From contig JAATGM010000022.1 of NCBI GenBank assembly GCA_015654675.1, positions 1-64,000 on the forward strand: a stretch of 64,000 bases of DNA, in the 5' to 3' direction. The stretch is from Planctomycetota bacterium (GTDB taxonomy: Bacteria; Planctomycetota; Phycisphaerae; UBA1845; UTPLA1). Under the pieces are notes generated by a model. The model worked only from the letters and a program-made list of their open reading frames with translations, was not told the DNA's origin and searched no databases. Both the position numbers and the translations under genes were made by a program. Of this stretch, positions 1 to 64,000 are shown one piece after another. Each line of letters starts with the position of its first letter. The first letter of the stretch is position 1.

Positions 1-870
1 GGCGTCAACGCCGCCAACAACAAAGGCATCTGGATGGGCGCAGGCCCGCAGCCCGCACTGCTCGCCCGCACCGGCTCCGCCCTCCCAATAAACGCCAACC
101 TCAAGTGGGAAGAGTTCGGCCCCATGTCCCTCAACACAACAGTCGGCGTCGCCACCATCGCCACCCTCGGCGGCGCAGGCGCCAACGCCAACAACAACCG
201 CGCCATCGCCCTCACCACCACGGGCGCCGCCGCCGATTGGAAAATCGTCGCTCAGAAGGGCGGCAACTCGCCCGTTGCCAACATCAAGTACGAAGACTTC
301 GACCGCGTCGAGCTAAACGTCCAGAACAATCTCTTCTTCGAAGCCCGCGTCTCCGGCCCCAACGTCGTCGCCGGCCAGAACGACCGCGAACTCTTCGCCG
401 GCCCCGCCAACAACCTCCGCTCCATCACCGGCCAGGGCCGCGACGCCCCCGGCCTCGCGAATCGCATCATGGCCGACTTCACCCGCCTCGCAATCAACAA
501 GCTCAACCAGGTCGCCTTCTACGGAAACGACGTAGACACTGACAACGGCGGAAACTCCGAACAAGGCATCTGGGCCACCCTCCCCAACGGCGACCTGCGA
601 CTGATCGTCCACGAAGGCGACATGATCAAGTTCGGAGCCAACGACATCCGAACCATCGATGGCTTCGCCTACAATAGTTACAACACGAACGGCGAAGACG
701 GCGGCCCCACCTACATCAATGACACCGAACTAGTCTTCACGGCAGTCTTCACCGACGGCTCCCAGGCAGTCCTGACAGCCACCATCCCCGAACCCACATC
801 AATAACCCTGCTGTTTGCAGCCCTAACCTTGGTCCCGAGCCGCCTCCGCCGAACGCCCCGCACGAATTAG
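1..870 (+). CDS. PEP-CTERM secreted protein of the tandem NxxGxxxxxxW-repeat type (5' end outside window)
   Basis: The frame is open from base 1, so this is the C-terminal 289 residues of a longer protein; the first ATG inside the window (34) is not the start. Short units with an N-x-x-G-I-W core followed by a hydrophobic 'L-I-V-H-E-G-D' strand recur, as in the planctomycete family named for tandem NxxGxxxxxxW repeats. The C-terminus is a PEP-CTERM signal: Pro-Glu-Pro (PEPTS), a hydrophobic stretch, then a basic end (RLRRTPR). Such tails are processed by exosortase, which is not encoded here. A surface or exported location is inferred; no catalytic motif is visible. Confidence 0.7.
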   Translation, partial: GVNAANNKGIWMGAGPQPALLARTGSALPINANLKWEEFGPMSLNTTVGVATIATLGGAGANANNNRAIALTTTGAAADWKIVAQKGGNSPVANIKYEDFDRVELNVQNNLFFEARVSGPNVVAGQNDRELFAGPANNLRSITGQGRDAPGLANRIMADFTRLAINKLNQVAFYGNDVDTDNGGNSEQGIWATLPNGDLRLIVHEGDMIKFGANDIRTIDGFAYNSYNTNGEDGGPTYINDTELVFTAVFTDGSQAVLTATIPEPTSITLLFAALTLVPSRLRRTPRTN

Positions 871-915
871 TCGCGAGCTACCGCAAACAAATCTGGAAAC
901 TGCGAAATGAGCTTC

Positions 916-955
916 GGCGGGCCTGAGAGGCCCCGCCAAGCGGGCCCGCCCGCTC
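916..955. terminator. GC-rich double hairpin after the PEP-CTERM gene
   Basis: Arms GGCGGGCCT (916-924) and AGGCCCCGCC (928-937) pair with one bulge. A second hairpin, AGCGGG/CCCGCT, follows at 939-955. There is no clear U-run, so it is a probable transcript end or stability element rather than a textbook rho-independent terminator. Confidence 0.35.
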
Positions 956-1069
956 CGGCAGGCCAATTTGCCACGCCGCTGAAATACTCGTCCCGCAAAT
1001 GTTTCTGACAAGCCAGCTCTGAAAATCGTACTACAATCCGCGCCCGCGCCACCCTGCCAGAGGTCTGAA

Positions 1070-1273
1070 TTGAGCCGCCGCATTACTTCCTCAATTGTGC
1101 CCCTGCTCGTCGGACTTCTTGCGATCCGCGCTGACGCCGCCCTCGGGCCGATTCTCTTCAGCCAGCCGAGGGACTTGTATGGCGGTCCAGCGAGCGATAC
1201 GGACTTTGTTTCCTACGGAGGCCAGTCCGCTTGGCAGGTCAGCGCCGACGATTTCCAGCTCAAGCCGTTATGA
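1070..1273 (+). pseudogene. Truncated N-terminal fragment of a secreted protein
   Basis: A TTG-started frame encodes a clear signal peptide (hydrophobic core VPLLVGLLAI, cut near ADA-A) and then about 40 residues with the text 'LFSQPRDLYGGPASDTDF' and 'SADDFQL'. That pattern is common at the start of planctomycete secreted proteins with a 'VADDF' motif. The frame stops at a TGA (1271-1273) after only 67 residues, far shorter than such proteins. The methyltransferase that follows lies in the same reading frame, and the join at about 1260-1280 looks like a deletion scar. I read it as a remnant left by deletion; a short exported peptide is possible but unlikely. Confidence 0.45.
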
Positions 1274-1342
1274 TGCGCCTCACAACCAGATCGGTGGCCA
1301 TCAAACATCCGCGAAGGACATGAGCCCCCTCAGGAGCATCGC

Positions 1343-1954
1343 GTGTTCATCCGGCAAATGCAGGAAATGTTCTACAAGAAGGCGAAGACGCCGAAGGACC
1401 TGCCCTGGAACCGCGAAACGCCGGACGGCTTCATTGTCGAGGTGGTTGCAACGCGCGACAAACCAGGCCGCGCGCTCGACCTGGGCTGCGGCTCGGGCGT
1501 CTTCTCAGTCTGGCTGGCGAAGAAGGGCTATGACGTGACCGGTGTGGATTTCATCCCCCGCGCCATCGAGATGTCGCGGGAGCGCGCCAAGGCGGAGGGC
1601 GTGCAGGTGAACTGGGTCAACACTGACCTGCTTTCCTGGAATGCCCCCGGGCAATTCGACGTAATCGTCGATTCGGGTTGTCTGCACTCGTTGATCGGCG
1701 GCAATGTGCGTCGGTTCCGCGAGCAGATTCTCCGCTGGCTCGCGCCTGGAGGCGATTATGTCCTCGGCCATTTCGGCAAGCGGCATGCGCTGGATTGGCG
1801 TCCGGTCGGGCCAAAACGGAGAACTCGTGAGCAGTTGGAGCGGCTGTTTGTCCCGCCGCTGGAGGTTGTCAAGCACGAACAAAGTGAGATAGCCGTTCCG
1901 CTGCCCATCGGCCCCATGGTGCGGGGACACGCCTATTGGTTTCGACGAAAGTAG
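1343..1954 (+). CDS. Class I SAM-dependent methyltransferase
   Basis: A 203-residue protein with GTG as the chosen start; an in-frame ATG at 1358 is an alternative. Motif I is LDLGCGSG (about residues 47-54), and the acidic end of strand 2 appears as 'VTGVDF', as expected for S-adenosylmethionine binding in the Rossmann-like fold. The 'PWNRETPDGF' text before motif I resembles the thiopurine-methyltransferase/TehB-like branch of small methyltransferases. The substrate cannot be told from sequence. No neighbour is obviously linked: the upstream remnant is broken and the downstream gene is convergent. The coding region could begin slightly upstream, since the frame is open back to 1274. Confidence 0.75.
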   Translation: MFIRQMQEMFYKKAKTPKDLPWNRETPDGFIVEVVATRDKPGRALDLGCGSGVFSVWLAKKGYDVTGVDFIPRAIEMSRERAKAEGVQVNWVNTDLLSWNAPGQFDVIVDSGCLHSLIGGNVRRFREQILRWLAPGGDYVLGHFGKRHALDWRPVGPKRRTREQLERLFVPPLEVVKHEQSEIAVPLPIGPMVRGHAYWFRRK

Positions 1955-2085
1955 AAATACGCTTTTGGCACCGTGACGCCCCTGATCTAACCCGCCCGTT
2001 CTAACACGAGACAGCCACCTATTTAGACCTCTCGCCAACATTTTGCACGAATACAACCCTCATCGGATGCAAACCCAGCGACCCG

Positions 2086-4173
2086 TCACGCAACAGCCGC
2101 ACTCGATCCTCTATCCGCGATGAGGAAAACCACCGAACGCGGCCCCGCAAGGTACTGGCGCCCCGTCACCGGCGGAGCGCTCTTCCAGTCAACAATGTCA
2201 TCCGGCGAGTCGAGCGAAGTATCAATCCATCGACGCCACGAGTGCTCCTCGACAATGCCCGTCGGCGGCAGATCAAAGCAAAGCGGCTCCCAATACGCAT
2301 TAAGAATCACATGCACCAGAAGCTGCTCCGCCGGAGTTTCGATCGTGAACGCCAGACTGTGCGAATCATCGCTCCAATCCGGCTCGCCAAGCCTCACCCC
2401 GTGCCACGCCTTGTGCGCATCGCGAAGCAGCTGGCTCAGCGTGACGCGCCGCCGCTCCGGGCCGTCGTCTCGCAAGGTCCGCCGCGCCAGCAGCACCGAC
2501 ACAAACCGATGTAGGTCGCGGTGCTTGTCGACTAGTGTCCAGTCGAACCAACTCGTCTCGTTGTCCTGACAATAGGCATTATTGTTCCCGCCCTGCGTGC
2601 GGCGGGCTTCATCGCCCATCAGGATCATCGGTACGCCATACGAAAGCGCCGTCACGGCCAGAAAGTTCTTCACCTGCCGATTGCGCAGCTTCTCTACGCC
2701 GGGGTCGCCGCTCGGTCCCTCCGCCCCGCAGTTCCAGCTTCGATCGTCGTTAGTGCCGTCGCGATTATTCTCGCCATTGGCCTCGTTGTACTTCCGGTCG
2801 AATGAAACGAGATCGTTCAGCGTGAATCCGTCATGACACGTCACGAAGTTCACGCTCTGCTCCGCCTCACGCAGCTCATCGCCGTAAATCTCGGGGCTGC
2901 CCATCAATCGGTCCGCGATCCGTCGCACCGTGCCCGCCTCGCCGCGGAAAAAGCTCCGCACGTCGTCCCGAAACCGGCCATTCCATTCCTTCCAGCTGTC
3001 GCCGATGAAGCTGCCGACCTGGTACAGGCCCGCCGCGTCCCACGCCTCGGCGATGAGCTTGGTCCCCGCCAGCATCGGGTCCGACTCAATGTCCCACAGC
3101 ACCGGCGCGTTCGGCAACGGCTGGCCATCGCCGCCGCGCGACAGCACCGACGCCAGGTCGAATCGAAACCCGTCCACGTGCATCTCGCCCACCCAGTAGC
3201 GAAGACTGTCCAGGATCATCCTCCGCACGATCGGATGATTGGCGTTCAGCGTGTTGCCGGTTCCGCTAAAATCGGCGTAGCGCGAACGGTCCTGCCCGAG
3301 AATGTAATACGAGAGGTTGTCGATCCCGCGAAAACAAACCGTCGGTCCGGTGTGGTCACCCTCGGCGGTGTGGTTGAACACGACATCGAGAATCACCTCG
3401 ATGCCCGCGCGGTGCAGCGCCTTCACCATGTCTCGAAACTCGTTCACCGCCGCCCCGGGCAACCGGCTTGAGCAGTACGCCTGATGCGGCGCGAAAAACG
3501 AAACCGGCTGATAACCCCAGTAATTGACCCGCCCGGGCGGGCAATCCTGGGCATCGAACTGAAAAATGGGCAAGAACTCCACGGCGGTGACGCCAAGCCG
3601 CTGAAGATACGGAATCTTCTCAATCAGTCCCGCATACGTGCCGCGCGTCGCGTCGCCGACGCCCGAACTCGGATGGCGCGTGAACCCGCGCACGTGCATC
3701 TCATAGATGATCGTCCGCGACGACGAATGCCGGAGCGGCGCGTCGCCTTCCCAGTCATAGCCGCCCGAATCCACGACAACGCTTTTCATCGCGACGGCCG
3801 TGTTGTCGCCCTCGCGCCGCGCCGCCTCGCGCGAATAATCCTTCGGAACCGCCACGCAGCGCCCATAGGGGTCGAGCAAAAGCTTCGATGGATCGAATCG
3901 CAGTCCCCGAGCAGCGTCGCGCGGCCCATCGACCCGCAACCCATAAATCTGCCCGGCCCGCACACCCGGCACGAAAACATGCCAGTAGTGGTAAGTCCGA
4001 TTCGTGGTGGGATCGATCGCGATCACCCGCGCCGCGCGCGCATCGTCCTCGCGGTCAAAAAACTGCAGTTCCACCGCCGAGGCCGTTCGAGAATAGACAC
4101 AGAAATTAAGCCCGCCCTCAACGAGGGTGGCCCCCAAAGGAAAGCTACGACCGGCCGCGCAGGCAGGATTCAT
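2086..4173 (-). CDS. glgX: Glycogen debranching enzyme / isoamylase-type (GH13)
   Basis: A 695-residue GlgX/TreX-type enzyme that hydrolyses alpha-1,6 branches of glycogen or limit dextrins in the cytoplasm. An N-terminal CBM48-like domain ('PLGATLVEGGLNFCVYS') precedes the GH13 barrel. The catalytic residues are visible: nucleophile Asp in DGFRFDLAS (about 338), acid/base Glu in AEAWDAAG (about 374) and the transition-state Asp in TCHDGFT (about 446). VILDVVFNHTAEG is conserved region I. The length is normal for the family. The ATG at 4173 gives a complete CBM48. It is divergent from ppc with about 230 bp between the starts. No other glycogen gene is nearby. Confidence 0.93.
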   Translation of the reverse strand: MNPACAAGRSFPLGATLVEGGLNFCVYSRTASAVELQFFDREDDARAARVIAIDPTTNRTYHYWHVFVPGVRAGQIYGLRVDGPRDAARGLRFDPSKLLLDPYGRCVAVPKDYSREAARREGDNTAVAMKSVVVDSGGYDWEGDAPLRHSSSRTIIYEMHVRGFTRHPSSGVGDATRGTYAGLIEKIPYLQRLGVTAVEFLPIFQFDAQDCPPGRVNYWGYQPVSFFAPHQAYCSSRLPGAAVNEFRDMVKALHRAGIEVILDVVFNHTAEGDHTGPTVCFRGIDNLSYYILGQDRSRYADFSGTGNTLNANHPIVRRMILDSLRYWVGEMHVDGFRFDLASVLSRGGDGQPLPNAPVLWDIESDPMLAGTKLIAEAWDAAGLYQVGSFIGDSWKEWNGRFRDDVRSFFRGEAGTVRRIADRLMGSPEIYGDELREAEQSVNFVTCHDGFTLNDLVSFDRKYNEANGENNRDGTNDDRSWNCGAEGPSGDPGVEKLRNRQVKNFLAVTALSYGVPMILMGDEARRTQGGNNNAYCQDNETSWFDWTLVDKHRDLHRFVSVLLARRTLRDDGPERRRVTLSQLLRDAHKAWHGVRLGEPDWSDDSHSLAFTIETPAEQLLVHVILNAYWEPLCFDLPPTGIVEEHSWRRWIDTSLDSPDDIVDWKSAPPVTGRQYLAGPRSVVFLIADRGSSAAVA

Positions 4174-4405
4174 GCGTCACTTCCCACGAGGTTACTCGTC
4201 GGCCCCGATGTCCGCCACGCTCTACATCCGATCGCATCTGCGGAAATTGAAAACTGGATCGCGCCGCCAGCCATCGCGCTCCGTTTCGCTTTCAGGATTA
4301 CAATCGCGCGCCGGCGATCGCCGCAATTGTCGAACGCACGTGAATTCGGTTCCCCGAGGCAAATCGCGAGCTGTCAAAGCGAATTGCGACGATGCATCTG
4401 CCCAA

Positions 4406-7078
4406 ATGACCAAAGACCTCGACAGCGAACTGAAACTCCTGACCGCCATCCTGACCGACGTGGTCGACCGGCTCGGTCCGCCCGGCCATACAACGTTGTG
4501 CGAAGAGCTCCTGGAGGCCTGCCGCGACGGCGAATCCGGCGGCTTCACGGCCGCGCAACAACGCATCGCTCAGCTTTCGACAAAACAGATCGGCGAGCTG
4601 ATCAAATCTTTCACCCTGCGGTTCCATCTGCGAAATCAGGCCGAGAAAGTCGCCATCGTGCGGATCAACCGCCGACGGCAACGTGAAGCCACCCCCGACC
4701 GTCCGCGGCGAGAATCGATCGCCGAAGCGATGTCGCAATTGAAATCGCGCGGCGCGACGCTCGACTCGGTCCTGAAGTCACTCTCCCGGATCGACCTCCA
4801 ACCGACCCTGACGGCCCATCCCACGGAATCCCGCCGCCGCTCGATGCTCGACAAGCAGCGCGAAATTGCCGAGCGCCTCCTCGCTCTCGACGACTCAGCC
4901 CATGACGCCGCCGCCGGCCGCGCCATCGAGGATCGCATCCGCCACCTCGTTCTCCTGCTCTACGGAACCGATGAAGTGCGCACCGAGCGACTCGGAGTCG
5001 CCGCCGAAATCTGGGGCTCGCTCTACTTCCTGACCACCTCCATCTGGGTGGCCGTGCCGCGCCTGCTGCACGACATCGCCTCGGCCATCGAGCAATACTT
5101 CGGCGTTCGCCCTGACATTCCGCCGCTCGTTCGGTATCGCACCTGGGTCGGCGGCGACCGCGACGGAAACCCGATGGTCACACCCGCCATGACCCGCGAA
5201 AGTTTGCGGCTCCATCGCCATGCCGCCATCCATCTCTACCGCGAGAAACTCGCCGATTTGATGCGCCTGCTGAGTCTCTCAGATCGGCGCGTTCCGGTGC
5301 CCGCCGAGCTAAGAGCATCAGTCGAACACGACGAGATCGCCCGGGAAGTACCCGACGAGTCATTCGCAACCCTGCGTCACGAGCCCTTCCGACTCAAGCT
5401 GCTGCAGATGCGAACTCGCCTCCAGGCCGTGGAGAATGGCGAAAGCACATACGATGCCGACGCCTTCACGGCCGACCTCGAACTGCTCGCAACCAGTCTT
5501 CAAAAGATGAACCTCGGCGAGCTGGTCGAGTCGAGCGGAATCGCCGAATTGCTGACCCAGTCGCGCGTATTCGGCTTCCACATGGCGGCCCTCGATGTCC
5601 GCCAGCACAGCGCCGTCCACGAACAGGTCGTCGCCGAACTACTCCGACATTTCGATCTCTGCGCCAACTACTCGGAGCTCCCCGAGCGGAAAAAGGCCGA
5701 GGAGCTGACCCGCGCCATCGCGCGAACCGAACTCGTGCGGCCGGCGCCGGAAACCCTCGGCGATCGCAGCCGCGATCTCCTCGAAGTTCTCGAAATCATC
5801 GAACAGGCCCGCCGGCGCGACCCGCGCTCCGTCGGAAGCTACGTCATCAGCATGACCAACGGCGTCAGCGACGTCCTCGAAATCCTGTGGCTCATGCGAC
5901 TGGCCGGCTGCGGAGATACCGACATCGTCCCTCTGTTCGAAACCATCGACGATCTCGAGCACGCCCCCGAGCTCCTCCAGTCCATGTTCTTGAACCCGCT
6001 CTATCGCGCCCACGTCCGGAATCGCGGCGAGTTTCAGGAAATCATGCTAGGCTACTCCGACAGCAACAAAGACGGCGGCTATCTGCTCTCGGGCTGGCTG
6101 CTGCACACCGCGCAGTCCCGGCTCGCGCAAGTCTGCCGATCCGCCGGCGTGGATTTCCGCTTCTTTCACGGCCGCGGCGGGACCGTCGGCCGCGGCGGCG
6201 GCAGGTCGAACCGCGCCATCCTCGCCACACCGCCCGACAGCCGCAGCGGCCGCCTGAGGGTCACCGAGCAGGGCGAGGTCATCTCTTTTCGCTACATGCT
6301 GCCCGACATCGCCCATCGCCATCTCGAGCAGTTGACCAGCGCCATGATCCTCGCGCAGTCCGAATCGCCCCTCCCCGATTCGCCGGACTCCGAGCCGGAT
6401 CGACAAATCATGACCCGCCTCGGACTCCGCTCGCTGGTCGCCTATCGCCTGCTGATCGATGACCCGGGCTTCTGGGCCTGGTTCACCGAAGTCTCGCCCA
6501 TCGCGCACATCAGCGCCCTTCCGATCGCGTCGCGCCCCGTCTTCCGCGCGAGCGGTGAAGTCCATTTCGAGAACCTCCGCGCGATTCCCTGGGTGTTTGC
6601 CTGGACCCAGATGCGTCTCAACGTGCCCGGCTGGTTTGGCCTGGGCGCCGCTCTGAGCGAGTTCATCAATGAGTCCGAGGATCACCTTCCACGAATGTCG
6701 AAGTGGTATCGCGAGCGCGAATACTTCCGCACGATGATCGACAACGCCCAGCAGGAAATGGCCCGTGCGCGCTTACCGATTGCCCGTTGCTATGACGCGC
6801 TCTCCACCGCCCCCCGAATTGGTCCGATTGAATCAGAGTTCCACCTCGCCCGCTCCGCCATCCTCCGTATCACCGGACAGCACGAACTGCTGGACAACAA
6901 CCCCGTCATTCAGCGATCGATCAAAGAGCGCAACGGCCCGACGGACGTACTGAACCTCTTGCAGATAGAACTGCTGCAGCGATTCCGGAAGGCCGATGCC
7001 GCTCAACGCATCGAATTGCGTGATTTAATGTTCGACAGCATCAATGGCATCGCCGCCGCCATGCAAAGCACCGGTTAA
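4406..7078 (+). CDS. ppc: Phosphoenolpyruvate carboxylase
   Basis: This enzyme carboxylates PEP to oxaloacetate, an anaplerotic reaction. From the ATG at 4406 the protein has 890 residues, matching the usual size. The frame stays open back to 4127 but that stretch overlaps the divergent glgX and lacks family similarity. Visible signatures are TAHPTES with the catalytic His (about 137), GGDRDGNP (about 249), the Lys-bearing 'GYSDSNKDGG', the glycine loop FHGRGGTVGRGGG with its His (about 587), EQGEVISF, and the C-terminal 'MQSTG', equivalent to the near-invariant x-NTG end; the change of Asn to Ser is mild. The product feeds the TCA cycle and so supplies carbon skeletons for the neighbouring nitrogen genes (inference). 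Confidence 0.96.
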   Translation: MTKDLDSELKLLTAILTDVVDRLGPPGHTTLCEELLEACRDGESGGFTAAQQRIAQLSTKQIGELIKSFTLRFHLRNQAEKVAIVRINRRRQREATPDRPRRESIAEAMSQLKSRGATLDSVLKSLSRIDLQPTLTAHPTESRRRSMLDKQREIAERLLALDDSAHDAAAGRAIEDRIRHLVLLLYGTDEVRTERLGVAAEIWGSLYFLTTSIWVAVPRLLHDIASAIEQYFGVRPDIPPLVRYRTWVGGDRDGNPMVTPAMTRESLRLHRHAAIHLYREKLADLMRLLSLSDRRVPVPAELRASVEHDEIAREVPDESFATLRHEPFRLKLLQMRTRLQAVENGESTYDADAFTADLELLATSLQKMNLGELVESSGIAELLTQSRVFGFHMAALDVRQHSAVHEQVVAELLRHFDLCANYSELPERKKAEELTRAIARTELVRPAPETLGDRSRDLLEVLEIIEQARRRDPRSVGSYVISMTNGVSDVLEILWLMRLAGCGDTDIVPLFETIDDLEHAPELLQSMFLNPLYRAHVRNRGEFQEIMLGYSDSNKDGGYLLSGWLLHTAQSRLAQVCRSAGVDFRFFHGRGGTVGRGGGRSNRAILATPPDSRSGRLRVTEQGEVISFRYMLPDIAHRHLEQLTSAMILAQSESPLPDSPDSEPDRQIMTRLGLRSLVAYRLLIDDPGFWAWFTEVSPIAHISALPIASRPVFRASGEVHFENLRAIPWVFAWTQMRLNVPGWFGLGAALSEFINESEDHLPRMSKWYREREYFRTMIDNAQQEMARARLPIARCYDALSTAPRIGPIESEFHLARSAILRITGQHELLDNNPVIQRSIKERNGPTDVLNLLQIELLQRFRKADAAQRIELRDLMFDSINGIAAAMQSTG

Positions 7079-7142
7079 GTAACGACGCGCTTCCGCAGCC
7101 ATCGCCGATACGCGCCGATGAATGTCGCCGCGAGCGCATCTG

Positions 7143-9347
7143 CTATTTGAGGTACAAGATCTCCCGGTACGACGGCAGCGGCCAAAGATCCGCCGACACA
7201 TGGTTTTCCAGGTCGTCACCCGCCGCCCGCAGGACGAGCATCAGCGGAATAATCTTGTCTCGCAGGTACTTCGCGTGCTCGCCCGGGTCGTGCGATTCAA
7301 AATTGTCCGCCTCCGCCAGCCCCTCCAGCGTCGTCGTAAACCGGCGCACCCGCTCCATGAACTCCTCGAGCATGGCCAGCCGCTCTTTGTGATCCGCGCC
7401 CGCATTCTTCAACGCGGCGACGGCCTGCGCCAATCGCGACTCCTGGGCGACCGCGGCCGGCAAAATCATTTGCCGCCCCATCATCACCATCGTCTCCGAT
7501 TCGATCAGGATCTGCTTGCAATACCGCTCAAGGTAGGTGGTAACGCGGCTCTCCAGCTCTTGCCGGTTGAGCACCTGATATTTCTCAAACAGCCGCACGG
7601 CCCCGTCCGACCCAAATCGCGGAATCGCCGCCACACTGTCCCGCAGGTGCGGCAGCCCGCGCCGCTCCGCCTCTGCGTGCCACTCGGCCGAGTACCCGTC
7701 GCCATTGAATATGACGCGCTTGTGCTCCCGAATCGTCTTCTGCAACACGCCGCGCACGGCCGTCATGAGCTTCTCCGGCGAAGGATTCGGCCCGACCGCC
7801 ACCTCAAGCTGCGTCGCAAGCTCGTCCAGCGACTCGGCGACAATCGTATTCATCACCGTATTCGGCCAGGCCGACGTCGCCGACGAACCAACCGCCCGGA
7901 ACTCAAACTTATTTCCCGTGAACGCAAACGGCGACGTTCGGTTGCGATCCCCCGAATCGCGCGGCAAATGCGGAAGCGTCGCGGCCCCCAGATCCATCGC
8001 CCCGCCCTTCAGCGTCCGGCTCAGTTCGCCCTTCTCCAACTGCCCGACGATGTCCGTCAGCATGTCCCCAAGAAAAATGGAGATGATGGCCGGCGGCGCC
8101 TCGTTCGCCCCCAGCCGGTGGTCGTTGCTGGCCGAAGCAACCGAAGCCCGCAGCAGGTCAGCATGCACATCCACCGCGCGGATGACCGCGCAAAGGAAAG
8201 CCAGAAACTCCATGTTCGTATGCGTCTCTTCGCGCGGGTCGAGTAGATTGACGCCCGTATCCGTCGACATGGACCAGTTGTTGTGCTTGCCCGATCCGTT
8301 GATCCCCGAAAATGGCTTCTCGTGCAGAATGGCCGAAAGCCCATAGCGCGGCGCCACCCGCTTGATCGTCTCCATCATCAGCATCTGGTGATCGCAGGCC
8401 ACGTTGGACGTCTCGAAGGTTGGCGCGATTTCGAATTGCCCCGGCGCAACCTCGTTGTGCCGCGTCTTCACCGGCACGCCCATGCGATACAGCTCGTACT
8501 CAAGCTCGGCCATGAACGCCAGCACCCGCGGCGGAATCGAGCCGAAGTAATGATCCTCCAGTTGCTGGCCCTTCGGCGGCCGCGTGCCGAACAGCGTCCG
8601 ATCGCACGACACCAAATCCGGCCGCGTGTAATACAAATGCCGGTCGATCAGGAAATACTCCTGCTCCGGCCCGACCGTCGTCAAAACGCGCCGCACGCCC
8701 TTGTCCGTCCCGAAGATGCGCAGAATGCGTAACGCCTGTTTCGAAAGTGCATCCATGGAACGCAGCAACGGCGTCTTCTGGTCGAGCGCCGCGCCGGTCC
8801 ACGACACAAACGCCGTCGGAATGCAAAGCGTGACCGTGTTGTGCCCGCGCACCAGGAATGCCGGGCTGGTCGCGTCCCAGGCCGTATAGCCGCGCGCCTC
8901 GAAAGTCGCCCGCAACCCGCCTGACGGAAAGCTCGATGCATCCGGCTCGCTCTGGCACAAACTGCTGCCGGACAGGGCGTAGATCATCTCCCCATCCTTG
9001 CCCAGTTCGGCCAGCGAATCGTGCTTCTCAGCCGTCAGCCCGGTCAGTGGCTGAAACCAGTGCGTGTAATGCGTCGCACCATTCTCGATCGCCCAGTCCT
9101 TCATCTCGGCGGCGACGATGTCGGCCACCAGCGGATCGAGCGGTTCGGCCAGCTCGATCGTCCGCATCAATCGCTTGAACACGTCCTTCGAGAGTCGGTG
9201 CCGCATCGTCCGATGACTGAACACATCGCTGGCAAAATGCTTGGCGATTTGCGGAGAAATGCTGGTCCCGTCCGCCCGGTTCAACGGCGGCGTGGTCCAC
9301 GAGGTCGCGGCGGCGACCGCCGCCCTTCGCGCGCTGGCTAAATCCAT
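7143..9347 (-). CDS. glnN: Glutamine synthetase type III
   Basis: A 734-residue GSIII, clearly longer than GSI or GSII, making glutamine from glutamate, ammonia and ATP. Visible motifs are '[13 protein letters not shown]' (about 225, metal-binding Glu), '[13 protein letters not shown]' (about 348, ATP/ammonia site) and '[19 protein letters not shown]' (about 469, glutamate binding). The ATG at 9347 has a good ribosome site (GAGGAG, 9 bases upstream). A STAS-domain gene and the ammonium transporter follow upstream on the same strand, so the three may be co-regulated, although gaps of about 90 and 157 bp mean one operon is not certain. No PII gene is present. Confidence 0.95.
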
Positions 9348-9438
9348 GATCTAAAGCTCCTCATCAGTCAGTGGCCGCGTCGCGACGCATGGCCGAGTTT
9401 CGGAAATGCCTGGCTCTGGCTCGCGATGACCCGCGCTC

Positions 9439-9786
9439 TCACGACTTCATCGCATCCGACAGATTATTGCGAATCTCAAACAGACCCAGCATGCCCGAAG
9501 TCTGCATCAGCTTGACGATCGACGGCTGCATGCCGACCAGCGTCAGCGGACGCTTCTCGCGCGCGAACTGGTTTCGCAGCTCGACCAACGCGCCAAGCGT
9601 GAGACTCGGCATGTATCCGACTTTGGTCAAGTCGAGGATCAGCGGCAGCTTCGCGTCGCCGCCGGTCACGCCTCCCAGTTCGCTCTTGAACTGGTTGGTC
9701 CTCTGAAAATCGAACTCGTCGCACAAAATAGTCGCGATCGTCGCGCGTGTATCGCTCTGAATCTGCAGCACCGAGGACTCGTTCAT
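9439..9786 (-). CDS. STAS-domain protein (anti-sigma factor antagonist-like)
   Basis: A 115-residue single STAS domain: strand 'LILDLTKVGYMPSLTLGALVEL' in outline, followed by a helix and 'RPLTLVGMQPSIVKLM'. In SpoIIAA-type antagonists the loop before this helix carries a phosphorylatable Ser; here the loop is Y-M-P-S-L-T, so Ser and Thr candidates are present. Such proteins bind anti-sigma kinases or sense ligands. No partner kinase of the HPK/RsbW type is adjacent. The ATG at 9786 follows an AAGGAAGA ribosome site. It lies between glnN and the ammonium transporter, which may be coincidence. Confidence 0.8.
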   Translation of the reverse strand: MNESSVLQIQSDTRATIATILCDEFDFQRTNQFKSELGGVTGGDAKLPLILDLTKVGYMPSLTLGALVELRNQFAREKRPLTLVGMQPSIVKLMQTSGMLGLFEIRNNLSDAMKS

Positions 9787-9943
9787 TTTTCAATCTTCCT
9801 TCTGGAGGGTTACCAAAAGCGCGGCCTTCAAACGCTCCGTTTCTGGACCTGATAAAACGATTGTACCATAGAAAATCGCCTAGTATCCGGCCTCCCGAAA
9901 AATCGATTGAGCGGGTCGCCAGCCTGGTTCCACCGCCCCACCA

Positions 9944-11233
9944 CTAGCTCGCGATCAGGCGATACGACTTCTCGCCATGAATGCTCTGATCAAGCCCGGC
10001 CAGCTCCTGTTCTTCGCTCACGCGCAGCCCGACGGTGGCTTTCAGCACCCAAGCAATCGCGAATGTACCGACCCCCGCGAACACCGCCGCGGCCGCCAGC
10101 CCCGCCACTTGCTTGACCAATTGAGTGCCGCTGCCCGCAATCAGCCCGGCCGCCGGCATGAAACAAAAGATACCCGTCGCAATGCCTCCCCACGCCCCGC
10201 CGACGCCATGCACGCCGAACGCGTCTAACGCGTCGTCATACACGTGCGCCCGCTCCTTGAAATGCACCGCCAGGTAACACAGCGTGCCCGCCACCAGTCC
10301 GATCACCAGCGCCCAGCGCGGCTCGACATATCCGGCCGCCGGCGTGATGGCCACGAGGCCCGCGAGAATTCCGGAAACCAGCCCCAGACTCGTGCAACGC
10401 CCCGTTCGCATAAACTCCACGACGATCCATGCCAGCCCGCCCGCCGCGGCCGCCGTTTGCGTCGTTGCGAAGGCCAGCCCGGCGATCGACCCGGCCGCCG
10501 GCACCTCCGATGCAATCGCGCTGCCCGCGTTGAAGCCGAACCAGCCAAACCACAAAAATCCCGCGCCGGTCACGGTGAGGATGAGATTCCCCGGCTCCAT
10601 ACTTTCGTTCGCAACCTTGAGTCGCCGCCCGATCATCAACGCCATGACCAGCGCCGCCACGCCGGACGAAACATGCACCACGGTCCCGCCCGCAAAATCG
10701 AGCACGCCATATCGCAGCAACCACCCGCCGTCCGCCCACACCCAATGCGCCAGCGGACAATAGATCAACGTGGACCACAGGACGATAAACAGCACGTAAC
10801 TCGAAAGTTTCATCCGCTCGGCAATCGCCCCCGAGATCAACGCCGGCGTAATAATCGCGAACTTGCCCTGAAACATCACAAACACAAGTTCGGGAATGTG
10901 CTTGTCGCCGTACACCGCGTTGTAAGCAATTCCGCTCAGACAGAACTTGTCCCAGTCAAACCCGATGATCCCGCCGTGATCGGTGCCAAAGCAAAGCGCA
11001 TATCCAATCACAATCCACTGCACGCCAATCACGGCCATCGCCAGAAAGCTGTGCATCATCGTGGAGAGCACATTCTTGCGCCGCACCAGCCCCCCGTAGA
11101 ACATGGCCAGCCCCGGCACCATGAGCAAAACGAGCGCGCAACTCGTCAGCATCCACGCCGTACTGCCCGCATCGATGGTCGCAACATCCGCGGGGCTCGA
11201 CACTCCCGAAGCAAGCATCTCAAACGCGCTCAT
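9944..11233 (-). CDS. amt: Ammonium transporter (Amt/AmtB family)
   Basis: A 429-residue polytopic membrane protein with about 11 hydrophobic segments. 'PGLAMFYGGLVRRKNVLS' is the Amt signature in TM1-2. The conserved Asp and first pore His are seen in 'LDFAGGTVVHVSSG' (His about 187), and the second pore His in 'DAFGVHGVGGAWGG' (about 341). These line the conduction path for ammonium/ammonia. The ATG at 11233 has an AAGGAG ribosome site. The usual GlnK/PII partner is absent on both sides. Location beside glnN fits ammonium uptake feeding glutamine synthesis. Confidence 0.95.
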   Translation of the reverse strand: MSAFEMLASGVSSPADVATIDAGSTAWMLTSCALVLLMVPGLAMFYGGLVRRKNVLSTMMHSFLAMAVIGVQWIVIGYALCFGTDHGGIIGFDWDKFCLSGIAYNAVYGDKHIPELVFVMFQGKFAIITPALISGAIAERMKLSSYVLFIVLWSTLIYCPLAHWVWADGGWLLRYGVLDFAGGTVVHVSSGVAALVMALMIGRRLKVANESMEPGNLILTVTGAGFLWFGWFGFNAGSAIASEVPAAGSIAGLAFATTQTAAAAGGLAWIVVEFMRTGRCTSLGLVSGILAGLVAITPAAGYVEPRWALVIGLVAGTLCYLAVHFKERAHVYDDALDAFGVHGVGGAWGGIATGIFCFMPAAGLIAGSGTQLVKQVAGLAAAAVFAGVGTFAIAWVLKATVGLRVSEEQELAGLDQSIHGEKSYRLIAS

Positions 11234-11421
11234 CTAATCTCCTTCCCCGTCCACTTCGCGCTCTTGTAGTCGTACTCCCCCTCCGGCTCAACCGCGCCCG
11301 ACGCCGCGCAGAGTCCAACCGCCGGCCGCGCCCAGGTCGCGGCGGTCGTTCGGAACCGCCCGGTGTCTTCTCGAAAATCCCCTATAGGCGAACCCACCCG
11401 CACCAATCGCCCGTCGTCGAT

Positions 11422-12315
11422 CTACGGACACGCCCCGCCCGGAATGCAATTCACAAATCCGACGATGTCCATCCCGTCAACGCGCCCATCGTTATTCATA
11501 TCGGCCGACTGCAAATCACAATCCGGAAACGATTTCGCGTAAGCAGCCGGATCAATCAACGCCTCCACGAATGAAGCCACGTCCAAGACATTCCGAGCGC
11601 CATCGCAATTGACGTCGCCCTTTCGAAAAACGGGCACAAACGCCCAGTTCCCTTCGAGACGACCGTCGTACTGGGTCCAGGAGATGTTTACGAATGACTG
11701 GTAACCACTCGCACTAGACCACAAGGTGTCGGACGTAGCCTGCAAACTACTCTCCCTCGACATCCAGTACCCCGGCAAGTTGCCCTGGCCCTGGACAGCG
11801 ATCGAGAAGTAGGCAACCTGTCCCGGCTGCAGAATTAAGTTAAGACCGAGAAGAGAGCCCGGAGTATCCCATGACGCCATGTAGTTGCTGATGGGAAAGC
11901 CGAAGATCAATCCGAACCCCACTTCCGTGATGGTCGGCATCGGGACAGATGCATGGCCGACCAGGTCACCGGGAGCAAGCGGGTCTCCCGCAAAGAAGCC
12001 CCCCGGAGTCCATGCGCTCGCGTACATATTCGACGTCTTTAGCCCGTACTGTGTGTACGCTGACACACCCATGCTACCGTGACTGAGCTGCAACACGTTG
12101 GACGTAGTGTTCTCAAGTCGAACGGGCAGGATGGCACCGCCGCCGCTGTCCAATCCGCCATTCTGATACACGCCAGTCCCATTAGGATTGGAGTTGCCGG
12201 TCTGCAACAGCCAGACGACCTCCGCATGCAACACCGGCGTGCCGACGAGCCCGGTCACCGCGAGAGCGATCAGCGGCCGGACAGCGAACCGCAAATGAGC
12301 AGACCGCTTGATCAT
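11422..12315 (-). CDS. Secreted dockerin-like protein, tandem paralogue 4 of 4
   Basis: Last of four tandem paralogues transcribed right to left. The 297-residue product has a signal peptide, the shared start 'VVWLLQTGNSNPNGTGVYQ', a beta-rich body of about 190 residues, and a C-terminal pair of EF-hand loops (GDVNCDGARNVLD... and ADMNNDGRVDGMD...) typical of type I dockerin-like modules. The start ATG (12315) overlaps the preceding gene's stop as ATGA, so translation is probably coupled. The body matches no enzyme family I know; a role in surface attachment or matrix is inferred only from export and the dockerin-like end. Confidence 0.75.
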   Translation of the reverse strand: MIKRSAHLRFAVRPLIALAVTGLVGTPVLHAEVVWLLQTGNSNPNGTGVYQNGGLDSGGGAILPVRLENTTSNVLQLSHGSMGVSAYTQYGLKTSNMYASAWTPGGFFAGDPLAPGDLVGHASVPMPTITEVGFGLIFGFPISNYMASWDTPGSLLGLNLILQPGQVAYFSIAVQGQGNLPGYWMSRESSLQATSDTLWSSASGYQSFVNISWTQYDGRLEGNWAFVPVFRKGDVNCDGARNVLDVASFVEALIDPAAYAKSFPDCDLQSADMNNDGRVDGMDIVGFVNCIPGGACP

Positions 12316-13175
12316 GAACACCCGCTCAGCAGGCAAGCCGCGAACCCGGCCACATCGAGACCGTTAACGCTGCCGTCGCCATTGATGTCTGCGTTCTGAA
12401 TCTGGCAATCTTGATGTGAGCCACCCCACCCGGCCGGGTCAAGCAGTGCTTCGATGAACGGCCCCACGTCGAGGGTATTGATGGTTCCGTCGCAATTCAG
12501 GTCACCCTTATGAAAAACCGGCACAAATGCCCAGTTCCCTTCGAGGTGACCATTGAATTGGGTCCACGAGATTTGCTCAAACGTTAAGTAACCGGACGCA
12601 GAAGACCAGAGCGAGTCCGACATTGCGGCGAACGTGCTCTCTCTCGGAAACCAACCACCGGTGGAGGAATCTTGACCGGGAACTGCAATCGTGAAGTATG
12701 CGCTCTGCCCCGGTTGGAGCACAAAGTTCAGTCCGAACAGCGAGCCGCGTGTATCCCACGCAGCCCGGTAGTTGGTAATCGGATCGCCAAAGATGCTGGC
12801 CGACCCGACCGTCGTGATGGTCGGCACGGCGACCGCGGCGTGGCCGACCAAGTCACCCGGCGACAGCGGATTTCCACCGAAGAAGCCCGCCGGCGTCCAA
12901 GCCGTTCCGTACATCCCGGACGTCTTGAGCCCATCTGACGTATATGCCGAGACGCCCATGTCGCCGTGGCTCAATTGCAGTACATTGGGCGTGCTGTTCG
13001 TGAAGAAAAATGGGAGGATCGCGCCACCACCAACCGCGCTGCTGCCATTCTGATAAACCCCATTCCCATTCGGATTCGAGTTCCCCGTCTGCCGCAGCCA
13101 GACGATCTCCGCCCGCGCCGCCGCTCCGCCGATCACAAACACAACAATTAGCAGAATGCGCACCCTCACGGGCAT
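12312..13175 (-). CDS. Secreted dockerin-like protein, tandem paralogue 3 of 4
   Basis: A 287-residue paralogue: signal peptide (MPVRVRILLIVVFVIGG), then 'EIVWLRQTGNSNPNGNGVYQ', the shared beta-rich body ('GLKTSGMYGTAWTPAGFFGG', 'VLQPGQSAYFTIAV') and a dockerin-like end (GDLNCDGTINTLD..., ADINGDGSVNGLD...). The chosen ATG lies 10 bases inside the end of paralogue 2; a start further upstream would fall deeper inside that gene. No separate ribosome site is needed if termination-reinitiation operates. The gene ends in the ATGA shared with paralogue 4. Function unknown. Confidence 0.75.
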   Translation of the reverse strand: MPVRVRILLIVVFVIGGAAARAEIVWLRQTGNSNPNGNGVYQNGSSAVGGGAILPFFFTNSTPNVLQLSHGDMGVSAYTSDGLKTSGMYGTAWTPAGFFGGNPLSPGDLVGHAAVAVPTITTVGSASIFGDPITNYRAAWDTRGSLFGLNFVLQPGQSAYFTIAVPGQDSSTGGWFPRESTFAAMSDSLWSSASGYLTFEQISWTQFNGHLEGNWAFVPVFHKGDLNCDGTINTLDVGPFIEALLDPAGWGGSHQDCQIQNADINGDGSVNGLDVAGFAACLLSGCS

Positions 13176-14044
13176 TCCCCGGCCAGAAGGCAATCGGTGA
13201 AACCGGCGATATCCAACCCATCAACCCGCCCATCCCCATTCATATCCGCTGACAGTAAACCGCAATCCGGAAACGATATCACGTATGCAGTGGGATCAAT
13301 CAACGCTTCCACGAACGGTCCTACGTCTAGGACGTTTCGCACACTGTCGCAGTTGACATCGCCCATCCGAAAAACCGGAACAAACGCCCAGTCTCCCTCG
13401 GCGTACCCGGTGTACTGAATTGCTTGAGCGGCTGAAAAAAAGTCGTAACCAAGCGCCGAAGTCCACATGCGGTCCGACGGGAGCATCACCGAGCTTTCGC
13501 GCTGCAACCAGTAGCCACCACTGTTGATTCCCTGCATGTCGACCGCGAGGCCAAACAGAACCGTTTGTCCCGGCTGAATGACGAGATTCAGCAATCGCAG
13601 CGCGCCGGATTCATTCCAACTGGCGAGGTAGTTGGTGATTGGGATCCCCGAAACAGAACTGTTTCCGACCGTCGTAATGGTGGGCTGCGTCATTCCGAAG
13701 TGGTTGATAATGTCGCCGGGCCCCAGCGGATTTCCTCCTTCGAATCCCGCTTGACTCCAGGCGTTGGCGTAAAGCCCGCTTGTCTTGAGGCCGAAGAAGT
13801 CAAAGGCCGACACTCCCGTTTGACCGTGATCCAACTTCAGGGGAGTCGCGGTGTTGTTGGTGAATGTGAACGTAACGAACGCCCCGCCCCCACTGTCCAA
13901 CGAACCACACTGCTGAAGACCGGTTCCATTCGGATTCGAGTTCCCCGTCCGACGCAGCCAGACAATCTCCGCCCGCGCCATCGAAACACCGGCTACACCC
14001 ATTACCAATACTGCGATTAACCGAATGCGCACCCTCAAGGGCAT
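13166..14044 (-). CDS. Secreted dockerin-like protein, tandem paralogue 2 of 4
   Basis: A 292-residue product and the most divergent of the four in the body ('GGGAFVTFTFTNNTATPL', 'VIQPGQTVLFGLAVDMQ'). It keeps the 'EIVWLRRTGNSNPNG' start, the signal peptide and the dockerin-like end (GDVNCDSVRNVLD..., ADMNGDGRVDGLD...). In its first calcium loop the usual Gly is Ser (CDS rather than CDG). The ATG at 14044 overlaps the end of paralogue 1 by 10 bases; the stop overlaps the start of paralogue 3 by 10 bases in the same geometry. Function unknown. Confidence 0.75.
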   Translation of the reverse strand: MPLRVRIRLIAVLVMGVAGVSMARAEIVWLRRTGNSNPNGTGLQQCGSLDSGGGAFVTFTFTNNTATPLKLDHGQTGVSAFDFFGLKTSGLYANAWSQAGFEGGNPLGPGDIINHFGMTQPTITTVGNSSVSGIPITNYLASWNESGALRLLNLVIQPGQTVLFGLAVDMQGINSGGYWLQRESSVMLPSDRMWTSALGYDFFSAAQAIQYTGYAEGDWAFVPVFRMGDVNCDSVRNVLDVGPFVEALIDPTAYVISFPDCGLLSADMNGDGRVDGLDIAGFTDCLLAGECP

Positions 14045-14904
14045 TCTCCGGCCAGCAGGCAATTCGTGAACCCGGCGATATCCAACCCATTAACGCGCCC
14101 ATCCCCATTCATATCCGCCGACAGCAAACCGCAATCCGGAAACGACCCCGCGTAAGCAGCCGGATCAATCAACGCCTCCACAAACGGAGCGACGTCCAGC
14201 ACGTTGCGCGCGCCGTCGCAATTGACGTCCCCCTTCTGAAACACCGGCACAAACGCCCAATCACCTTCGAGATACCCGCTGAATTCAGTCCACGGAATGT
14301 CCGCAAACGGCTGATACCCAAATCCTCCGCTCCCCCACAGGATGTCGGATGGACCGTCCGAAGTGCTTTCGCGACCGAACCAGTGACCTTGATCGTTCCC
14401 CTGATGCGGGACGGAGATGGTGAAATACGCGCTTTGACCGGGCTGAAGGATAAAGTTCAGACTGCGAAGTGAGCCAGCGGTATCCCAGTCTGCAAGATAG
14501 TTGGTAGTCGGTATCCCGAAGAGCTGTCCCGTTCCAACCGCTGTGATCGCCGGCGGCGGGACTGAAGCGTGGGCGACCAGATCGCCGGGAGCCAGCGGAT
14601 TCCCCGCAAAGAAGCCCGCGGGCGTCCAGACGCTCGCATACATCTCGGAGGTCTTAAGTCCATACGGAATGTACGCGGAGACTCCCATGGTCCCATGGCT
14701 GAGCTGCAACGCATTGGGCGTACTGTTCGTAATGAAGAATGGGAGTGTTGTGCCGCCACCTGTGCTTCCGCTGCCATTCTGATAAACCCCATTCCCATTC
14801 GGATTCGAGTTCCCCGTCTGACGCAGCCAGACGTAATCAGCACCCCGAACAGCCGGCGCCGCCGCAATAAGCACAATCACAGCCAGCCCGTGAATGACCC
14901 GCAT
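14035..14904 (-). CDS. Secreted dockerin-like protein, tandem paralogue 1 of 4 (array head)
   Basis: First gene of the array, 289 residues from the ATG at 14904, which follows a GGGGA ribosome-site-like sequence. The frame is open further upstream, but only this start gives a signal peptide directly (RVIHGLAVIVLIAAAPAVRG), and the upstream text does not look coding. The body is close to paralogues 3 and 4 ('YVWLRQTGNSNPNGNG', 'VWTPAGFFAGNPLAPGDLV', 'FILQPGQSAYFTI'). The end is dockerin-like (GDVNCDGARNVLD..., ADMNGDGRVNGLD...). A promoter for the whole array should lie in 14905-15464. Confidence 0.75.
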   Translation of the reverse strand: MRVIHGLAVIVLIAAAPAVRGADYVWLRQTGNSNPNGNGVYQNGSGSTGGGTTLPFFITNSTPNALQLSHGTMGVSAYIPYGLKTSEMYASVWTPAGFFAGNPLAPGDLVAHASVPPPAITAVGTGQLFGIPTTNYLADWDTAGSLRSLNFILQPGQSAYFTISVPHQGNDQGHWFGRESTSDGPSDILWGSGGFGYQPFADIPWTEFSGYLEGDWAFVPVFQKGDVNCDGARNVLDVAPFVEALIDPAAYAGSFPDCGLLSADMNGDGRVNGLDIAGFTNCLLAGECP

Positions 14905-15464
14905 TACATCCCCGGAAAAATCCGCCAGCGCAATTCCCGATACGCCGCCGCATCTCGCAAAAAATGACCCGATACCTCTTATCCTCCTCTCCCGCCGCTC
15001 GAATTTCAAGCTCCGCCGCATCCCGACCGGCCACACACTCGATAAAGCCGCGCAATCCGAAGGTCGCGCGTGCTTCCGGGCGTTTGTCGGAATGACCCGC
15101 CGCCCCTCCCTGCGGTCTTCGCGCAAGAACTCATCGCCTCGCCATCCATAAACATTCATCGAACCTCCCCCGGCACAATCGTTCCGCGTCGATTCGATCG
15201 CAATGCACGGCTCGACGAGCGCAATCCCCCTGCTATGTTCGTGCGCCAGCCGCGCCAACTCCCGCCGCCGCGCAGCGTCGACGCCACAAATATGTGGACT
15301 ACCGCACACCGCTAATAAAAATTCTTGTTTTGTACCTTGAACTCCCGGTACTCCATTGGTCATGTTAGAGCAATGGACGATCGGGCCGGCCGAAGCGCCG
15401 GCCTGTGCGCGATAGGCGACTGGAAATAGTGTCGGCGAAAGCCGCAAAAACGCGAGGACGAGCC
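14905..15464. other. Divergent intergenic region (560 bp)
   Basis: This lies between the heads of two divergent secreted-protein genes. I see no convincing gene: frames here are Arg/Pro-rich shadows. A 7-bp hairpin, GGCCGGC/GCCGGCC, sits at 15384-15403 in the 5' leader of the rightward gene. An AT-richer patch at 15310-15340 is the likeliest promoter zone. I could not assign -35/-10 boxes with confidence. Confidence 0.4.
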
Positions 15465-16844
15465 ATGCACAAGATGATTTCGAAGCGCGGTGCGAGTGGA
15501 GTCGGACTATGTATTGCAACGCTGCTGGCGTTGTGCGCGGCAGCGTCAGGCCAGGACGTCTATTACGGCGACATCCCCGATACGATCAATCACGGCACCG
15601 CCGGAACAACCAATCCCACCATTCGCGCCTACACGCTCGGCACCAAGACGTGCAACATCTCATCCAACAGTCTGGCATGGATCAACAGCGGCACGCCCGC
15701 CGTCGCCTTCAACATGTTCCGTCTCGCCGATGGCCGCCTCACGCAAATCGGAATGTCATGGGCCAAGCACGCCTGCTGCGTCTCGAACACCTCCGACTCT
15801 GTCTGCCCCGGCGCAACCTGTTCAACCTCGGGCTTCGGTCTCCGGCCGGGCTGCCGCGATACATATAACGCGAGCTGGAACGCCGGCCAGAACCGCCTCG
15901 GACCGCGCTCCGGCATTAATCCATATAGCGCGACGTTTGCCGCCCTGGCCGGAAACACGGGCAACGCCATCTTCAAACGCCTTCAGGTGCTCGAATCCGA
16001 CCTGCTCACGGCCGGCGCCCTGTATTTTGTCGACGGCGTCTACGTCTGTACGGAAGAAGCCGCCCAGCCGACGCAGCTCAACAACGCGTCATACCGCCGC
16101 GCGACCGTCGCCCCGACCACGTTCGACCTCGCACTCCAGGGCACGATCGTGGGCGGCATCCCCGCCATCCGCGCCTGGCGCGACCACGGACTGGGCGCCA
16201 ACACGCCCGACACCTCCGTGACCGTCGCCACGCTCGATATCCCGAGCGAGGGACGATTCTGGTACGCCTACAAAGTCACCGGCTTGGGCGGCGGGCAATA
16301 TCGTTATGACTACGCCGTCTACAACCTGAACTCGGATCGCAGCGGCGGTTCATTCAGCGTGGCCATTCCGGCGGCGACCACCATCAGCGACGTCGGGTTC
16401 AACGCCCCGTTCTATCACTCGGGCGAGCCCTACTCAAACGCCGCATGGAACGCGTCCGTGACCGGCTGCGCCGTAACCTGGTCGACTCCCGAGACGTTCA
16501 CCACCAACCCAAACAGCAGCGCCCTCCGCTGGGGCACCATGTACAACTTCTGGTTCACCGCGAACCGCCCGCCGGTCGGTGGCACGGCCACGCTCGGCCT
16601 GTTCAAGCCGCACACGCCGCAATCGATGGCGATCACCATGTCGGTCCCGGGGGGCTGCACCGGCACGCGCGGCGACATGAATGCCAGCAGCGCGATCGAC
16701 GGCGACGACCTCCAGTCGTTCGTCAACTGCCTGGTCGCGGGAACGGCGGCCGGCGCCGACTGCGACTGCGCCAATGTGGACAACGCCTGCGGGCTGGACG
16801 CGGGTGACGTGAACGCCTTCGTGCTGGCCCTGACCGGCCAATAG
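15465..16844 (+). CDS. Secreted protein with C-terminal dockerin-like module
   Basis: 459 residues from the ATG at 15465, preceded by GGACGA. Signal peptide to about residue 33 (LCIATLLALCAAASGQ), then a family text seen in many planctomycete exported proteins: 'YYGDIPDTINHG', 'SLAWINSGTPAVAFNMFRL', 'RLTQIGMSWAKHA' and 'GLGPRSGIN'-like 'RLGPRSGIN'. Several Cys pairs (ACC, CPGATC) suggest disulphides. The last 60 residues form an imperfect dockerin-like pair (GDMNASSAIDGDDL..., DNACGLDAGDVNAF...), the second loop degenerate. Function unknown; it is divergent from the tandem array and probably shares a promoter region. Confidence 0.75.
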   Translation: MHKMISKRGASGVGLCIATLLALCAAASGQDVYYGDIPDTINHGTAGTTNPTIRAYTLGTKTCNISSNSLAWINSGTPAVAFNMFRLADGRLTQIGMSWAKHACCVSNTSDSVCPGATCSTSGFGLRPGCRDTYNASWNAGQNRLGPRSGINPYSATFAALAGNTGNAIFKRLQVLESDLLTAGALYFVDGVYVCTEEAAQPTQLNNASYRRATVAPTTFDLALQGTIVGGIPAIRAWRDHGLGANTPDTSVTVATLDIPSEGRFWYAYKVTGLGGGQYRYDYAVYNLNSDRSGGSFSVAIPAATTISDVGFNAPFYHSGEPYSNAAWNASVTGCAVTWSTPETFTTNPNSSALRWGTMYNFWFTANRPPVGGTATLGLFKPHTPQSMAITMSVPGGCTGTRGDMNASSAIDGDDLQSFVNCLVAGTAAGADCDCANVDNACGLDAGDVNAFVLALTGQ

Positions 16845-16940
16845 CCGGTAACGCACAATCCGAACGGCCGCCTGCATCAAAATGGCCACCGGAATTCTGC
16901 TTGACTTCGCGATTCGATCGAACTAAACAGTTTCCGAACA

Positions 16941-16969
16941 ATTGCCCCGCCTAATAAGGCGGCGGCAAT
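16941..16969. terminator. 12-bp hairpin downstream of the secreted-protein gene
   Basis: ATTGCC-CCGCCT (16941-16952) pairs with AGGCGG-C-GGCAAT (16957-16969) across an AATA loop, with a single bulged C. It lies about 100 bp after the stop at 16844. It could be a terminator or a 3' mRNA end; there is no U-run. Confidence 0.45.
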
Positions 16970-17096
16970 CTGGGGTAAACGTGCGCAATAGCCCAGGTTG
17001 GGGGGCCGGCGCCGACTCCCTGCCCATGCCAAAGTTCTTTGATAAGTGAATCTCACGCCGCGCAACGATCACGGAATCAACGACTTGCGTTGCGTC

Positions 17097-17182
17097 TCAA
17101 AAATCTCATCTCCACCGATGAGGCCTGAGATTTCAAACCCCCGGTGTTTTGGCGTTTTGACGTCTAAGTGTTTCGGCGTTTT
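17097..17182. repeat. Short-period tandem words (9-base and 8-base)
   Basis: At 17143-17182 five consecutive 8-base units read GGTGTTTT, GGCGTTTT, GACGTCTA, AGTGTTTC, GGCGTTTT. Just upstream, at 17097-17110, the word (A)AATCTCA with 9-base spacing appears, followed by a small hairpin CTCATC/GATGAG (17105-17122). No gene occupies 16845-17281. Confidence 0.6.
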
Positions 17183-17281
17183 TGCCATTTTCCGCGCCCG
17201 CCCGCCAACCCGCCTGCGATCTATCCCCGGAGGCAGTAGATCACCCGCAAGGCAAACCTCCTCGCCAGAAGGAAGTAGATC

Positions 17282-18487
17282 ATGACCCCTAACCCAGTCT
17301 CCCAAATCCATCGCCGCCGGCAGTCATCGCCGCTCGCCGCCGCCGTTCTCCTCCTCGCGGCCCTCCCGGTTCTCGCCGCAGACGGCCCCAACGCCGTCCT
17401 CGCCCGCATGAACTGGAAAAGCTCCATCTACAACAGCGCCGTCAACGGAACCTCCAGCTTCGCCACCAACGGAACATTCAGTCTCCATGCCGGCACCAGC
17501 ATCCCGGCCGACCCCAACGCCAAACCCGCCTTCGCAGGCAGCGGCGAAATAGTCCATAACCCCGCCGAACAGCCCGCCGCCATTCGCGACAAGTTTCCCA
17601 CCAAACTTACTGACCTCGTCTCAGGCGGAATTGTCGCCGGCCCGGCCGTCAACGCCGCCGGCTATAACACCGCCGCCAAAGTCTTCAACGCCGCCGACCC
17701 CGACACCTCCGGCGAAGCCCTCGCCCTCCGCGAGTTCCCCGGCCAGGGTTTCAACTTCATCACCGCCAAGGCCGAGGCCAAGTGCAAGTTCACGCGCGAA
17801 ATGGTCAACAACAAGTGGCTCCACACCGCGGACCCGAAAGGCACCGAAGTCTCGCTCGGCTCCCTGGGCAACGTGCCCGCCAACGTGAAGCGCGGCTCCG
17901 TCGGCGCGCTGGTCTACGACCCGCTCAACTTCCAGATCCCCGATTCCACTTTCAGCAATCTTGGCGGCATTGCCGGCCTCGACAAGGACGACTTCGGCGT
18001 CCAGCTCAACGACCCGGCCGCCGTGGCCGCGTCCACGCTCGAAGTCGGCACCAACTTCCCATTCGCCTCCGACCCGAGCGCCAACCCGCTGGGCAACAGC
18101 GAGCAGGGCCTACCGCTCGTCTATCGCCTCAACGTCACCTTCTCCGCCGCCGACCCCATGCACCCCTTCATCCGCTTCCAGTTCAACCCGAACTTCAGCT
18201 TCTTCGACCCCGATCACCCCGAGTCGCCCTGGAGCCAGGGCCAGATCGAATCCAACGTGCAAACGCGCCTGCTCGACATGCTCACAATGGTTAACGGCGA
18301 GGTCCAGCTCTCCGACGACCTCGACCTCTTCGGCTATACCGTCGATGCCCAGCGCTCGACCATGGCCTACCAAATCGACTACATGGGCGCAACCATGGGC
18401 GTCACCCCCGAACCCGCCACAATCGCCCTGCTCGTCGCCGGCCTCGCCCTCATCCCGCGTCGCCGCAATAAGCAGGCCGCCGCGTAA
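17282..18487 (+). CDS. PEP-CTERM secreted protein
   Basis: 401 residues from the ATG at 17282, with an AAGGAAG ribosome site 7 bases upstream. Signal peptide to about residue 33 (LAAAVLLLAALPVLAAD). The body is rich in Asn, Ala and Phe, with no recognisable enzyme motif. The C-terminus 'VTPEPATIALLVAGLALIP' followed by RRRNK is a canonical PEP-CTERM sorting signal. Exosortase-dependent processing is expected from knowledge of the family; the exosortase gene must be elsewhere. Monocistronic, with a strong hairpin behind it. Confidence 0.75.
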   Translation: MTPNPVSQIHRRRQSSPLAAAVLLLAALPVLAADGPNAVLARMNWKSSIYNSAVNGTSSFATNGTFSLHAGTSIPADPNAKPAFAGSGEIVHNPAEQPAAIRDKFPTKLTDLVSGGIVAGPAVNAAGYNTAAKVFNAADPDTSGEALALREFPGQGFNFITAKAEAKCKFTREMVNNKWLHTADPKGTEVSLGSLGNVPANVKRGSVGALVYDPLNFQIPDSTFSNLGGIAGLDKDDFGVQLNDPAAVAASTLEVGTNFPFASDPSANPLGNSEQGLPLVYRLNVTFSAADPMHPFIRFQFNPNFSFFDPDHPESPWSQGQIESNVQTRLLDMLTMVNGEVQLSDDLDLFGYTVDAQRSTMAYQIDYMGATMGVTPEPATIALLVAGLALIPRRRNKQAAA

Positions 18488-18517
18488 CGACTCCGACTAG
18501 CCGCATGCTCGCATACC

Positions 18518-18555
18518 GAGGCCCGGACAGCAGCGAAAGCTGCGACCCGGGCCTC
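18518..18555 (+). terminator. Long hairpin with GAAA tetraloop
   Basis: GAGGCCCGG (18518-18526) pairs perfectly with CCGGGCCTC (18547-18555). Inside, GCAGC pairs with GCTGC around a GAAA tetraloop, with a symmetric 3x3 internal loop. A short T-rich stretch follows (GCTTTCGTT). It is the likely terminator of the PEP-CTERM gene. Confidence 0.65.
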
Positions 18556-18616
18556 GCTTTCGTTCCCTCGTGCGCCATAATGAAGTCACTGAGCGCATGC
18601 AACGAAAGCCGCCCCA

Positions 18617-19327
18617 ATGCCCGAAACCTGGCAATTTGAAATCGCCGGCCTCTCCATTCCGCTGCACGAACCGCGCCCCATCCTCGATCAACTCCGTAAT
18701 ACCTACGCCGACTTCCAGCGCCGCTCCGACAACTTCAAGTCCGACAACAAAAACCCACACCTCTGCCACGCCGGTTGCAGCCACTGCTGTAAAAGCGGCG
18801 CCGCCTTCGCCGTCACGCTGGCCGAAGCAGTCGAATGGTCGCTCGCCATCGCCGCCTTACCGGCTGCACAGCACAAACAAGCGACCGACCAAGCCACCAC
18901 GCTCCTCGATCAACAACATCGCGCCTTCCCACAAATAGAAGGCCCACCCGACACCCCCGGCCAGCGCGAAGAACCGCTCTTCTCCGCCCGAGTAACGAAG
19001 CTCAACGCCACCAGCCCCGCCTGCCCGCTACTCTTCAACGATCTCTGCAGCGTCTACGAAAATCGCCCCATGCTCTGCCGCGCCTACGGCTTCCCCGTCG
19101 ACGCCTACGCGGTCGAATCCGCCGGCGCAATCGTGTTCCGAAGTCTCTGCGTACTCTACGAAGGAATGCAACTAGTCGACTACGTCCGCGCCAAGGACCT
19201 GAAAGCCAAACTCGCCGCGCTCTCCCACCGCCTCGCCGGTGGCCGCGATATCGGCCGCTTCACCTCCGCCGAAGCAATCCTCGCCACCATCAAGAAACCC
19301 CCAAACGGAAAAGCGACCAATGCCTGA
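18617..19327 (+). CDS. YkgJ-type cysteine-cluster protein
   Basis: A 236-residue member of the YkgJ/UPF0153 family, predicted to hold Fe-S or Zn through clustered cysteines. The signature is C-x3-C-x2-C-C in 'LCHAGCSHCCKSG' (about residues 53-60), then C-x7-C-x9-C in 'CPLLFNDLCSVYENRPMLC' (about 137-155). The family's biochemical role is unproven. The ATG at 18617 is used. Its last 8 bases overlap the start of the TIR-like gene (ATGCCTGA), so the two are very probably translated together. Confidence 0.8.
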   Translation: MPETWQFEIAGLSIPLHEPRPILDQLRNTYADFQRRSDNFKSDNKNPHLCHAGCSHCCKSGAAFAVTLAEAVEWSLAIAALPAAQHKQATDQATTLLDQQHRAFPQIEGPPDTPGQREEPLFSARVTKLNATSPACPLLFNDLCSVYENRPMLCRAYGFPVDAYAVESAGAIVFRSLCVLYEGMQLVDYVRAKDLKAKLAALSHRLAGGRDIGRFTSAEAILATIKKPPNGKATNA

Positions 19328-19772
19328 CGATCAACCAAAGCCAAGAATCTTCGTCTGCTATGAACCCGATTTGCAATCGCTCGCCGATCGCCTCGACGCC
19401 TGGCCCAACACCAACGCCGACAGGTCCGCCTACAACAACCGCGCCAACACCCCCTTCGACAGCCCCGCAGCCGAACTCGTCAAGCAATCCCTGCGCGCTC
19501 AAATCGAATCCGCGCAAGTTACCGTCTGCCTCATCTCAAAAACAACCCACTCCGACGAATGGATCAACTGGGAAATCGAAACCGCTAAGTCCGCCCCCCG
19601 GCGCAACGGCCTCGTCGGAATCCTCCTGCACGAATACAACCGCCCGCCCGCGCCAATGATCAACAGCGGCGCCATCTTCATCTATTTCAAACGCGATCAG
19701 GTCGAGCGAGCCATCGAATGGGCCGCCACCGAACACCCCACCAACGAAGATTTCATCCTTCAGGACAACTAA
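19320..19772 (+). CDS. TIR-like (DUF1863/ThsB-type) domain protein
   Basis: 150 residues, a single domain. It opens with 'PRIFVCYEPDLQSLADRL', like the first strand and helix of TIR-like folds. The middle shows 'SAQVTVCLISKTTHSDEW' and then 'INWEIETAKS' (Trp-Glu at about 84-85), the strand-helix signature of the TIR-like family PF08937 that includes ThsB of Thoeris. The next strand is 'GLVGILLH'. Known members make NAD-derived signals or act in protein interaction; catalysis here is not shown. The start ATG overlaps the YkgJ gene's stop by 8 bases. No ThsA-like (SIR2/SLOG) effector is nearby. Confidence 0.6.
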   Translation: MPDDQPKPRIFVCYEPDLQSLADRLDAWPNTNADRSAYNNRANTPFDSPAAELVKQSLRAQIESAQVTVCLISKTTHSDEWINWEIETAKSAPRRNGLVGILLHEYNRPPAPMINSGAIFIYFKRDQVERAIEWAATEHPTNEDFILQDN

Positions 19773-19793
19773 TCTGCAGCCCGGACCAGGCGA

Positions 19794-21836
19794 TCAGGAA
19801 CTAACCTTTTCGCTGGCCCGCCCCGACAAACTCGCAACTACCGCCAACAACTCCGAAGCCTCGATCGGCTTGGAAAGATGCGACTGATACCCCGCCCGCA
19901 GCGCCCGCGCCCGGTATTCGGGTCGCGCAAACGCGGTCAATGCCGCCGCCGGCGTGTTTCCGCCCTGGTCATCCGGCAGCAGCCGCAGCTTGCGAATGAA
20001 CTCATAGCCATCTTCGTTCGGCATGCCGATATCGCTCACCAGCACCGTCGGCCGTGCATGACGCAGGATTTCGCGTGCCTCCGCCGCCGATGCTGCCTGA
20101 ACCACCGTCGCGTTGCACTCTTCGAGCACGCGCGAAACCAGCCGCCGCGCGTCCTCCTCGTCATCGATGACAAGCACTGACACCCCCCGCAACACCTCCG
20201 CGTCAACCGGACAATCCGCGACCCCCGCGCTCAGCGCGACCAAGTCGTCTCCAATCGCTCGATTGGTGTCGGCCACACGCTGCGGCATCAGGGGAAGTTC
20301 GACCTCGAACGTCGCTCCCATGTTCTCGCCGGAACTGCGCGCCCGCACTTTTCCGCCGTGCAGCTCCACAAGATTCTTCACGATCGCCAGGCCCAGCCCA
20401 AGTCCCCGATGCGCCCGCGTTGTCGATGCATCCGCCTGACGGAATCGCTCAAAAACATACGGCAGAAACTCGGGATTGATTCCGGAGCCGCTGTCCGACA
20501 CGCTGATCTCCGCGCACCCGTCGCCGCGCCGCAGCCCCACCTGCACCGTACCGTTCTTCTGTGTGAACTTGATCGCGTTCGATAACAGATTCCAGACGAC
20601 CTGCTGCAACCGGGATGCATCGCCGCGCACCGGCCCCGCTCGCGCGTCCAGCGTCCTTTCGAATTGGATGCCCTTCGCTTCAGCCGCCGGAATCAACGAT
20701 TCAATGGCTGCGTTCGTGACTTCGACGAGGTCAACCTCCTGCACGTCAAGCCGCAGCTTGCCGGAAATAATCCGGCTCATGTCGAGCAGGTCTTCGATAA
20801 GCTGCGCCTGCATGCGCGCATTTCGTTCGACGACACTAAGCCCTTCAGTGAGCTCCGCATCGTGGCGGTTGTGACGTCGCAGGATGTGCGTCCAGCCGAG
20901 AATGGCATTCAACGGCGTTCGCAGTTCATGGGAAAGCGTCGCCAGAAACTCGTCCTTAAGCCGACCCGCATGCTCGGCATCTGCCCGCGCCGCCCGCTCG
21001 CTCGCCAATAGTTCGTCCCGTTCCTCCACGATGCGCCGCTGTTCGGTCACGTCCGTATTGGTGCCGAACCAGAGCACGATCTGGCCGGTCGTGTCCCGAA
21101 ATGGCATCACTCTTGTCAGAAAAGGCCGATACGACGCGTCTCGCCCCCGCAGATGAAAGGTCATGTCAAACGGCTCACCCGTCCGAATGGAAGCCCGCCA
21201 ATGCGCGAGGACGTCGTCGGCCTCACCCGGCCCGATCACCGTCTGCCATCCCCAACCCTCCATCTGATCGGCCGTCGTCCCGGTAAAGTCGTACCAGCGC
21301 TGGTTGTACCAGAAGATTCCGCCGTCGGGCCGCGCCATCCAGGCCAGGTGCGGAATGAAATTGGCCAGTACCTCGAATCGAAGCTGCCCCTCGCGGATCG
21401 TCTCAAACTGATCGCGAATCTGGTATTGCCGCTCCCGGCCGCGAACTGCCGCCTGCACCGCGCTCACAACCGACCGCATCGGCGCCGGCCGCTCGAGCAA
21501 CGTAACGTTACGGAGCAAACGCAGCACCGGATCCGAGTTGAGCCCCGCGCGCTCCCCACGCATCAGTATGACCGTGGGGATGTCCGACCACGCCGGCTGA
21601 TTCGCTAGCTTCGCCAGCAGGGCGTCGAACCCATCCGAAACGAACGCCTCTTCCGTCAGAACGATCGTCCCCACCCCGACGTCGATCTCGCTCGCCACCT
21701 TCCGCGGAGTCGTGCATACCAGGCAGGTCAGTCCTTCCACAGCGAGCAGTGAGCGCGTGATCTCTCCGTCCCGCGCCGTGGCGGGAATCAGCAGAACACG
21801 CAACTCATTCTCGGTCCGCACAACCGTTACCGTCAC
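19794..21836 (-). CDS. Hybrid sensor histidine kinase, partner of the KaiC-like gene
   Basis: 680 residues. Order: an N-terminal receiver-like domain (about 12-125, 'ELRVLLIPATARDGE'); a PAS domain (about 150-280, 'PHLAWMARPDGGIFWYNQRW'); a DHp helix with phospho-acceptor His in SHELRTPLNAI (about 302); HATPase_c with N box 'NLLSNAIKF', G1 DSGSGI and G2 'GLGLGLAIVK'; and a C-terminal receiver with phospho-Asp in VSDIGMP (about 599). No membrane segment is evident, so it is probably cytosolic. The start overlaps the KaiC-like stop as ATGA (21833-21836), arguing for coupled expression and joint signalling. Confidence 0.9.
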   Translation of the reverse strand: MTVTVVRTENELRVLLIPATARDGEITRSLLAVEGLTCLVCTTPRKVASEIDVGVGTIVLTEEAFVSDGFDALLAKLANQPAWSDIPTVILMRGERAGLNSDPVLRLLRNVTLLERPAPMRSVVSAVQAAVRGRERQYQIRDQFETIREGQLRFEVLANFIPHLAWMARPDGGIFWYNQRWYDFTGTTADQMEGWGWQTVIGPGEADDVLAHWRASIRTGEPFDMTFHLRGRDASYRPFLTRVMPFRDTTGQIVLWFGTNTDVTEQRRIVEERDELLASERAARADAEHAGRLKDEFLATLSHELRTPLNAILGWTHILRRHNRHDAELTEGLSVVERNARMQAQLIEDLLDMSRIISGKLRLDVQEVDLVEVTNAAIESLIPAAEAKGIQFERTLDARAGPVRGDASRLQQVVWNLLSNAIKFTQKNGTVQVGLRRGDGCAEISVSDSGSGINPEFLPYVFERFRQADASTTRAHRGLGLGLAIVKNLVELHGGKVRARSSGENMGATFEVELPLMPQRVADTNRAIGDDLVALSAGVADCPVDAEVLRGVSVLVIDDEEDARRLVSRVLEECNATVVQAASAAEAREILRHARPTVLVSDIGMPNEDGYEFIRKLRLLPDDQGGNTPAAALTAFARPEYRARALRAGYQSHLSKPIEASELLAVVASLSGRASEKVSS

Positions 21837-23323
21837 CTCGGAGCCGCGGGTTCCGCTGCGATTTCAACCGGCACGCCGCTCATGATCCCGCGATACTTCA
21901 TCAATGGTTCACTGAGATGGATTCCGTTCTCGTCAAAACGAAGTTCCCGAATGCTCTCTTCATGCGGCCCGCTTCGTTTCTTCAGTACCGAAATGGCCTT
22001 TCGAACTCTTCCCGCGTATTCGAAATAACGCAACAAAACCACCGAATCCGCCAAATAACTCGTATCCACAGGCGAAACCATGGAATCGCCAATCATGCCG
22101 TGCTGGGCCACAACCATGAGTGTTGTCACGCCCTGCCGGCCCAAATACGTCAGAAGCTCGTGCAACTGCGCCGTGAGGAAATTCTCCTCAGGCATCGCAT
22201 TCATGTATCCGTTCAGACTGTCAATCACCACTACGCGGGCCTTGTGGACCTCGACCGCCTCGCGAACCAGGTGAGCAAACTCCCCGGGCGAAAGTTCTGC
22301 CGGATCTACTTGTTGAATGCGCACTTGCCCCGCCTTGACCCCGGACGCGAATTTGATTCCCAATCCCTCCGTTCGCGTCGTGAGCGTGGCAATCGACTCG
22401 TCGAACGCAAAGATCGCGGCATGGTCGCCGCGATTGGCGGCTGCAATCGCATACTGCACCGCGATCGTCGATTTGCCCGAACCCGCCGGCCCCATCAAGA
22501 GCGTGCTGGTCCCGCGCTCCGGGCCGCCACCAAGCAGACTGTCGAGCGCGGTCACGCCACTCTTGATTCGTCCCGGCTCGAACACTTCGCGATGCTCGGA
22601 CGCAACGAGTCGCGGGAAAACCACCAATCCGTCGTGCCGGATCGTAAAATCATGATACCCGCCCCGGAAATCGGTCCCTCGGAACTTCACGACGCGCAAT
22701 CGTCTACGCGCCGCTCCGTAGAGCGGAGCAAGCTGTTCGAGCGAAATCACGCCGTGCGCGATGCTCTGCAGTTGCAGATCTGAATCCTCCGCCGTGTGGT
22801 CGTCCAGCAGGAGTACAGTGCACTTGCGCCCGATGAAGAACTGCTTCAGCGCAAGAATCTGCCGTCGGTATCGAAGCGAGCTCTGCGCCAACAGGCGCAT
22901 CTCAGAGAGCGAATCAAAGACAACGCGCGTCGGGTTGACGCGTTCTACGGCATCCAGGACGCGCTTGGTGGTTTCGGTCAGCTCGACTTCCGATGGATGA
23001 TACATCGTCACCTGGTTCGCGCCGTCAAGTTCGCCGGCGTCGCCGATGAGTTCGATGATCTCGATGCCGTCAAGCGACCACCCGTGCGACTCCGCGCCCG
23101 CCGCCAACTCCTCTTTGGTTTCCGAAAGCGTTATGTAAAGACATTTCTCCCCGCGCGCCGCCCCCTCCATCAAGTAGTGCATCGCCAGCGTTGTCTTCCC
23201 CGATCCCGGGTCTCCATCAATGAGATAGAGCCGATTGCGAATTAACCCGCCATTGAGAATGTCGTCGAACCCGGGGATGCCGGTTCGAGATCGCTCACTC
23301 GTTCGATAATCGGATTGAGTCAT
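21833..23323 (-). CDS. KaiC-like double RecA/RadA-type ATPase
   Basis: 496 residues from the ATG at 23323 (GGGATGG upstream); a TTG 18 bases earlier is possible. Two KaiC/RecA domains: Walker A GDPGSGKT (about 33) and GPAGSGKS (about 273). The catalytic acidic pair of cyanobacterial KaiC is reduced to one Glu in each half (LSETKEE, FAFDESI). Around the KaiC autophosphorylation site the text is 'DTSYLADSVVLLRYFE', so one Ser is kept and the neighbouring Thr is Tyr. KaiA and KaiB are absent. Such stand-alone KaiC-like proteins next to PAS histidine kinases occur in many non-cyanobacteria; the role is unclear. Confidence 0.9.
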   Translation of the reverse strand: MTQSDYRTSERSRTGIPGFDDILNGGLIRNRLYLIDGDPGSGKTTLAMHYLMEGAARGEKCLYITLSETKEELAAGAESHGWSLDGIEIIELIGDAGELDGANQVTMYHPSEVELTETTKRVLDAVERVNPTRVVFDSLSEMRLLAQSSLRYRRQILALKQFFIGRKCTVLLLDDHTAEDSDLQLQSIAHGVISLEQLAPLYGAARRRLRVVKFRGTDFRGGYHDFTIRHDGLVVFPRLVASEHREVFEPGRIKSGVTALDSLLGGGPERGTSTLLMGPAGSGKSTIAVQYAIAAANRGDHAAIFAFDESIATLTTRTEGLGIKFASGVKAGQVRIQQVDPAELSPGEFAHLVREAVEVHKARVVVIDSLNGYMNAMPEENFLTAQLHELLTYLGRQGVTTLMVVAQHGMIGDSMVSPVDTSYLADSVVLLRYFEYAGRVRKAISVLKKRSGPHEESIRELRFDENGIHLSEPLMKYRGIMSGVPVEIAAEPAAPR

Positions 23324-23601
23324 GTGCCCATCCCGCTGCAATGTCCAACCGCTTCGAAACTCGATCTTATCTGTTCGCTAAATGAGTTCACCCAAGCCCT
23401 GAACGGATGCCATAGTCCTGCACGAGAATAGCGCGCTCGATGTCCGCACTGCGCCGTGGGAGCTTTTGTCACAAATTGCCATTCTGACCATGCTTATATT
23501 GAATCGCACAGGCATGAAACTCGCATGAAATGCGCCCGCTCGCGCGGCTTGCCGACCATTTGATCGAATTCCGGGCTGCCGCCAGTTCGCCCCAGTGCGA
23601 T

Positions 23602-25692
23602 TCATCCTCCGCTCGTCATCGCCCGCCCCGCCAGACTCCGCACCGCCGCTACCAGCTCCTGCGGCTCAATCGGCTTCGACAAATGCATCTGGTATCCCGC
23701 CAGCATCGCCCGCGTCCGATCCTCCGACCGCGCAAACGCCGTCAGCGCCACGGCCGGTGTGCGACCGCCCTCCTCGGAACCCAACCGCCGCACCTGTCTG
23801 ATGAACTGATATCCATCCATCTCCGGCATGCCGATATCGCTCACCAACACATCCGGCTTATATCGCTCGATCAGCTCCAGCGCCGCCGTCGCCCCCGCCG
23901 CCGTGCGCACGTCCGCCTTCCGCTGCACAAGTACGCGTTGTATCAGCGCCCGCGCATCCGCCTCGTCCTCAACGACCAGCACCTTAACACCCGAAAGATC
24001 GACCCCCTCGCTCTCCGCCGTCGATCGCAATGCCGTGCCGGGGTGCTCTCGTTGTTGCTCATCCCGCACCGGCGCCAGGGGCAGAACCACGACAAACGTC
24101 GCCCCCTGTCCTTCACCCGCGCTCCGGGCGGCAACAGTTCCGCCGTGCAACTCCACAAGTTGCTTCACGATCGCAAGCCCCAGTCCAAGCCCGCTAAATA
24201 CGCGCGTCGTCGAAGAATCCGCCTGCTGGAACCGCTCGAAGACATGCGGCAGAAATTCCGGCTTGATTCCAACTCCCGAATCGTGAACCGTGATCTCCAG
24301 GTGCGAGTTTACGCGCTGCAGGAGCACGTCCACGGTGCCCCCGCGCGATGTAAACTTCACTGCGTTCGCCAGCAGATTCCAAACCACCTGCTGTAATCGA
24401 TTTGGATCGCCCGTCACCGGCCCGATCAGCGGATCAACAATTTGCCGCAACCGAATGCCCTTGGCTTCCGCCGATGGTCGAACGGTGCTCACGGCCTGCT
24501 CAACCACTTTTGCCAGGTCCGTCTGTTGAACGTCAAGCCGCACCTTCCCCGACACGATTCGGCTCATGTCCAGCAAGTCTTCAATGAGCTGCGCCTGAAG
24601 CTTCGCGTTGCGGCTGATTGTCTCCAAACCCTGTTTCAGGTCGTCGCCATCCGATTTCCGCGACGCCAGGATATGCGCCCATCCGAGAATGGCGTTCAGC
24701 GGCGTCCGCAACTCGTGCGATACGTTGGCGAGGAACTCATCCTTCATCAAGCTGACTCGCTCGGCCGCCGTCCGCGCCGCGCGTTCCGCCTCCAGTAGTT
24801 CCTCGCGCTGCTTCGCCGCGAGCTTGCGATCGGTAATGTCCCGCGCGATCTTCGACGCCCCGATGATTACTCCGTTTGTGTCGCGAATCGGCGAAACCGT
24901 CAGCGAGACGTCGATCAGACTCCCGTCTTTCCTCATCCGCACTGCTTCGTATTGCCGGATCCGCTCCCCGCGCCGCAGTTTCGAGAGAATCGTGTGCTCC
25001 TCGTCGATCCGATCGGGCGGAATCAGGATGGTGATCGATCGACCAATTGTCTCCTCCGCGGCGTAGCCGAACATTAGCTCCGCCGCTTTGTTCCAGCTCG
25101 TGATCACGCCTTCCAGCGTCTTGCTGACAATCGCGTCGTCCGACGACTCGACCAGCGCCGCAAGCCGGAACGGCGCTTCCTCAGCTCGTCGCCGATCCGA
25201 GATGTCCCGAAAGCTCCATACCCGTCCCACATTTTGATCGGCAACGATCTGGATCTTCGAAAACCGCTCAATCACCCGCCCGTCCCGCAACTCAAGAATG
25301 TCATAACTCTCCGCTGGAGATGATTCATAGATCTCGTCGACCGTCGCGCGGAATTGAGCCGGATTGCTGAATTGCCGGCTCGTAAACTCGATCAACCGTT
25401 CGTGGTCCTTGGTATCAAACACCTCCTGCGGAATGTCCCAGACGGCCCTGAACCTTTCGTTGAAGTCTGTTACGCGCCCATCGCCGTCCGTCACCAGTAT
25501 GCCGTCCGTCGTCGCCTCCAGGGTCGCCCGCATCATCGCCAGCGAGCGCGCCAGCTCCCGCGATTTCAAATCCAGCGCATCCTTGGCGCTGCGGAACTCC
25601 TCCTCCGCCCGTTGTCGCGCCGCCAGAATACTGCTCGCATTCTGCAGCGCCGTAGACCGCAGCATTCCTTCTTCGTTTTGCGGCTCGCTCAT
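23602..25692 (-). CDS. Hybrid sensor histidine kinase with PAS domains
   Basis: 696 residues: an N-terminal coiled coil (about 15-55), PAS 1 (about 58-165, 'EATTDGILVTDGDGRV'), PAS 2 with PAC (about 175-305, 'SSDDAIVSKTLEGVITSWN'), DHp with SHELRTPLNAI (His about 325), HATPase_c (N box 'NLLANAVKF', G1 DSGVGI, G2 GLGLGLAIVK) and a C-terminal receiver with VSDIGMP (Asp about 619). From the DHp onward it is strikingly like the 19794-21836 kinase, so they are paralogues with different sensory fronts. Its ATG overlaps the stop of the MetE-like gene as ATGA (25689-25692). No membrane segment is evident. Confidence 0.9.
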   Translation of the reverse strand: MSEPQNEEGMLRSTALQNASSILAARQRAEEEFRSAKDALDLKSRELARSLAMMRATLEATTDGILVTDGDGRVTDFNERFRAVWDIPQEVFDTKDHERLIEFTSRQFSNPAQFRATVDEIYESSPAESYDILELRDGRVIERFSKIQIVADQNVGRVWSFRDISDRRRAEEAPFRLAALVESSDDAIVSKTLEGVITSWNKAAELMFGYAAEETIGRSITILIPPDRIDEEHTILSKLRRGERIRQYEAVRMRKDGSLIDVSLTVSPIRDTNGVIIGASKIARDITDRKLAAKQREELLEAERAARTAAERVSLMKDEFLANVSHELRTPLNAILGWAHILASRKSDGDDLKQGLETISRNAKLQAQLIEDLLDMSRIVSGKVRLDVQQTDLAKVVEQAVSTVRPSAEAKGIRLRQIVDPLIGPVTGDPNRLQQVVWNLLANAVKFTSRGGTVDVLLQRVNSHLEITVHDSGVGIKPEFLPHVFERFQQADSSTTRVFSGLGLGLAIVKQLVELHGGTVAARSAGEGQGATFVVVLPLAPVRDEQQREHPGTALRSTAESEGVDLSGVKVLVVEDEADARALIQRVLVQRKADVRTAAGATAALELIERYKPDVLVSDIGMPEMDGYQFIRQVRRLGSEEGGRTPAVALTAFARSEDRTRAMLAGYQMHLSKPIEPQELVAAVRSLAGRAMTSGG

Positions 25693-26753
25693 GCGCGCCC
25701 TCCGGTTTCTTCTGACGCAAGGGCCGTCCCAACCACGCGCGACCGAATCTTCGCAAATGCCGTCTCGCGGCTGGTCGACGTGTCATCGCAAAAAGGAGAA
25801 AAACCACAATCGTCCGTCGTCCCAAGTTGCGCCACTGGAATGTACTCGGCCGCCTCCAGCGTGCGATCACGAACCTCCTCCGGCGTCTCCACGTGCGGAT
25901 TGATCGGCGAAACCACGCCCACAAACACCCGATGCTCCGGCTTCATGTAGTCGCGGATAATCTTCAAAACCCGCGCCCGGTCCTTCTCACCCGCCAGCGC
26001 GATATAGAAGCTCCCCACCCGTAGCTCAAACAAGCTCGGCAGCAGTTCCGCGTAATCCACATCCGCACTGTGTGTCGAATCGCGATCCCCGCCCGGACAG
26101 GTGTGAACGCCCAGCCGCTTCCGCTCCTCCGCCGAGAATCGCGACAAAGCCAGGTTGTTCAGATCGATAAAGCGGTGAAGCAAGTCCCCGCTCGGATCAA
26201 CCTTGACCGCAAACCGCCCCTCGGTGAAATCGATCTGCACCTTGTACGCCCCCTTCGCCAGGCACCCCCGAATCTCGCGCTCGTGCTCGCTCAGCAAATC
26301 GTCAATGAACTGCTCGCGCGAATACCCCGCAATCGGCTCAGCCGGATACATCAGACTCAGCGCCGACGGCGATATCACCGCCTGCTTCACCGGCACGTGC
26401 GCGTACCGCAGCGCTACGTCCAGAAAGCTGTCCGCATACCGCATGTACCGAAATGGCCCGCTCGTCAGCCGCGGCATCCGCCGCGTGTGCCCCGCCGCAA
26501 ACGGAATCTTGAACCCGTCCGGCGCCGTGTTAGGCAGCCCGTCCACTGAATATGTCCAGAAATTGTGATACTTCCGCTGCTCGCCGTCCGTAATCACCGG
26601 CGACCCGGTTTCCTCGAATCGCTCAACCGTGTCGCGAATGGCCGCCTCAAAGATGGGTTCCAAAGCGCGGTTCTGCCCGTCACCCGCAGCGATTGCTTCC
26701 AGAAGTGCCGGTGGACGCGGAATGCTCCCAATCGGCTCGGTGGGGATACTCAT
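25689..26753 (-). CDS. MetE C-terminal-domain-like (cobalamin-independent methionine synthase family)
   Basis: 354 residues, the length of the catalytic half of MetE alone. Family text includes 'PTEPIGSIPRP' near the start, 'SPVITDGEQRK', 'DFTEGRF', a zinc-ligand-like His-x-Cys in HTCPGGD (about 216) and a second Cys in 'TTDDCGFSPF' (about 315). Full MetE transfers methyl from methyltetrahydrofolate to homocysteine. Short archaeal-type and alkyl-transfer relatives use other donors or acceptors, so the substrate is open. The gene is translationally coupled (ATGA) to a sensor kinase, an unusual partner for a methyltransferase. The ATG at 26753 gives the natural N-terminus. Confidence 0.75.
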   Translation of the reverse strand: MSIPTEPIGSIPRPPALLEAIAAGDGQNRALEPIFEAAIRDTVERFEETGSPVITDGEQRKYHNFWTYSVDGLPNTAPDGFKIPFAAGHTRRMPRLTSGPFRYMRYADSFLDVALRYAHVPVKQAVISPSALSLMYPAEPIAGYSREQFIDDLLSEHEREIRGCLAKGAYKVQIDFTEGRFAVKVDPSGDLLHRFIDLNNLALSRFSAEERKRLGVHTCPGGDRDSTHSADVDYAELLPSLFELRVGSFYIALAGEKDRARVLKIIRDYMKPEHRVFVGVVSPINPHVETPEEVRDRTLEAAEYIPVAQLGTTDDCGFSPFCDDTSTSRETAFAKIRSRVVGTALASEETGGRA

Positions 26754-27038
26754 AACGGACCCTGCCTCCGCCGGAGGGCCTTCGGGCGAAAACCCTTAGG
26801 GAGGAATCCCGCCGCCTGCTAAATTCAATCAGCGAACGCCCTATAGTGTAGCCGGAGTCGGCCCGCGCGCCACCCAAACTGGCCGACTTCATGCCCAAAA
26901 TTCCGATTTTCGCGTGACATCGCCGCCAAATCTGTCGCACTTCTCGTGAAGTCGGGCCATCCGCCCATTCGGAGGCCGCGTTGCCCGCGCTCCGTGCGGA
27001 CCACTCCTCCGAGTTTGTCATCCTCTGGGAGCTGCTTC

Positions 27039-30000
27039 ATGAAGCGCAACCTCACTCAAGTCACCGTCCTCGCACTGCTTTTGTCCTGCCCCACCTCTGC
27101 CCGCGCCGCCGACGACCACGGCAACACCTGCGCCGCCGCCACGGCCATTACCACCGACGGCACGCCCGCCAGCGTCATCATCGACCCTGTCAACGACGAA
27201 GACTGGCTCAGCTTCCCGGTCGTCGCCGGCCACCGCTACAAAGCCACCACCTTCAACGCCTCTGCCGCCTTCTACTATGACGTCGAAGTCCGCGGTCCCG
27301 ACTGCGTCACCGTCCTCGCCAACTGGAGCTACGGCAGCCCCGACGAGCAAAGCGTCTTCCCCACATCCTCCGGCATCTGCTTTATCCGCATCGCCTCCTA
27401 CGCCAGCGCCTATGTCGGCTTCATCGCCATCGGCATCACCGACGAAGGCCCGCAAGCCGACGACCATAGCGGCAGCCGCGCCAGCGCATCCGCCATCCCC
27501 GCCAACGGCGTCGCCGTCGCCGCCAATGTCGACTACCCCGATGACGTCGACTGGTTCACCTTCGCCGCCGCCGGACAGCATCTCTATCAACTCGAAATCC
27601 GCGCCCTCACCGCGCCCGCGGGCTGGAACGTCGGCGCCGAGTTCTATACCGGCGGCACCAGCGTGGCCTTTACCGGCTACTCCTACTCACCGCCCGGCGG
27701 TCCCGACGGCGACTGGATCTCAGCCCGCTACTACCTCCCCAGCGGCGCCGACGGCCCGCTTCTCGTCCGCGTCTCCGGCTATCCTGGCGAAGCCGGCCCC
27801 TACGAAGTCCGCGTCACCGACCTCGGCGGCTTCCCGGCCGACGACCACGGCGACAACTGCGCCGTCGCCACGCCCATTCTCACCGACGGCTCCGTCAATT
27901 CCGCCGTCATCGAACCGCAAACCGACGAAGACTGGCTCATGTTCACCGCCGACGCCGGCCACCACTACGACCTATCCACCTTCGCCCCCTCCGGAAATTT
28001 TTACACCGTCGTCCAGCTCATCGCCGACGACTGCGCCACCGTCGTCGCCGAATGGGTCCCCAATACGCCCGACGAATACGGCTTCAACACGCCCGCCCCC
28101 GCCACCTACTACCTCCGCATCACCTCCTTCCTCGCGGGCTACATCGGACAGCTCAACCTCGCCGTCACCGATGGCGGCCCGCAGACCGACGACCACAGCG
28201 GCAGCGAATCCGGCGCAACCGCCGCCCCGACTGACGGCACCGTCCTCACCGGCACCATCAACTACCCGCGCGACTACGACTTTTTCACCTTCAACGCCCT
28301 CGCCGACCACCTCTACAGCGTCCAGGTCCGCGCCCTCACCCACACCGACTCCTGGTACGTCTCAACGATTCTCTATCAAGGCCCCTCGGTGCTCGACTTC
28401 AGCGGATCATCCAACGGCAGTCCCGGCGGCCCCGGCCTTTGGACCGGACTCGTCTACGGCGTCCCCGCCGGAGCAGGCGCACCCCTCCACGTCCTCGTCT
28501 ACGCCAGCCCGTCCGACTCCGGCGGCTCCTACGAACTCGCCATCCGCGACCTCGGCCCCACTCCCGCCGACGACCACGGCGATGACGCCGCATCCTCAAC
28601 CCCGCTCCTCACCGACGGCACCCCCGTCGCCGGCGTCCTCGGCCACGGCGGCGACCTCGATTTCTTCCGCTTCACCGCCCTCCCGCAGCGCGTCTACTCA
28701 ATCGAAGTCCGCGCCCTCGACAGCCCCGACTCCGGCCTCGCCGGCGGCTCACTCTATGCCCCCGATGGCCTCTCCTATCTTGGTTTCACCGGCTGGTCCT
28801 CCGCCGGCCCCGGCGTCGACGGCGACTGGTCTCGAGTCCTCTACTACGTCCCCGCCGATGCCGCGGGCGACTACTACGTCTCCGCCGTCGGCTACGGCTT
28901 CACCGCCGGCAACTACAACATCCGCGTCATCCTCGGAATCGGCCTCCCGGGAGACTTCGACGGCGACAAGATCCCTGACGCCACCGACAACTGCCCCACT
29001 GTCCCTAATCCCGACCAGGCCGATACCGACGGCGACGGCATCGGCGACTGCTGCGATCCCGACTCGCCCGACGCCGACGGCGACGGCGTCGCCGACACTT
29101 GCGACAACTGCCCCACCGTCTACAACCCCGACCAGCTCGACTCAGATCACAACGGCGTCGGCGACGCCTGCGTTGGTCTCCCCGGTGACATGAACTGCGA
29201 CGGCGTCGTCGACGTGAATGACATCCCCCTCTTCGTTCACGCACTCCTCGCCCGCACCGGCTTCACCGGCTGCGACATCAACCGCGCCGACATGAACGCC
29301 GACACCCGCATCGACGGCCAGGACATCCAGCCCTTCCTCGCCGCCATCCTCACTTCACCCCCCGCCGACCTCACCTGCGACGACGCCTCCCACTGCCAGC
29401 TCGCCGACCAGCTCGCACATGGAACCAGCGGGTCCTACGCCATCACCTCCGATCGCTCAGCCAACGGCGGCAACGGATTCTGGGTCGCCGAAGACTTCCA
29501 CGTCACCGCCGCCGGCAGCGTTTCCCAACTCTGCTGGACCGGCCTCTATCACAATTTCAGCACCAACACCGATTGCGGCGCCTCCGCAGCCGACGACTTC
29601 CAGGTCACCTACTACAACGCCGACGGCCCCAACGGCCTGCCCGGCACGGTTCGCGCCGGTCCATTCTCACAAAGCGCCGCCACGCTCGCCGTCACGCCGC
29701 GCGAAGCCACCGGCAACACGGTCCTGGCGCACTCCGAATATCGCCACAAGGCATCACACGCACCCGTGGCCGTCTCCGCCGACGAGTGCATCTGGGTCGA
29801 AGTCACCAACGGCGGCAACAATCCGTGCAACTGGATATGGAGCGCCGCGCCGCCCGGTAACGGCAACTCCGTCCAGGACCAGAACGTCGCCCCTGGCCCG
29901 CAATACGCCGCCGCGGCTTCCCACGATTTCGACCTCGCCCTCTGCGTCGGTCCGAGCCCGCTCGAAATCGCCCCCACGAGTTGCCAGCTTCCCCCGCCCC

Positions 30001-30404
30001 CCAACAACGATTGCACCGACGCAACGCCAATCGGCAACGGCTCCGTCGCCTTCTCCACCGTCCGCGCCACCACCGACGGACCCGACGAGCCCGCCCTCTG
30101 CTCCGGCTCCGGATACAGCAACGTCGGAAGCGATATCTGGTATTGCTACACCGCCACCTGTACCGGCCACGTCACCGTCAACCTCTGCGGCAGCGCCTTC
30201 GACACCAAGGTAGCCATCTACAACACCAACGCCGCCTGCGCCTGCCCCGGCGGCCCCTCCGCCATCGCCTGCAACGACGACTTCTGCAGTCTCCAGTCGC
30301 AACTCACCTTCGCCTCAATCGCCGGCCACAAATACCTGATCCGCATCGGCGGATTCGGAGGCGCGACGGGCGCCGGCACAATGAGCGTCTCCTGCGGCCC
30401 ATGA
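27039..30404 (+). CDS. Large multidomain secreted protein (PPC-like repeats, TSP3, dockerin-like)
   Basis: 1121 residues from the ATG at 27039 (GGGAG 8 bases upstream); the open frame upstream is not coding-like. Signal peptide to about 23. Five beta-domains of about 120 residues each open with an (A/T)DDH motif (about residues 25, 140, 267, 383, 509), like pre-peptidase C-terminal domains. Thrombospondin-3 calcium repeats follow at about 639-710 (DGDKIPDATDNCP, DGDGIGDCCD, DGDGVADTCDNCP), then a dockerin-like pair (about 715-775). A disulphide-rich domain (about 780-980) and a final PPC-like domain (about 986-1121, 'GSDIWYCYTATC') complete it. No catalytic domain, so a calcium-binding surface or matrix protein is inferred. 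Confidence 0.85.
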   Translation: MKRNLTQVTVLALLLSCPTSARAADDHGNTCAAATAITTDGTPASVIIDPVNDEDWLSFPVVAGHRYKATTFNASAAFYYDVEVRGPDCVTVLANWSYGSPDEQSVFPTSSGICFIRIASYASAYVGFIAIGITDEGPQADDHSGSRASASAIPANGVAVAANVDYPDDVDWFTFAAAGQHLYQLEIRALTAPAGWNVGAEFYTGGTSVAFTGYSYSPPGGPDGDWISARYYLPSGADGPLLVRVSGYPGEAGPYEVRVTDLGGFPADDHGDNCAVATPILTDGSVNSAVIEPQTDEDWLMFTADAGHHYDLSTFAPSGNFYTVVQLIADDCATVVAEWVPNTPDEYGFNTPAPATYYLRITSFLAGYIGQLNLAVTDGGPQTDDHSGSESGATAAPTDGTVLTGTINYPRDYDFFTFNALADHLYSVQVRALTHTDSWYVSTILYQGPSVLDFSGSSNGSPGGPGLWTGLVYGVPAGAGAPLHVLVYASPSDSGGSYELAIRDLGPTPADDHGDDAASSTPLLTDGTPVAGVLGHGGDLDFFRFTALPQRVYSIEVRALDSPDSGLAGGSLYAPDGLSYLGFTGWSSAGPGVDGDWSRVLYYVPADAAGDYYVSAVGYGFTAGNYNIRVILGIGLPGDFDGDKIPDATDNCPTVPNPDQADTDGDGIGDCCDPDSPDADGDGVADTCDNCPTVYNPDQLDSDHNGVGDACVGLPGDMNCDGVVDVNDIPLFVHALLARTGFTGCDINRADMNADTRIDGQDIQPFLAAILTSPPADLTCDDASHCQLADQLAHGTSGSYAITSDRSANGGNGFWVAEDFHVTAAGSVSQLCWTGLYHNFSTNTDCGASAADDFQVTYYNADGPNGLPGTVRAGPFSQSAATLAVTPREATGNTVLAHSEYRHKASHAPVAVSADECIWVEVTNGGNNPCNWIWSAAPPGNGNSVQDQNVAPGPQYAAAASHDFDLALCVGPSPLEIAPTSCQLPPPPNNDCTDATPIGNGSVAFSTVRATTDGPDEPALCSGSGYSNVGSDIWYCYTATCTGHVTVNLCGSAFDTKVAIYNTNAACACPGGPSAIACNDDFCSLQSQLTFASIAGHKYLIRIGGFGGATGAGTMSVSCGP

Positions 30405-30407
30405 GCA

Positions 30408-30443
30408 TCACCCTCTCCCTGAAAGGGAGAGCGCCCGGGTGAG
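30408..30443. terminator. Two-tier palindrome between convergent genes
   Basis: CTCTCCCT (30413-30420) pairs with AGGGAGAG (30424-30431) around GAA; outside it TCACCC (30408-30413) faces GGGTGA (30438-30443). It sits between two convergent stops, so a bidirectional terminator is likely. The text resembles the widespread 'CCCTCTCCC...GGGAGAGGG' intergenic hairpins of many bacteria. Confidence 0.6.
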
Positions 30444-30510
30444 GGTCAGATATGCCGCTGCCTGTGCGCGATCAAGCTCAGGCACGCCGCACGTCTGATC
30501 CGCGACCGCC

Positions 30511-31383
30511 CTACCCCCGAAACACCGGCATATACAAGACGACATCCGCCAGCCCGTGCGCCACCGCTCCGGGCAAAATGCTCTCGCGTCGCGCCCGCAT
30601 CACCCCAACGAAAAGCCCCGCGCAAAAGTTCATCACTCCCCAGCTCCACGAAAACTCAAACCGCCCCCGAAAATAATCCACCGAGTTCATGCTGTGGATC
30701 AGCCCAAATAGCACCGCCGACACAACCACCCCCGGCCCAAGCCGCGCCCCCATCCACCGCCATCGCCGGCCAAACGCCTGATCCACCCGCGACTGCGCAT
30801 ACCCGCGAAAAAAAGTCTCCTCGCCAAGCCCCGCCCCGAAAAAAATCCATCCCACCGTCGCCGCCGCCCCGACCGCCGACTTCCCCGCCCGCGCCGCCAA
30901 AATCGGTCCGGCCGCCGACACGACAACAAGAATCACAAGCGCGACAAACATCGGCACGAGTCCCATCCATCTCCGCTCGCGCCGCAACATCCCCAGCAAC
31001 AACCCCGTAAACACCAACTGCCCCGCGGCCCCGATCAGCGCCAGCGCCACCGGCGGCCCGCCCCGCGGATCAACCGCAAACCTCCCCGCCACCACAACCA
31101 CCCCAACCACAATCGCCCAAGCCAACCCCCAGAACACTCCGAGCTTGAAATCAAATCGCCAGTCGTCACTCCCCAACCCATACTCAACCGCCGTCCGCCG
31201 ATGCACGCGCATGAGCACCAGCGAAAACAGAATCATCACCACCCCCGGCAAAAAATTAGTCCCCCCTTCCCACCGCCCCAGCACCGTAAACGCCTTGAGC
31301 GCCCGATACGAAACATGCATCAGCGCAAACACCGCCACCACTTCGACAATCGCTGCAATTCGCACGCGAACCGATCGACTCAT
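30511..31383 (-). CDS. CPBP-family intramembrane glutamic protease (CAAX-protease-like)
   Basis: About 290 residues from the ATG at 31383 (MSRSVRVRIAAIVEV); the frame is open further upstream but that part is not membrane-like. Several hydrophobic segments. CPBP motifs are in order: EETFFRGY (about 188-195, catalytic Glu pair and Arg), 'LFGLIHSMN' and 'AHGLADVV' (His ligands). Members act as CAAX-type proteases or in bacteriocin immunity; the substrate here is unknown. The gene is convergent with the large secreted protein, sharing the palindrome between them. Confidence 0.85.
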   Translation of the reverse strand: MSRSVRVRIAAIVEVVAVFALMHVSYRALKAFTVLGRWEGGTNFLPGVVMILFSLVLMRVHRRTAVEYGLGSDDWRFDFKLGVFWGLAWAIVVGVVVVAGRFAVDPRGGPPVALALIGAAGQLVFTGLLLGMLRRERRWMGLVPMFVALVILVVVSAAGPILAARAGKSAVGAAATVGWIFFGAGLGEETFFRGYAQSRVDQAFGRRWRWMGARLGPGVVVSAVLFGLIHSMNSVDYFRGRFEFSWSWGVMNFCAGLFVGVMRARRESILPGAVAHGLADVVLYMPVFRG

Positions 31384-31518
31384 GAGCGCAGTAACCCAGC
31401 TAGACACAGCCCTCCACCAACTACGAAATGCCAGAGGGCCGCCGCATGCTATCAACGAAAATTCCCCCAACCAAACGCCAGCCCCCTCAGAGCCCCCGGC
31501 AAGGCCGGGGGTCATCGC

Positions 31519-31683
31519 GTGCTCCTCTGGCGCCGAAATCGCCGCCCCGCTCCTGGCCATTGCAAGCGCTGCAACTACAACCTCACCGCCAACCAATCCG
31601 GCAAATGCCCAGAATGCGGAACCCCCACCACAACACCAGAACCGCCCGCGCAACCCCCAGCGAGCGACCCCAAGCCAAACTGA
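31519..31683 (+). pseudogene. Zinc-ribbon tail, probable remnant of a membrane protein gene
   Basis: Reading from a GTG at 31519, 54 codons give 'LLWRRNRRPAPGHCKRCNY', then N-L-T-A-N-Q-S-G-K-C-P-E-C-G-T-P and a Pro-rich end. The C-x2-C...CPECG ribbon with the preceding W-R-R-x-R-R matches the C-terminal tail that planctomycete membrane proteins often carry; the gene at 45817 shows the complete form. No membrane part precedes it in frame, so I take it as a leftover 3' end. A genuine 54-residue zinc-ribbon protein is possible. Confidence 0.4.
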
Positions 31684-31739
31684 ACGCACCGCAAGCCCCG
31701 CGCACCACATTAAGGATATTCTGTATATTATATATTATA

Positions 31740-31767
31740 AATTACTAATTATCAATTACTAATGAAT
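31740..31767. repeat. AT-rich 7-base tandem words
   Basis: Four units read AATTACT, AATTATC, AATTACT, AATGAAT, in an AT-rich patch (31700-31770) that contrasts sharply with the GC-rich surroundings. It lies 85 bp before pepF and may also be its promoter zone. Confidence 0.6.
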
Positions 31768-31852
31768 CCTCCACACTTGCCTTCCCGCCCCACCGCCCGC
31801 AAAATCCGCCCAACCCAGCACGGAATGCAAAAAGACCGACAAAGGTGCCAAC

Positions 31853-33775
31853 ATGACCAAAACAACCCAACGATTCCTCCTAGGAGCAACCCTGATGACC
31901 GCCGCCGCCATCGCCGCCCGCCACCGAACCAGCCCAGCCCTCGCCGCCCCAACGCTCGCCGCCGAAGGCGGCGGTAGCTCCGCCGTCCCCACCCGCGCCG
32001 AAATCCCCGAAAAAGACAAATGGAACCTCGCCGACCTCTACAAGACCGACGCCGCCTGGGACGCCGACTACACCAAGGCCGAAGACATGGTGAAGCAATC
32101 AAAGGAAATGAAAGGCCGCGCCGCCAAGGGACCGGCCGACCTCCTCGCGGTCCTCAAGCACCGCGACCAAACCTCGGTCCTCGTCGATCGCCTCTTCAAC
32201 TTCGCCCACCTCAACCAGGACGAAGACCTTGCCAACAAACCCAACCAGGCTCGCTTCAGCCGCGCGACCGACCTCGCCAATAAATACAGCGAGGCCTGGA
32301 GCTGGTTCCAGCCGGAAGTGCTGACCATCCCGCCCGAGACGCTCTCAAGCTGGATGGCCAAGGACAAAGACCTCGCCGTCTACAAACACGCCCTCGACGA
32401 CATCCAGCGCATGCGCGCCCACACCCTCAGCCCGCGCGAAGAGGAAATCCTCGCCATGTCCGGCGACATGTCCGACGCCATGTCGCGCACCTTCTCGCTC
32501 TTCACCAACGCCGACATGCAGTTCCCCCTCATCAAGGACGAGACCGGCCACGAGGTCCAGCTCAGCCCGGCCCGCTTCATGGCCTTCCTCACCTCGCCCG
32601 ACCCGCGCGTCCGCCGCGACGCCTTCATCGGCCTCCACAAGGTGTATGAGAACTTCGAAAACACCGTCGGCTCGCTGCTCGCCTACCAGGTCAAACGCGA
32701 CGTGTTCTACGCCCGCGCCCGCAACTACAAGTCCGCCCTCTAAGCCGCCCTCTACCCCGACAACATCCCCGTCGAAGTCTACAACAACCTCATCAAGGCC
32801 GTGAACAACGCCCTACCCCTCATGCACCGCTACGTCGCCCTGCGGAAAAAAGTGCTCAAGCTGAAAGAACTCCACCCCTACGACCTCTACGTCCCCATCG
32901 TCGCCGAGTCCAGCAAGAAGGTCCCCTATGACGACGGCGTGAAGACCATCCTCACCGCGCTCAACGTGCTCGGCGACGACTACATCACCGCCATGTCCAA
33001 CGGCTTCAACTCGCGCTGGATCGATGTCTACGAGACTAAGGGCAAGCGCAGCGGCGCCTATTGCAGCGGCACCTACACCTGCCACCCTTATCTGCTGCTC
33101 AACTACGCCAACACCTCGCACGACCGCTCGACCGTCGCCCACGAAATGGGCCACGCCATGCACACCTGGTTCACCACCCACAACCAGCCCATCATCTATG
33201 GCGATTACAGTCTCTTCTGCGCCGAGGTCGCATCGACCGCCAACGAAGTCATCCTGAACGGCTACCTCTTTGACCGCGCCACCACCAAGCAGGAAAAGCT
33301 CGAGCTCATCAACGAGCTGCTCGAGAACATCCGCACCACCGTCTTCCGCCAGACCCTCTTCGCCGAGTTCGAGCGCGACATCCACCAGATGGCCGAGGAA
33401 GGCAAGCCCCTCACGCCGGACGCGATGCAGAAGGTCTACCACGACCTCGTCCAGAAGTACTACGGCCCCGACCTCGTCATCGACTCCGAGACCGACTCCG
33501 AGTGCTTCCGCATCCCCCACTTCTATCGCAACTTCTACGTCTACAAATACGCCACCAGCTACGCCGCCGCGACCGACATCGGCCGCCGCATCATCGCCAA
33601 GCAACCGGGAGCGGTAGACGGCCTGATGAAGTTCCTGAAGTCCGGCAGCAGCGTCTACCCCATCGACTGCCTCAAGCTCGCCGGCGTGGACATGACCACC
33701 CCCGCCCCCGTCGAAAGCTGCATGAAGTTGTTCGGTGAGAAGCTGACCGAAATGGAAAAGCTAATGGCCGAGTAG
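31853..33775 (+). pseudogene. pepF: Oligoendopeptidase F-type M3 metallopeptidase, interrupted by one in-frame TAA
   Basis: The frame 31853-33775 encodes an M3B peptidase of 641 codons including the stop, with an exported-looking N-terminus (hydrophobic 9-21, then Ala-rich, 'SPALAAPTLAA') before 'WNLADLY'. A single TAA at 32741-32743 (codon 297) interrupts the family text 'RARNYKSAL-stop-AALYPDNIPVEVY'; homologues have Glu there (SALEAAL), so one G-to-T change in GAA explains it. Frame and similarity continue unbroken, with the zinc motif HEMGHAMH (about 430) in the second part. Possible outcomes are an inactive gene, two fragments (restart at a GTG, 32801), readthrough, or a sequencing error. 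Confidence 0.85.
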
Positions 33776-33801
33776 CAACGCCCCACGGCGTTGGGTGGCA
33801 T

Positions 33802-33819
33802 GGGCAAACTCGTTTGCCC
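33802..33819. terminator. Perfect 8-bp hairpin after pepF
   Basis: GGGCAAAC (33802-33809) and GTTTGCCC (33812-33819) pair perfectly across TC. It lies 27 bp after the pepF stop and just before the next gene. It is a likely terminator or transcript end; there is no U-run. Confidence 0.5.
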
Positions 33820-33847
33820 GTGCAATGTAGAGGCGATTGTCGACACA

Positions 33848-34831
33848 ATGGCCGAACACCGCATCTACGCCGACGAAACACACACGGGTGGGCGCGACCG
33901 GAAGCTTCGCGGACTACGCTCCGTAACAATCGGTGCCCATTGCGCGTCCGAGGACGACTTCGAATGGCTGGAGCGTTTCCATCGTGACTACTTCCCACGC
34001 TCGCCCGAACTTAAGTCGGCAATCGTCCTTACGGAAATGGGAAGAAACGAACGCGCCAATCAAAGTATCCTGAATGGAATTGCAGAAGCACATATTGTCA
34101 TTGTCGATTTTGCAGAACACACTCAAGACCTCCTCTTCGCAGTCTACAAGGCCACGGAATCAGAGGCGGAGGCATTTACGAGCGCCATCGCCTTCCTAAA
34201 GACAGGCCGCCTTCCGGAAGATGTCGCACACAAGGTTCTCCGATTCGCACGATTACGGGCGCTTACATACTCGGCCGTCGGCCGAGTTGAGGACCTCCTT
34301 CGTCAAGCTGCGAGCGCCTCGGGGGTGCCCGCCGGCCGCGGAGACAAACTGTTCGACACAAATGCCCTCTTTGAACTGAGCGACTCGGAGTTCAAAGAAC
34401 TCGTGACAAGGTTCTCCGTCGCTCTTGGAGAATCGCTTCGTCCGGATAGGCAAGCGGACCGAATAATTAAGACGATGGCTGACTACCGAATGGCGCATGA
34501 AGGACATATCGCGATGGTCTGTCTGGAAGCGGGTACCGAGTCATCTTTGGTTTTCGACCAAGGTTCCAGTAATGCGTTCTCTATGCTGAAGGAGGCCGAT
34601 GACAAAATACACCAAGCGATCGAGAGTTGGAGATACCGGGACGCAGAAATTCGGAGCGGCCGCCTCACACAGGAGGACTCAAGACGACTCCGAGGACTTC
34701 AGGCAGCCGACATTGCCGCTGGTCTCGCAGCACAGGTCTTTGAAAACGCAAATGCCGACACCCTTATCGCCGCGAAGGCGGTACAGGAAATTTTTCATAA
34801 CGTCTTACTCAACGACTGCTGGCTAAAATAG
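33848..34831 (+). CDS. DUF3800-like protein
   Basis: 327 residues from the ATG at 33848. It opens with 'AEHRIYADETHTGG', recalling the Y-x-D-E-S/T start of DUF3800 proteins, and has near its C-terminus 'LQAADIAAGLAAQVF', like the D-containing 'QxADxxA' helix of that family (RNase H-like fold predicted). The middle is not recognisable to me. Function unknown; DUF3800 genes are often found with mobile or defence genes. Codon use is more AT-rich than in flanking genes, suggesting transfer. It follows the broken pepF and a hairpin. Confidence 0.4.
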   Translation: MAEHRIYADETHTGGRDRKLRGLRSVTIGAHCASEDDFEWLERFHRDYFPRSPELKSAIVLTEMGRNERANQSILNGIAEAHIVIVDFAEHTQDLLFAVYKATESEAEAFTSAIAFLKTGRLPEDVAHKVLRFARLRALTYSAVGRVEDLLRQAASASGVPAGRGDKLFDTNALFELSDSEFKELVTRFSVALGESLRPDRQADRIIKTMADYRMAHEGHIAMVCLEAGTESSLVFDQGSSNAFSMLKEADDKIHQAIESWRYRDAEIRSGRLTQEDSRRLRGLQAADIAAGLAAQVFENANADTLIAAKAVQEIFHNVLLNDCWLK

Positions 34832-34992
34832 TCGCCAACGTTTTCTCCCGGCCAACTGGTGTACTCAATCGACCAAGCTGCACGAAGCCCCTTCCGCCTG
34901 TGAACCGCTATTTAGATGCCGTCCACGGAACTTGATAAAGCCCAGCGAATTTGAATAGAATTGTAGCGTCGCGACTACAGCAGGAGTTCACC

Positions 34993-35989
34993 ATGCGACG
35001 CACACTCACGATAATCTCATTTGCCATACTACCATTTGGAAGCGTTGGCTGTCGCGCGGGCGCCCGCAGTGACGTGCGTGGGTTAGTTGATAAGTTTGAA
35101 CCGATCGATTCCCGCCTCAGCATAAACAATCCCGAAACAGAATCGTGGCTTACAGAGATCGGAGGCGAACTACTTGCAGCCGGTCGGGATATTAATAAGT
35201 CCGAAGAATACAAACCGAAGCCGCCTCTACACGTGTATTCACGATTCGCCATCTACGCCGTCCCGTCTGCGAATCTCAATGCCGGAACTCACGGCGATGA
35301 TTACGCGTATATATGCGCGGCGACAATTCTGGAAGCGGACACACCGGAAGAAGTTGTTGCGGTGCTCGCGCACGAGTTTGGCCACATACGGCTGGAACAT
35401 CTAACGGACCGACAAGAAAAAAAACGGGAGGCGCGTGCACGATTCATTGCAGCATCCGCGCTCGTCGGGAGGCATGCAGAACCCCCTTAATCAGCGACTC
35501 ATGCTCGACTTCGTCAATGAAGGGAACCGTCGCCTTGCAATGTACGAACCGTTCAATCGTTCGGATGAAGTCGCGGCCGACCTCTACGGCTTAAAGCTCT
35601 ATTGCGCATTGCGCCTCGATCCATTGTACTACGATGATTTCCTTGAGCGCGTTCGACGCGACTACGGTGACAAGGGAAGTGAGACCCATCCGCCTCCGTC
35701 AGAGAGAATCAGCCAAATTGATCAAGCGAGGAGACAACTCCCTGCGTCAACTGCAAATTATCGAGCACTCGATCGTGAACGATTCGGGCGAGTTCGCCGC
35801 ACCATCGCCGAAGAGCTGCTCACGCGTGCTGAGAAAAAGGAACTTGTCGTTTATGAAGTCGCGATGGCGGAGTTCCTCAAGCAGCAAAAGACTGTGCCTC
35901 CAATTGCGGCTTGCGGACCAATGGACACGGATCCCGATGCTGTGGCGGCTCGATTCGTATCCGGAATTCGGAGAGCGATGGGCGAGTAA
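34993..35989 (+). pseudogene. M48-family metalloprotease lipoprotein, frameshifted
   Basis: Start ATG 34993 with a good AGGAG site. The N-terminus MRRTLTIISFAILPFGSVGC looks like a lipoprotein signal with the Cys at 20. The zinc motif HEFGHIRLEH follows (about 126). The frame runs to a stop at 35490, but family similarity moves into the next frame between about 35435 and 35480 ('SGGMQNPLNQRLMLDF'). There the third zinc ligand Glu in 'RSDEVAADLYG' (about 191) and the M48 text 'SETHPPPSERI' are found, ending at 35989. One indel near 35465-35475 (CTCGTCGGGAGGC) would restore it. It could be real decay or a base-calling error. Base composition is less GC-rich than the genome norm. Confidence 0.75.
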
Positions 35990-36203
35990 GAATTCGAACG
36001 AACACTGTGGGGGACATTCTACTCTTTCCGCAGGACCAGCATTTAAGAAATTCCCGATCTCTGCTCCTTAATTCTTCGACGCTTTCTCCGAGATTGGTCT
36101 CAAGATCGCCATGCGATTCGAGACGTTGACCGTCAGCTTTCTGGCTATACCGAAACTCACCAATCGCGCGATGGCTTTGCGTCACTCAGCTTTCGGACAG
36201 GGC

Positions 36204-36908
36204 CTAGTCGCTTCCGTATCGTTCGCATAGCTGGCTCGCGGAGATCGGCTTCGTGTATGGATCCGGGTCTGGGTCCTGCAGAGTAGGATCGGCCCACGAC
36301 GTCACCGCAACGACGAGTCCGTCATCGAGTTCGGCATTCCAGAGACTGTGCGGCACGCCGAGCGCGACCAAGGCGTCCGCGCCGATCCGACCATCCTGAT
36401 GGTAGAGGATGAGATAGAAGGCCAGCCGCCCGACCATAAACCGCACCAGGTCCGTTCCCGCTACGGCGAGGCGATGGGGATCGAAGTCTCCAATCTCGAT
36501 AATCGGGTTTGAAGTCGCTGCCTGTTCGCATTTGGCTGACCAGATTCCGAATTGATCATCGGACCCATTGCCGCCAAACACGATCATCTCGCGCGGGCCG
36601 CCGTTTTCAATGGCAGCATGGGTATTTTCGACGACGAACCCAAGTTTTTCGCCTGTCCCGATCAGGGAATCGAAAATGCAGTTCCCGCGCACCAGTCCGC
36701 ATCCGTCGCTGAACTCGTAGATCGCGCGAAGGGCCTTGGGCAGACTTCGCCCGAGTTTCTTCTCGGCCGAAGCGATGGTTTGCGGCGATGCCGGCTCGCC
36801 GAGCTCGTGAAGCGACTCACTCAAGCCGATGGACTTGAATACCGCATCGAGCGGCAAATGGCTGGTACGGTAGTTGCGTTGATGGGGCATGCGACCAATC
36901 TCCATCAT
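36204..36908 (-). CDS. SMI1/KNR4 (SUKH) family protein
   Basis: 234 residues from the ATG at 36908 (a second Met follows directly). The SUKH signature is in the N-terminal half: 'ASPQTIASAEKKLGRSLPKALRAIY' in outline, with F-S-D-G-C-G, then 'VFGGNGSDDQFGIWS' and 'IIEIGDFDPHRLAVAGTDL'. Bacterial SUKH proteins are mostly immunity proteins of polymorphic toxin systems or cytoplasmic binding modules. No toxin gene is recognisable nearby, so the partner is missing, distant or different. It stands alone between a frameshifted protease gene and a 600-bp repeat-rich spacer. Confidence 0.75.
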   Translation of the reverse strand: MMEIGRMPHQRNYRTSHLPLDAVFKSIGLSESLHELGEPASPQTIASAEKKLGRSLPKALRAIYEFSDGCGLVRGNCIFDSLIGTGEKLGFVVENTHAAIENGGPREMIVFGGNGSDDQFGIWSAKCEQAATSNPIIEIGDFDPHRLAVAGTDLVRFMVGRLAFYLILYHQDGRIGADALVALGVPHSLWNAELDDGLVVAVTSWADPTLQDPDPDPYTKPISASQLCERYGSD

Positions 36909-37171
36909 GAATCCGCCATTCTAATGCGCCTATCTCCCCACGACATCCGCGATTCGCACGCTCCCGGAAAAAAAGTCGTTTTGTATGGTTGACTCTTCCA
37001 AACACAATACTAACATGCGCCGGATGCCCCCGCCCGTAATGTCGGCGGCGCGGGAAATCGATGCTCTCTTTGCGCTGTCCCATCGAGAGTTGGGGTGCGC
37101 GGGATGTGCGCCCATGACGGCCGATCTTTGAAAACCAAAGACATTTAGGGCGACCGCTGGATTGGCGCGGT

Positions 37172-37342
37172 CGTCTCACTCGTCTCACGAGATGGCGTCT
37201 CAGGAGGGTAAGTCAAATTCACGCCAAACCCGCGCCATGGCAGCGGTTTACGCGTCTATTCAGACATCCGGAGTCCGATGAAATCTCACGAATCTCACGA
37301 ATCTCATCGCGGCGCCTCAACCGCGTCTCACAAATCTCATCC
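37172..37342. repeat. 9-base tandem words (CGTCTCAC / AATCTCACG types)
   Basis: CGTCTCACT and CGTCTCACG are adjacent at 37172-37189, with another CGTCTCAGG at 37196. At 37282-37308 stand AATCTCACG, AATCTCACG, AATCTCATC; at 37324-37341 CGTCTCACA is followed by AATCTCATC. A 7-bp hairpin CGACCGC/GCGGTCG precedes (37151-37173). No gene is seen in 36909-37508. Confidence 0.65.
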
Positions 37343-37440
37343 CGCAATCAAACCCCATCGGCGCGCCCCTGGGGCGTGTGCATCCCGACGCACCCCGACC
37401 GGGCCCGGGGGAATTCCCTGGGGTAGACCGACGAAGTCGG

Positions 37441-37468
37441 ATTTCCATTTTCGGTTTCCGGTTTTCGG
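37441..37468. repeat. 7-base tandem words
   Basis: Four units: ATTTCCA, TTTTCGG, TTTCCGG, TTTTCGG. A further diverged unit (TTGATCGG) follows. It is intergenic, 40 bp from the end of the downstream leftward gene. Confidence 0.6.
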
Positions 37469-37502
37469 TTGATCGGATGCCTGCCCCCCACTCCTCCCCC
37501 TT

Positions 37503-37534
37503 CGTGCCTTAGTGCCTCCGTGCCTTCGTGTCTG
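37503..37534. repeat. 8-base tandem words entering a gene's 3' end
   Basis: Four exact-period units: CGTGCCTT, AGTGCCTC, CGTGCCTT, CGTGTCTG. The stop codon and last eight or so codons of the leftward gene 37509-38576 lie inside this array, so its final residues (D-T-K-A-R-R-H) are repeat-encoded. Confidence 0.65.
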
Positions 37535-38576
37535 GGCTCCCTTGATTCGTCGCAGCCGGCAAAGCCGGCCCTTCGAATTCAAAATCAAACACCTGCTCCC
37601 CCGCCCCATCGTGAAAATCAACGAACAACTTCACCCGCAGCGGAAAACCAATCTCACTCGGCGCAGCGACAATCTGAAACGCATCGCCGGGCGCCACCCA
37701 AAGCCCCACCGGCCGGATGACATCGCTCCCCACCCGCCAGATTTCCGCCCGTGCCCCAAACCCACGCGCCGAGACCGGACGCGTAAACTCATCATAGAAG
37801 AAGACGCGGAATTCGCCCCTCTCAAGCGTGCCTTCCAAATGATGCCGCCCGTCCGGCGCCATGAAAAACGTGCCACCGTGCTTCGGCTCGTGGTCCATAT
37901 GCGCCCGGCTGTCGGCCAGCCCCATCCCGCACACCGGGCAACGCCCCGCCGCCGCGTACGTCTTCTCCCCCTCGCACCGCATCGGGCACACATAGACGAC
38001 CACGTCCGGCCCGGCCGTCGTCCGAAAGCAAACCGTCACCGGCGCCGACTCACTCTGCAACCCTGCCAGGTCGACGAACTGCAGCGTCGCCGCGTGCTCG
38101 CCCGCGCGATCCGCCGTCGCCAGCAGCGTGATATCAAACCCGCCCCGCTCGTCGACGATGAACCAGTAGATTTCCCCGTCTCGCGTCAGGATCGGCCGGA
38201 AAGTGCTCGGCTCCGCAAACCCCAGCCCCGCCCCCGCCGAAACCCGCCGCAAACCGATCAGTGACCCCGGCAGAACCCGGCACACTCGCCCGAAGAAATC
38301 ATCCTCGCGCACCAGCCCGATCTGCGGCTGATCGTGCATCCACTTCCCAAGAAACTCGTCATCGCCGGGATAGAGCGGCGCACAAACCGCCCGCGCCTGC
38401 CCGACGCCCGCCACCACCAGCCGCCCGCGCTCGGCATTATCCCGCCCCACGCGCAGAACGATCTCATGCCCGCGCGCCGCCGAAGCGAGCACGAGGCAGA
38501 GAAGCGCGCCAAGAGCCCACCCCGGCCCGGCCGACCTCAACTTTCGCGCAGCTCGCTCAAATCCCCAGAAGATCAT
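37509..38576 (-). CDS. Secreted protein with heavy-metal-binding (CPM...CPVCGM) motif
   Basis: 355 residues, with a signal peptide (LGALLCLVLASAARG). The centre (about 196-220) carries the heavy-metal-binding motif seen beside copper/silver efflux and YHS proteins: V-Y-V-C-P-M..., 20 residues, then CPVCGMGL. A His-rich text follows ('HMDHEPKHGG', 'DGRHHLEG'). Export plus these ligands suggests periplasmic metal (copper-like) binding; no efflux pump is adjacent. The ATG at 38576 lies 20 bp inside the end of the preceding dockerin-protein gene, so the two are probably one transcript. The C-terminal residues come from an 8-base tandem repeat. Confidence 0.75.
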   Translation of the reverse strand: MIFWGFERAARKLRSAGPGWALGALLCLVLASAARGHEIVLRVGRDNAERGRLVVAGVGQARAVCAPLYPGDDEFLGKWMHDQPQIGLVREDDFFGRVCRVLPGSLIGLRRVSAGAGLGFAEPSTFRPILTRDGEIYWFIVDERGGFDITLLATADRAGEHAATLQFVDLAGLQSESAPVTVCFRTTAGPDVVVYVCPMRCEGEKTYAAAGRCPVCGMGLADSRAHMDHEPKHGGTFFMAPDGRHHLEGTLERGEFRVFFYDEFTRPVSARGFGARAEIWRVGSDVIRPVGLWVAPGDAFQIVAAPSEIGFPLRVKLFVDFHDGAGEQVFDFEFEGPALPAATNQGSPDTKARRH

Positions 38577-39720
38577 TCAGAAAGTCATTCAGGTCGCTTG
38601 GTCCGAACGCCCCATCCGCGTTCGTATCCGCGCACCCGCAGGCCGCCGACAACGCATTGCCGCCGATCACGCATGCGCTGAACGCCTGCACGTCGTCGCC
38701 GTTCACGACCGAGTCGCCGGTCAGGTCGCCGCGCATCGTGCACGCCGGAATGACCAGAAAGCTGTTCGACGTCCCCGCCGATAGCGTATCGCCGCTCGTC
38801 CGCGTGGCCGTGATCGAGATCGACTCGCCGATCGGATAGGTCACGCCAACGATCGTCACGCTGCTCGCCCCGGCGTTGATCTGCCCGGTCGTCGTCCCGC
38901 CCAGCGGCTGCGTCGCCCCGCCACTTGCGCTCAATTGAATCGCCGTATTCGTGATCACGTTCGCGGCCGTGTTCGTATTATCAAGCGAGCGCACGAGGAC
39001 ACTAAACGCCGCGTTCGCCGTCTGCGGGCTGCTGATCAGGTCGATCGCCAGTTGCGAAGGCGGCGTCGGAATCAGGGTGAAGTTCGTCCCCGCATTATTC
39101 GTAAACACCGCCGCCCCGGCCGTGATCGAATAATCAGCCAGGTTAGTCGTGCTGCCCGCGCTCGCCGACCCGTTGAACTTCAGTGCCTGCAGCGTCGTCG
39201 ACGGAATCGCGGACGCAAACGGCGGATTGAACTGCCCGTCGCCGTCATTCGTAACCGACCCCGTGCCCGGCCCCGTGTAGCTCGCCCCACCCCAGCTCAG
39301 CCGCCAATAAATCGTCCCGATGGTATCCTCAAACGTCAGCGACCCTGCCGCCAGGTAAGAAACCGGAATCACGTTCGTCATCGTAAAATTCGCGACCGCA
39401 GCCGGGCTGGTGTGACTCGCAAACGAAGGAGTCGCAAAAAGCACCCGTGCGCCCGTCGCGCTGTTTGGAACCGACACGCCCGGTGCCGACAGCAAGATGG
39501 GGTTGTTCCCCCCTGCGTCGCGAACAAAAAACCGACCGTTCTGAAGCTGGTTCTGGAATGACGCCCTCATCCGAAACTGAATCGCCTGCGCAGTCGTGTC
39601 CCCGTTCACCCCGGCGATCACCTGCTCAACCTGCATGACATGAAACGACGCCAGCGCGCTCGTCTGAGTCCAGCCGATCGCCGCCGCAATGAGGGCTACC
39701 GTTATTGTTTTTCGATTCAT
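38557..39720 (-). CDS. Secreted dockerin-like protein
   Basis: 387 residues from the ATG at 39720, which has a strong GGAGG site 8 bases upstream; an open stretch of 10 more codons is ignored. The signal peptide ends near SALA-SF. The body is Thr/Ala/Asn-rich beta text ('FHVMQVEQVIAGVNGDTTAQAIQFRMR' in outline) with a possible immunoglobulin-like segment ('LSAGTSNSF'). It ends in a dockerin-like pair: GDLTGDSVVNGDDVQAF and ADTNADGAFGPSDLNDF. Related exported proteins occur widely in planctomycetes without known function. The end overlaps the metal-motif gene by 20 bp. Confidence 0.75.
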   Translation of the reverse strand: MNRKTITVALIAAAIGWTQTSALASFHVMQVEQVIAGVNGDTTAQAIQFRMRASFQNQLQNGRFFVRDAGGNNPILLSAPGVSVPNSATGARVLFATPSFASHTSPAAVANFTMTNVIPVSYLAAGSLTFEDTIGTIYWRLSWGGASYTGPGTGSVTNDGDGQFNPPFASAIPSTTLQALKFNGSASAGSTTNLADYSITAGAAVFTNNAGTNFTLIPTPPSQLAIDLISSPQTANAAFSVLVRSLDNTNTAANVITNTAIQLSASGGATQPLGGTTTGQINAGASSVTIVGVTYPIGESISITATRTSGDTLSAGTSNSFLVIPACTMRGDLTGDSVVNGDDVQAFSACVIGGNALSAACGCADTNADGAFGPSDLNDFLNDLLGI

Positions 39721-39973
39721 CTTTGCGCCTCCACGAATTACCGCCCGCAAATTCCGATGCTAGATAGACCTGTGATATGCATTGTAACCCAAACCCAGCC
39801 CGCCCTATTCCGCCATTCTGACGCGGTCCATAGTTTCGCGTCGGCGGTGTGCCCCGTTTTAATCCCAGCCCAACGGCCCGCCTTGCTCCACAACCCCCGC
39901 CTACCTACCATCGACGAGGCATCAATTTCCTCGCTGGCATGCGAATCCGAACCGAATCCCGGAGCCCTCGACC

Positions 39974-40549
39974 GTGCAACTGCCGGCTGGTGTGATCGTT
40001 CAACCACTCCAAATGCACGCCGACGACCGCGGCGTCTTTACCGAGCTTTTCCGCCAATCCTGGGTCGCAACGCCTCAGGTCCAGTGGAACGCCGTCAACT
40101 CCCATGCAAGAGTCCTCCGCGGCGTCCACGTCCATCTCCGCCACCACGACTACCTCTCCGTGCTCCGCGGTCGGGCCTTGATCGGCCTGTGCGACCTTCG
40201 CCCCGGTTCCCCGACCCACAAGCTGGCATGCTTCGTCGAGCTCGCCGAAGGCTTACTCTCCGCCATCCAGATCCCGCCGGGCGTCGCCCATGGTTTCTAC
40301 TTCGTTGAGCCCTCGCTCCATGTCTACGCTGTCAGCGAATACTGGGACCCCGACGACGAACTCGGCTGCCGCTTCGACGACCCCGCGCTCGGCCTGAAAT
40401 GGCCCAACCCCAACCCGCTGCTCTCACCTCGCGACGCCGCACTCGGCCCGCTCAAGGATCTCGCGGCTCGGATACCTGTTTGGCAACCGCCCGAACAATC
40501 CCCGCCACCCCCGGGATCCGCACGAGCCGATCGCGCATCTTCCAGGTGA
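39974..40549 (+). CDS. RmlC-like cupin (dTDP-4-dehydrorhamnose 3,5-epimerase-related)
   Basis: 191 residues from a GTG at 39974. RmlC text: 'DDRGVFTELFRQSW', the His-bearing 'LRGVHVH', 'IQIPPGVAHGFYF' and 'YAVSEYWDPDDELGCRFDDP' followed by 'LGLKWP'. The usual Gln after the active-site His (RGxHxQ) is His here (RGVHVH), so the substrate or the reaction may differ from true RmlC. A Pro-rich tail of about 20 residues overlaps the convergent glycosyltransferase gene by 98 bp. The neighbouring glycosyltransferase and oxidoreductase suggest a sugar-nucleotide or glycan role (inference). Confidence 0.75.
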   Translation: MQLPAGVIVQPLQMHADDRGVFTELFRQSWVATPQVQWNAVNSHARVLRGVHVHLRHHDYLSVLRGRALIGLCDLRPGSPTHKLACFVELAEGLLSAIQIPPGVAHGFYFVEPSLHVYAVSEYWDPDDELGCRFDDPALGLKWPNPNPLLSPRDAALGPLKDLAARIPVWQPPEQSPPPPGSARADRASSR

Positions 40550-41525
40550 TCGTCGCGCGCATCCGCTCCACTTCCGCCGCCGCCGCGTCACACCGCTCGC
40601 TCCCATCTGCCAGCAAAGCTTGCAGCGATCGCTCAGCCGCCGCCAATTGCTCGCGCAGCCCGCGCATCTCCTCGCCGCGCACTTCGCGCTCTGCCAGCAG
40701 CACCGCCTCGCCGCGCTCGCGCTCCACTCGCGCTGACTCTGCTGCCTGTCCCGCCCGCACCTCCGCGTCAAACCGCGCCCGCAGCAGTTGATCCATCACA
40801 TGCCGCGTCAGAACTTGTTCAAAACCCGCCTCCCTCGCTCGCCGGCTCCACGCCTCTACCTCCCCCGCTCGCTGCTCGATGGACCACGCCTCTCGATGCG
40901 GCGACGGAAAGTGCAGCGCCGTTGCCCGGTCTCCGCTCATCGCCCGCACCCCATCCACCGCCAGAATCTGCCGCCACATGAATAGATCCGTCGCGGTCCC
41001 CGGCGGCGTCGTCCGCCACCCCTCCGGCAACCTCCGATACAGTTCCAGCGTATGCCCGCCGTTGCTCAGCGGAATGAAGTTCCACGTCCCCAGCATCCAC
41101 TCGCGTGTCACCGAATTGCCCAGGTGGCCGTAGAACACCTCGACCGAACCATCCACGCCCACGTTCAACGGAACCGCATGCGCGAAATCCGCCTCGCGCA
41201 GCCACGCGCTCATCGCCTCCAAGTGACCCGGAAGCCACACATCGTCATCCGACAGGTAACAAACGATTCGCCCGCGCGCCTCCGCCAGCGCAGCGTGCCG
41301 ATGTATCTCTCCGTGCCGCGGACCCTTCGGAAAATCAAAGAACCGCACCCGCGCATCGCGCCGCGCCATCTCCAACACGAGCTCCCGCGTCGCGTCATCC
41401 ACCCCATCCCCGACGACGAACACCTCGATCTCCGACACAGTCTGCCCCAACGCGCTGCCGATCGAATACTCGAGCAGCCGCCCGTGGTTGTGTGTCGGAA
41501 TCAAAACCGTCGCCGCGATCGACAT
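40452..41525 (-). CDS. Glycosyltransferase family 2 with C-terminal coiled coil
   Basis: 357 residues. The GT-A start 'ATVLIPTHNHGRLLEYSIGSALGQT' (in outline), 'EVFVVGDGVDD' and the metal-binding 'CYLSDDDVWLPGHL' (about 92-104) identify GT2. The acceptor-side text is not informative. From about residue 230 to 340 the sequence is a Glu/Arg/Ala-rich coiled coil ('VERERGEAVLLAEREVRGEE'), unusual for a short GT2 and perhaps for oligomerisation or targeting. It is 8 bp downstream of the oxidoreductase gene, so likely one operon. It overlaps the convergent RmlC-like gene at its end. Confidence 0.85.
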   Translation of the reverse strand: MSIAATVLIPTHNHGRLLEYSIGSALGQTVSEIEVFVVGDGVDDATRELVLEMARRDARVRFFDFPKGPRHGEIHRHAALAEARGRIVCYLSDDDVWLPGHLEAMSAWLREADFAHAVPLNVGVDGSVEVFYGHLGNSVTREWMLGTWNFIPLSNGGHTLELYRRLPEGWRTTPPGTATDLFMWRQILAVDGVRAMSGDRATALHFPSPHREAWSIEQRAGEVEAWSRRAREAGFEQVLTRHVMDQLLRARFDAEVRAGQAAESARVERERGEAVLLAEREVRGEEMRGLREQLAAAERSLQALLADGSERCDAAAAEVERMRATITWKMRDRLVRIPGVAGIVRAVAKQVSEPRDP

Positions 41526-41533
41526 CCCCGCTC

Positions 41534-42457
41534 CTAAACTCCTGCCATCCGTCGTAATGCCTCGATCGTGCGAACGATCTCCAGTCCCTCCGCCGCGCTG
41601 CTCTTCGGCGCCGGCCCTTCGCCGCGCACATAGGCGACAAACGCCCGCAGCTCCTCCAGCAGCGGCATGCCCTCCGCGATTGGCCTGTCCTCAATCGTCG
41701 GCCTCGACATCGGCATGTCCAATCGCGACCTCGCGATCTGAATCGACTTACTGTACCCGTCCGCCAGCACCGCCACGCCGTCGCGGCAATAAAGCTGCAC
41801 CTCGCGCTGCACGTTCAGTCGCCGCCCCGATATTTCGACCTCCATCCACGGTGAATCGCCCAACAGCCCGAACAACCCGTAACAATGCCCATCCATGCAG
41901 TCCGCCCGCGCCGCCACAGGCATCGGCACGCGTCCCAGCACCTCCAGCGCGATCGCCAGATCATGCGGCAGCAGTATCCAGATGGAATCTACATCAGAAT
42001 GCGAGTGCCCCCATTGCACCCTCCCCGACCGCAGCCCGACCACCGGCCCCAGCTCCCCGCTCCGCGCAATCCGCGCCAGCTCCAGCACGCCGGTATGGTA
42101 GCGCCACTTATCCATCACAAACAGCCGCCCGCCGGCCAGCCGCACCAACTCGCTCGCCTGCCGCAGATCAGGCGTCATCGGCTTCTCACAGAAAATCACC
42201 GCCGTCGGAAACCGCTCGATCACCTCGCACAGCACGTCAAAGTGCGAGAACGTCGTCGAAGCAACAACAATCCCGTCGACTTCGCCAAGCTCCGCCACTC
42301 GCCCCACGATCCGTGAAGCCCCGGCCGCTCGCGCCCGCTCAACACTTTCCGCCGACCGCGCCACGACCGGGACATCGCACCCAAGCGACAGAAGATCGCG
42401 CAGTATGAACTTCCCCCACTCCCCGCAGCCCACCAATCCAATTCGCGTCGCCGCCAT
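41534..42457 (-). CDS. Gfo/Idh/MocA-family oxidoreductase
   Basis: 307 residues from the ATG at 42457; the open stretch upstream lacks family similarity. The NAD(P)-binding start is 'TRIGLVGCGEWGKFILRDL'. The sugar-dehydrogenase motif EKPM (catalytic Lys) is present at about 95, and the substrate-domain text includes 'DKWRYHTGVLELARI' and 'LPHDLAIALEVLG' (the His expected in the family). It probably acts on a nucleotide sugar or cyclitol. It is followed after 8 bp by the GT2 gene. The 86-bp gap to mfd holds both divergent promoters. Confidence 0.85.
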   Translation of the reverse strand: MAATRIGLVGCGEWGKFILRDLLSLGCDVPVVARSAESVERARAAGASRIVGRVAELGEVDGIVVASTTFSHFDVLCEVIERFPTAVIFCEKPMTPDLRQASELVRLAGGRLFVMDKWRYHTGVLELARIARSGELGPVVGLRSGRVQWGHSHSDVDSIWILLPHDLAIALEVLGRVPMPVAARADCMDGHCYGLFGLLGDSPWMEVEISGRRLNVQREVQLYCRDGVAVLADGYSKSIQIARSRLDMPMSRPTIEDRPIAEGMPLLEELRAFVAYVRGEGPAPKSSAAEGLEIVRTIEALRRMAGV

Positions 42458-42543
42458 AAACCCATCGTCGCGGCGATCCCACCAGCGAGCAAGCAATCCG
42501 CGCGAGTTGTCGCGCACCCCGCGCCCGTCAATAATCAATCCAA

Positions 42544-45500
42544 GTGAAGGTGATCGACCTGATCGCCGGCGACCCCCTCGTGGCCCGGCTGGTCGAAGCC
42601 GTTGGTGCTGAGAAGACCCCGGTTGCGGTCAGTGGCCTGTGGGGATCCTCTGCGCCCATCCTGGCCCGCCTCCTCGCCCATCGCTCAAAACGCCCGCTCC
42701 TCTATATCACCGCTCACCTCGACGACGCCGACGCCGCCCGCGACGACCTCGAATCGCTCTTCTCCGATTCCGTCGAACTCCTCCCCGCCTGGGAAGGCCT
42801 GCCCGGTGAAGGCGCCGCCAACAACGAAATCGTCGCCGAGCGCGCCGCCCTCTGCTCGCGCCTCGTCGTCGGCCCGCCACCGCCCGTCATCGTCGCTCCG
42901 ATTCAGGCCCTGCTCGCAGCCGTCCCGAAGCGCGAAGCCCTCACCGCGAACGCCCTAGAAGTCGCAGTCCGCCAGCGCATCGACCCGCAAAAAATCGTCG
43001 AGTGGCTCGTCTCGCGCGGCTTCACGCGCCTCGATCAGGTCGAGCAAGGCGGCGACTTCGCCCTCCGCGGCGGCATCCTCGACGTCCTCGTCTCCGGCCA
43101 CGTAGACGCTCTCCGTATCGAGTTCTTCGACGACCAGATCGAATCGATCCGCGAGTTCGAAGTCGGCACGCAACGATCCACGCGCCAGCTCGAGCGCACG
43201 CGCATCGCCCTCCCGCCCGACCCGACCAAAACCCCGATCGACCAGACCACCCACTTCCTCGATTTTCTGCCGCCCAACGCCCTCGTCGCCATCGCCGAGC
43301 CCGCCGAAGTCCAGGAACTCGCCCGCACCGTCATGAATCGCCTCGGCACTCCGGTCGGCATGTTCCCGGTCGAAGCCATCTTCCGAAACGCGGCCGTGTT
43401 CTCTCAAGTCCACATCAGCCGCTTCGGAACCGCGAGCGCCCCCGAGTCGCGCACTTTCACCGCCAACGCCGCCGCCCCGCCCGCCTTTGACGCAAAGCCC
43501 GCAGACTCCGTTCAGCAGCTCATCGCCCTCAGCCGCGAATCGCAGACCGTCGTCTTCTGCGACAACCAGGGCGAAATCGACCGCCTCCGCGAACTCTTTA
43601 CCGCCGCCGGCGCCGCCCCCAACATCGAAACCACCGTCGGATACCTCCACCACGGTTTCATCTGGCGACCCACACTGAAACACGCCCAGTCCCTCGCCCT
43701 CGTCGCCAACCGCGAAGTCTTCCACCGCTACACCCAGCGCCACCGCATCCGCCGCGTCGCCACCGGCCGGCCGCTCGACTCCTTCCTCGACCTGCAACCC
43801 GGCGACTACGTCGTCCACGTCATCCACGGCATCGCCCAGTTCATCGGCATGAAGACGATGCAGAAGGGCACGTCAAAGAAGTTCGAGGAATACCTCACCC
43901 TCCGCTTCGCCGAGTCCGCCACGATCCACATCCCCGTCTCGCAGATCGACCTCGTCCAAAAATACATCGGCGCAGGCGGTGCACGCCCGCCGCTCTCCAA
44001 ACTCGGCACCGCCCGCTGGAAAGCCACCAAGGCCCGCGTCGAAGAAGCCGTCGGCGACCTCGCCGCCGAACTCCTCCGCGTACAGGCCGAGCGCGACACC
44101 GAATCCGGCACCGCATACCCCGCCGACACCCCCTGGCAGGCCGAGTTCGAAAATTCGTTTATCTACACCGAAACTCCCGATCAGCTCACCGCCCTCGGCG
44201 ACATCAAGCGCGACATGGCCCGCCCGCGCCCCATGGATCGCCTGCTCTGCGGCGACGTCGGCTACGGCAAGACTGAGCTCGCCATCCGCGCCGCCTTCAA
44301 AGTCGTCGAGTTCGGCAAACAGGTCGCCCTGCTCGTCCCCACCACCGTCCTCGCCGAGCAACACTGGCAAACCTTCCGCGAGCGCCTTGCCGACTACCCC
44401 TTCCGCGTCGAATGCCTCTCGCGCTTCCGCAGCAAGAAGGAGCAGACCGACATCATCAACCGCGCCAAGAAAGGCCAGGTCGACGTCCTCATCGGCACGC
44501 ACCGCCTCCTGTCGAAAGATGTCCGCTTCGCCGACCTCGGCCTCGTCGTCATCGACGAAGAACAGCGATTCGGCGTCGAGCACAAAGAGCGCCTCAAAAC
44601 GCTCCGCTCCACCGTCGATGTCCTCACCATGACCGCCACGCCGATCCCCCGCACCCTGCACATGTCGATGATCGGCCTGCGCGACATCTCCGCCCTCGCC
44701 ACGCCACCGATGGATCGCCGCAGCATCACCACCAGCATTACCCACTGGTCCGACGAGCAGGTCCGCGCCGCCATCCTTCGCGAGCTCAACCGCGACGGCC
44801 AGGTCTACTTCGTTCACAACCGCGTCAAATCCATCCGCCTCGTCGCCGATCGTCTCAAGCGCATCGTCCCCGAAGCGAAGTTCCTCATCGGTCACGGCCA
44901 GATGCCGCCCGAAGAGCTCGAAGACGTCATGCTCCGATTCATCCGCCACGAGGCCGACGTCCTGCTCTGCACCACCATCATCGAGTCCGGCCTCGACATC
45001 GCCACCTGCAACACCATCTTCATCGATCGCGCCGACACCTTTGGCCTCGCCGACCTCCACCAGCTCCGCGGCCGCGTGGGCCGCTACAAGCACCGCGCCT
45101 ATTGCTACCTGCTGCTTTCCCCCGATCGCCCCATCACCGACTCGGCCGCCAAGCGCCTAAAAGCAATCGAAGAATTCAGCGAGCTCGGCGCCGGCTTCCA
45201 CCTCGCCATGCGCGACCTCGAAATCCGCGGTGCGGGCAACCTCCTCGGCGCCGAGCAATCCGGCAACATCGCCGCCGTCGGCTACGAGATGTACTGCCAG
45301 CTATTGGAAACCGCCGTCCGCCGCATGAAGGGCGAGGCCCCACAGCAGCAGATCGACGTCCACCTCGAGCTCAACGTCGAGGCCTACGTCCCGCGTCACT
45401 ACATCCAATCCGACCGCCAGCGGATGGAGGTCTACCGCCGCATCACCAGCTGCCGCACCCCCGCCGAAGTCGAACGCTTAGAAGCCGATCTAATCGACGC

Positions 45501-45804
45501 CTTCGGCAAACCCCCAGCCGAAGTAGAAACCCTTCTCACGCTAGCCGAAATCCGAGTCCGCGCCGCCGCACTAAGAATCCGCTCGATCATCCGCCGCGAG
45601 CCCGACCTCATCTTCACGACCGACGACATCAAGAAAACCGAACCCGCCTTCATAGGCGCCACCGGCTCAGTGCGGCTGGTGGATGCCCAAACCATCCACT
45701 GGCGCCTCCCCGACAACTACTTCCACGGCCAGACGCTTCTCCGAATCCTCCGATCTCGTCTCACCCCAACAGACGCCAAGCCCAAGAAACTTGCCACCGC
45801 GTAG
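42544..45804 (+). CDS. mfd: Transcription-repair coupling factor
   Basis: 1086 residues from a GTG at 42544. Mfd removes stalled RNA polymerase from lesions and recruits UvrA. The UvrB-homology module is at the N-terminus ('LLPAWEGLPGEGAANNEIVAER' in outline). The RNA-polymerase-interacting CarD-like domain is at about 416-480 ('LQPGDYVVHVIHGIAQF'). The SF2 helicase has Walker A GDVGYGKTE (about 568), Walker B DEEQRFGVEHKE (about 671), 'TMTATPIPRTLHMS', 'ESGLDI' and 'QLRGRVGR'. The C-terminal TRCF domain covers about 930-1050. Length and order are normal. Confidence 0.97.
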   Translation: MKVIDLIAGDPLVARLVEAVGAEKTPVAVSGLWGSSAPILARLLAHRSKRPLLYITAHLDDADAARDDLESLFSDSVELLPAWEGLPGEGAANNEIVAERAALCSRLVVGPPPPVIVAPIQALLAAVPKREALTANALEVAVRQRIDPQKIVEWLVSRGFTRLDQVEQGGDFALRGGILDVLVSGHVDALRIEFFDDQIESIREFEVGTQRSTRQLERTRIALPPDPTKTPIDQTTHFLDFLPPNALVAIAEPAEVQELARTVMNRLGTPVGMFPVEAIFRNAAVFSQVHISRFGTASAPESRTFTANAAAPPAFDAKPADSVQQLIALSRESQTVVFCDNQGEIDRLRELFTAAGAAPNIETTVGYLHHGFIWRPTLKHAQSLALVANREVFHRYTQRHRIRRVATGRPLDSFLDLQPGDYVVHVIHGIAQFIGMKTMQKGTSKKFEEYLTLRFAESATIHIPVSQIDLVQKYIGAGGARPPLSKLGTARWKATKARVEEAVGDLAAELLRVQAERDTESGTAYPADTPWQAEFENSFIYTETPDQLTALGDIKRDMARPRPMDRLLCGDVGYGKTELAIRAAFKVVEFGKQVALLVPTTVLAEQHWQTFRERLADYPFRVECLSRFRSKKEQTDIINRAKKGQVDVLIGTHRLLSKDVRFADLGLVVIDEEQRFGVEHKERLKTLRSTVDVLTMTATPIPRTLHMSMIGLRDISALATPPMDRRSITTSITHWSDEQVRAAILRELNRDGQVYFVHNRVKSIRLVADRLKRIVPEAKFLIGHGQMPPEELEDVMLRFIRHEADVLLCTTIIESGLDIATCNTIFIDRADTFGLADLHQLRGRVGRYKHRAYCYLLLSPDRPITDSAAKRLKAIEEFSELGAGFHLAMRDLEIRGAGNLLGAEQSGNIAAVGYEMYCQLLETAVRRMKGEAPQQQIDVHLELNVEAYVPRHYIQSDRQRMEVYRRITSCRTPAEVERLEADLIDAFGKPPAEVETLLTLAEIRVRAAALRIRSIIRREPDLIFTTDDIKKTEPAFIGATGSVRLVDAQTIHWRLPDNYFHGQTLLRILRSRLTPTDAKPKKLATA

Positions 45805-45816
45805 TCGAGACTTATC

Positions 45817-46494
45817 ATGAATCGAACACTCCGCACAATCGCCGGCCGCCAAACCACTGGCCGGTGGGGGACTGCGGTGATCCAGCTCGTACTCATCGCA
45901 CTCTGGCATGTTTGCTTCGAGACTTTGCAGTACAGATTGGAAAACATCGCAGCGCCGTTAATTCTCCGCGCGTCGCGCTTTTGGGTAGAGGTCGGCGTTA
46001 CGCACGGGTACATGACCGCCATGCCGCGAGTCGTACACTCGCCCTCTGCACTCGAAATGTTGTTCAGATCGGCCGCAGCAGTCGCCGTATACATGGGAAT
46101 CGAGGCGATCATCGGCTGGGTCGTCTTCCGCATCACAATCCGCCATTCTCGCGCCCGCTGGATCGGAATTTTCGTCGCGTGCTGGTGGCGGACGTGCATC
46201 TTCGCAACCTTCATTCTTTTCCCACTCTTCTTTGCGCTCAACCTCATGCCGGGATGGCCCGGAAGCAACTATCTCGGAATCCTCGCAATCGGTTCCTGGG
46301 TACTCGTCTTCGCGATAGGTCCCGCTCGACTCGGCCACAACTCGATTGTGCGTCGCGCCCGCCGTATTAATTCAAACTGCCCCGTCTGCCGGTACTGGCT
46401 CCGCGAGCGCGCTACCAACCGCTGCCCCGAATGCGGCACGCCCCTCGCCCCCCACCCCGCCGGCGGCCTCATGCGCGCACCCCGCACGCCGTAA
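45817..46494 (+). CDS. Membrane protein with C-terminal zinc ribbon
   Basis: 225 residues. There are four hydrophobic segments (about 20-40, 85-110, 120-145, 165-185). The end is a zinc ribbon: CPVCRYWLRERATNRCPECG followed by T-P-L. This ribbon tail recurs in planctomycete membrane proteins whose function is unknown. The ATG is 13 bp after the mfd stop, so readthrough transcription is likely. Compare the isolated ribbon at 31519-31683. Confidence 0.7.
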   Translation: MNRTLRTIAGRQTTGRWGTAVIQLVLIALWHVCFETLQYRLENIAAPLILRASRFWVEVGVTHGYMTAMPRVVHSPSALEMLFRSAAAVAVYMGIEAIIGWVVFRITIRHSRARWIGIFVACWWRTCIFATFILFPLFFALNLMPGWPGSNYLGILAIGSWVLVFAIGPARLGHNSIVRRARRINSNCPVCRYWLRERATNRCPECGTPLAPHPAGGLMRAPRTP

Positions 46495-46568
46495 CACACT
46501 GGCATCTAATTTCTGACGACCTATGATTCTCGCTCGCGCCAAGACGCGCGACCACGGAGAAATGCCCA

Positions 46569-47543
46569 ATGCCCGATACCGAAAAACTCGTCATCGTCGG
46601 CTCCGGACCCGCCGGACTCACCGCCGCCATCTACGCCGCCCGCGCCGCCCTCAAGCCGCTCATGTTTGAGGGCTTCTCGGCCGGCGGCCTCATCCCCGGC
46701 GGCCAGCTCATGTTCACCACCGACGTCGAAAACTACCCCGGCTTCCCGCGCGGCGTCCTCGGCCCGGACATGATGAAGGCCTTCCGCGACCAGGCCGAAC
46801 GCTTCGGCACCCGCTTCATCACCCAGGACGTCTCCGAAATCGACTTCCGCAACCGCCCCTTTACCATCAAGTCCGACGAACACACCGTCACCGCTCACGC
46901 GGTCATCATCGCCACCGGCGCGCGGGCCAACTGGCTCAACCTGCCCAACGAGCAACGCCTCGCCAAGTCCGGCGGCGGCGTGTCGGCCTGCGCCGTCTGC
47001 GACGGTGCCCTCCCCATGTTCCGCAACCAGGAACTCGCCGTGGTCGGCGGCGGCGACTCCGCCATCGAGGAAGGCAGCTACCTCACCAAGTTCGCGAAAA
47101 AGGTCTACCTCATCCACCGCCGCGACGAGCTCCGCGCCAGCAAGGCCATGCAGCAGCGCTTCTTCAAGCTGGTTGAAGAAAAGAAAATGGAGCCGGTCTG
47201 GAACGCCGCCATCGACGACGTCCTCGGCGAAAACGCCATCACCGGCGTCAAGCTGAAGGACCTCAAAACCGGCGCCACCCGCGACCTACCCCTACGCGGC
47301 CTCTTCATGGCCATCGGCCACACCCCCAACACCGAACTCTTCACCGGCCAGATCGACCTGGACGACAAGAAGTACATCAAGCTCGCCCAGCCGCATAACA
47401 CCTACACCAACATCGAAGGTGTCTTCGCCGCTGGCGACGTCGCCGACCACGTCTACCGCCAGGCCGTCACCGCCGCCGGCACCGGCTGCATGGCCGCATT
47501 GGACGCTGAACGCTGGCTGGCCGCCCAGGGCTTCGGGGAGTGA
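46569..47543 (+). CDS. trxB: Thioredoxin reductase
   Basis: 324 residues, the usual length for the low-Mr enzyme that reduces thioredoxin with NADPH. FAD motif VGSGPAGLTAAIYAAR (about 8-23); redox CxxC in ACAVCDGALP (about 140-143); NADPH motif VGGGDSAIEEG (about 158-168); C-terminal FAD motif 'GVFAAGDVADHVYRQAVTA' (about 285). In the active site the common CATCDG is CAVCDG. The ATG at 46569 has GGAGA about 8 bases upstream. Confidence 0.96.
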   Translation: MPDTEKLVIVGSGPAGLTAAIYAARAALKPLMFEGFSAGGLIPGGQLMFTTDVENYPGFPRGVLGPDMMKAFRDQAERFGTRFITQDVSEIDFRNRPFTIKSDEHTVTAHAVIIATGARANWLNLPNEQRLAKSGGGVSACAVCDGALPMFRNQELAVVGGGDSAIEEGSYLTKFAKKVYLIHRRDELRASKAMQQRFFKLVEEKKMEPVWNAAIDDVLGENAITGVKLKDLKTGATRDLPLRGLFMAIGHTPNTELFTGQIDLDDKKYIKLAQPHNTYTNIEGVFAAGDVADHVYRQAVTAAGTGCMAALDAERWLAAQGFGE

Positions 47544-47559
47544 TTCGTCTCGCGAGACC

Positions 47560-47805
47560 CTAAAGACCCAGCAGTCCCCGCTCGAGGCCGCCCACCGCGA
47601 GCGGTTCAAGCGCGGCGATAAGCGGTGGTGACTTGCCCTCGCAGCTCTCGGTCATTGAGACGTGACCGGCCCGGCGTGCCTTTCGAACAAGCACCACGCC
47701 CAGGATACACCAACCGAATCCGGTCAGTCCCACGGCCGCGACCTCCATCGTTCCGACGAACAATATCACCGACCCCAACAGTAGTCGTGTCATTTCGATG
47801 CTCAT
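47560..47805 (-). CDS. Small membrane protein, unknown
   Basis: 81 residues. One long hydrophobic hairpin (about 6-40, 'LLLGSVILFVGTMEVAAVGL', 'FGWCILGVVLVRK') then a polar tail. The ATG overlaps the stop of the small gene before it (ATGA, 47802-47805), which supports translation. It is not recognised. The 3' end comes within 17 bp of the convergent trxB stop. Confidence 0.45.
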   Translation of the reverse strand: MSIEMTRLLLGSVILFVGTMEVAAVGLTGFGWCILGVVLVRKARRAGHVSMTESCEGKSPPLIAALEPLAVGGLERGLLGL

Positions 47806-47948
47806 GACTCACTCCCTTCTGAGTCCGGCGCCCGCAATGCGTCGGAAAGCAACTTGGACGTCTGGATTTCCACTCCGGCAATTACGCACCGGTACCCGCC
47901 GGATTCGTCGAACCTATCGAGACTGAGTGTTGGCGTCGCATTAACCAC
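47802..47948 (-). CDS. Possible small gene (48 aa) overlapping its neighbours
   Basis: From a GTG at 47948 the product is 48 residues ('NATPTLSLDRFDESGGYRCV', then 'IAGVEIQTSKLL'), soluble-looking with balanced composition. It overlaps the upstream small membrane gene by 67 bp in another frame and the downstream one by ATGA. It would bridge the two in a compact operon. The start is weak, and an open frame reaches further upstream. Tentative. Confidence 0.3.
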   Translation of the reverse strand: MVNATPTLSLDRFDESGGYRCVIAGVEIQTSKLLSDALRAPDSEGSES

Positions 47949-48094
47949 CGACTCGCTGAACGGGGGAGCCGCTCCATGAGGCAACACGCCAACACGATCG
48001 CGACGATCCAAAGTTCGGCCTGCACCAGCGATCCCAGTCCCAACTCGATGTGGGCCAACCACGCTTGTTTCAGGTAATAGGCAAACTGATTCAC
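47882..48094 (-). CDS. Small single-pass membrane protein, unknown
   Basis: 70 residues from a GTG at 48094 with GGAG 8 bases upstream. 'NQFAYYLKQAWLAHIELG' is followed by a transmembrane stretch 'AELWIVAIVLACCL' and a basic, Ser-rich tail. It heads a possible three-gene set of small overlapping reading frames (47560-48094). Not recognised. Confidence 0.45.
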   Translation of the reverse strand: MNQFAYYLKQAWLAHIELGLGSLVQAELWIVAIVLACCLMERLPRSASRWLMRRQHSVSIGSTNPAGTGA

Positions 48095-48176
48095 GACTCG
48101 CACTCCATTCCGCAGTTTTGTTTCTGCGTCACGATGGTCGCCAGACTGAACCCAATCGTCCGTTCCAGCGGATCCA

Positions 48177-48602
48177 CTAGTTCCCCAGCAGAGTCGCCAC
48201 GAAGGCAGGCACGTCCTCGACCCCAACCGTGCCGTTGCCGCTCATGTCGGCGCAGGTGCAGTTCGAGCCGTTGACGCCCGTGAGGCAGTTCACGAAGTCC
48301 TGGACGTCCATTCCGTTCCGGTGCGTGTTGAGATCCATGTCGCCGGGAAGTGAGCAGGTCGGCACGGCCGCTACTGCCCAGAACCCGCCGACGACCGAGA
48401 AGGTCCCGCCGCTCATTGGGGCGGCGAACGAACTTGCATCGGGCTGGCCGATGGTTCCGGCCACCGCATAGGTCCCACCCGTGCTCGACATCGCCCCGCC
48501 GCCGTCGATGCTGTGCCAGTCAACCGCATATTGGCTCAACGCGATGGGCCCTGTGGCTATGACGACGAAGGCGGCGAGCGTGATCAATCGAATGCGTGTC
48601 AT
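48177..48602 (-). CDS. Small secreted dockerin-like protein
   Basis: 141 residues, with a GGAGAAG ribosome site before the ATG at 48602. After the signal peptide comes 'YAVDWHSIDGGGAMSSTGG', then 'YAVAGTIGQPD' and 'FSVVGGFWA', a short beta module found in many planctomycete and other exported proteins. It ends in a dockerin-like pair (GDMDLNTHRNGMDVQDF and ADMSGNGTVGVEDVPAF), in which the first loop is degenerate. It lies 33 bp behind the tail-fibre-like gene, so the two are probably co-transcribed. Confidence 0.75.
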   Translation of the reverse strand: MTRIRLITLAAFVVIATGPIALSQYAVDWHSIDGGGAMSSTGGTYAVAGTIGQPDASSFAAPMSGGTFSVVGGFWAVAAVPTCSLPGDMDLNTHRNGMDVQDFVNCLTGVNGSNCTCADMSGNGTVGVEDVPAFVATLLGN

Positions 48603-48635
48603 GAAATCTTCTCCTTGGCTTTGAAGGCCCGAAAG

Positions 48636-50405
48636 TTAGTTGCTCGACCCGATCGGCTCGCGCGATACCGGCAACTCCGCTGTCCTCGCCACATGAAACT
48701 GACTCTTTTCGGCCGGCTGGCCATACAGCTCAGGCTGCAGATAGGTACCGCGTTTGTCGGCCGGCTTCTCCAATTCCACCGCGGCCCCGTAAGTTCGAAC
48801 GAAGCGATCGTTGCGAACGGCCTCCACGCGCCACGAGACTTCCATGCCGGGCTTGCCGCCCGCCACCAGGAAGCGATTGCCCGCGATCTTCTGCTTCACG
48901 AAGACCGGCGCGAACTCGCCGATGGGCGTGAGCTGATAGGATGAATCGCGATTGATTTCGGCGAAGTAGTCGGGGAGCGTCACCCATGCCTGGCCTGCGG
49001 CATCGAGGGTGACATTGCCGCGATAGACGTTGAGCGGTTCCGGGCCTTCCGCGCAAAAGTGGTTCAGGTACTTGTTTTCCGGGTCGAGCGGATGGTCGAT
49101 TTGAAAGCTCTTCGTGCCGGTCGCCGCGAAGTTTCCGACGCTGTACACGCCTGTGCCTCCGCCCTGGCTATTTCCGCCTGTGATGCCGGTGAAACCGCTG
49201 GAATTGCTCCACCCGGTGACGCCGCCACGATCGCTCTCAAAGTATCCGGCCCGGTTTGTCGCGCCTCCGAAGACTGCAAGTTGTGCATAGGCCGACGGCG
49301 TCGTCGTCCCGACACCCAGCGCACCGTCCGTACCCAGCGTGACGCGTGGACTGGAATTGTTCGTAAAGAGATAGAGCGGGTGATTGCTTCTCGTCCCAAG
49401 CCATCCGCCACTCGAGTTGAGGTAGGATCCGACCTCGCGTGTCCCATCGGTATGAACGAACCCAAATCCTCCCGTGGTCTGGACGGTTAACGGATAAGCG
49501 GGTGTGGTGGTGCCGATGCCCACCTTCGGGCTGGCGTCGTTGGCGTCAAAGGTCGCGACGTTCGTCCCGCCCGAAGCCGTGATCTGGAATTGCTTGAGTC
49601 CGACTGTGGATTGCAGCCGCAGGGCGCTTACTGAACCAGTGCTGCTTTGTTTGAACACCCATGGGCGTTCCGTGCTGAGTCGAAGGAGCTCAGCGCCATC
49701 CCCGGTCGCTGTAACGTCCAGCTTCGATAGCGGCGCCGAGGTGCCGATTCCAACATTTCCGGCGTTGTTCTTGAAAATGTCGCTGCCGCTGGCGGTCCAG
49801 AAACCCGCGCCACCGGTGGGAGCAGTCAACTGCAGCGTGCCATCGGGAAACTTGATGCCATCGACGCCGGGCGTGCCGACGATCTCTAGTTTCGCGGTCG
49901 GCGTTGATGTGCCGATGCCGACGTTGCCGCCGTTGTAGTAGAGATCGGTCCCGGCCGGTACCCACGGCCCGTAGGCATAATCAGCCGTCGTGGCCGATTG
50001 CGCCGTGCTCGACATCTGGCAGTACGGCGTCGAGTTCAGCGCCTGTCGAGGCGACAACGCCGTTCCATTGACGGTGAGCTCAATCCACATCGGCGCGCCG
50101 GTGAAGACGGGGCCATAGTCGAGTTCGCTGGTGAACAAGCCCGCGGTGACAGCCGTGCCGGGCTGGAGGAGCGGACCGGCGACCACGTTCCCGCCGGCCG
50201 GCTGGTCCCAGAGCGAGTAGCTCAAGTTAAAGGTCCCGTTGGCCGGCACGCCGCCGACCTTGAGCTGTCCCTGATAGGTAAATGCCGTGGGCTGGCCAAG
50301 CGACGCCGACGGGCACGCCAAAAGGGCAGCAGTCAAGCAGGTGCCGCACAAGAACTGGTTGAAGCGTCGCGTACGCGCGCCAATAGATTTACGATTCGCA
50401 AACAT
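48636..50405 (-). CDS. Secreted tail-fibre-like protein A
   Basis: 589 residues. It starts MFANRKSIGARTRR, then a signal peptide, then 'AFTYQGQLKVGGVPANGTF' and 'LSYSLWDQPAGGN', the N-terminal beta module shared with protein B (51745-53403). Repeated 'NVGIGTSTPTAKLEI'-type units follow (also GIGTSAPLSKLDV, VGIGTTTPAYPLTV), as in phage tail fibres and trimeric surface fibres. The end is a distinct beta module ('GNVTLDAAGQAWVTLPDYF', 'GNRFLVAGGKPGMEVSWRVE'). A fibrous surface protein is inferred. Strong GGAGAATG site; a conserved leader lies upstream. Confidence 0.8.
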   Translation of the reverse strand: MFANRKSIGARTRRFNQFLCGTCLTAALLACPSASLGQPTAFTYQGQLKVGGVPANGTFNLSYSLWDQPAGGNVVAGPLLQPGTAVTAGLFTSELDYGPVFTGAPMWIELTVNGTALSPRQALNSTPYCQMSSTAQSATTADYAYGPWVPAGTDLYYNGGNVGIGTSTPTAKLEIVGTPGVDGIKFPDGTLQLTAPTGGAGFWTASGSDIFKNNAGNVGIGTSAPLSKLDVTATGDGAELLRLSTERPWVFKQSSTGSVSALRLQSTVGLKQFQITASGGTNVATFDANDASPKVGIGTTTPAYPLTVQTTGGFGFVHTDGTREVGSYLNSSGGWLGTRSNHPLYLFTNNSSPRVTLGTDGALGVGTTTPSAYAQLAVFGGATNRAGYFESDRGGVTGWSNSSGFTGITGGNSQGGGTGVYSVGNFAATGTKSFQIDHPLDPENKYLNHFCAEGPEPLNVYRGNVTLDAAGQAWVTLPDYFAEINRDSSYQLTPIGEFAPVFVKQKIAGNRFLVAGGKPGMEVSWRVEAVRNDRFVRTYGAAVELEKPADKRGTYLQPELYGQPAEKSQFHVARTAELPVSREPIGSSN

Positions 50406-50445
50406 GGGACATTCTCCAGGTTGTTGTCGGTTCCAGGTCTGATGT

Positions 50446-50478
50446 CTGCCGGGCCTTATGCGGCCTCTGATTCGGCAG
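50446..50478 (-). promoter_or_regulatory. Conserved leader hairpin, copy A
   Basis: A 33-nt element 41 bp before the tail-fibre-like gene A. Outer arms on the + strand are CTGCCG and CGGCAG; inner arms GGCC/GGCC. It lies in a stretch of about 120 bp (50401-50525) that aligns with the leader of gene B. It could be an RNA structure in the 5' UTR or an operator. Confidence 0.45.
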
Positions 50479-50677
50479 CGCCATTGAGGTGTGGCGTTAT
50501 TCCAGCGTCGGGGGCGGTCGGCCTGTCACGCGGAAAGAACTCAATTCCTTGAGATTTTCAGCGAAATGGATGCGAAATGGGCTGCCTCACACCTGGCGAG
50601 CGATTCGTCAGGCAGTGCCCGCCATTCCCACTCCGCTGCAGTGCGCTCGTAGCGTCGCCGGGGTGCTGATTTTGGCG

Positions 50678-51712
50678 TCAGCTGCCCAGCGTTACGCCGC
50701 CAATCGGCGCTTTGAGCGTGATCGGCGTGTTGTAGGTCCCGATCGCCGAATACGAGCCGGGTTGGATGAACAGGTTTACCGGCGTCTGGCTGACGGCGCT
50801 GGCGAATGAGATGTTCCACGGCTGCACGAATGTCCCGCTCTGGGGACCGGAGTAGTTGCGGTCGAGGAATCGATCGCCGCCATTGGCGTAGAGCATTGAC
50901 ATGATGAGCTGGTCATAGGTGCTCAGGTGGTCGCGCTGGCCGATGTTGGCCTGCCACGCCGTATCGTTGGGCGGAAGCACCGTGATAGTCTGGCAATTGC
51001 TCGCACAGGCGCACGTGGACCCGGCCGGGCAGCAGATCGAAAACGAACACCCGTCGTATTGCATGACCGAGTCGAAGTCATAGGGGCCGTAGCCATGCGC
51101 CGAGCCCTGCACAGGAAAGTTGTTCAGATAGATCGAGCCGCCCAGGCCGCCCTGAACGTTGTTCGCATTGATGAACAAGTATGAATCGCGGTCCGGCCGC
51201 TGATGCTCGTGAAACAGCCCCAGGCAGTGGCCGAGTTCGTGGGCCACGATGTAGACCGATGTCCAACTCGTGATGTTGATGATTTGCGCCCCGCCGACCA
51301 TTCCCACCGCCGAGTTGTTGGCGGTCGAATCCTGGATGTGGACATAGTTACTCTGATTGAAACGAAGCGAAAAGCTGACGTTGGCCACTGCGACCCACTG
51401 GACCATTGCATTGAGCATGTTGGAACGATTGGCCGCTGAGACGTTTGCATCCCACTCGTAGTACACGACTCCGCCGGTCCAGAGGTTCGTGTTGTAGGTC
51501 ATTCGCTGGGCTGGATCAAAATCGTTCGGCACCTGGATATCGCCGTCGATCAACTTGTATCCCCGAGTGAGATTGTCTTTGGTCCGGTTTGCCCCGGTCA
51601 GGACGGGCTCCTCGGCCCGCGCGAATGTTGCAGCCGACACGATGCATGAGATGGTCAGAAAAACGGCGACGGTCGCCGGACGGGTTCTGGAACTTAGCGA
51701 TTTGAGTCTCAT
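50678..51712 (-). CDS. Secreted astacin-like metalloprotease (M12A)
   Basis: 344 residues, signal peptide to about 33. The zinc signature HELGHCLGLFHEHQRPDRD (about 157-175) is the full astacin HExxHxxGxxHE, and the Met-turn is 'DSVMQYDG' (about 216-222) with a following Cys-rich insertion. The pro-region is short. The C-terminus 'FIQPGSYSAIGTYNTPI' then 'LKAPIGGVTLG' is the beta-helix-like module of many exported proteins, here a single coil. It is 32 bp behind protein B, so the protease and fibre protein are probably co-expressed; the protease may process it (inference). Confidence 0.85.
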   Translation of the reverse strand: MRLKSLSSRTRPATVAVFLTISCIVSAATFARAEEPVLTGANRTKDNLTRGYKLIDGDIQVPNDFDPAQRMTYNTNLWTGGVVYYEWDANVSAANRSNMLNAMVQWVAVANVSFSLRFNQSNYVHIQDSTANNSAVGMVGGAQIINITSWTSVYIVAHELGHCLGLFHEHQRPDRDSYLFINANNVQGGLGGSIYLNNFPVQGSAHGYGPYDFDSVMQYDGCSFSICCPAGSTCACASNCQTITVLPPNDTAWQANIGQRDHLSTYDQLIMSMLYANGGDRFLDRNYSGPQSGTFVQPWNISFASAVSQTPVNLFIQPGSYSAIGTYNTPITLKAPIGGVTLGS

Positions 51713-51744
51713 ATTTTCATCCTCACTTTGTCAGGGATGGGTTG

Positions 51745-53403
51745 CTACTGCATGTTGACCAAGACCAGGACGAGCCCGGTTTGACCGCGCTTCATGGCCG
51801 TCATGGCCTTGCCAATGACCGCTCCACGGGCTTTGTCGAAATCGCCCGCCTTCATGGCATGACCCGTGTGCGATGAGGTCGTGAGCATGTCGCCCGGCTC
51901 GATCGGCGCTGCGGATGCATCGGCGAGGCAATAGACGCGCCCCGTGAGCGCGACCGGATATTGGCCGCTGGCGATGGTGCCTTCGTGGCCCATGGACAGG
52001 CCGGTCGCGACGCCGCCCGCGCCGCTGATGATGCCCGCGACTTTGCGATCGTAGGCTCGGTCACACGGAACCAGTTTTCCAGGATTCAACGGGTCTATTA
52101 CGACGACCATTCCGGGCACGATCTTGTCCCCGCCAACGTCGAAGGGCTCGGCGATATCGGCACCGCCGATGATCTGGAGCGACTTCGTCCGCGTGACGCC
52201 GTTCACATCCAGCGTCGCGACCGGCGTGGTGGTTCCAATGCCCACGCGAGGTGAGGCGTCCAGAGTGTAGAACGTCGCGCAATTTGCACCGCTCGAACAG
52301 GTGATCTCGAAGTTCTTGGCGCCGCTGGTGGAGTAGAGCTGCAATCCGGTGGACGGGCCGCTGTTGATCTGGCGAAAAATCCACGGCCGCTCCGTCGTGA
52401 ACCGCAGCAACTGCGCCAGGGCGCCGCTCGCTGCGATATCCACCTTCGAGGCAGGCGTCGACGTGCCGATGCCGATGTTTCCGCTGTTCGCAAAGCGAAC
52501 GTACATCCCGAAGTTACTGGCGAAATCGATCGATCCCGCCGCGCCGCCGACGTTATTGATGCCGAAAATGCCATCCGAGCCGCCGTCGCAAACGAAGTCG
52601 CCGACGAGCGGATCGAAGATGCGCAGCGATCCGAATGTCGGCGCGCTAATCGAGAGGGTCCCCGCCGGGGCGGTAGTGCCGATGCCCACCCGCGGGCCGG
52701 CGTCATTGCCGACAAATGTGGCGATATTGGTTCCGCCCGCGGCCGTAATCTCGAAGTTCTTGAGGCCCACCGTGGGCTGGAGCCGCAATGCAGTCACCGA
52801 GCCGGTATAGGCCTGGCGGAACATCCATGGACGCTCAGTGCTGAATCGAAGCAGTTCAGTCCCGTCCCCGATCGCCGCAATGTCCAGCTTCGACGCCGGT
52901 GCCGCGGTGCCGATGCCGATGTTGCCGTCGTTGTAATAAAGATCAGCGCCGGAAGGAATCCACGGCCCAAACGCGTAGTTCGCGATGTTCGCGGCCTGCG
53001 AATAGCTCGCAGTCTGGCAATAGGGCGTCGACGTCATCGCCTGCCGCGGCGATAGCGGCGTCCCATTCACGCTCAATTCCAGCCAGCGCGGCGCTCCCGA
53101 AAATACCGCCCCAAAGTCCAGTTCCGCCGTGAACAAACCGTTGGTCACGGCCGATCCCGGCTGATCGAGCGGCCCGGCCACAATATTCCCCGCCGCCGCA
53201 TCGTCCCACAGCGAATAGCTCAAGTCGTAATTGCCATTGGCCGGCACACCGCCGTCCTTCAACTGTCCCTGATAGGTAAATGCCGTGGCCTGAGCCCGCC
53301 CCATTGATGGGAATGCCAGCATAACGGCGCACATGCAGCCGATGCTGATCGATCGCCTGAAGTCTCGTATCCGCGCGATTTGTGTTTCGCGATTAGCAAA
53401 CAT
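51745..53403 (-). CDS. Secreted tail-fibre-like protein B
   Basis: 552 residues from the ATG at 53403 (MFANRETQ, matching protein A); an open extension upstream overlaps the leader and is discarded. N-terminal module 'AFTYQGQLKDGGVPANGNY', then several GIGTAAPASKLDI / GIGTTAPAGTLSI units. The C-terminal domain differs from A: 'GADIAEPFDVGGDKIVPGMV', 'DRKVAGIISGAGGVATG', 'PVALTGRVYCLADASAAPIE' and 'KAGDFDKARGAVIGKAM', a module common at the ends of phage and bacterial fibre proteins. Surface fibre is inferred. It is divergent from an ECF sigma gene 201 bp away. Confidence 0.8.
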   Translation of the reverse strand: MFANRETQIARIRDFRRSISIGCMCAVMLAFPSMGRAQATAFTYQGQLKDGGVPANGNYDLSYSLWDDAAAGNIVAGPLDQPGSAVTNGLFTAELDFGAVFSGAPRWLELSVNGTPLSPRQAMTSTPYCQTASYSQAANIANYAFGPWIPSGADLYYNDGNIGIGTAAPASKLDIAAIGDGTELLRFSTERPWMFRQAYTGSVTALRLQPTVGLKNFEITAAGGTNIATFVGNDAGPRVGIGTTAPAGTLSISAPTFGSLRIFDPLVGDFVCDGGSDGIFGINNVGGAAGSIDFASNFGMYVRFANSGNIGIGTSTPASKVDIAASGALAQLLRFTTERPWIFRQINSGPSTGLQLYSTSGAKNFEITCSSGANCATFYTLDASPRVGIGTTTPVATLDVNGVTRTKSLQIIGGADIAEPFDVGGDKIVPGMVVVIDPLNPGKLVPCDRAYDRKVAGIISGAGGVATGLSMGHEGTIASGQYPVALTGRVYCLADASAAPIEPGDMLTTSSHTGHAMKAGDFDKARGAVIGKAMTAMKRGQTGLVLVLVNMQ

Positions 53404-53442
53404 GTAGCATTCTCCGAATGGGCGTTGGTTCAGGATGGAAAT

Positions 53443-53475
53443 CTGCCTGGCATTTGGCGGCCATCGATTAGGCAG
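53443..53475 (-). promoter_or_regulatory. Conserved leader hairpin, copy B
   Basis: A 33-nt counterpart of 50446-50478: outer arms CTGCCT and AGGCAG. Compared with copy A the innermost base pair of the outer stem is changed from G:C to T:A on both sides at once, and the total length is identical. The aligned flank continues to about 53540, including GTCACGCG. Confidence 0.45.
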
Positions 53476-53604
53476 GGCCATGGAGGTATGGCGAGACCCC
53501 AGCGTCCGCCGCGGTAAGCATGTCACGCGCGGTGGTCATAATTCTGGAGATTGCGGGTACGATGGTGTGGAACTGCGTTAGGACTGTCGCATTGAGGGAG
53601 TGTC

Positions 53605-54228
53605 GTGGACGATTCCGAGGCCCAACTCGCTGAACGTGCCCGCTCGGGCGACGAGAAGGCCCTGGTGCTACTGCTGGAACGCACCGCACTCGAATTGCAG
53701 TCTCAACTTGCAGCGAGAATCGGCGCGAAGTATCGCGGCCTTTTCGACGCCGACGATATCCTCCAAGTCACGTTTCTGGAGGCCTTCCTACGCATTCAAT
53801 CGCTCGTCCCTGGCGGACCGGGGTCTTTCGCCGCGTGGTTGCGGCGTATCGCGGATAACAATCTCCTGGATGCAGTCCGCGAACTGGAACGCGACAAGCG
53901 CCCCTCCCCCGGCAAGCGCGTCGAAATGGCCGGCAACGACCAGTCATATGTCGCGCTGGTCGAACAGCTCGCGGCTACATCCAACACCGCCAGCCGCGCC
54001 TGCGCGACCGAGGAACTGCGGCGAGGCGTGGATACCGCCCTCACGCGATTGCCCGCCGAATACGAGCAGGCCTTGCGCCTCTTCGAGTTAGAGGGCCTTT
54101 CCGGCGAGGAAGTCGCCAAGCGAATGGGCCGCTCACCCGGAGCCGTTCGGATGCTCCTGGCCCGTGCCCGCGAGCGTCTGGCCGAAGTCCTCGGCTCCGA
54201 CTCGCGATTTTTCTCCACAGGCGCGTGA
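53605..54228 (+). CDS. ECF-type RNA polymerase sigma factor
   Basis: 207 residues from a GTG at 53605. Region 2 text: 'YRGLFDADDILQVTFLEAFL' and 'FAAWLRRIADNNLLDAVREL'. Region 4 text: 'LPAEYEQALRLFELEGLSGE' with the helix-turn-helix 'GRSPGAVRMLLARARERL'. The next gene is a Ser/Thr kinase, the usual planctomycete partner, so control by phosphorylation rather than by a classical anti-sigma factor is likely. The divergent fibre-protein gene is a candidate target because both promoters share one 200-bp region. Confidence 0.9.
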   Translation: MDDSEAQLAERARSGDEKALVLLLERTALELQSQLAARIGAKYRGLFDADDILQVTFLEAFLRIQSLVPGGPGSFAAWLRRIADNNLLDAVRELERDKRPSPGKRVEMAGNDQSYVALVEQLAATSNTASRACATEELRRGVDTALTRLPAEYEQALRLFELEGLSGEEVAKRMGRSPGAVRMLLARARERLAEVLGSDSRFFSTGA

Positions 54229-56782
54229 CATCCGCGCGCCGGTTGACGCTCAAGAATTCGAATTGGGCCATCGGGCCTGGTGGCTAGGCCCCTTCCAGGA
54301 GTATGCGGTGATCGACGATGTCGATTCCGGTAATGCGGGTGACGCGCTGCGCGATCGTCATTTGCGCGCGCTGATCTTCGCCGCCCAAAGGGAAGCCGCC
54401 GATGCGAAGTCGCGCGGCGGCGACCTCTCCTGGGGAAGCTCCGCCACCGGCCTGCCGCACGACGCGATCAAGGGCTATGAGCTCCACGGCGAGCTCCACC
54501 GTGGCGGCCAGGGCGTTGTCTATCGCGGCATCCAAAAGTCCACCAATCGAACGGTCGCCATCAAGATGCTGAAGGAAGGCCCGTTCGCGGGCCCGCGCGA
54601 CCGCCTCCGCTTTGAGCGCGAGGCCGGCATCCTTGCCCGGCTCGACCATCGCAACATCGTCGGCATCCTCGACTTCGGCGCCGCGACCGGCGGCCATTAC
54701 ATGGTAATGGACTACATCCCCGGTCTGCCGCTCGATCGCTACGCCCGCGAGCGCCGCCTGTCGCTGGTCGACCGGCTGCGTCTCTTCTCCGAAGTCTGCG
54801 ACGCGGTCAGCGCCGCCCATCAGCGCGGCGTCATCCATCGCGACCTTAAGCCCAGCAATATTCTCGTCGACGAAACAGGCCAGCCGCGCGTCCTCGACTT
54901 CGGACTCGCCAAGGCCCCGGACGACATGCACGATGGCCAGGCGCGCGCCGCAACTGTTACCGGGCAGTTCGTGGGCTCGCTTCCGTGGGCCTCGCCCGAA
55001 CAGGCCCGCGGGCTGCATAGCGAGGTAGACGTTCGCAGCGACGTCTATTCGCTCGGTGTCGTGCTCTATCAACTCCTGACCGATCGCTTCCCCTATTCAA
55101 CAGCCGGCGAGCTCGGACAGATTCTTCACTCGATCCAAAACGCCGAACCGATTCGCCCCCGAACCCTCTCGCCTGAGATTGACGACGACGTCGAATCGAT
55201 CGTCCTCAAGTGTCTGAGCAAGGAGCCGGTTCGCCGCTACCAGTCGGTCGGCGAGTTGTCCCGCGACATCAAGCATTACTTGAACGGCGAGCCCATTGAA
55301 GCCAAGCGCGACAGCGGCTGGTATGTCCTCCGCAAGACTCTCCGCCGCTACCGCATCCGCGTGGGCGTCATTTCTGGCTTTGCGCTGCTAATCATTGCGT
55401 CGGCCATCGCGACGAGCATCCTTTATGCGCGAAGCCGTCACCTTGTCCGCGAACTGGAGGCATCGTCGGCCAAGCTCCGCAGCGAGGCCGCCAAATCCAA
55501 GCAAATCGCGCAGTTTGCCCAAGGGATGCTCAGCGGCATCGACCCCGCAACGGCCGGCGACATGGACAAGCGTCTCATGAAGCTGGTCCTCGACGGGGCC
55601 GCCGCTCAGGCGTCCACCGAGTTCGCCGGCAATCCCGAGGCCGAAGCCGCCATCCGCCGGACGCTTGGGAAGGCCTATCAGGCCATCGGCGAATACCCTG
55701 AATCGCAGACCCATTTCGAGAAGGCGCTGGATCTTCGTCGCCAGACCGTGGGCGAACGCGACCTTGAAACGCTGACGGCCATGGACGATCTCGCCATGAT
55801 CTACAGCGAGAATGGGCGACTTGCCGACGCCGAGAAACTGACGCGCGACGTCCTCGACGCCCGTCGCACGATTCAAGGCCCCGAACACGCCGACACGCTG
55901 CTTACCATGGCCATTCTCGCGGACACGCTCGAGTCCGAAGGCCAGCTCGAAGAGGCCGAGCCGCTTGCCCGCGAGACACTCAATTTGCGCATCCGCGTGC
56001 TCGGGCCGGAGGACTTCGAAACACTGTCGTCGATGAACAATCTGGCGGGAATCATGACCAGACTGCGGAAATATGACGAGGCCGAGGCGATCTTCAAGAA
56101 GGTCATCGAAGCCGAAAAGCGCGTTAAGGGGGAGTTCCACCCCGACCGGCTTCGCACGATGAATAATCTCGCGGCGCTCTACTACAAGAGCGACCGTTTC
56201 GCCGAGGCCGAACCCGCATACCGCGAAGTGCTCGGTCTGATGCAGCGCGTCCTCGGTAACGACCATCCTGATACGCTCCTCATTACGGCCAATCTGGCGG
56301 TTACCCTCCAGGCCAGGGGCGAATTCGACGCGGCCGAGTCGATGTTCAGGGGTCTGATCGAATCGGAACGGCGCGTGCTCGGCCCGAAGCACCCTTCCAT
56401 TGCGAACCAGATGCAGTCGCTGGCGTCCCTGCTTGGCAAAAAGGGTGACTATGTGGCTGCCGAGGCGATGCTGCGAGAAGCCATCGCGATCAATGACGCG
56501 GCCCTCCCCCCCAACCACCCGCAGCGAGTGACCAGCAAGCTTGCACTCGGGGCATGCCTGGCGAAGGAAAATCGGTTCGACGAGGCCGAGACACTGCTCG
56601 TGACCGGGCTGCAGGCGATGAAGGGAAAGCCGGATTTCCACCGCGATTGGCATGACACGTCTGTTAAGACGCTCGTCACCATGTACGAGACGTGGGACGC
56701 GGCCGAGCCGGGAACGGGGAAGGCCGAGAAGGCGGCGGAGTGGCGGTCCGAGTTGCCAACCACGAATCCATCCGCTCCGTGA
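54164..56782 (+). CDS. Ser/Thr protein kinase with transmembrane segment and TPR domain
   Basis: Up to 872 residues. The start is uncertain: the GTG at 54164 overlaps the sigma gene by 65 bp; in-frame TTG (54263) or GTG (54308) also fit. Kinase motifs: glycine loop HRGGQGVVYRG, AIKM Lys, HRDLKPSN, DFGLA, and the APE-equivalent 'SLPWASPEQA'. A TM segment (VGVISGFALLIIASAIATSI) separates it from about nine TPR-like repeats of 42-residue pitch ('NLAALYYKSDRFAEAEPAY', 'TLLITANLAVTLQARGEFD'). The TPR part would be outside the membrane and may sense peptides. It forms a pair with the ECF sigma upstream. Confidence 0.9.
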   Translation: MPASVWPKSSAPTRDFSPQARDIRAPVDAQEFELGHRAWWLGPFQEYAVIDDVDSGNAGDALRDRHLRALIFAAQREAADAKSRGGDLSWGSSATGLPHDAIKGYELHGELHRGGQGVVYRGIQKSTNRTVAIKMLKEGPFAGPRDRLRFEREAGILARLDHRNIVGILDFGAATGGHYMVMDYIPGLPLDRYARERRLSLVDRLRLFSEVCDAVSAAHQRGVIHRDLKPSNILVDETGQPRVLDFGLAKAPDDMHDGQARAATVTGQFVGSLPWASPEQARGLHSEVDVRSDVYSLGVVLYQLLTDRFPYSTAGELGQILHSIQNAEPIRPRTLSPEIDDDVESIVLKCLSKEPVRRYQSVGELSRDIKHYLNGEPIEAKRDSGWYVLRKTLRRYRIRVGVISGFALLIIASAIATSILYARSRHLVRELEASSAKLRSEAAKSKQIAQFAQGMLSGIDPATAGDMDKRLMKLVLDGAAAQASTEFAGNPEAEAAIRRTLGKAYQAIGEYPESQTHFEKALDLRRQTVGERDLETLTAMDDLAMIYSENGRLADAEKLTRDVLDARRTIQGPEHADTLLTMAILADTLESEGQLEEAEPLARETLNLRIRVLGPEDFETLSSMNNLAGIMTRLRKYDEAEAIFKKVIEAEKRVKGEFHPDRLRTMNNLAALYYKSDRFAEAEPAYREVLGLMQRVLGNDHPDTLLITANLAVTLQARGEFDAAESMFRGLIESERRVLGPKHPSIANQMQSLASLLGKKGDYVAAEAMLREAIAINDAALPPNHPQRVTSKLALGACLAKENRFDEAETLLVTGLQAMKGKPDFHRDWHDTSVKTLVTMYETWDAAEPGTGKAEKAAEWRSELPTTNPSAP

Positions 56783-57383
56783 GAGATGAGATTTTTGAGA
56801 TTTGGGGCGGTCCGATTTATTCGGATTCTGTTTGGGTGGCCATCGCGTGGCCGAGTGACAAATCCTGATGCGAGGCCCGGAGGCACGCAAAGCTGAACCG
56901 ACGCGCGGTGATAAAAGTGATAATTGGTCCCGCGTGACGGAAACCCGGACCGGCGAACATCGAACATAAACCTGAAAACGTAGATCCGCGTGAGATTCGG
57001 GACACGCGGGTGATAACCGTCCAGGTGATAATGCCTGGCCCTTCGACGGGCTCAGTGCAACCAATTCGTTCAAATCGCTCACTCCGCAGGGGTGCTTCAC
57101 TTTTCAAAGACCGTCATTGGCGCGGGGAATTGGCGATCGCCCCCATTCCAGGCTTTTGCGCAGCTTGACCCCGGATTGCCCCGACCCTGTTTAGCGGGGC
57201 TTGTTCGGATATTGTTTAGTCGCCTAATCCTTGGAAGTCAAGGCGGGATTTCAGTGGTCTGGGCAAGGGGTTGCGGTCAGTGGTTGATTGGAATGCCCCT
57301 TCGGGGCTGCCGCAATTCCGGAGTCGGGGACGGCTTTGTTGTTGTTGGTTGGCGTTGGGGTGGTTCGGGGGCGGGACCATGGA
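56783..57383. other. Convergent spacer between two kinase genes, with short-period words
   Basis: About 600 bp without a convincing gene. It holds 9-base words TGAGATTTT-TGAGATTTG (56787-56804) and GTGATAAAA-GTGATAATT (56908-56925), with GTGATAA again at 57010 and 57025. A hairpin GCCCC/GGGGC lies at 57296-57308. The stretch at about 57312-57355 resembles 63346-63405 (GGGGACGGC...TTTGTT...GTTCGGGGGCGG). Confidence 0.5.
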
Positions 57384-59726
57384 TCAGTGGTTTGTCGGAG
57401 TTAGAGCTGGGGCAGTTGTGAGCGGGCGCCAAGGATGTTCGGGGGTGTAGATTTCATCATGAGGCCAGATCGAAGGGCCGGGGGGCATGTACCAGAGTCG
57501 GCGGGGAAGGTCGCCCCAGGTCCAAGCGGATTTGGGGGGGAGCTTCTGTCCATCGCTGTCGGGGAGTTGCTGGTTCACGACATACCCGTCCCCTAGTTCC
57601 GGGCCGAGGATCACGTTGCCGGCAGCGTCAAAGTTCCAACCGAGTGACGTCGGTTGCTTGAGAGCTTGCGTAGTGGCCTCCAGCGTAACCCTCACGATTC
57701 GTGCGGTGTCGAATCGCGGTTTAGGAGGCCCGACGTGCACTCCCAAGATCGTGAATTGGCTTTTGTCGGGTGCCTGGCCGTCGAGCAGCAGGCACTTGTA
57801 CCATGCCGGTACAAGTGCTTCGTTCGTTCGTGCAGGCGCAGGGCCTTCCTGAACGATGTATTGGTCGGATTTGAAGTTGAGGCGGGGTTTAATCGCGAAC
57901 AACACGCGCGCATGCGCGAGTACCGCCGACGAAAGGCCGCGCTGCTCCCACGTTACTTCGCCATTTATTGCCGAGACGACGAGTAGGCGCGGTTCGGCGA
58001 GCCAGTGGAACTGGTGGATGCTGGCGTCGATCCAGACGCGATAGAGGACAATCCCTGATAGGTCGATCACTTCGAGTGCAGTATGTGTGGTGTCTCCCTG
58101 AAAGGCTGCGACCAATTGCGGTCCCGGGAGTTCGGGAAAAACATCGGCGATAATTGCTGTCCGAGCATCAAATTCGCGTCCGACGAAACCGCGATTCTGG
58201 CGGACGGTGGGGGCGATATCTTGCTCCTGGACGGAGACCGTCCATGCCGGCTTTTCCCAATCTTGATCCACATCAAATGCGGCGAGGCCAAGCGGCGATC
58301 CGTATTGAACTTCGTCCGCGTGAAAGCCCAGGACCACCAGCCGGCGGCCACCCAATTCCGGCGGTTGGTTCCGCATGAATGCGCACGGAAAATACTCCAA
58401 ACCCTGGCACTTCCAGTCTTTCAATGTCGCGCCGTTTCGAGCCTTGAGCGTGGCGGTTCTCTTGTCGCCGCTTAACGCGAGCGCTGCCGGGCGTTGATCA
58501 AAGAACCAAATACTGATCTTCGTCGCGGCGATCGTGGCGATGACTAACGCGAGGCAGAGGGCGGCGGTGAGCATGGCCGGATGGCGGGCGGCCCAGCGGG
58601 TGGCGCGGACCCAGGGGGTTGTTGCGCGGGCTTCGATCGGCTCGCCGGCGAGATAGTGGCGGATATCGCGGGCCAAGTCGGCCGCACTGCCGTAACGGCG
58701 CTGCGGGTCTTTCTCGAGTGTCTTCAGGACGATTCGCTCGACGTCACCGCGGAGCTTTCGGTTTACTGCCGAGAGGGCGCGGGGCGGTTGTTCGCGAATC
58801 GTTCGCGTGATCGCGAAAATTGTCTGGCTGGGCGGCTGGTAAGGCATTTGACCGGTCAGCAACTGATAGGTGACTACACCGAGGGCGTAGACATCACTTC
58901 GGGCGTCGAGGCAATGGGGGTCGCCTTCGCACTGCTCGGGGCTCATGTAGGGGAGGGTGCCGACGAGTGACGCCATGCTTGTGTGCTGCAGGGTGATTGA
59001 GACGTCGGCGTCGGTGACGCGAGCGATTCCGAAGTCGATCACTTTCGAGGCACCTTCGCAGTCGATGAGGATGTTGGCCGGCTTCAGATCACGGTGGAGA
59101 ATGGCTTTCTGATGGGCATGCTGGACGGCATCGCATACGCGGGCCATGAGATCGAGTCGCTCGCGCGTTCCGAGATGCTGTTTCTCTACGTAATCCGTGA
59201 TCGGCAGCGCGCCCGGTACAAACTCCATCGCGAAAAACGCGACGGCGGATGCCCCCTCGCCATGCACTCCGGCATCATGTACGGCGGCGATGTTTGGATG
59301 GCGGAGCCGCGCGAGGACCTGCGACTCGAAGCGGAAGCGCTTCATAGCCCAGTCGGACGCGGAGCCGCGATGAAGGATTTTCAGGGCGACCTGGCGTTTG
59401 GGATTGGCTTGTTCTGCGAGATAAACAGTGCCCATTCCGCCGCGGGCGATCAGCGAGTGGATCGTGTAGCGGCCGATACGCTGGCCGATCAGCGGGTCGG
59501 GTCCGGTATCGAGGGCCGACTTGCCCGAGAGAGCGGGATCGGGGGGCGGCGGGCAAAGGAAGTCGGGGGTTGCGGCGTGGTCGTGTTCAAGTAAGGAACG
59601 AACCTCCTTTTGGAGGTCAGGTTCATTTGCACAGGCGTCGGCGAGGAAGCCGTCGCGGAGCGGCGCGTCGAGCGCGGCAGCCTGCGCGAAGAGCGATTCG
59701 ATCTTATCCCAACGATCTGAAGACAT
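57384..59726 (-). CDS. Ser/Thr protein kinase with large C-terminal sensor-like domain
   Basis: 780 residues. An N-terminal planctomycete kinase leader (MSSDRWDKIESLFAQAAAL) is followed by the kinase at about 86-360: ARGGMGTVYLA, 'QVALKIL', HRDLKPANIL, 'VIDFGIA' and 'GTLPYMSPEQ'. A TM segment lies near 385-412 (MLTAALCLALVIATIAA), then about 370 residues of beta-rich text without a family I recognise ('GGRRLVVLGFHADEVQYG', 'LVVSAINGEVTW'), possibly a propeller. The sigma gene lies 21 bp upstream in the same direction. It is convergent with the other kinase. Confidence 0.9.
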   Translation of the reverse strand: MSSDRWDKIESLFAQAAALDAPLRDGFLADACANEPDLQKEVRSLLEHDHAATPDFLCPPPPDPALSGKSALDTGPDPLIGQRIGRYTIHSLIARGGMGTVYLAEQANPKRQVALKILHRGSASDWAMKRFRFESQVLARLRHPNIAAVHDAGVHGEGASAVAFFAMEFVPGALPITDYVEKQHLGTRERLDLMARVCDAVQHAHQKAILHRDLKPANILIDCEGASKVIDFGIARVTDADVSITLQHTSMASLVGTLPYMSPEQCEGDPHCLDARSDVYALGVVTYQLLTGQMPYQPPSQTIFAITRTIREQPPRALSAVNRKLRGDVERIVLKTLEKDPQRRYGSAADLARDIRHYLAGEPIEARATTPWVRATRWAARHPAMLTAALCLALVIATIAATKISIWFFDQRPAALALSGDKRTATLKARNGATLKDWKCQGLEYFPCAFMRNQPPELGGRRLVVLGFHADEVQYGSPLGLAAFDVDQDWEKPAWTVSVQEQDIAPTVRQNRGFVGREFDARTAIIADVFPELPGPQLVAAFQGDTTHTALEVIDLSGIVLYRVWIDASIHQFHWLAEPRLLVVSAINGEVTWEQRGLSSAVLAHARVLFAIKPRLNFKSDQYIVQEGPAPARTNEALVPAWYKCLLLDGQAPDKSQFTILGVHVGPPKPRFDTARIVRVTLEATTQALKQPTSLGWNFDAAGNVILGPELGDGYVVNQQLPDSDGQKLPPKSAWTWGDLPRRLWYMPPGPSIWPHDEIYTPEHPWRPLTTAPALTPTNH

Positions 59727-59747
59727 GTCCAGGCGGTTCAGCAGCGA

Positions 59748-60344
59748 TCAGGCATTGCCGAGCGCGCGATGCAACCAGGCGCGGGCGATCCGCCAACGGT
59801 TGTCAACCGTGCGCGGGGCAACGCCGAGGACCTCGGCGGTCTGGTCGATGTCTAGCCCGGCGAAGAACCGGAGCTGGACCAGCTCGGCCAGATCGGGCTG
59901 CTCCTTTTCAAGCGTAGCGAGAGCCTCCTCTACAGCGAGCAGCTCGACCGGGTCGTCGTCGAAGGCGGCGGGTTCGCCGTTGTCGTCGGAGCGGCACTGC
60001 GAGCGGGCCGCCCCCCCGTGGGCCGGTCCGCCGCGTTTGAGCCGCCCTCGTCTACGTGCGTCGTCTATGCGGATCTGACGCATCGCGCGGGCGGCGGCGG
60101 CAAAAAAATGGCGGCGGTTTTCGAAGTGGCCGTTGCCGGCGGCGGCACAGAGGCGGAAGTAGGCCTCGTGGACGAGGGCGGTGGGCTGGAGGGTACGGCC
60201 GGGTGATTCGAGGGCCATCTGATCGGCGGCCATTTGGCGGAGTTCTTGGTAGACGAGGTTCCAGAGTTGCTGGCGAGCGGCCACGTCGCCGGAGGCGATG
60301 TGGCTGAGGATTTTGGTGATAGCGTTTGAGTCGCGTGTGTGCAT
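59748..60344 (-). CDS. ECF-type sigma factor (TIGR02999-like)
   Basis: 198 residues from the ATG at 60344; an ATG at 60383 is an alternative, and an open frame runs further. Family text: 'LWNLVYQELRQMAADQMALE' and 'LQPTALVHEAYFRL' (region 2), 'HFFAAAARAMRQIRIDDARR', and region 4 'LAELVQLRFFAGLDIDQTAE' and 'GVAPRTVDNRWRIARAWLH'. This is the sigma class that expanded in planctomycetes. Co-directional with the kinase 21 bp downstream. It belongs to a different subgroup from the sigma at 53605. Confidence 0.9.
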   Translation of the reverse strand: MHTRDSNAITKILSHIASGDVAARQQLWNLVYQELRQMAADQMALESPGRTLQPTALVHEAYFRLCAAAGNGHFENRRHFFAAAARAMRQIRIDDARRRGRLKRGGPAHGGAARSQCRSDDNGEPAAFDDDPVELLAVEEALATLEKEQPDLAELVQLRFFAGLDIDQTAEVLGVAPRTVDNRWRIARAWLHRALGNA

Positions 60345-60887
60345 GGCTCGCACCGAGGTGTAACCGGCGAAAGACTCTTTCATGATATCGCGTTGCGGAT
60401 GGTGTTGGAAGGGGAAACTGTCGGCAGGGATAAGGGGCGAGGGCCGTCCGTCGCGACGCGACTTGGAGGGGAATTCTCGTGCGCTCTTGCGTGGGGTGTG
60501 ACGCATGGCTCGATGGAACGCCGATCGGCGCGGGAACGCAAGCAGGTTCAGGATAGTTCGAGCTGCAGCAATCGGGAATTTGTGTCTAGTTGGTGGCCCT
60601 TGTGGGCCATGGGAAACAAGCGCGTCGGGTAGCCGGGCAAGCACCGGTTATTAGCGTTCATCGTCGACACAAAATGGCAGGAGTACGCGGCAGGATGGAT
60701 CTGGCTGTACAGGCCAAGAGCCCGGACGCCTGCGCCGGAATGTGAATGAAATCTCAACTAACCCGGAAATATCAGCGAAGACTGGATCGGACTATTCGAC
60801 TATTTCGAGGAGATATGTCGCGGAACACGGCTCGGTGGCGTAGCCGGGCGAGGTTAATTGGAAAGTGTCACTCTGGAGGATCTACGA
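60345..60887. other. Divergent spacer, no gene seen
   Basis: About 540 bp between the sigma gene and the Kelch-type gene. Frames here look like shadows. The right end carries the Kelch gene's ribosome site. I see no strong repeat or hairpin. Confidence 0.4.
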
Positions 60888-62192
60888 ATGGAGTTGCAGA
60901 ACAAGAAATTGATTGCGGCGCTGACGATCTTTGCTTGGCTGGCCCTATTACTCGACTCGGTTCCGGCACGAGGCGGCCCGGGTGTTACGTGCCCGCCGGG
61001 GCCGTGGAATGCGGGCGTACAGATGCCGGACCCTCGCAACGGCATCGGATGCGCAAAGGACCTACAAGGGCGCATCTACATTCCGGGGGGTAACCTTGGA
61101 TCAGGCCCGTCTGGGCCGAATGTCGCACAGCAAGCGGTGATGCGCTTTGTTGAGAGTACAGGTTTGTGGGAATCGTTGCCCGATCTTAACACGCCCAGGA
61201 ATAATCTCGCGGTAGCTTCCGACCGAGATGGTCGTATCTACGCGATCGGGGGTACGAGCACGGCCGAGACGAACCTGGCGAGCGTTGAAAGGCTGGATCC
61301 TGGGAATCTGGTCGCTGGATGGTCTCTTACTGACGTACCGCCGCTGCCGGGGCCTTTAGCGGGCGCTCGCGCGGTCACCGATCGCCTAGGTCGGATCTAC
61401 GTGGTGGGCGGTTACGACGCGGCGAACGAAGCCCTTCAGTCGGTCCTCGTATTCAACCCAGCCAATTCCGGAGCAGGATGGCAACACCACTCGGATATGC
61501 TCAACGCACGTAATTCATTCGGCCTCGCCATTGATTCGCAAGATCGACTCTATGCGATTGGAGGCGCCTCGAACGGCGGGTCGCAACTGAGCAGCGTCGA
61601 ACGCTGTGACATCGCGACGGGCGTCTGGTCCTTTGTTGCTACGATAGATTCTACGAGGGCGATCGGAACGGCCGTCGCAGATTGTAATGATTTCATCTAC
61701 GCGATTGGCGGATGGGAACCCGGGTACACGTGCAAGGTGCAGCGATTCAATCCAAGTACCGAGCAATGGGAGAGCTTCGCTCCGATTGGCCACTGCCGTA
61801 ACAACATGGCTGGCATAGCGGGAGATTCTGGAAAGATCTATACCTTCGGCGGAGACGCGAGTTTTGCGTCGACAACGACCGTGGAATTTTTTCAGTGTTG
61901 CGCACCACTTCCCGACACCGATGCCGACGGCATAGCCGACATTAGAGACAACTGCCCGCTCAATAGCAATCCCGACCAGGCGAACTGCGACGGCGACAGT
62001 GAAGGCGATGCCTGCGATCCGGACACTGATAATGACAGCGTTCCGAATGCGCAGGACGCCTGTCTGTGTACGCCTGCCGGCGTGCCGGTGGATTGTCAGG
62101 GGCGGCCGCGGTTCGATGCAAACGGGGATTGCCGGGTTGATGGAGTGGACATCGGGCCGATCGTTCAAATTCTGCTTGGGCTGCCGGGCTGA
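60888..62192 (+). CDS. Secreted Kelch-repeat protein with thrombospondin-3 and half-dockerin end
   Basis: 434 residues from the ATG at 60888 with a strong GGAGGA site. Signal peptide to about 30. Five or six Kelch-type blades (about 60-345) show the G-G signature: 'DGRIYAIGGTSTAETNLASV', 'LGRIYVVGGYDA', 'DRLYAIGGAS', 'DFIYAIGGWEPGY' and 'GKIYTFGGDASF'. Thrombospondin-3 repeats follow (DTDADGIADIRDNCPLNSNP, GDACDPDTDNDSVPN), then one EF-hand of a dockerin (DANGDCRVDGVDIGPIV), so only half of the usual pair. A surface beta-propeller is inferred. Confidence 0.8.
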   Translation: MELQNKKLIAALTIFAWLALLLDSVPARGGPGVTCPPGPWNAGVQMPDPRNGIGCAKDLQGRIYIPGGNLGSGPSGPNVAQQAVMRFVESTGLWESLPDLNTPRNNLAVASDRDGRIYAIGGTSTAETNLASVERLDPGNLVAGWSLTDVPPLPGPLAGARAVTDRLGRIYVVGGYDAANEALQSVLVFNPANSGAGWQHHSDMLNARNSFGLAIDSQDRLYAIGGASNGGSQLSSVERCDIATGVWSFVATIDSTRAIGTAVADCNDFIYAIGGWEPGYTCKVQRFNPSTEQWESFAPIGHCRNNMAGIAGDSGKIYTFGGDASFASTTTVEFFQCCAPLPDTDADGIADIRDNCPLNSNPDQANCDGDSEGDACDPDTDNDSVPNAQDACLCTPAGVPVDCQGRPRFDANGDCRVDGVDIGPIVQILLGLPG

Positions 62193-62409
62193 GATTTCGG
62201 GAGTAAATCAAATCGCATGCGAGCCGCGATCTGGGGCGCGGCTTGCGTTGCGCGCGCGGTTCATGGCCGCTGGTGCCGCGGAACTGAGTTGGTAGGGCGT
62301 GGTGGACCATTGACAGTCGACAATGGACAACGATGTAAAGCGGATGCGCGGGTCGAGTGCTGTCCCGCCGTCGCGGATGGTCGAATTGCCGGGGGCTCTG
62401 ACGTCCCGC

Positions 62410-63240
62410 CTAGCGATGGCGCGTCGGGCGGGTTCGCATTTTCCGGGCGGTTAGGAGGGCTGCTGCGATTGCTACGCTGGCTGGGGCCATGCTTATTCCG
62501 CAGGCGCCGCAGAGGCCGGGGTTGCAGCGCGGGTCGGTGCTGCCGTTGGGTGGGCAGACCGGGGCGCTCGAGCAGACGATCCAGTTGTCTCCCACGATGC
62601 CCGGATTGTCGAAGGTGGCGTTGGCCCAGCCCACATCGCTTGAACCTGATGCGCCGCTGATGGTGGCGAGAACGACGGGGTGGTCGGACGGAGCCGTTGT
62701 GCCGGTGATGACGATCACGTCGTCGCTGGTGACGCCCGGGGCGGAGAGGGCGATGCGGAGCGTGTTGCCGCTCACGGTCGGGCTGTTGATGGTGGCCGGC
62801 GGGCTGGCGAAGTAGGCGAGATTGAGGAGGGTCGGGGTGATTTCAGCCGTGGGGCCGATTGGGGAGTAGCGGCCGGCGATGTCGACTGCACCGTTGTTGA
62901 AGCGGTTGTTGGCGTTTCGGTCGCGCGGGACGCTCAGCACGGTGACGAAGCGGTTTTCTCCGGAGCCGGTGTTGATGACAAAGGGCTGGACGCCGTCGAT
63001 GGTGGAGTCTTCGTCGGCGTAGATGAGGGTGACGTCGGTGCCGGTGTCGCAGCGGATGCCGGAGGCGGTCCAGGTGTCGCCGGCTGAAATGGTGGCGAAG
63101 CCGTCGATGACGATTACGCCGGTCGGAGTTGGCCCGCCGGGGTCGGCGGCGTCGAGCAGGTCGAAGGATGCGGTGACGGTGGCGGACGCGGAAGCGGCGA
63201 GGGCGAGGAGGATCGCGGACGCGATGAGAGTTCGGAACAT
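62410..63240 (-). CDS. Secreted protein with C-terminal GACG-type anchor
   Basis: 276 residues with a GGGAGG site 6 bases before the ATG. Signal peptide ends near ASA-TV. A beta-rich body is followed by a Cys/Pro segment ('CSSAPVCPPNGSTDPRC', 'GLCGACGISMAPA'), a short hydrophobic helix (SVAIAAALLTA) and a basic end (RKMRTRPTRHR). The CGACG-helix-basic layout looks like a C-terminal sorting tail distinct from PEP-CTERM. Body function unknown. Confidence 0.65.
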   Translation of the reverse strand: MFRTLIASAILLALAASASATVTASFDLLDAADPGGPTPTGVIVIDGFATISAGDTWTASGIRCDTGTDVTLIYADEDSTIDGVQPFVINTGSGENRFVTVLSVPRDRNANNRFNNGAVDIAGRYSPIGPTAEITPTLLNLAYFASPPATINSPTVSGNTLRIALSAPGVTSDDVIVITGTTAPSDHPVVLATISGASGSSDVGWANATFDNPGIVGDNWIVCSSAPVCPPNGSTDPRCNPGLCGACGISMAPASVAIAAALLTARKMRTRPTRHR

Positions 63241-63486
63241 TGGCTACCTCCCGTTGATATGGTTCAGTCCGGGCGAGGTGCGGAACTGAAGTGCTGGAAT
63301 CTTAACGGATGACGGCGTGGGGACCAAGGTTGGGCGAATCTGCTGGTGCCGGGGACGGCAACGGTTTTGTTACTGTGGACTCGAGCCTGGGTAGTTCGGG
63401 GGCGGTCGGCGGGCTGGCTGGTATCGCTGTGCGTTCGAAGCGACGAGGCGATCTGAACTGCGTTGGTTATTCCGGATTTCCAGGAG

Positions 63487-64000
63487 CTATTGCGCGAGAT
63501 GTTCGGGGCTGCGCTTAAGGGTGGGTGTGGTTGCCGCGACATTGGCGGGCAACGGGTCGCCAGCGATGTTTTCGATCATAACTTCCTCCGGGAAAGCGTC
63601 GTATCGCCATCCCGGACCACGATACATTACGTTTCGTATCGGATACAGGTCGAGGGGAAAAGAGAACTGATCGATCATCGAGCCGGTCTTGTTGAGTTCA
63701 ATTCGCAGCACGTGGCCGTCAACAAACAATGAATTGAATTTATTGTCACGGTGCCAAGATGTGATCGTCTCGGGCCATGCGCCGGGAAAGCTGCCTCCAT
63801 CGATTGATTCGGTGGTACTCAAGAAGGCCTGTGTGAAGCGGGATTCATAGAAGAGAAGGGTTTCCGCCGGTACCGGGAAACTCTGCGCAGGGCGAAGAAA
63901 AGAGCCGAAACGAAGGGCCTGAGTAGCGGAGCCGGAGAACCAGATTGTGTCGCCCTGATAGCTGGTTCCGGAAGCGCCCGCGACGGAGTGCAGATAAGGG
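63487..64000 (-). CDS. H-X9-DG prepilin-type protein (5' end outside window)
   Basis: The frame is open to the right edge; 170 residues of the C-terminus are visible. The diagnostic text is WHRDNKFNSLFVDGHV, i.e. His, nine residues, Asp-Gly, as in the H-X9-DG domain of prepilin-type N-terminally processed proteins, which planctomycetes carry in large numbers. Upstream text 'PAQSFPVPAETLLFYESRF' fits the family. The N-terminal methylation helix is not in view. A TTG at 63822 is an internal codon, not the start. Confidence 0.7.
   Translation of the reverse strand, partial: PYLHSVAGASGTSYQGDTIWFSGSATQALRFGSFLRPAQSFPVPAETLLFYESRFTQAFLSTTESIDGGSFPGAWPETITSWHRDNKFNSLFVDGHVLRIELNKTGSMIDQFSFPLDLYPIRNVMYRGPGWRYDAFPEEVMIENIAGDPLPANVAATTPTLKRSPEHLAQ

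What the first reader, a model, noticed from the sequence alone, without database searches (positions are those of the whole stretch)
50401..53545. Shared 120-bp leader with a co-varying 33-nt hairpin before two fibre-protein genes
The regions upstream of 50405 and 53403 align over about 120 bp. Each contains a 33-nt element with 6-bp outer arms. One closing pair is G:C in copy A (CTGCCG/CGGCAG) and T:A in copy B (CTGCCT/AGGCAG), a compensatory change with identical total length. This suggests a structured 5' UTR or operator that co-regulates two surface-fibre units.
Basis: seen in the sequence. Interest (0 to 1): 0.55.

Follow-up and report, generated by a model that had tools for sequence, protein, structure and literature searches.

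The report
Shared sigma-factor promoter before secreted-protein genes
The matching stretch in front of the two genes is best explained as a binding site for a neighbouring kinase-linked sigma factor that switches on secreted proteins and its own kinase, while the small hairpin that caught the eye is found in this one genome only and its role is unproven.

Summary
In detail: the leaders of the two YQGQL genes (starts 50405 and 53403, minus strand) align, and both carry the 33-nt element with one compensatory G:C/T:A change. The conserved core is not the hairpin. It is a two-box promoter, CGCGTGACA-N14-GACGC, lying upstream of it. A motif learned only from other genomes (CGCGTGAAT-N14-ATCGCAT) occurs on the divergent strand before homologues of the neighbouring ECF sigma gene (53605-54228), with no hit on the sigma strand. 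A second copy sits at the sigma/kinase junction, where the sigma gene's TGA stop forms part of the -35 box. In this genome CGCGTGACA-N14-RWCGC occurs five times, each 26-100 nt before a start codon: three YQGQL genes, a TSP3/dockerin secreted protein, and the kinase. The sigma's clade (98/98 support) shares the GTGAC variant. The hairpin is in none of 113 other genomes of the order, is absent from the third YQGQL leader with this promoter, and has one compensated pair against two broken ones. Its sequence is nevertheless better conserved than synonymous sites, so a lineage-specific UTR role remains possible. Co-regulation is supported; the hairpin as its agent is not. All functional claims are computational.

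The parts
50505..50532 (-). Promoter A: -35-like CGCGTGACA (50532-50524), N14, -10-like GACGC (50509-50505)
   Evidence: same motif and spacing as in relatives
53502..53529 (-). Promoter B: CGCGTGACA-N14-GACGC, in the divergent ECF/YQGQL intergenic region
54222..54249 (+). Junction promoter: CGCGTGACA-N14-GACGC; the ECF stop TGA (54226-54228) is inside the -35 box
26911..26938 (+). Further site CGCGTGACA-N14-GTCGC, 100 nt before ATG 27039 of a secreted-looking TSP3/dockerin protein
50446..50478 (-). 33-nt hairpin element A (CTGCCG...CGGCAG), in the presumed 5' UTR
53443..53475 (-). 33-nt hairpin element B (CTGCCT...AGGCAG)
50479..50496 (-). Small hairpin 1, A (CGCCA...TGGCG)
53476..53493 (-). 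Small hairpin 1, B (outer C:G pair lost)
48636..50405 (-). YQGQL gene A, 589 aa, signal-peptide-like N-terminus (by eye)
   Evidence: no family match
51745..53403 (-). YQGQL gene B, 552 aa from ATG 53403
50678..51712 (-). Astacin-family metalloprotease gene between A and B
   Evidence: PF01400, E 1.6e-32
53605..54228 (+). ECF sigma factor gene, divergent to gene B
54308..56782 (+). Ser/Thr kinase with TPR repeats; GTG start at 54308 with AGGAG before it is inferred
48177..48602 (-). Small secreted-looking ORF conserved in related modules

Best explanation
The shared leader is the promoter and early 5' UTR of genes read by the neighbouring ECF sigma factor. RNA polymerase carrying this sigma recognises CGCGTGACA (-35) and, 14 nt further on, GACGC (-10). 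It starts transcription a few nucleotides on (inferred), giving a leader of about 94 nt that contains the hairpins. The same sigma would drive both YQGQL genes, a third YQGQL gene and a TSP3/dockerin protein elsewhere in the genome, and its own partner kinase from a promoter whose -35 box contains the sigma gene's stop codon. Shown by computation: motif, spacing, strand, position, recurrence next to this sigma subfamily, and a -35 variant that marks the sigma's clade. Inferred: that this sigma binds it, that the kinase activates the sigma, that the genes are co-induced, and where transcription starts. The hairpins are a lineage-specific 5' UTR feature, conserved as sequence, perhaps for mRNA stability or translation; that is a guess.
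For: De novo motif from 27 ECF intergenic regions with the own genome left out: CGCGTGAAT-N14-ATCGCAT, 14-nt spacing in 83%. Regex hits: 12 of 25 nearest ECF regions on the divergent strand, 0 of 25 on the sigma strand, shuffles mean 0.14, and 1 of 25 before more distant ECFs. Held-out families: 7 of 40 divergent, 0 of 40 reverse; the four closest orthologues (54-61% identity) all have GCGTGAC[AC]-N14-[AG][TA]CGC. Junction, not used in training: 13 of 40 held-out loci match the regex, all at the stop codon, 0 of 40 reverse, and the best PWM position is exactly at the stop in 18 of 40, out of about 230 positions each; in the family set 12 of 30 match, 10 of them at the stop. Own genome: five CGCGTGACA-N14-RWCGC sites, all 26-100 nt before a start codon, four of them on the window's 69-kb contig. 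The window ECF lies in a 98/98-supported clade of six; all six have GTGAC before the divergent gene and five of six at the junction stop, the sixth 5 nt downstream. Module synteny in L299: small ORF, astacin, two YQGQL, ECF, kinase.
Against: No transcript, binding or knockout data. With the relatives' matrix, A and B score only 10.4 bits and rank 15-16 in the window, because this clade uses GTGACA/GACGC. Many ECF homologues lack the strict motif: 33 of 40 held-out divergent regions and 27 of 40 junctions. The regex was written after seeing some family sequences, so the in-family counts are not independent. GTGAC also occurs in three ECF rows outside the clade. Genome-wide counts of a looser motif exceed the reversed-pattern control (17 family genomes: 150 versus 31, summed by hand), but a genome with hardly any of these ECFs shows it too (G002, 11 versus 1), so that excess is uninformative. 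Five other YQGQL genes of this genome show no convincing site.
Confidence: 0.8

Rival explanations
1. The 33-nt hairpin is the regulator: a structured 5' UTR or operator that co-regulates both genes.
For: Conserved above synonymous sites; one compensated pair; changes depleted in paired columns, p=0.018; copy A folds well.
Against: Absent from 113 other genomes of the order and from the third promoter-bearing YQGQL gene L062; two pairs broken in B; B does not prefer this fold in the 66-nt piece; no Rfam match; leaders of 28 promoter-bearing genes show only a mean fold z of -0.68.
Confidence: 0.12
2. The leader is merely a relic of the duplication that produced the two genes, with no function beyond ordinary promoter needs.
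For: A and B are paralogues and the similarity stops outside the leader and genes.
Against: Four-fold sites are near saturation (44%) while leader blocks stay at 70-81%; the promoter block recurs at other genes and genomes.
Confidence: 0.08
3. The two-box motif is real but is read by another sigma or by an activator, not by the adjacent ECF.
For: No binding data; GTGAC occurs in three ECF rows outside the clade.
Against: The motif lies next to this ECF subfamily, hardly before more distant ECFs; the -35 variant follows the ECF clade; two-box layout with fixed spacing.
Confidence: 0.12

Closest known systems
ECF sigma factors linked to Ser/Thr kinases (ECF43 and planctomycete groups ECF59, ECF61, ECF62, ECF217; PMC8999054 and PMC8103513, passages read)
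   Same: ECF gene directly followed by a Ser/Thr kinase gene, in Planctomycetota.
   Different: The passages read give no promoter motif for the planctomycete groups. The window sigma keeps an acidic DADD at the place where ECF43 has a non-charged phosphorylated stretch (motif placed by eye), and no group could be assigned.
Ordinary ECF-type promoters (-35/-10 boxes with fixed spacing; recalled)
   Same: Two short boxes with a near-constant spacer upstream of target genes.
   Different: Boxes here are CGTGAM/RWCGC, and the kinase promoter uses the sigma gene's own stop codon in its -35 box.
TIGR02984 Sig-70_plancto1 (NCBIfam)
   Same: Best NCBIfam hit of the sigma (E 4.9e-34).
   Different: 117.5 bits, below the 183.75 cut-off, so not a member by that test.

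Membership tests
ECF sigma factor (sigma2 + sigma4 only) | Sigma-70 regions 2 and 4 in a short protein | tested here: met
   PF04542 and PF08281 above cut-off in 207 aa
Kinase-linked ECF module | Ser/Thr kinase gene directly downstream on the same strand | tested here: met
   kinase on the same strand in the relatives so marked
Kinase-linked ECF module | Kinase phosphorylates and activates the ECF | not testable with these tools
   needs biochemistry
ECF43 | No acidic DAED motif in region 2.2 | tested here: not met
   window ECF reads DADD there (sequence; motif described in passages; placed by eye)
Sig-70_plancto1 (TIGR02984) | Score above curated cut-off | tested here: not met
   117.5 versus 183.75 bits
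Target promoter of this ECF | Same two-box motif upstream of the regulated genes and beside orthologous ECF genes | tested here: met
Target promoter of this ECF | Transcription start just downstream; loss on ECF deletion | not testable with these tools
   no expression data
Conserved cis-regulatory RNA | Covariation across independent genomes or an Rfam match | tested here: not met
Fibre protein | Match to a known fibre family or solved structure | tested here: not met
   (sequence only; PDB search with protein B only; no fold predicted)

The most novel reading that the evidence does not exclude
Planctomycetota genomes carry several parallel sigma/kinase circuits in which each sigma drives its own kinase from a promoter that uses the sigma gene's stop codon as part of the -35 box, plus a divergent secreted protein. 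The -35 letters change with the sigma clade so that the circuits stay insulated, and in this genome a 56-nt double-hairpin leader adds a second, RNA-level layer.
Probability: 0.3. Interest if true: 0.65.

Novelty: new variant of a known kind. Interest (0 to 1): 0.5.

Why it matters
Kinase-linked ECF modules are frequent in this group (9 ECF matches at E<=1e-20 in this genome), and the passages seen here give no target promoter for the planctomycete ones. A concrete promoter, shared by the kinase gene and by secreted-protein genes, lets their regulons be predicted from sequence and tested, and suggests a positive feedback loop (sigma makes its activator) controlling the cell surface. It also shows how a compensatory change between two paralogous leaders can be over-read.

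Tried and rejected
Rfam at gathering threshold on the window and a permissive scan of the region: only a chance plant snoRNA hit. Own-genome DNA search with leader B: only short chance matches, and it did not even recover A. Covariance model R1 on 114 genomes and on the own genome: only A and B stand out. Idea that all leaders with this promoter are structured: mean fold z -0.68 over 28 of 31 leaders tried, 9 below -1; for L062, L068 and L295 the script found no start, so they were left out. Idea that leader B is coding (an ORF runs through it): set aside because the two leaders differ by a 1-nt gap. Genome-wide counts of the looser motif against a reversed control: excess not specific to genomes with this ECF. 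Literature: searches returned no paper whose title or shown abstract reports a promoter for kinase-linked planctomycete ECFs; only passages of PMC8103513, PMC8999054 and PMC11032199 were read; the main ECF reclassification paper (its DOI recalled) is not held. A statement that the promoter is new therefore rests on these searches alone.

Full report
What was claimed.

Check of the observation. The alignment and the element are exactly as described. The leaders are old paralogues: over 186 aligned codons the genes agree at 66% of nucleotides, 47% at third positions and 44% at four-fold sites (29 of 66), close to the 32% expected at saturation. Against that, the block CGCGTGACA...GACGCTGG agrees at 25 of 31, hairpin 1 at 16 of 23 and the 33-nt element at 25 of 33, then the spacer drops to 15 of 28. 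So the leader is constrained. As structure the case is thin: 15 pairs, of which 12 never vary, one is compensated and two are broken in B. Slid controls score worse, but the structure was derived from these sequences. Under random placement of the 15 substitutions, 13 or more pairs survive in 2.5% and all six outer pairs in 5.4% of trials. Copy B does not favour the fold in the 66-nt piece.

Following the hairpin outward. A covariance model of the 56-nt region was run on 114 genomes of the order. A and B score 81 and 78 bits; the best other is 23.9 bits, and 12 of 113 others reach a per-genome E of 0.1, which is chance. In the own genome the next hits have E above 5. Rfam has nothing.

Following the other half of the leader. 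The own paralogue at G000:C1 about 112 kb (61% identical N-terminus) carries CGCGTGACA-N14-GACGC with only 26 nt from the end of the motif to its start codon and no hairpin. Gene B is divergent to an ECF sigma gene followed by a Ser/Thr kinase gene. I collected the regions upstream of 50 ECF homologues in family genomes. A de novo two-box search on 27 of them, own genome excluded, gave CGCGTGAAT-N14-ATCGCAT, reading away from the sigma gene. The regex count is 12 of 25 nearest ECFs versus 0 of 25 on the sigma strand and 1 of 25 before distant ECFs; shuffles give 0.14 on average for the nearest 25. The regex was framed after looking at family sequences, so I tested it on 40 ECF homologues from other families of the order, picked from the upper part of the list (not all of that list): 7 of 40 on the divergent strand, 0 of 40 reverse, and paired PWM scores higher on the divergent strand (p=0.003). 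The four closest orthologues (54-61% identity) all match, with the same GTGAC variant as the window; three of the four have a divergent YQG gene.

A second, independent site. In the window a further copy lies at 54222-54249, overlapping the ECF stop: the TGA at 54226-54228 is inside CGCGTGACA. The kinase then most likely starts at GTG 54308 after AGGAG (inferred). The same happens in relatives: among 30 family loci 12 match the regex at the junction, 10 at the stop codon; among the 40 held-out loci 13 match, all at the stop, 0 of 40 on the reverse strand, and the best matrix position is exactly there in 18 of 40. By eye, several non-matching junctions show the two boxes one nucleotide closer together; these were not counted.

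Regulon in this genome. The search CGTGACMN{13,14}RWCGC gives 23 sites against 15 for the reversed control. Of these, five have the full CGCGTGACA with N14, and all five lie 26-100 nt before a start codon: YQGQL genes A and B, the C1 YQGQL gene, the protein at 27039 (TSP3 repeats and dockerin) and the kinase. Four of the five are on the 69-kb contig of the window. Five other YQGQL genes of the genome show no convincing site.

Link to this sigma. In a tree of 66 ECFs the window sigma and its five nearest relatives form a clade with 98/98 support. All six have GTGAC at the divergent site and five of six at the junction stop, the sixth having GAGTGACA 5 nt downstream. Neighbouring clades use mostly GTGAA. 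GTGAC also turns up in three rows outside the clade (L099, L340, L343), which weakens the rule. The module is syntenic in L299 (same order, another family): small ORF, astacin, two YQGQL genes, ECF, kinase.

Mechanism. Most likely the sigma, presumably activated by its kinase as in the ECF43 cases described in passages of PMC8999054 and PMC8103513, transcribes secreted-protein genes and its own kinase; no such site reads into the sigma gene itself (0 of 25 and 0 of 40). The hairpins would sit in the leader transcript. Kinase activation, sigma binding and co-induction are inferred.

What remains open. The sequence of the hairpin block is conserved beyond neutral expectation between A and B, so it may have a lineage-specific role; with two sequences this cannot be settled. 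The YQGQL proteins have no Pfam or NCBIfam match and protein B has no PDB sequence match, so 'fibre' is a guess; secretion is judged from their N-termini by eye.

Noticed in passing
window 53501-53530 and 54221-54250: A 30-nt inverted repeat 690 nt apart (I1) is simply the two opposite-facing copies of the promoter, before gene B and before the kinase.
   Followed up: yes
window 57384-60644 (minus): A second kinase-like gene preceded by a sigma-like gene, apparently another ECF/kinase pair of a different type; read from the ORF list only.
   Followed up: no
window 48177-48602 (minus): Small secreted-looking ORF, matched at 39-47% identity in the related loci L134, L136 and L299.
   Followed up: partly
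L092 (G012:C42, upstream of its YQGQL gene): Its presumed leader has a perfect TGCCGG-GGAA-CCGGCA hairpin and the lowest fold z of 28 leaders (-3.73); unrelated in sequence to A and B.
   Followed up: partly
L090 (G011:C33): The divergent gene behind the promoter begins with a stretch (DDHGDTCAAATAIATDGT) closely resembling the window protein at 27039, which carries the same promoter here although it is not next to the sigma gene.
   Followed up: no
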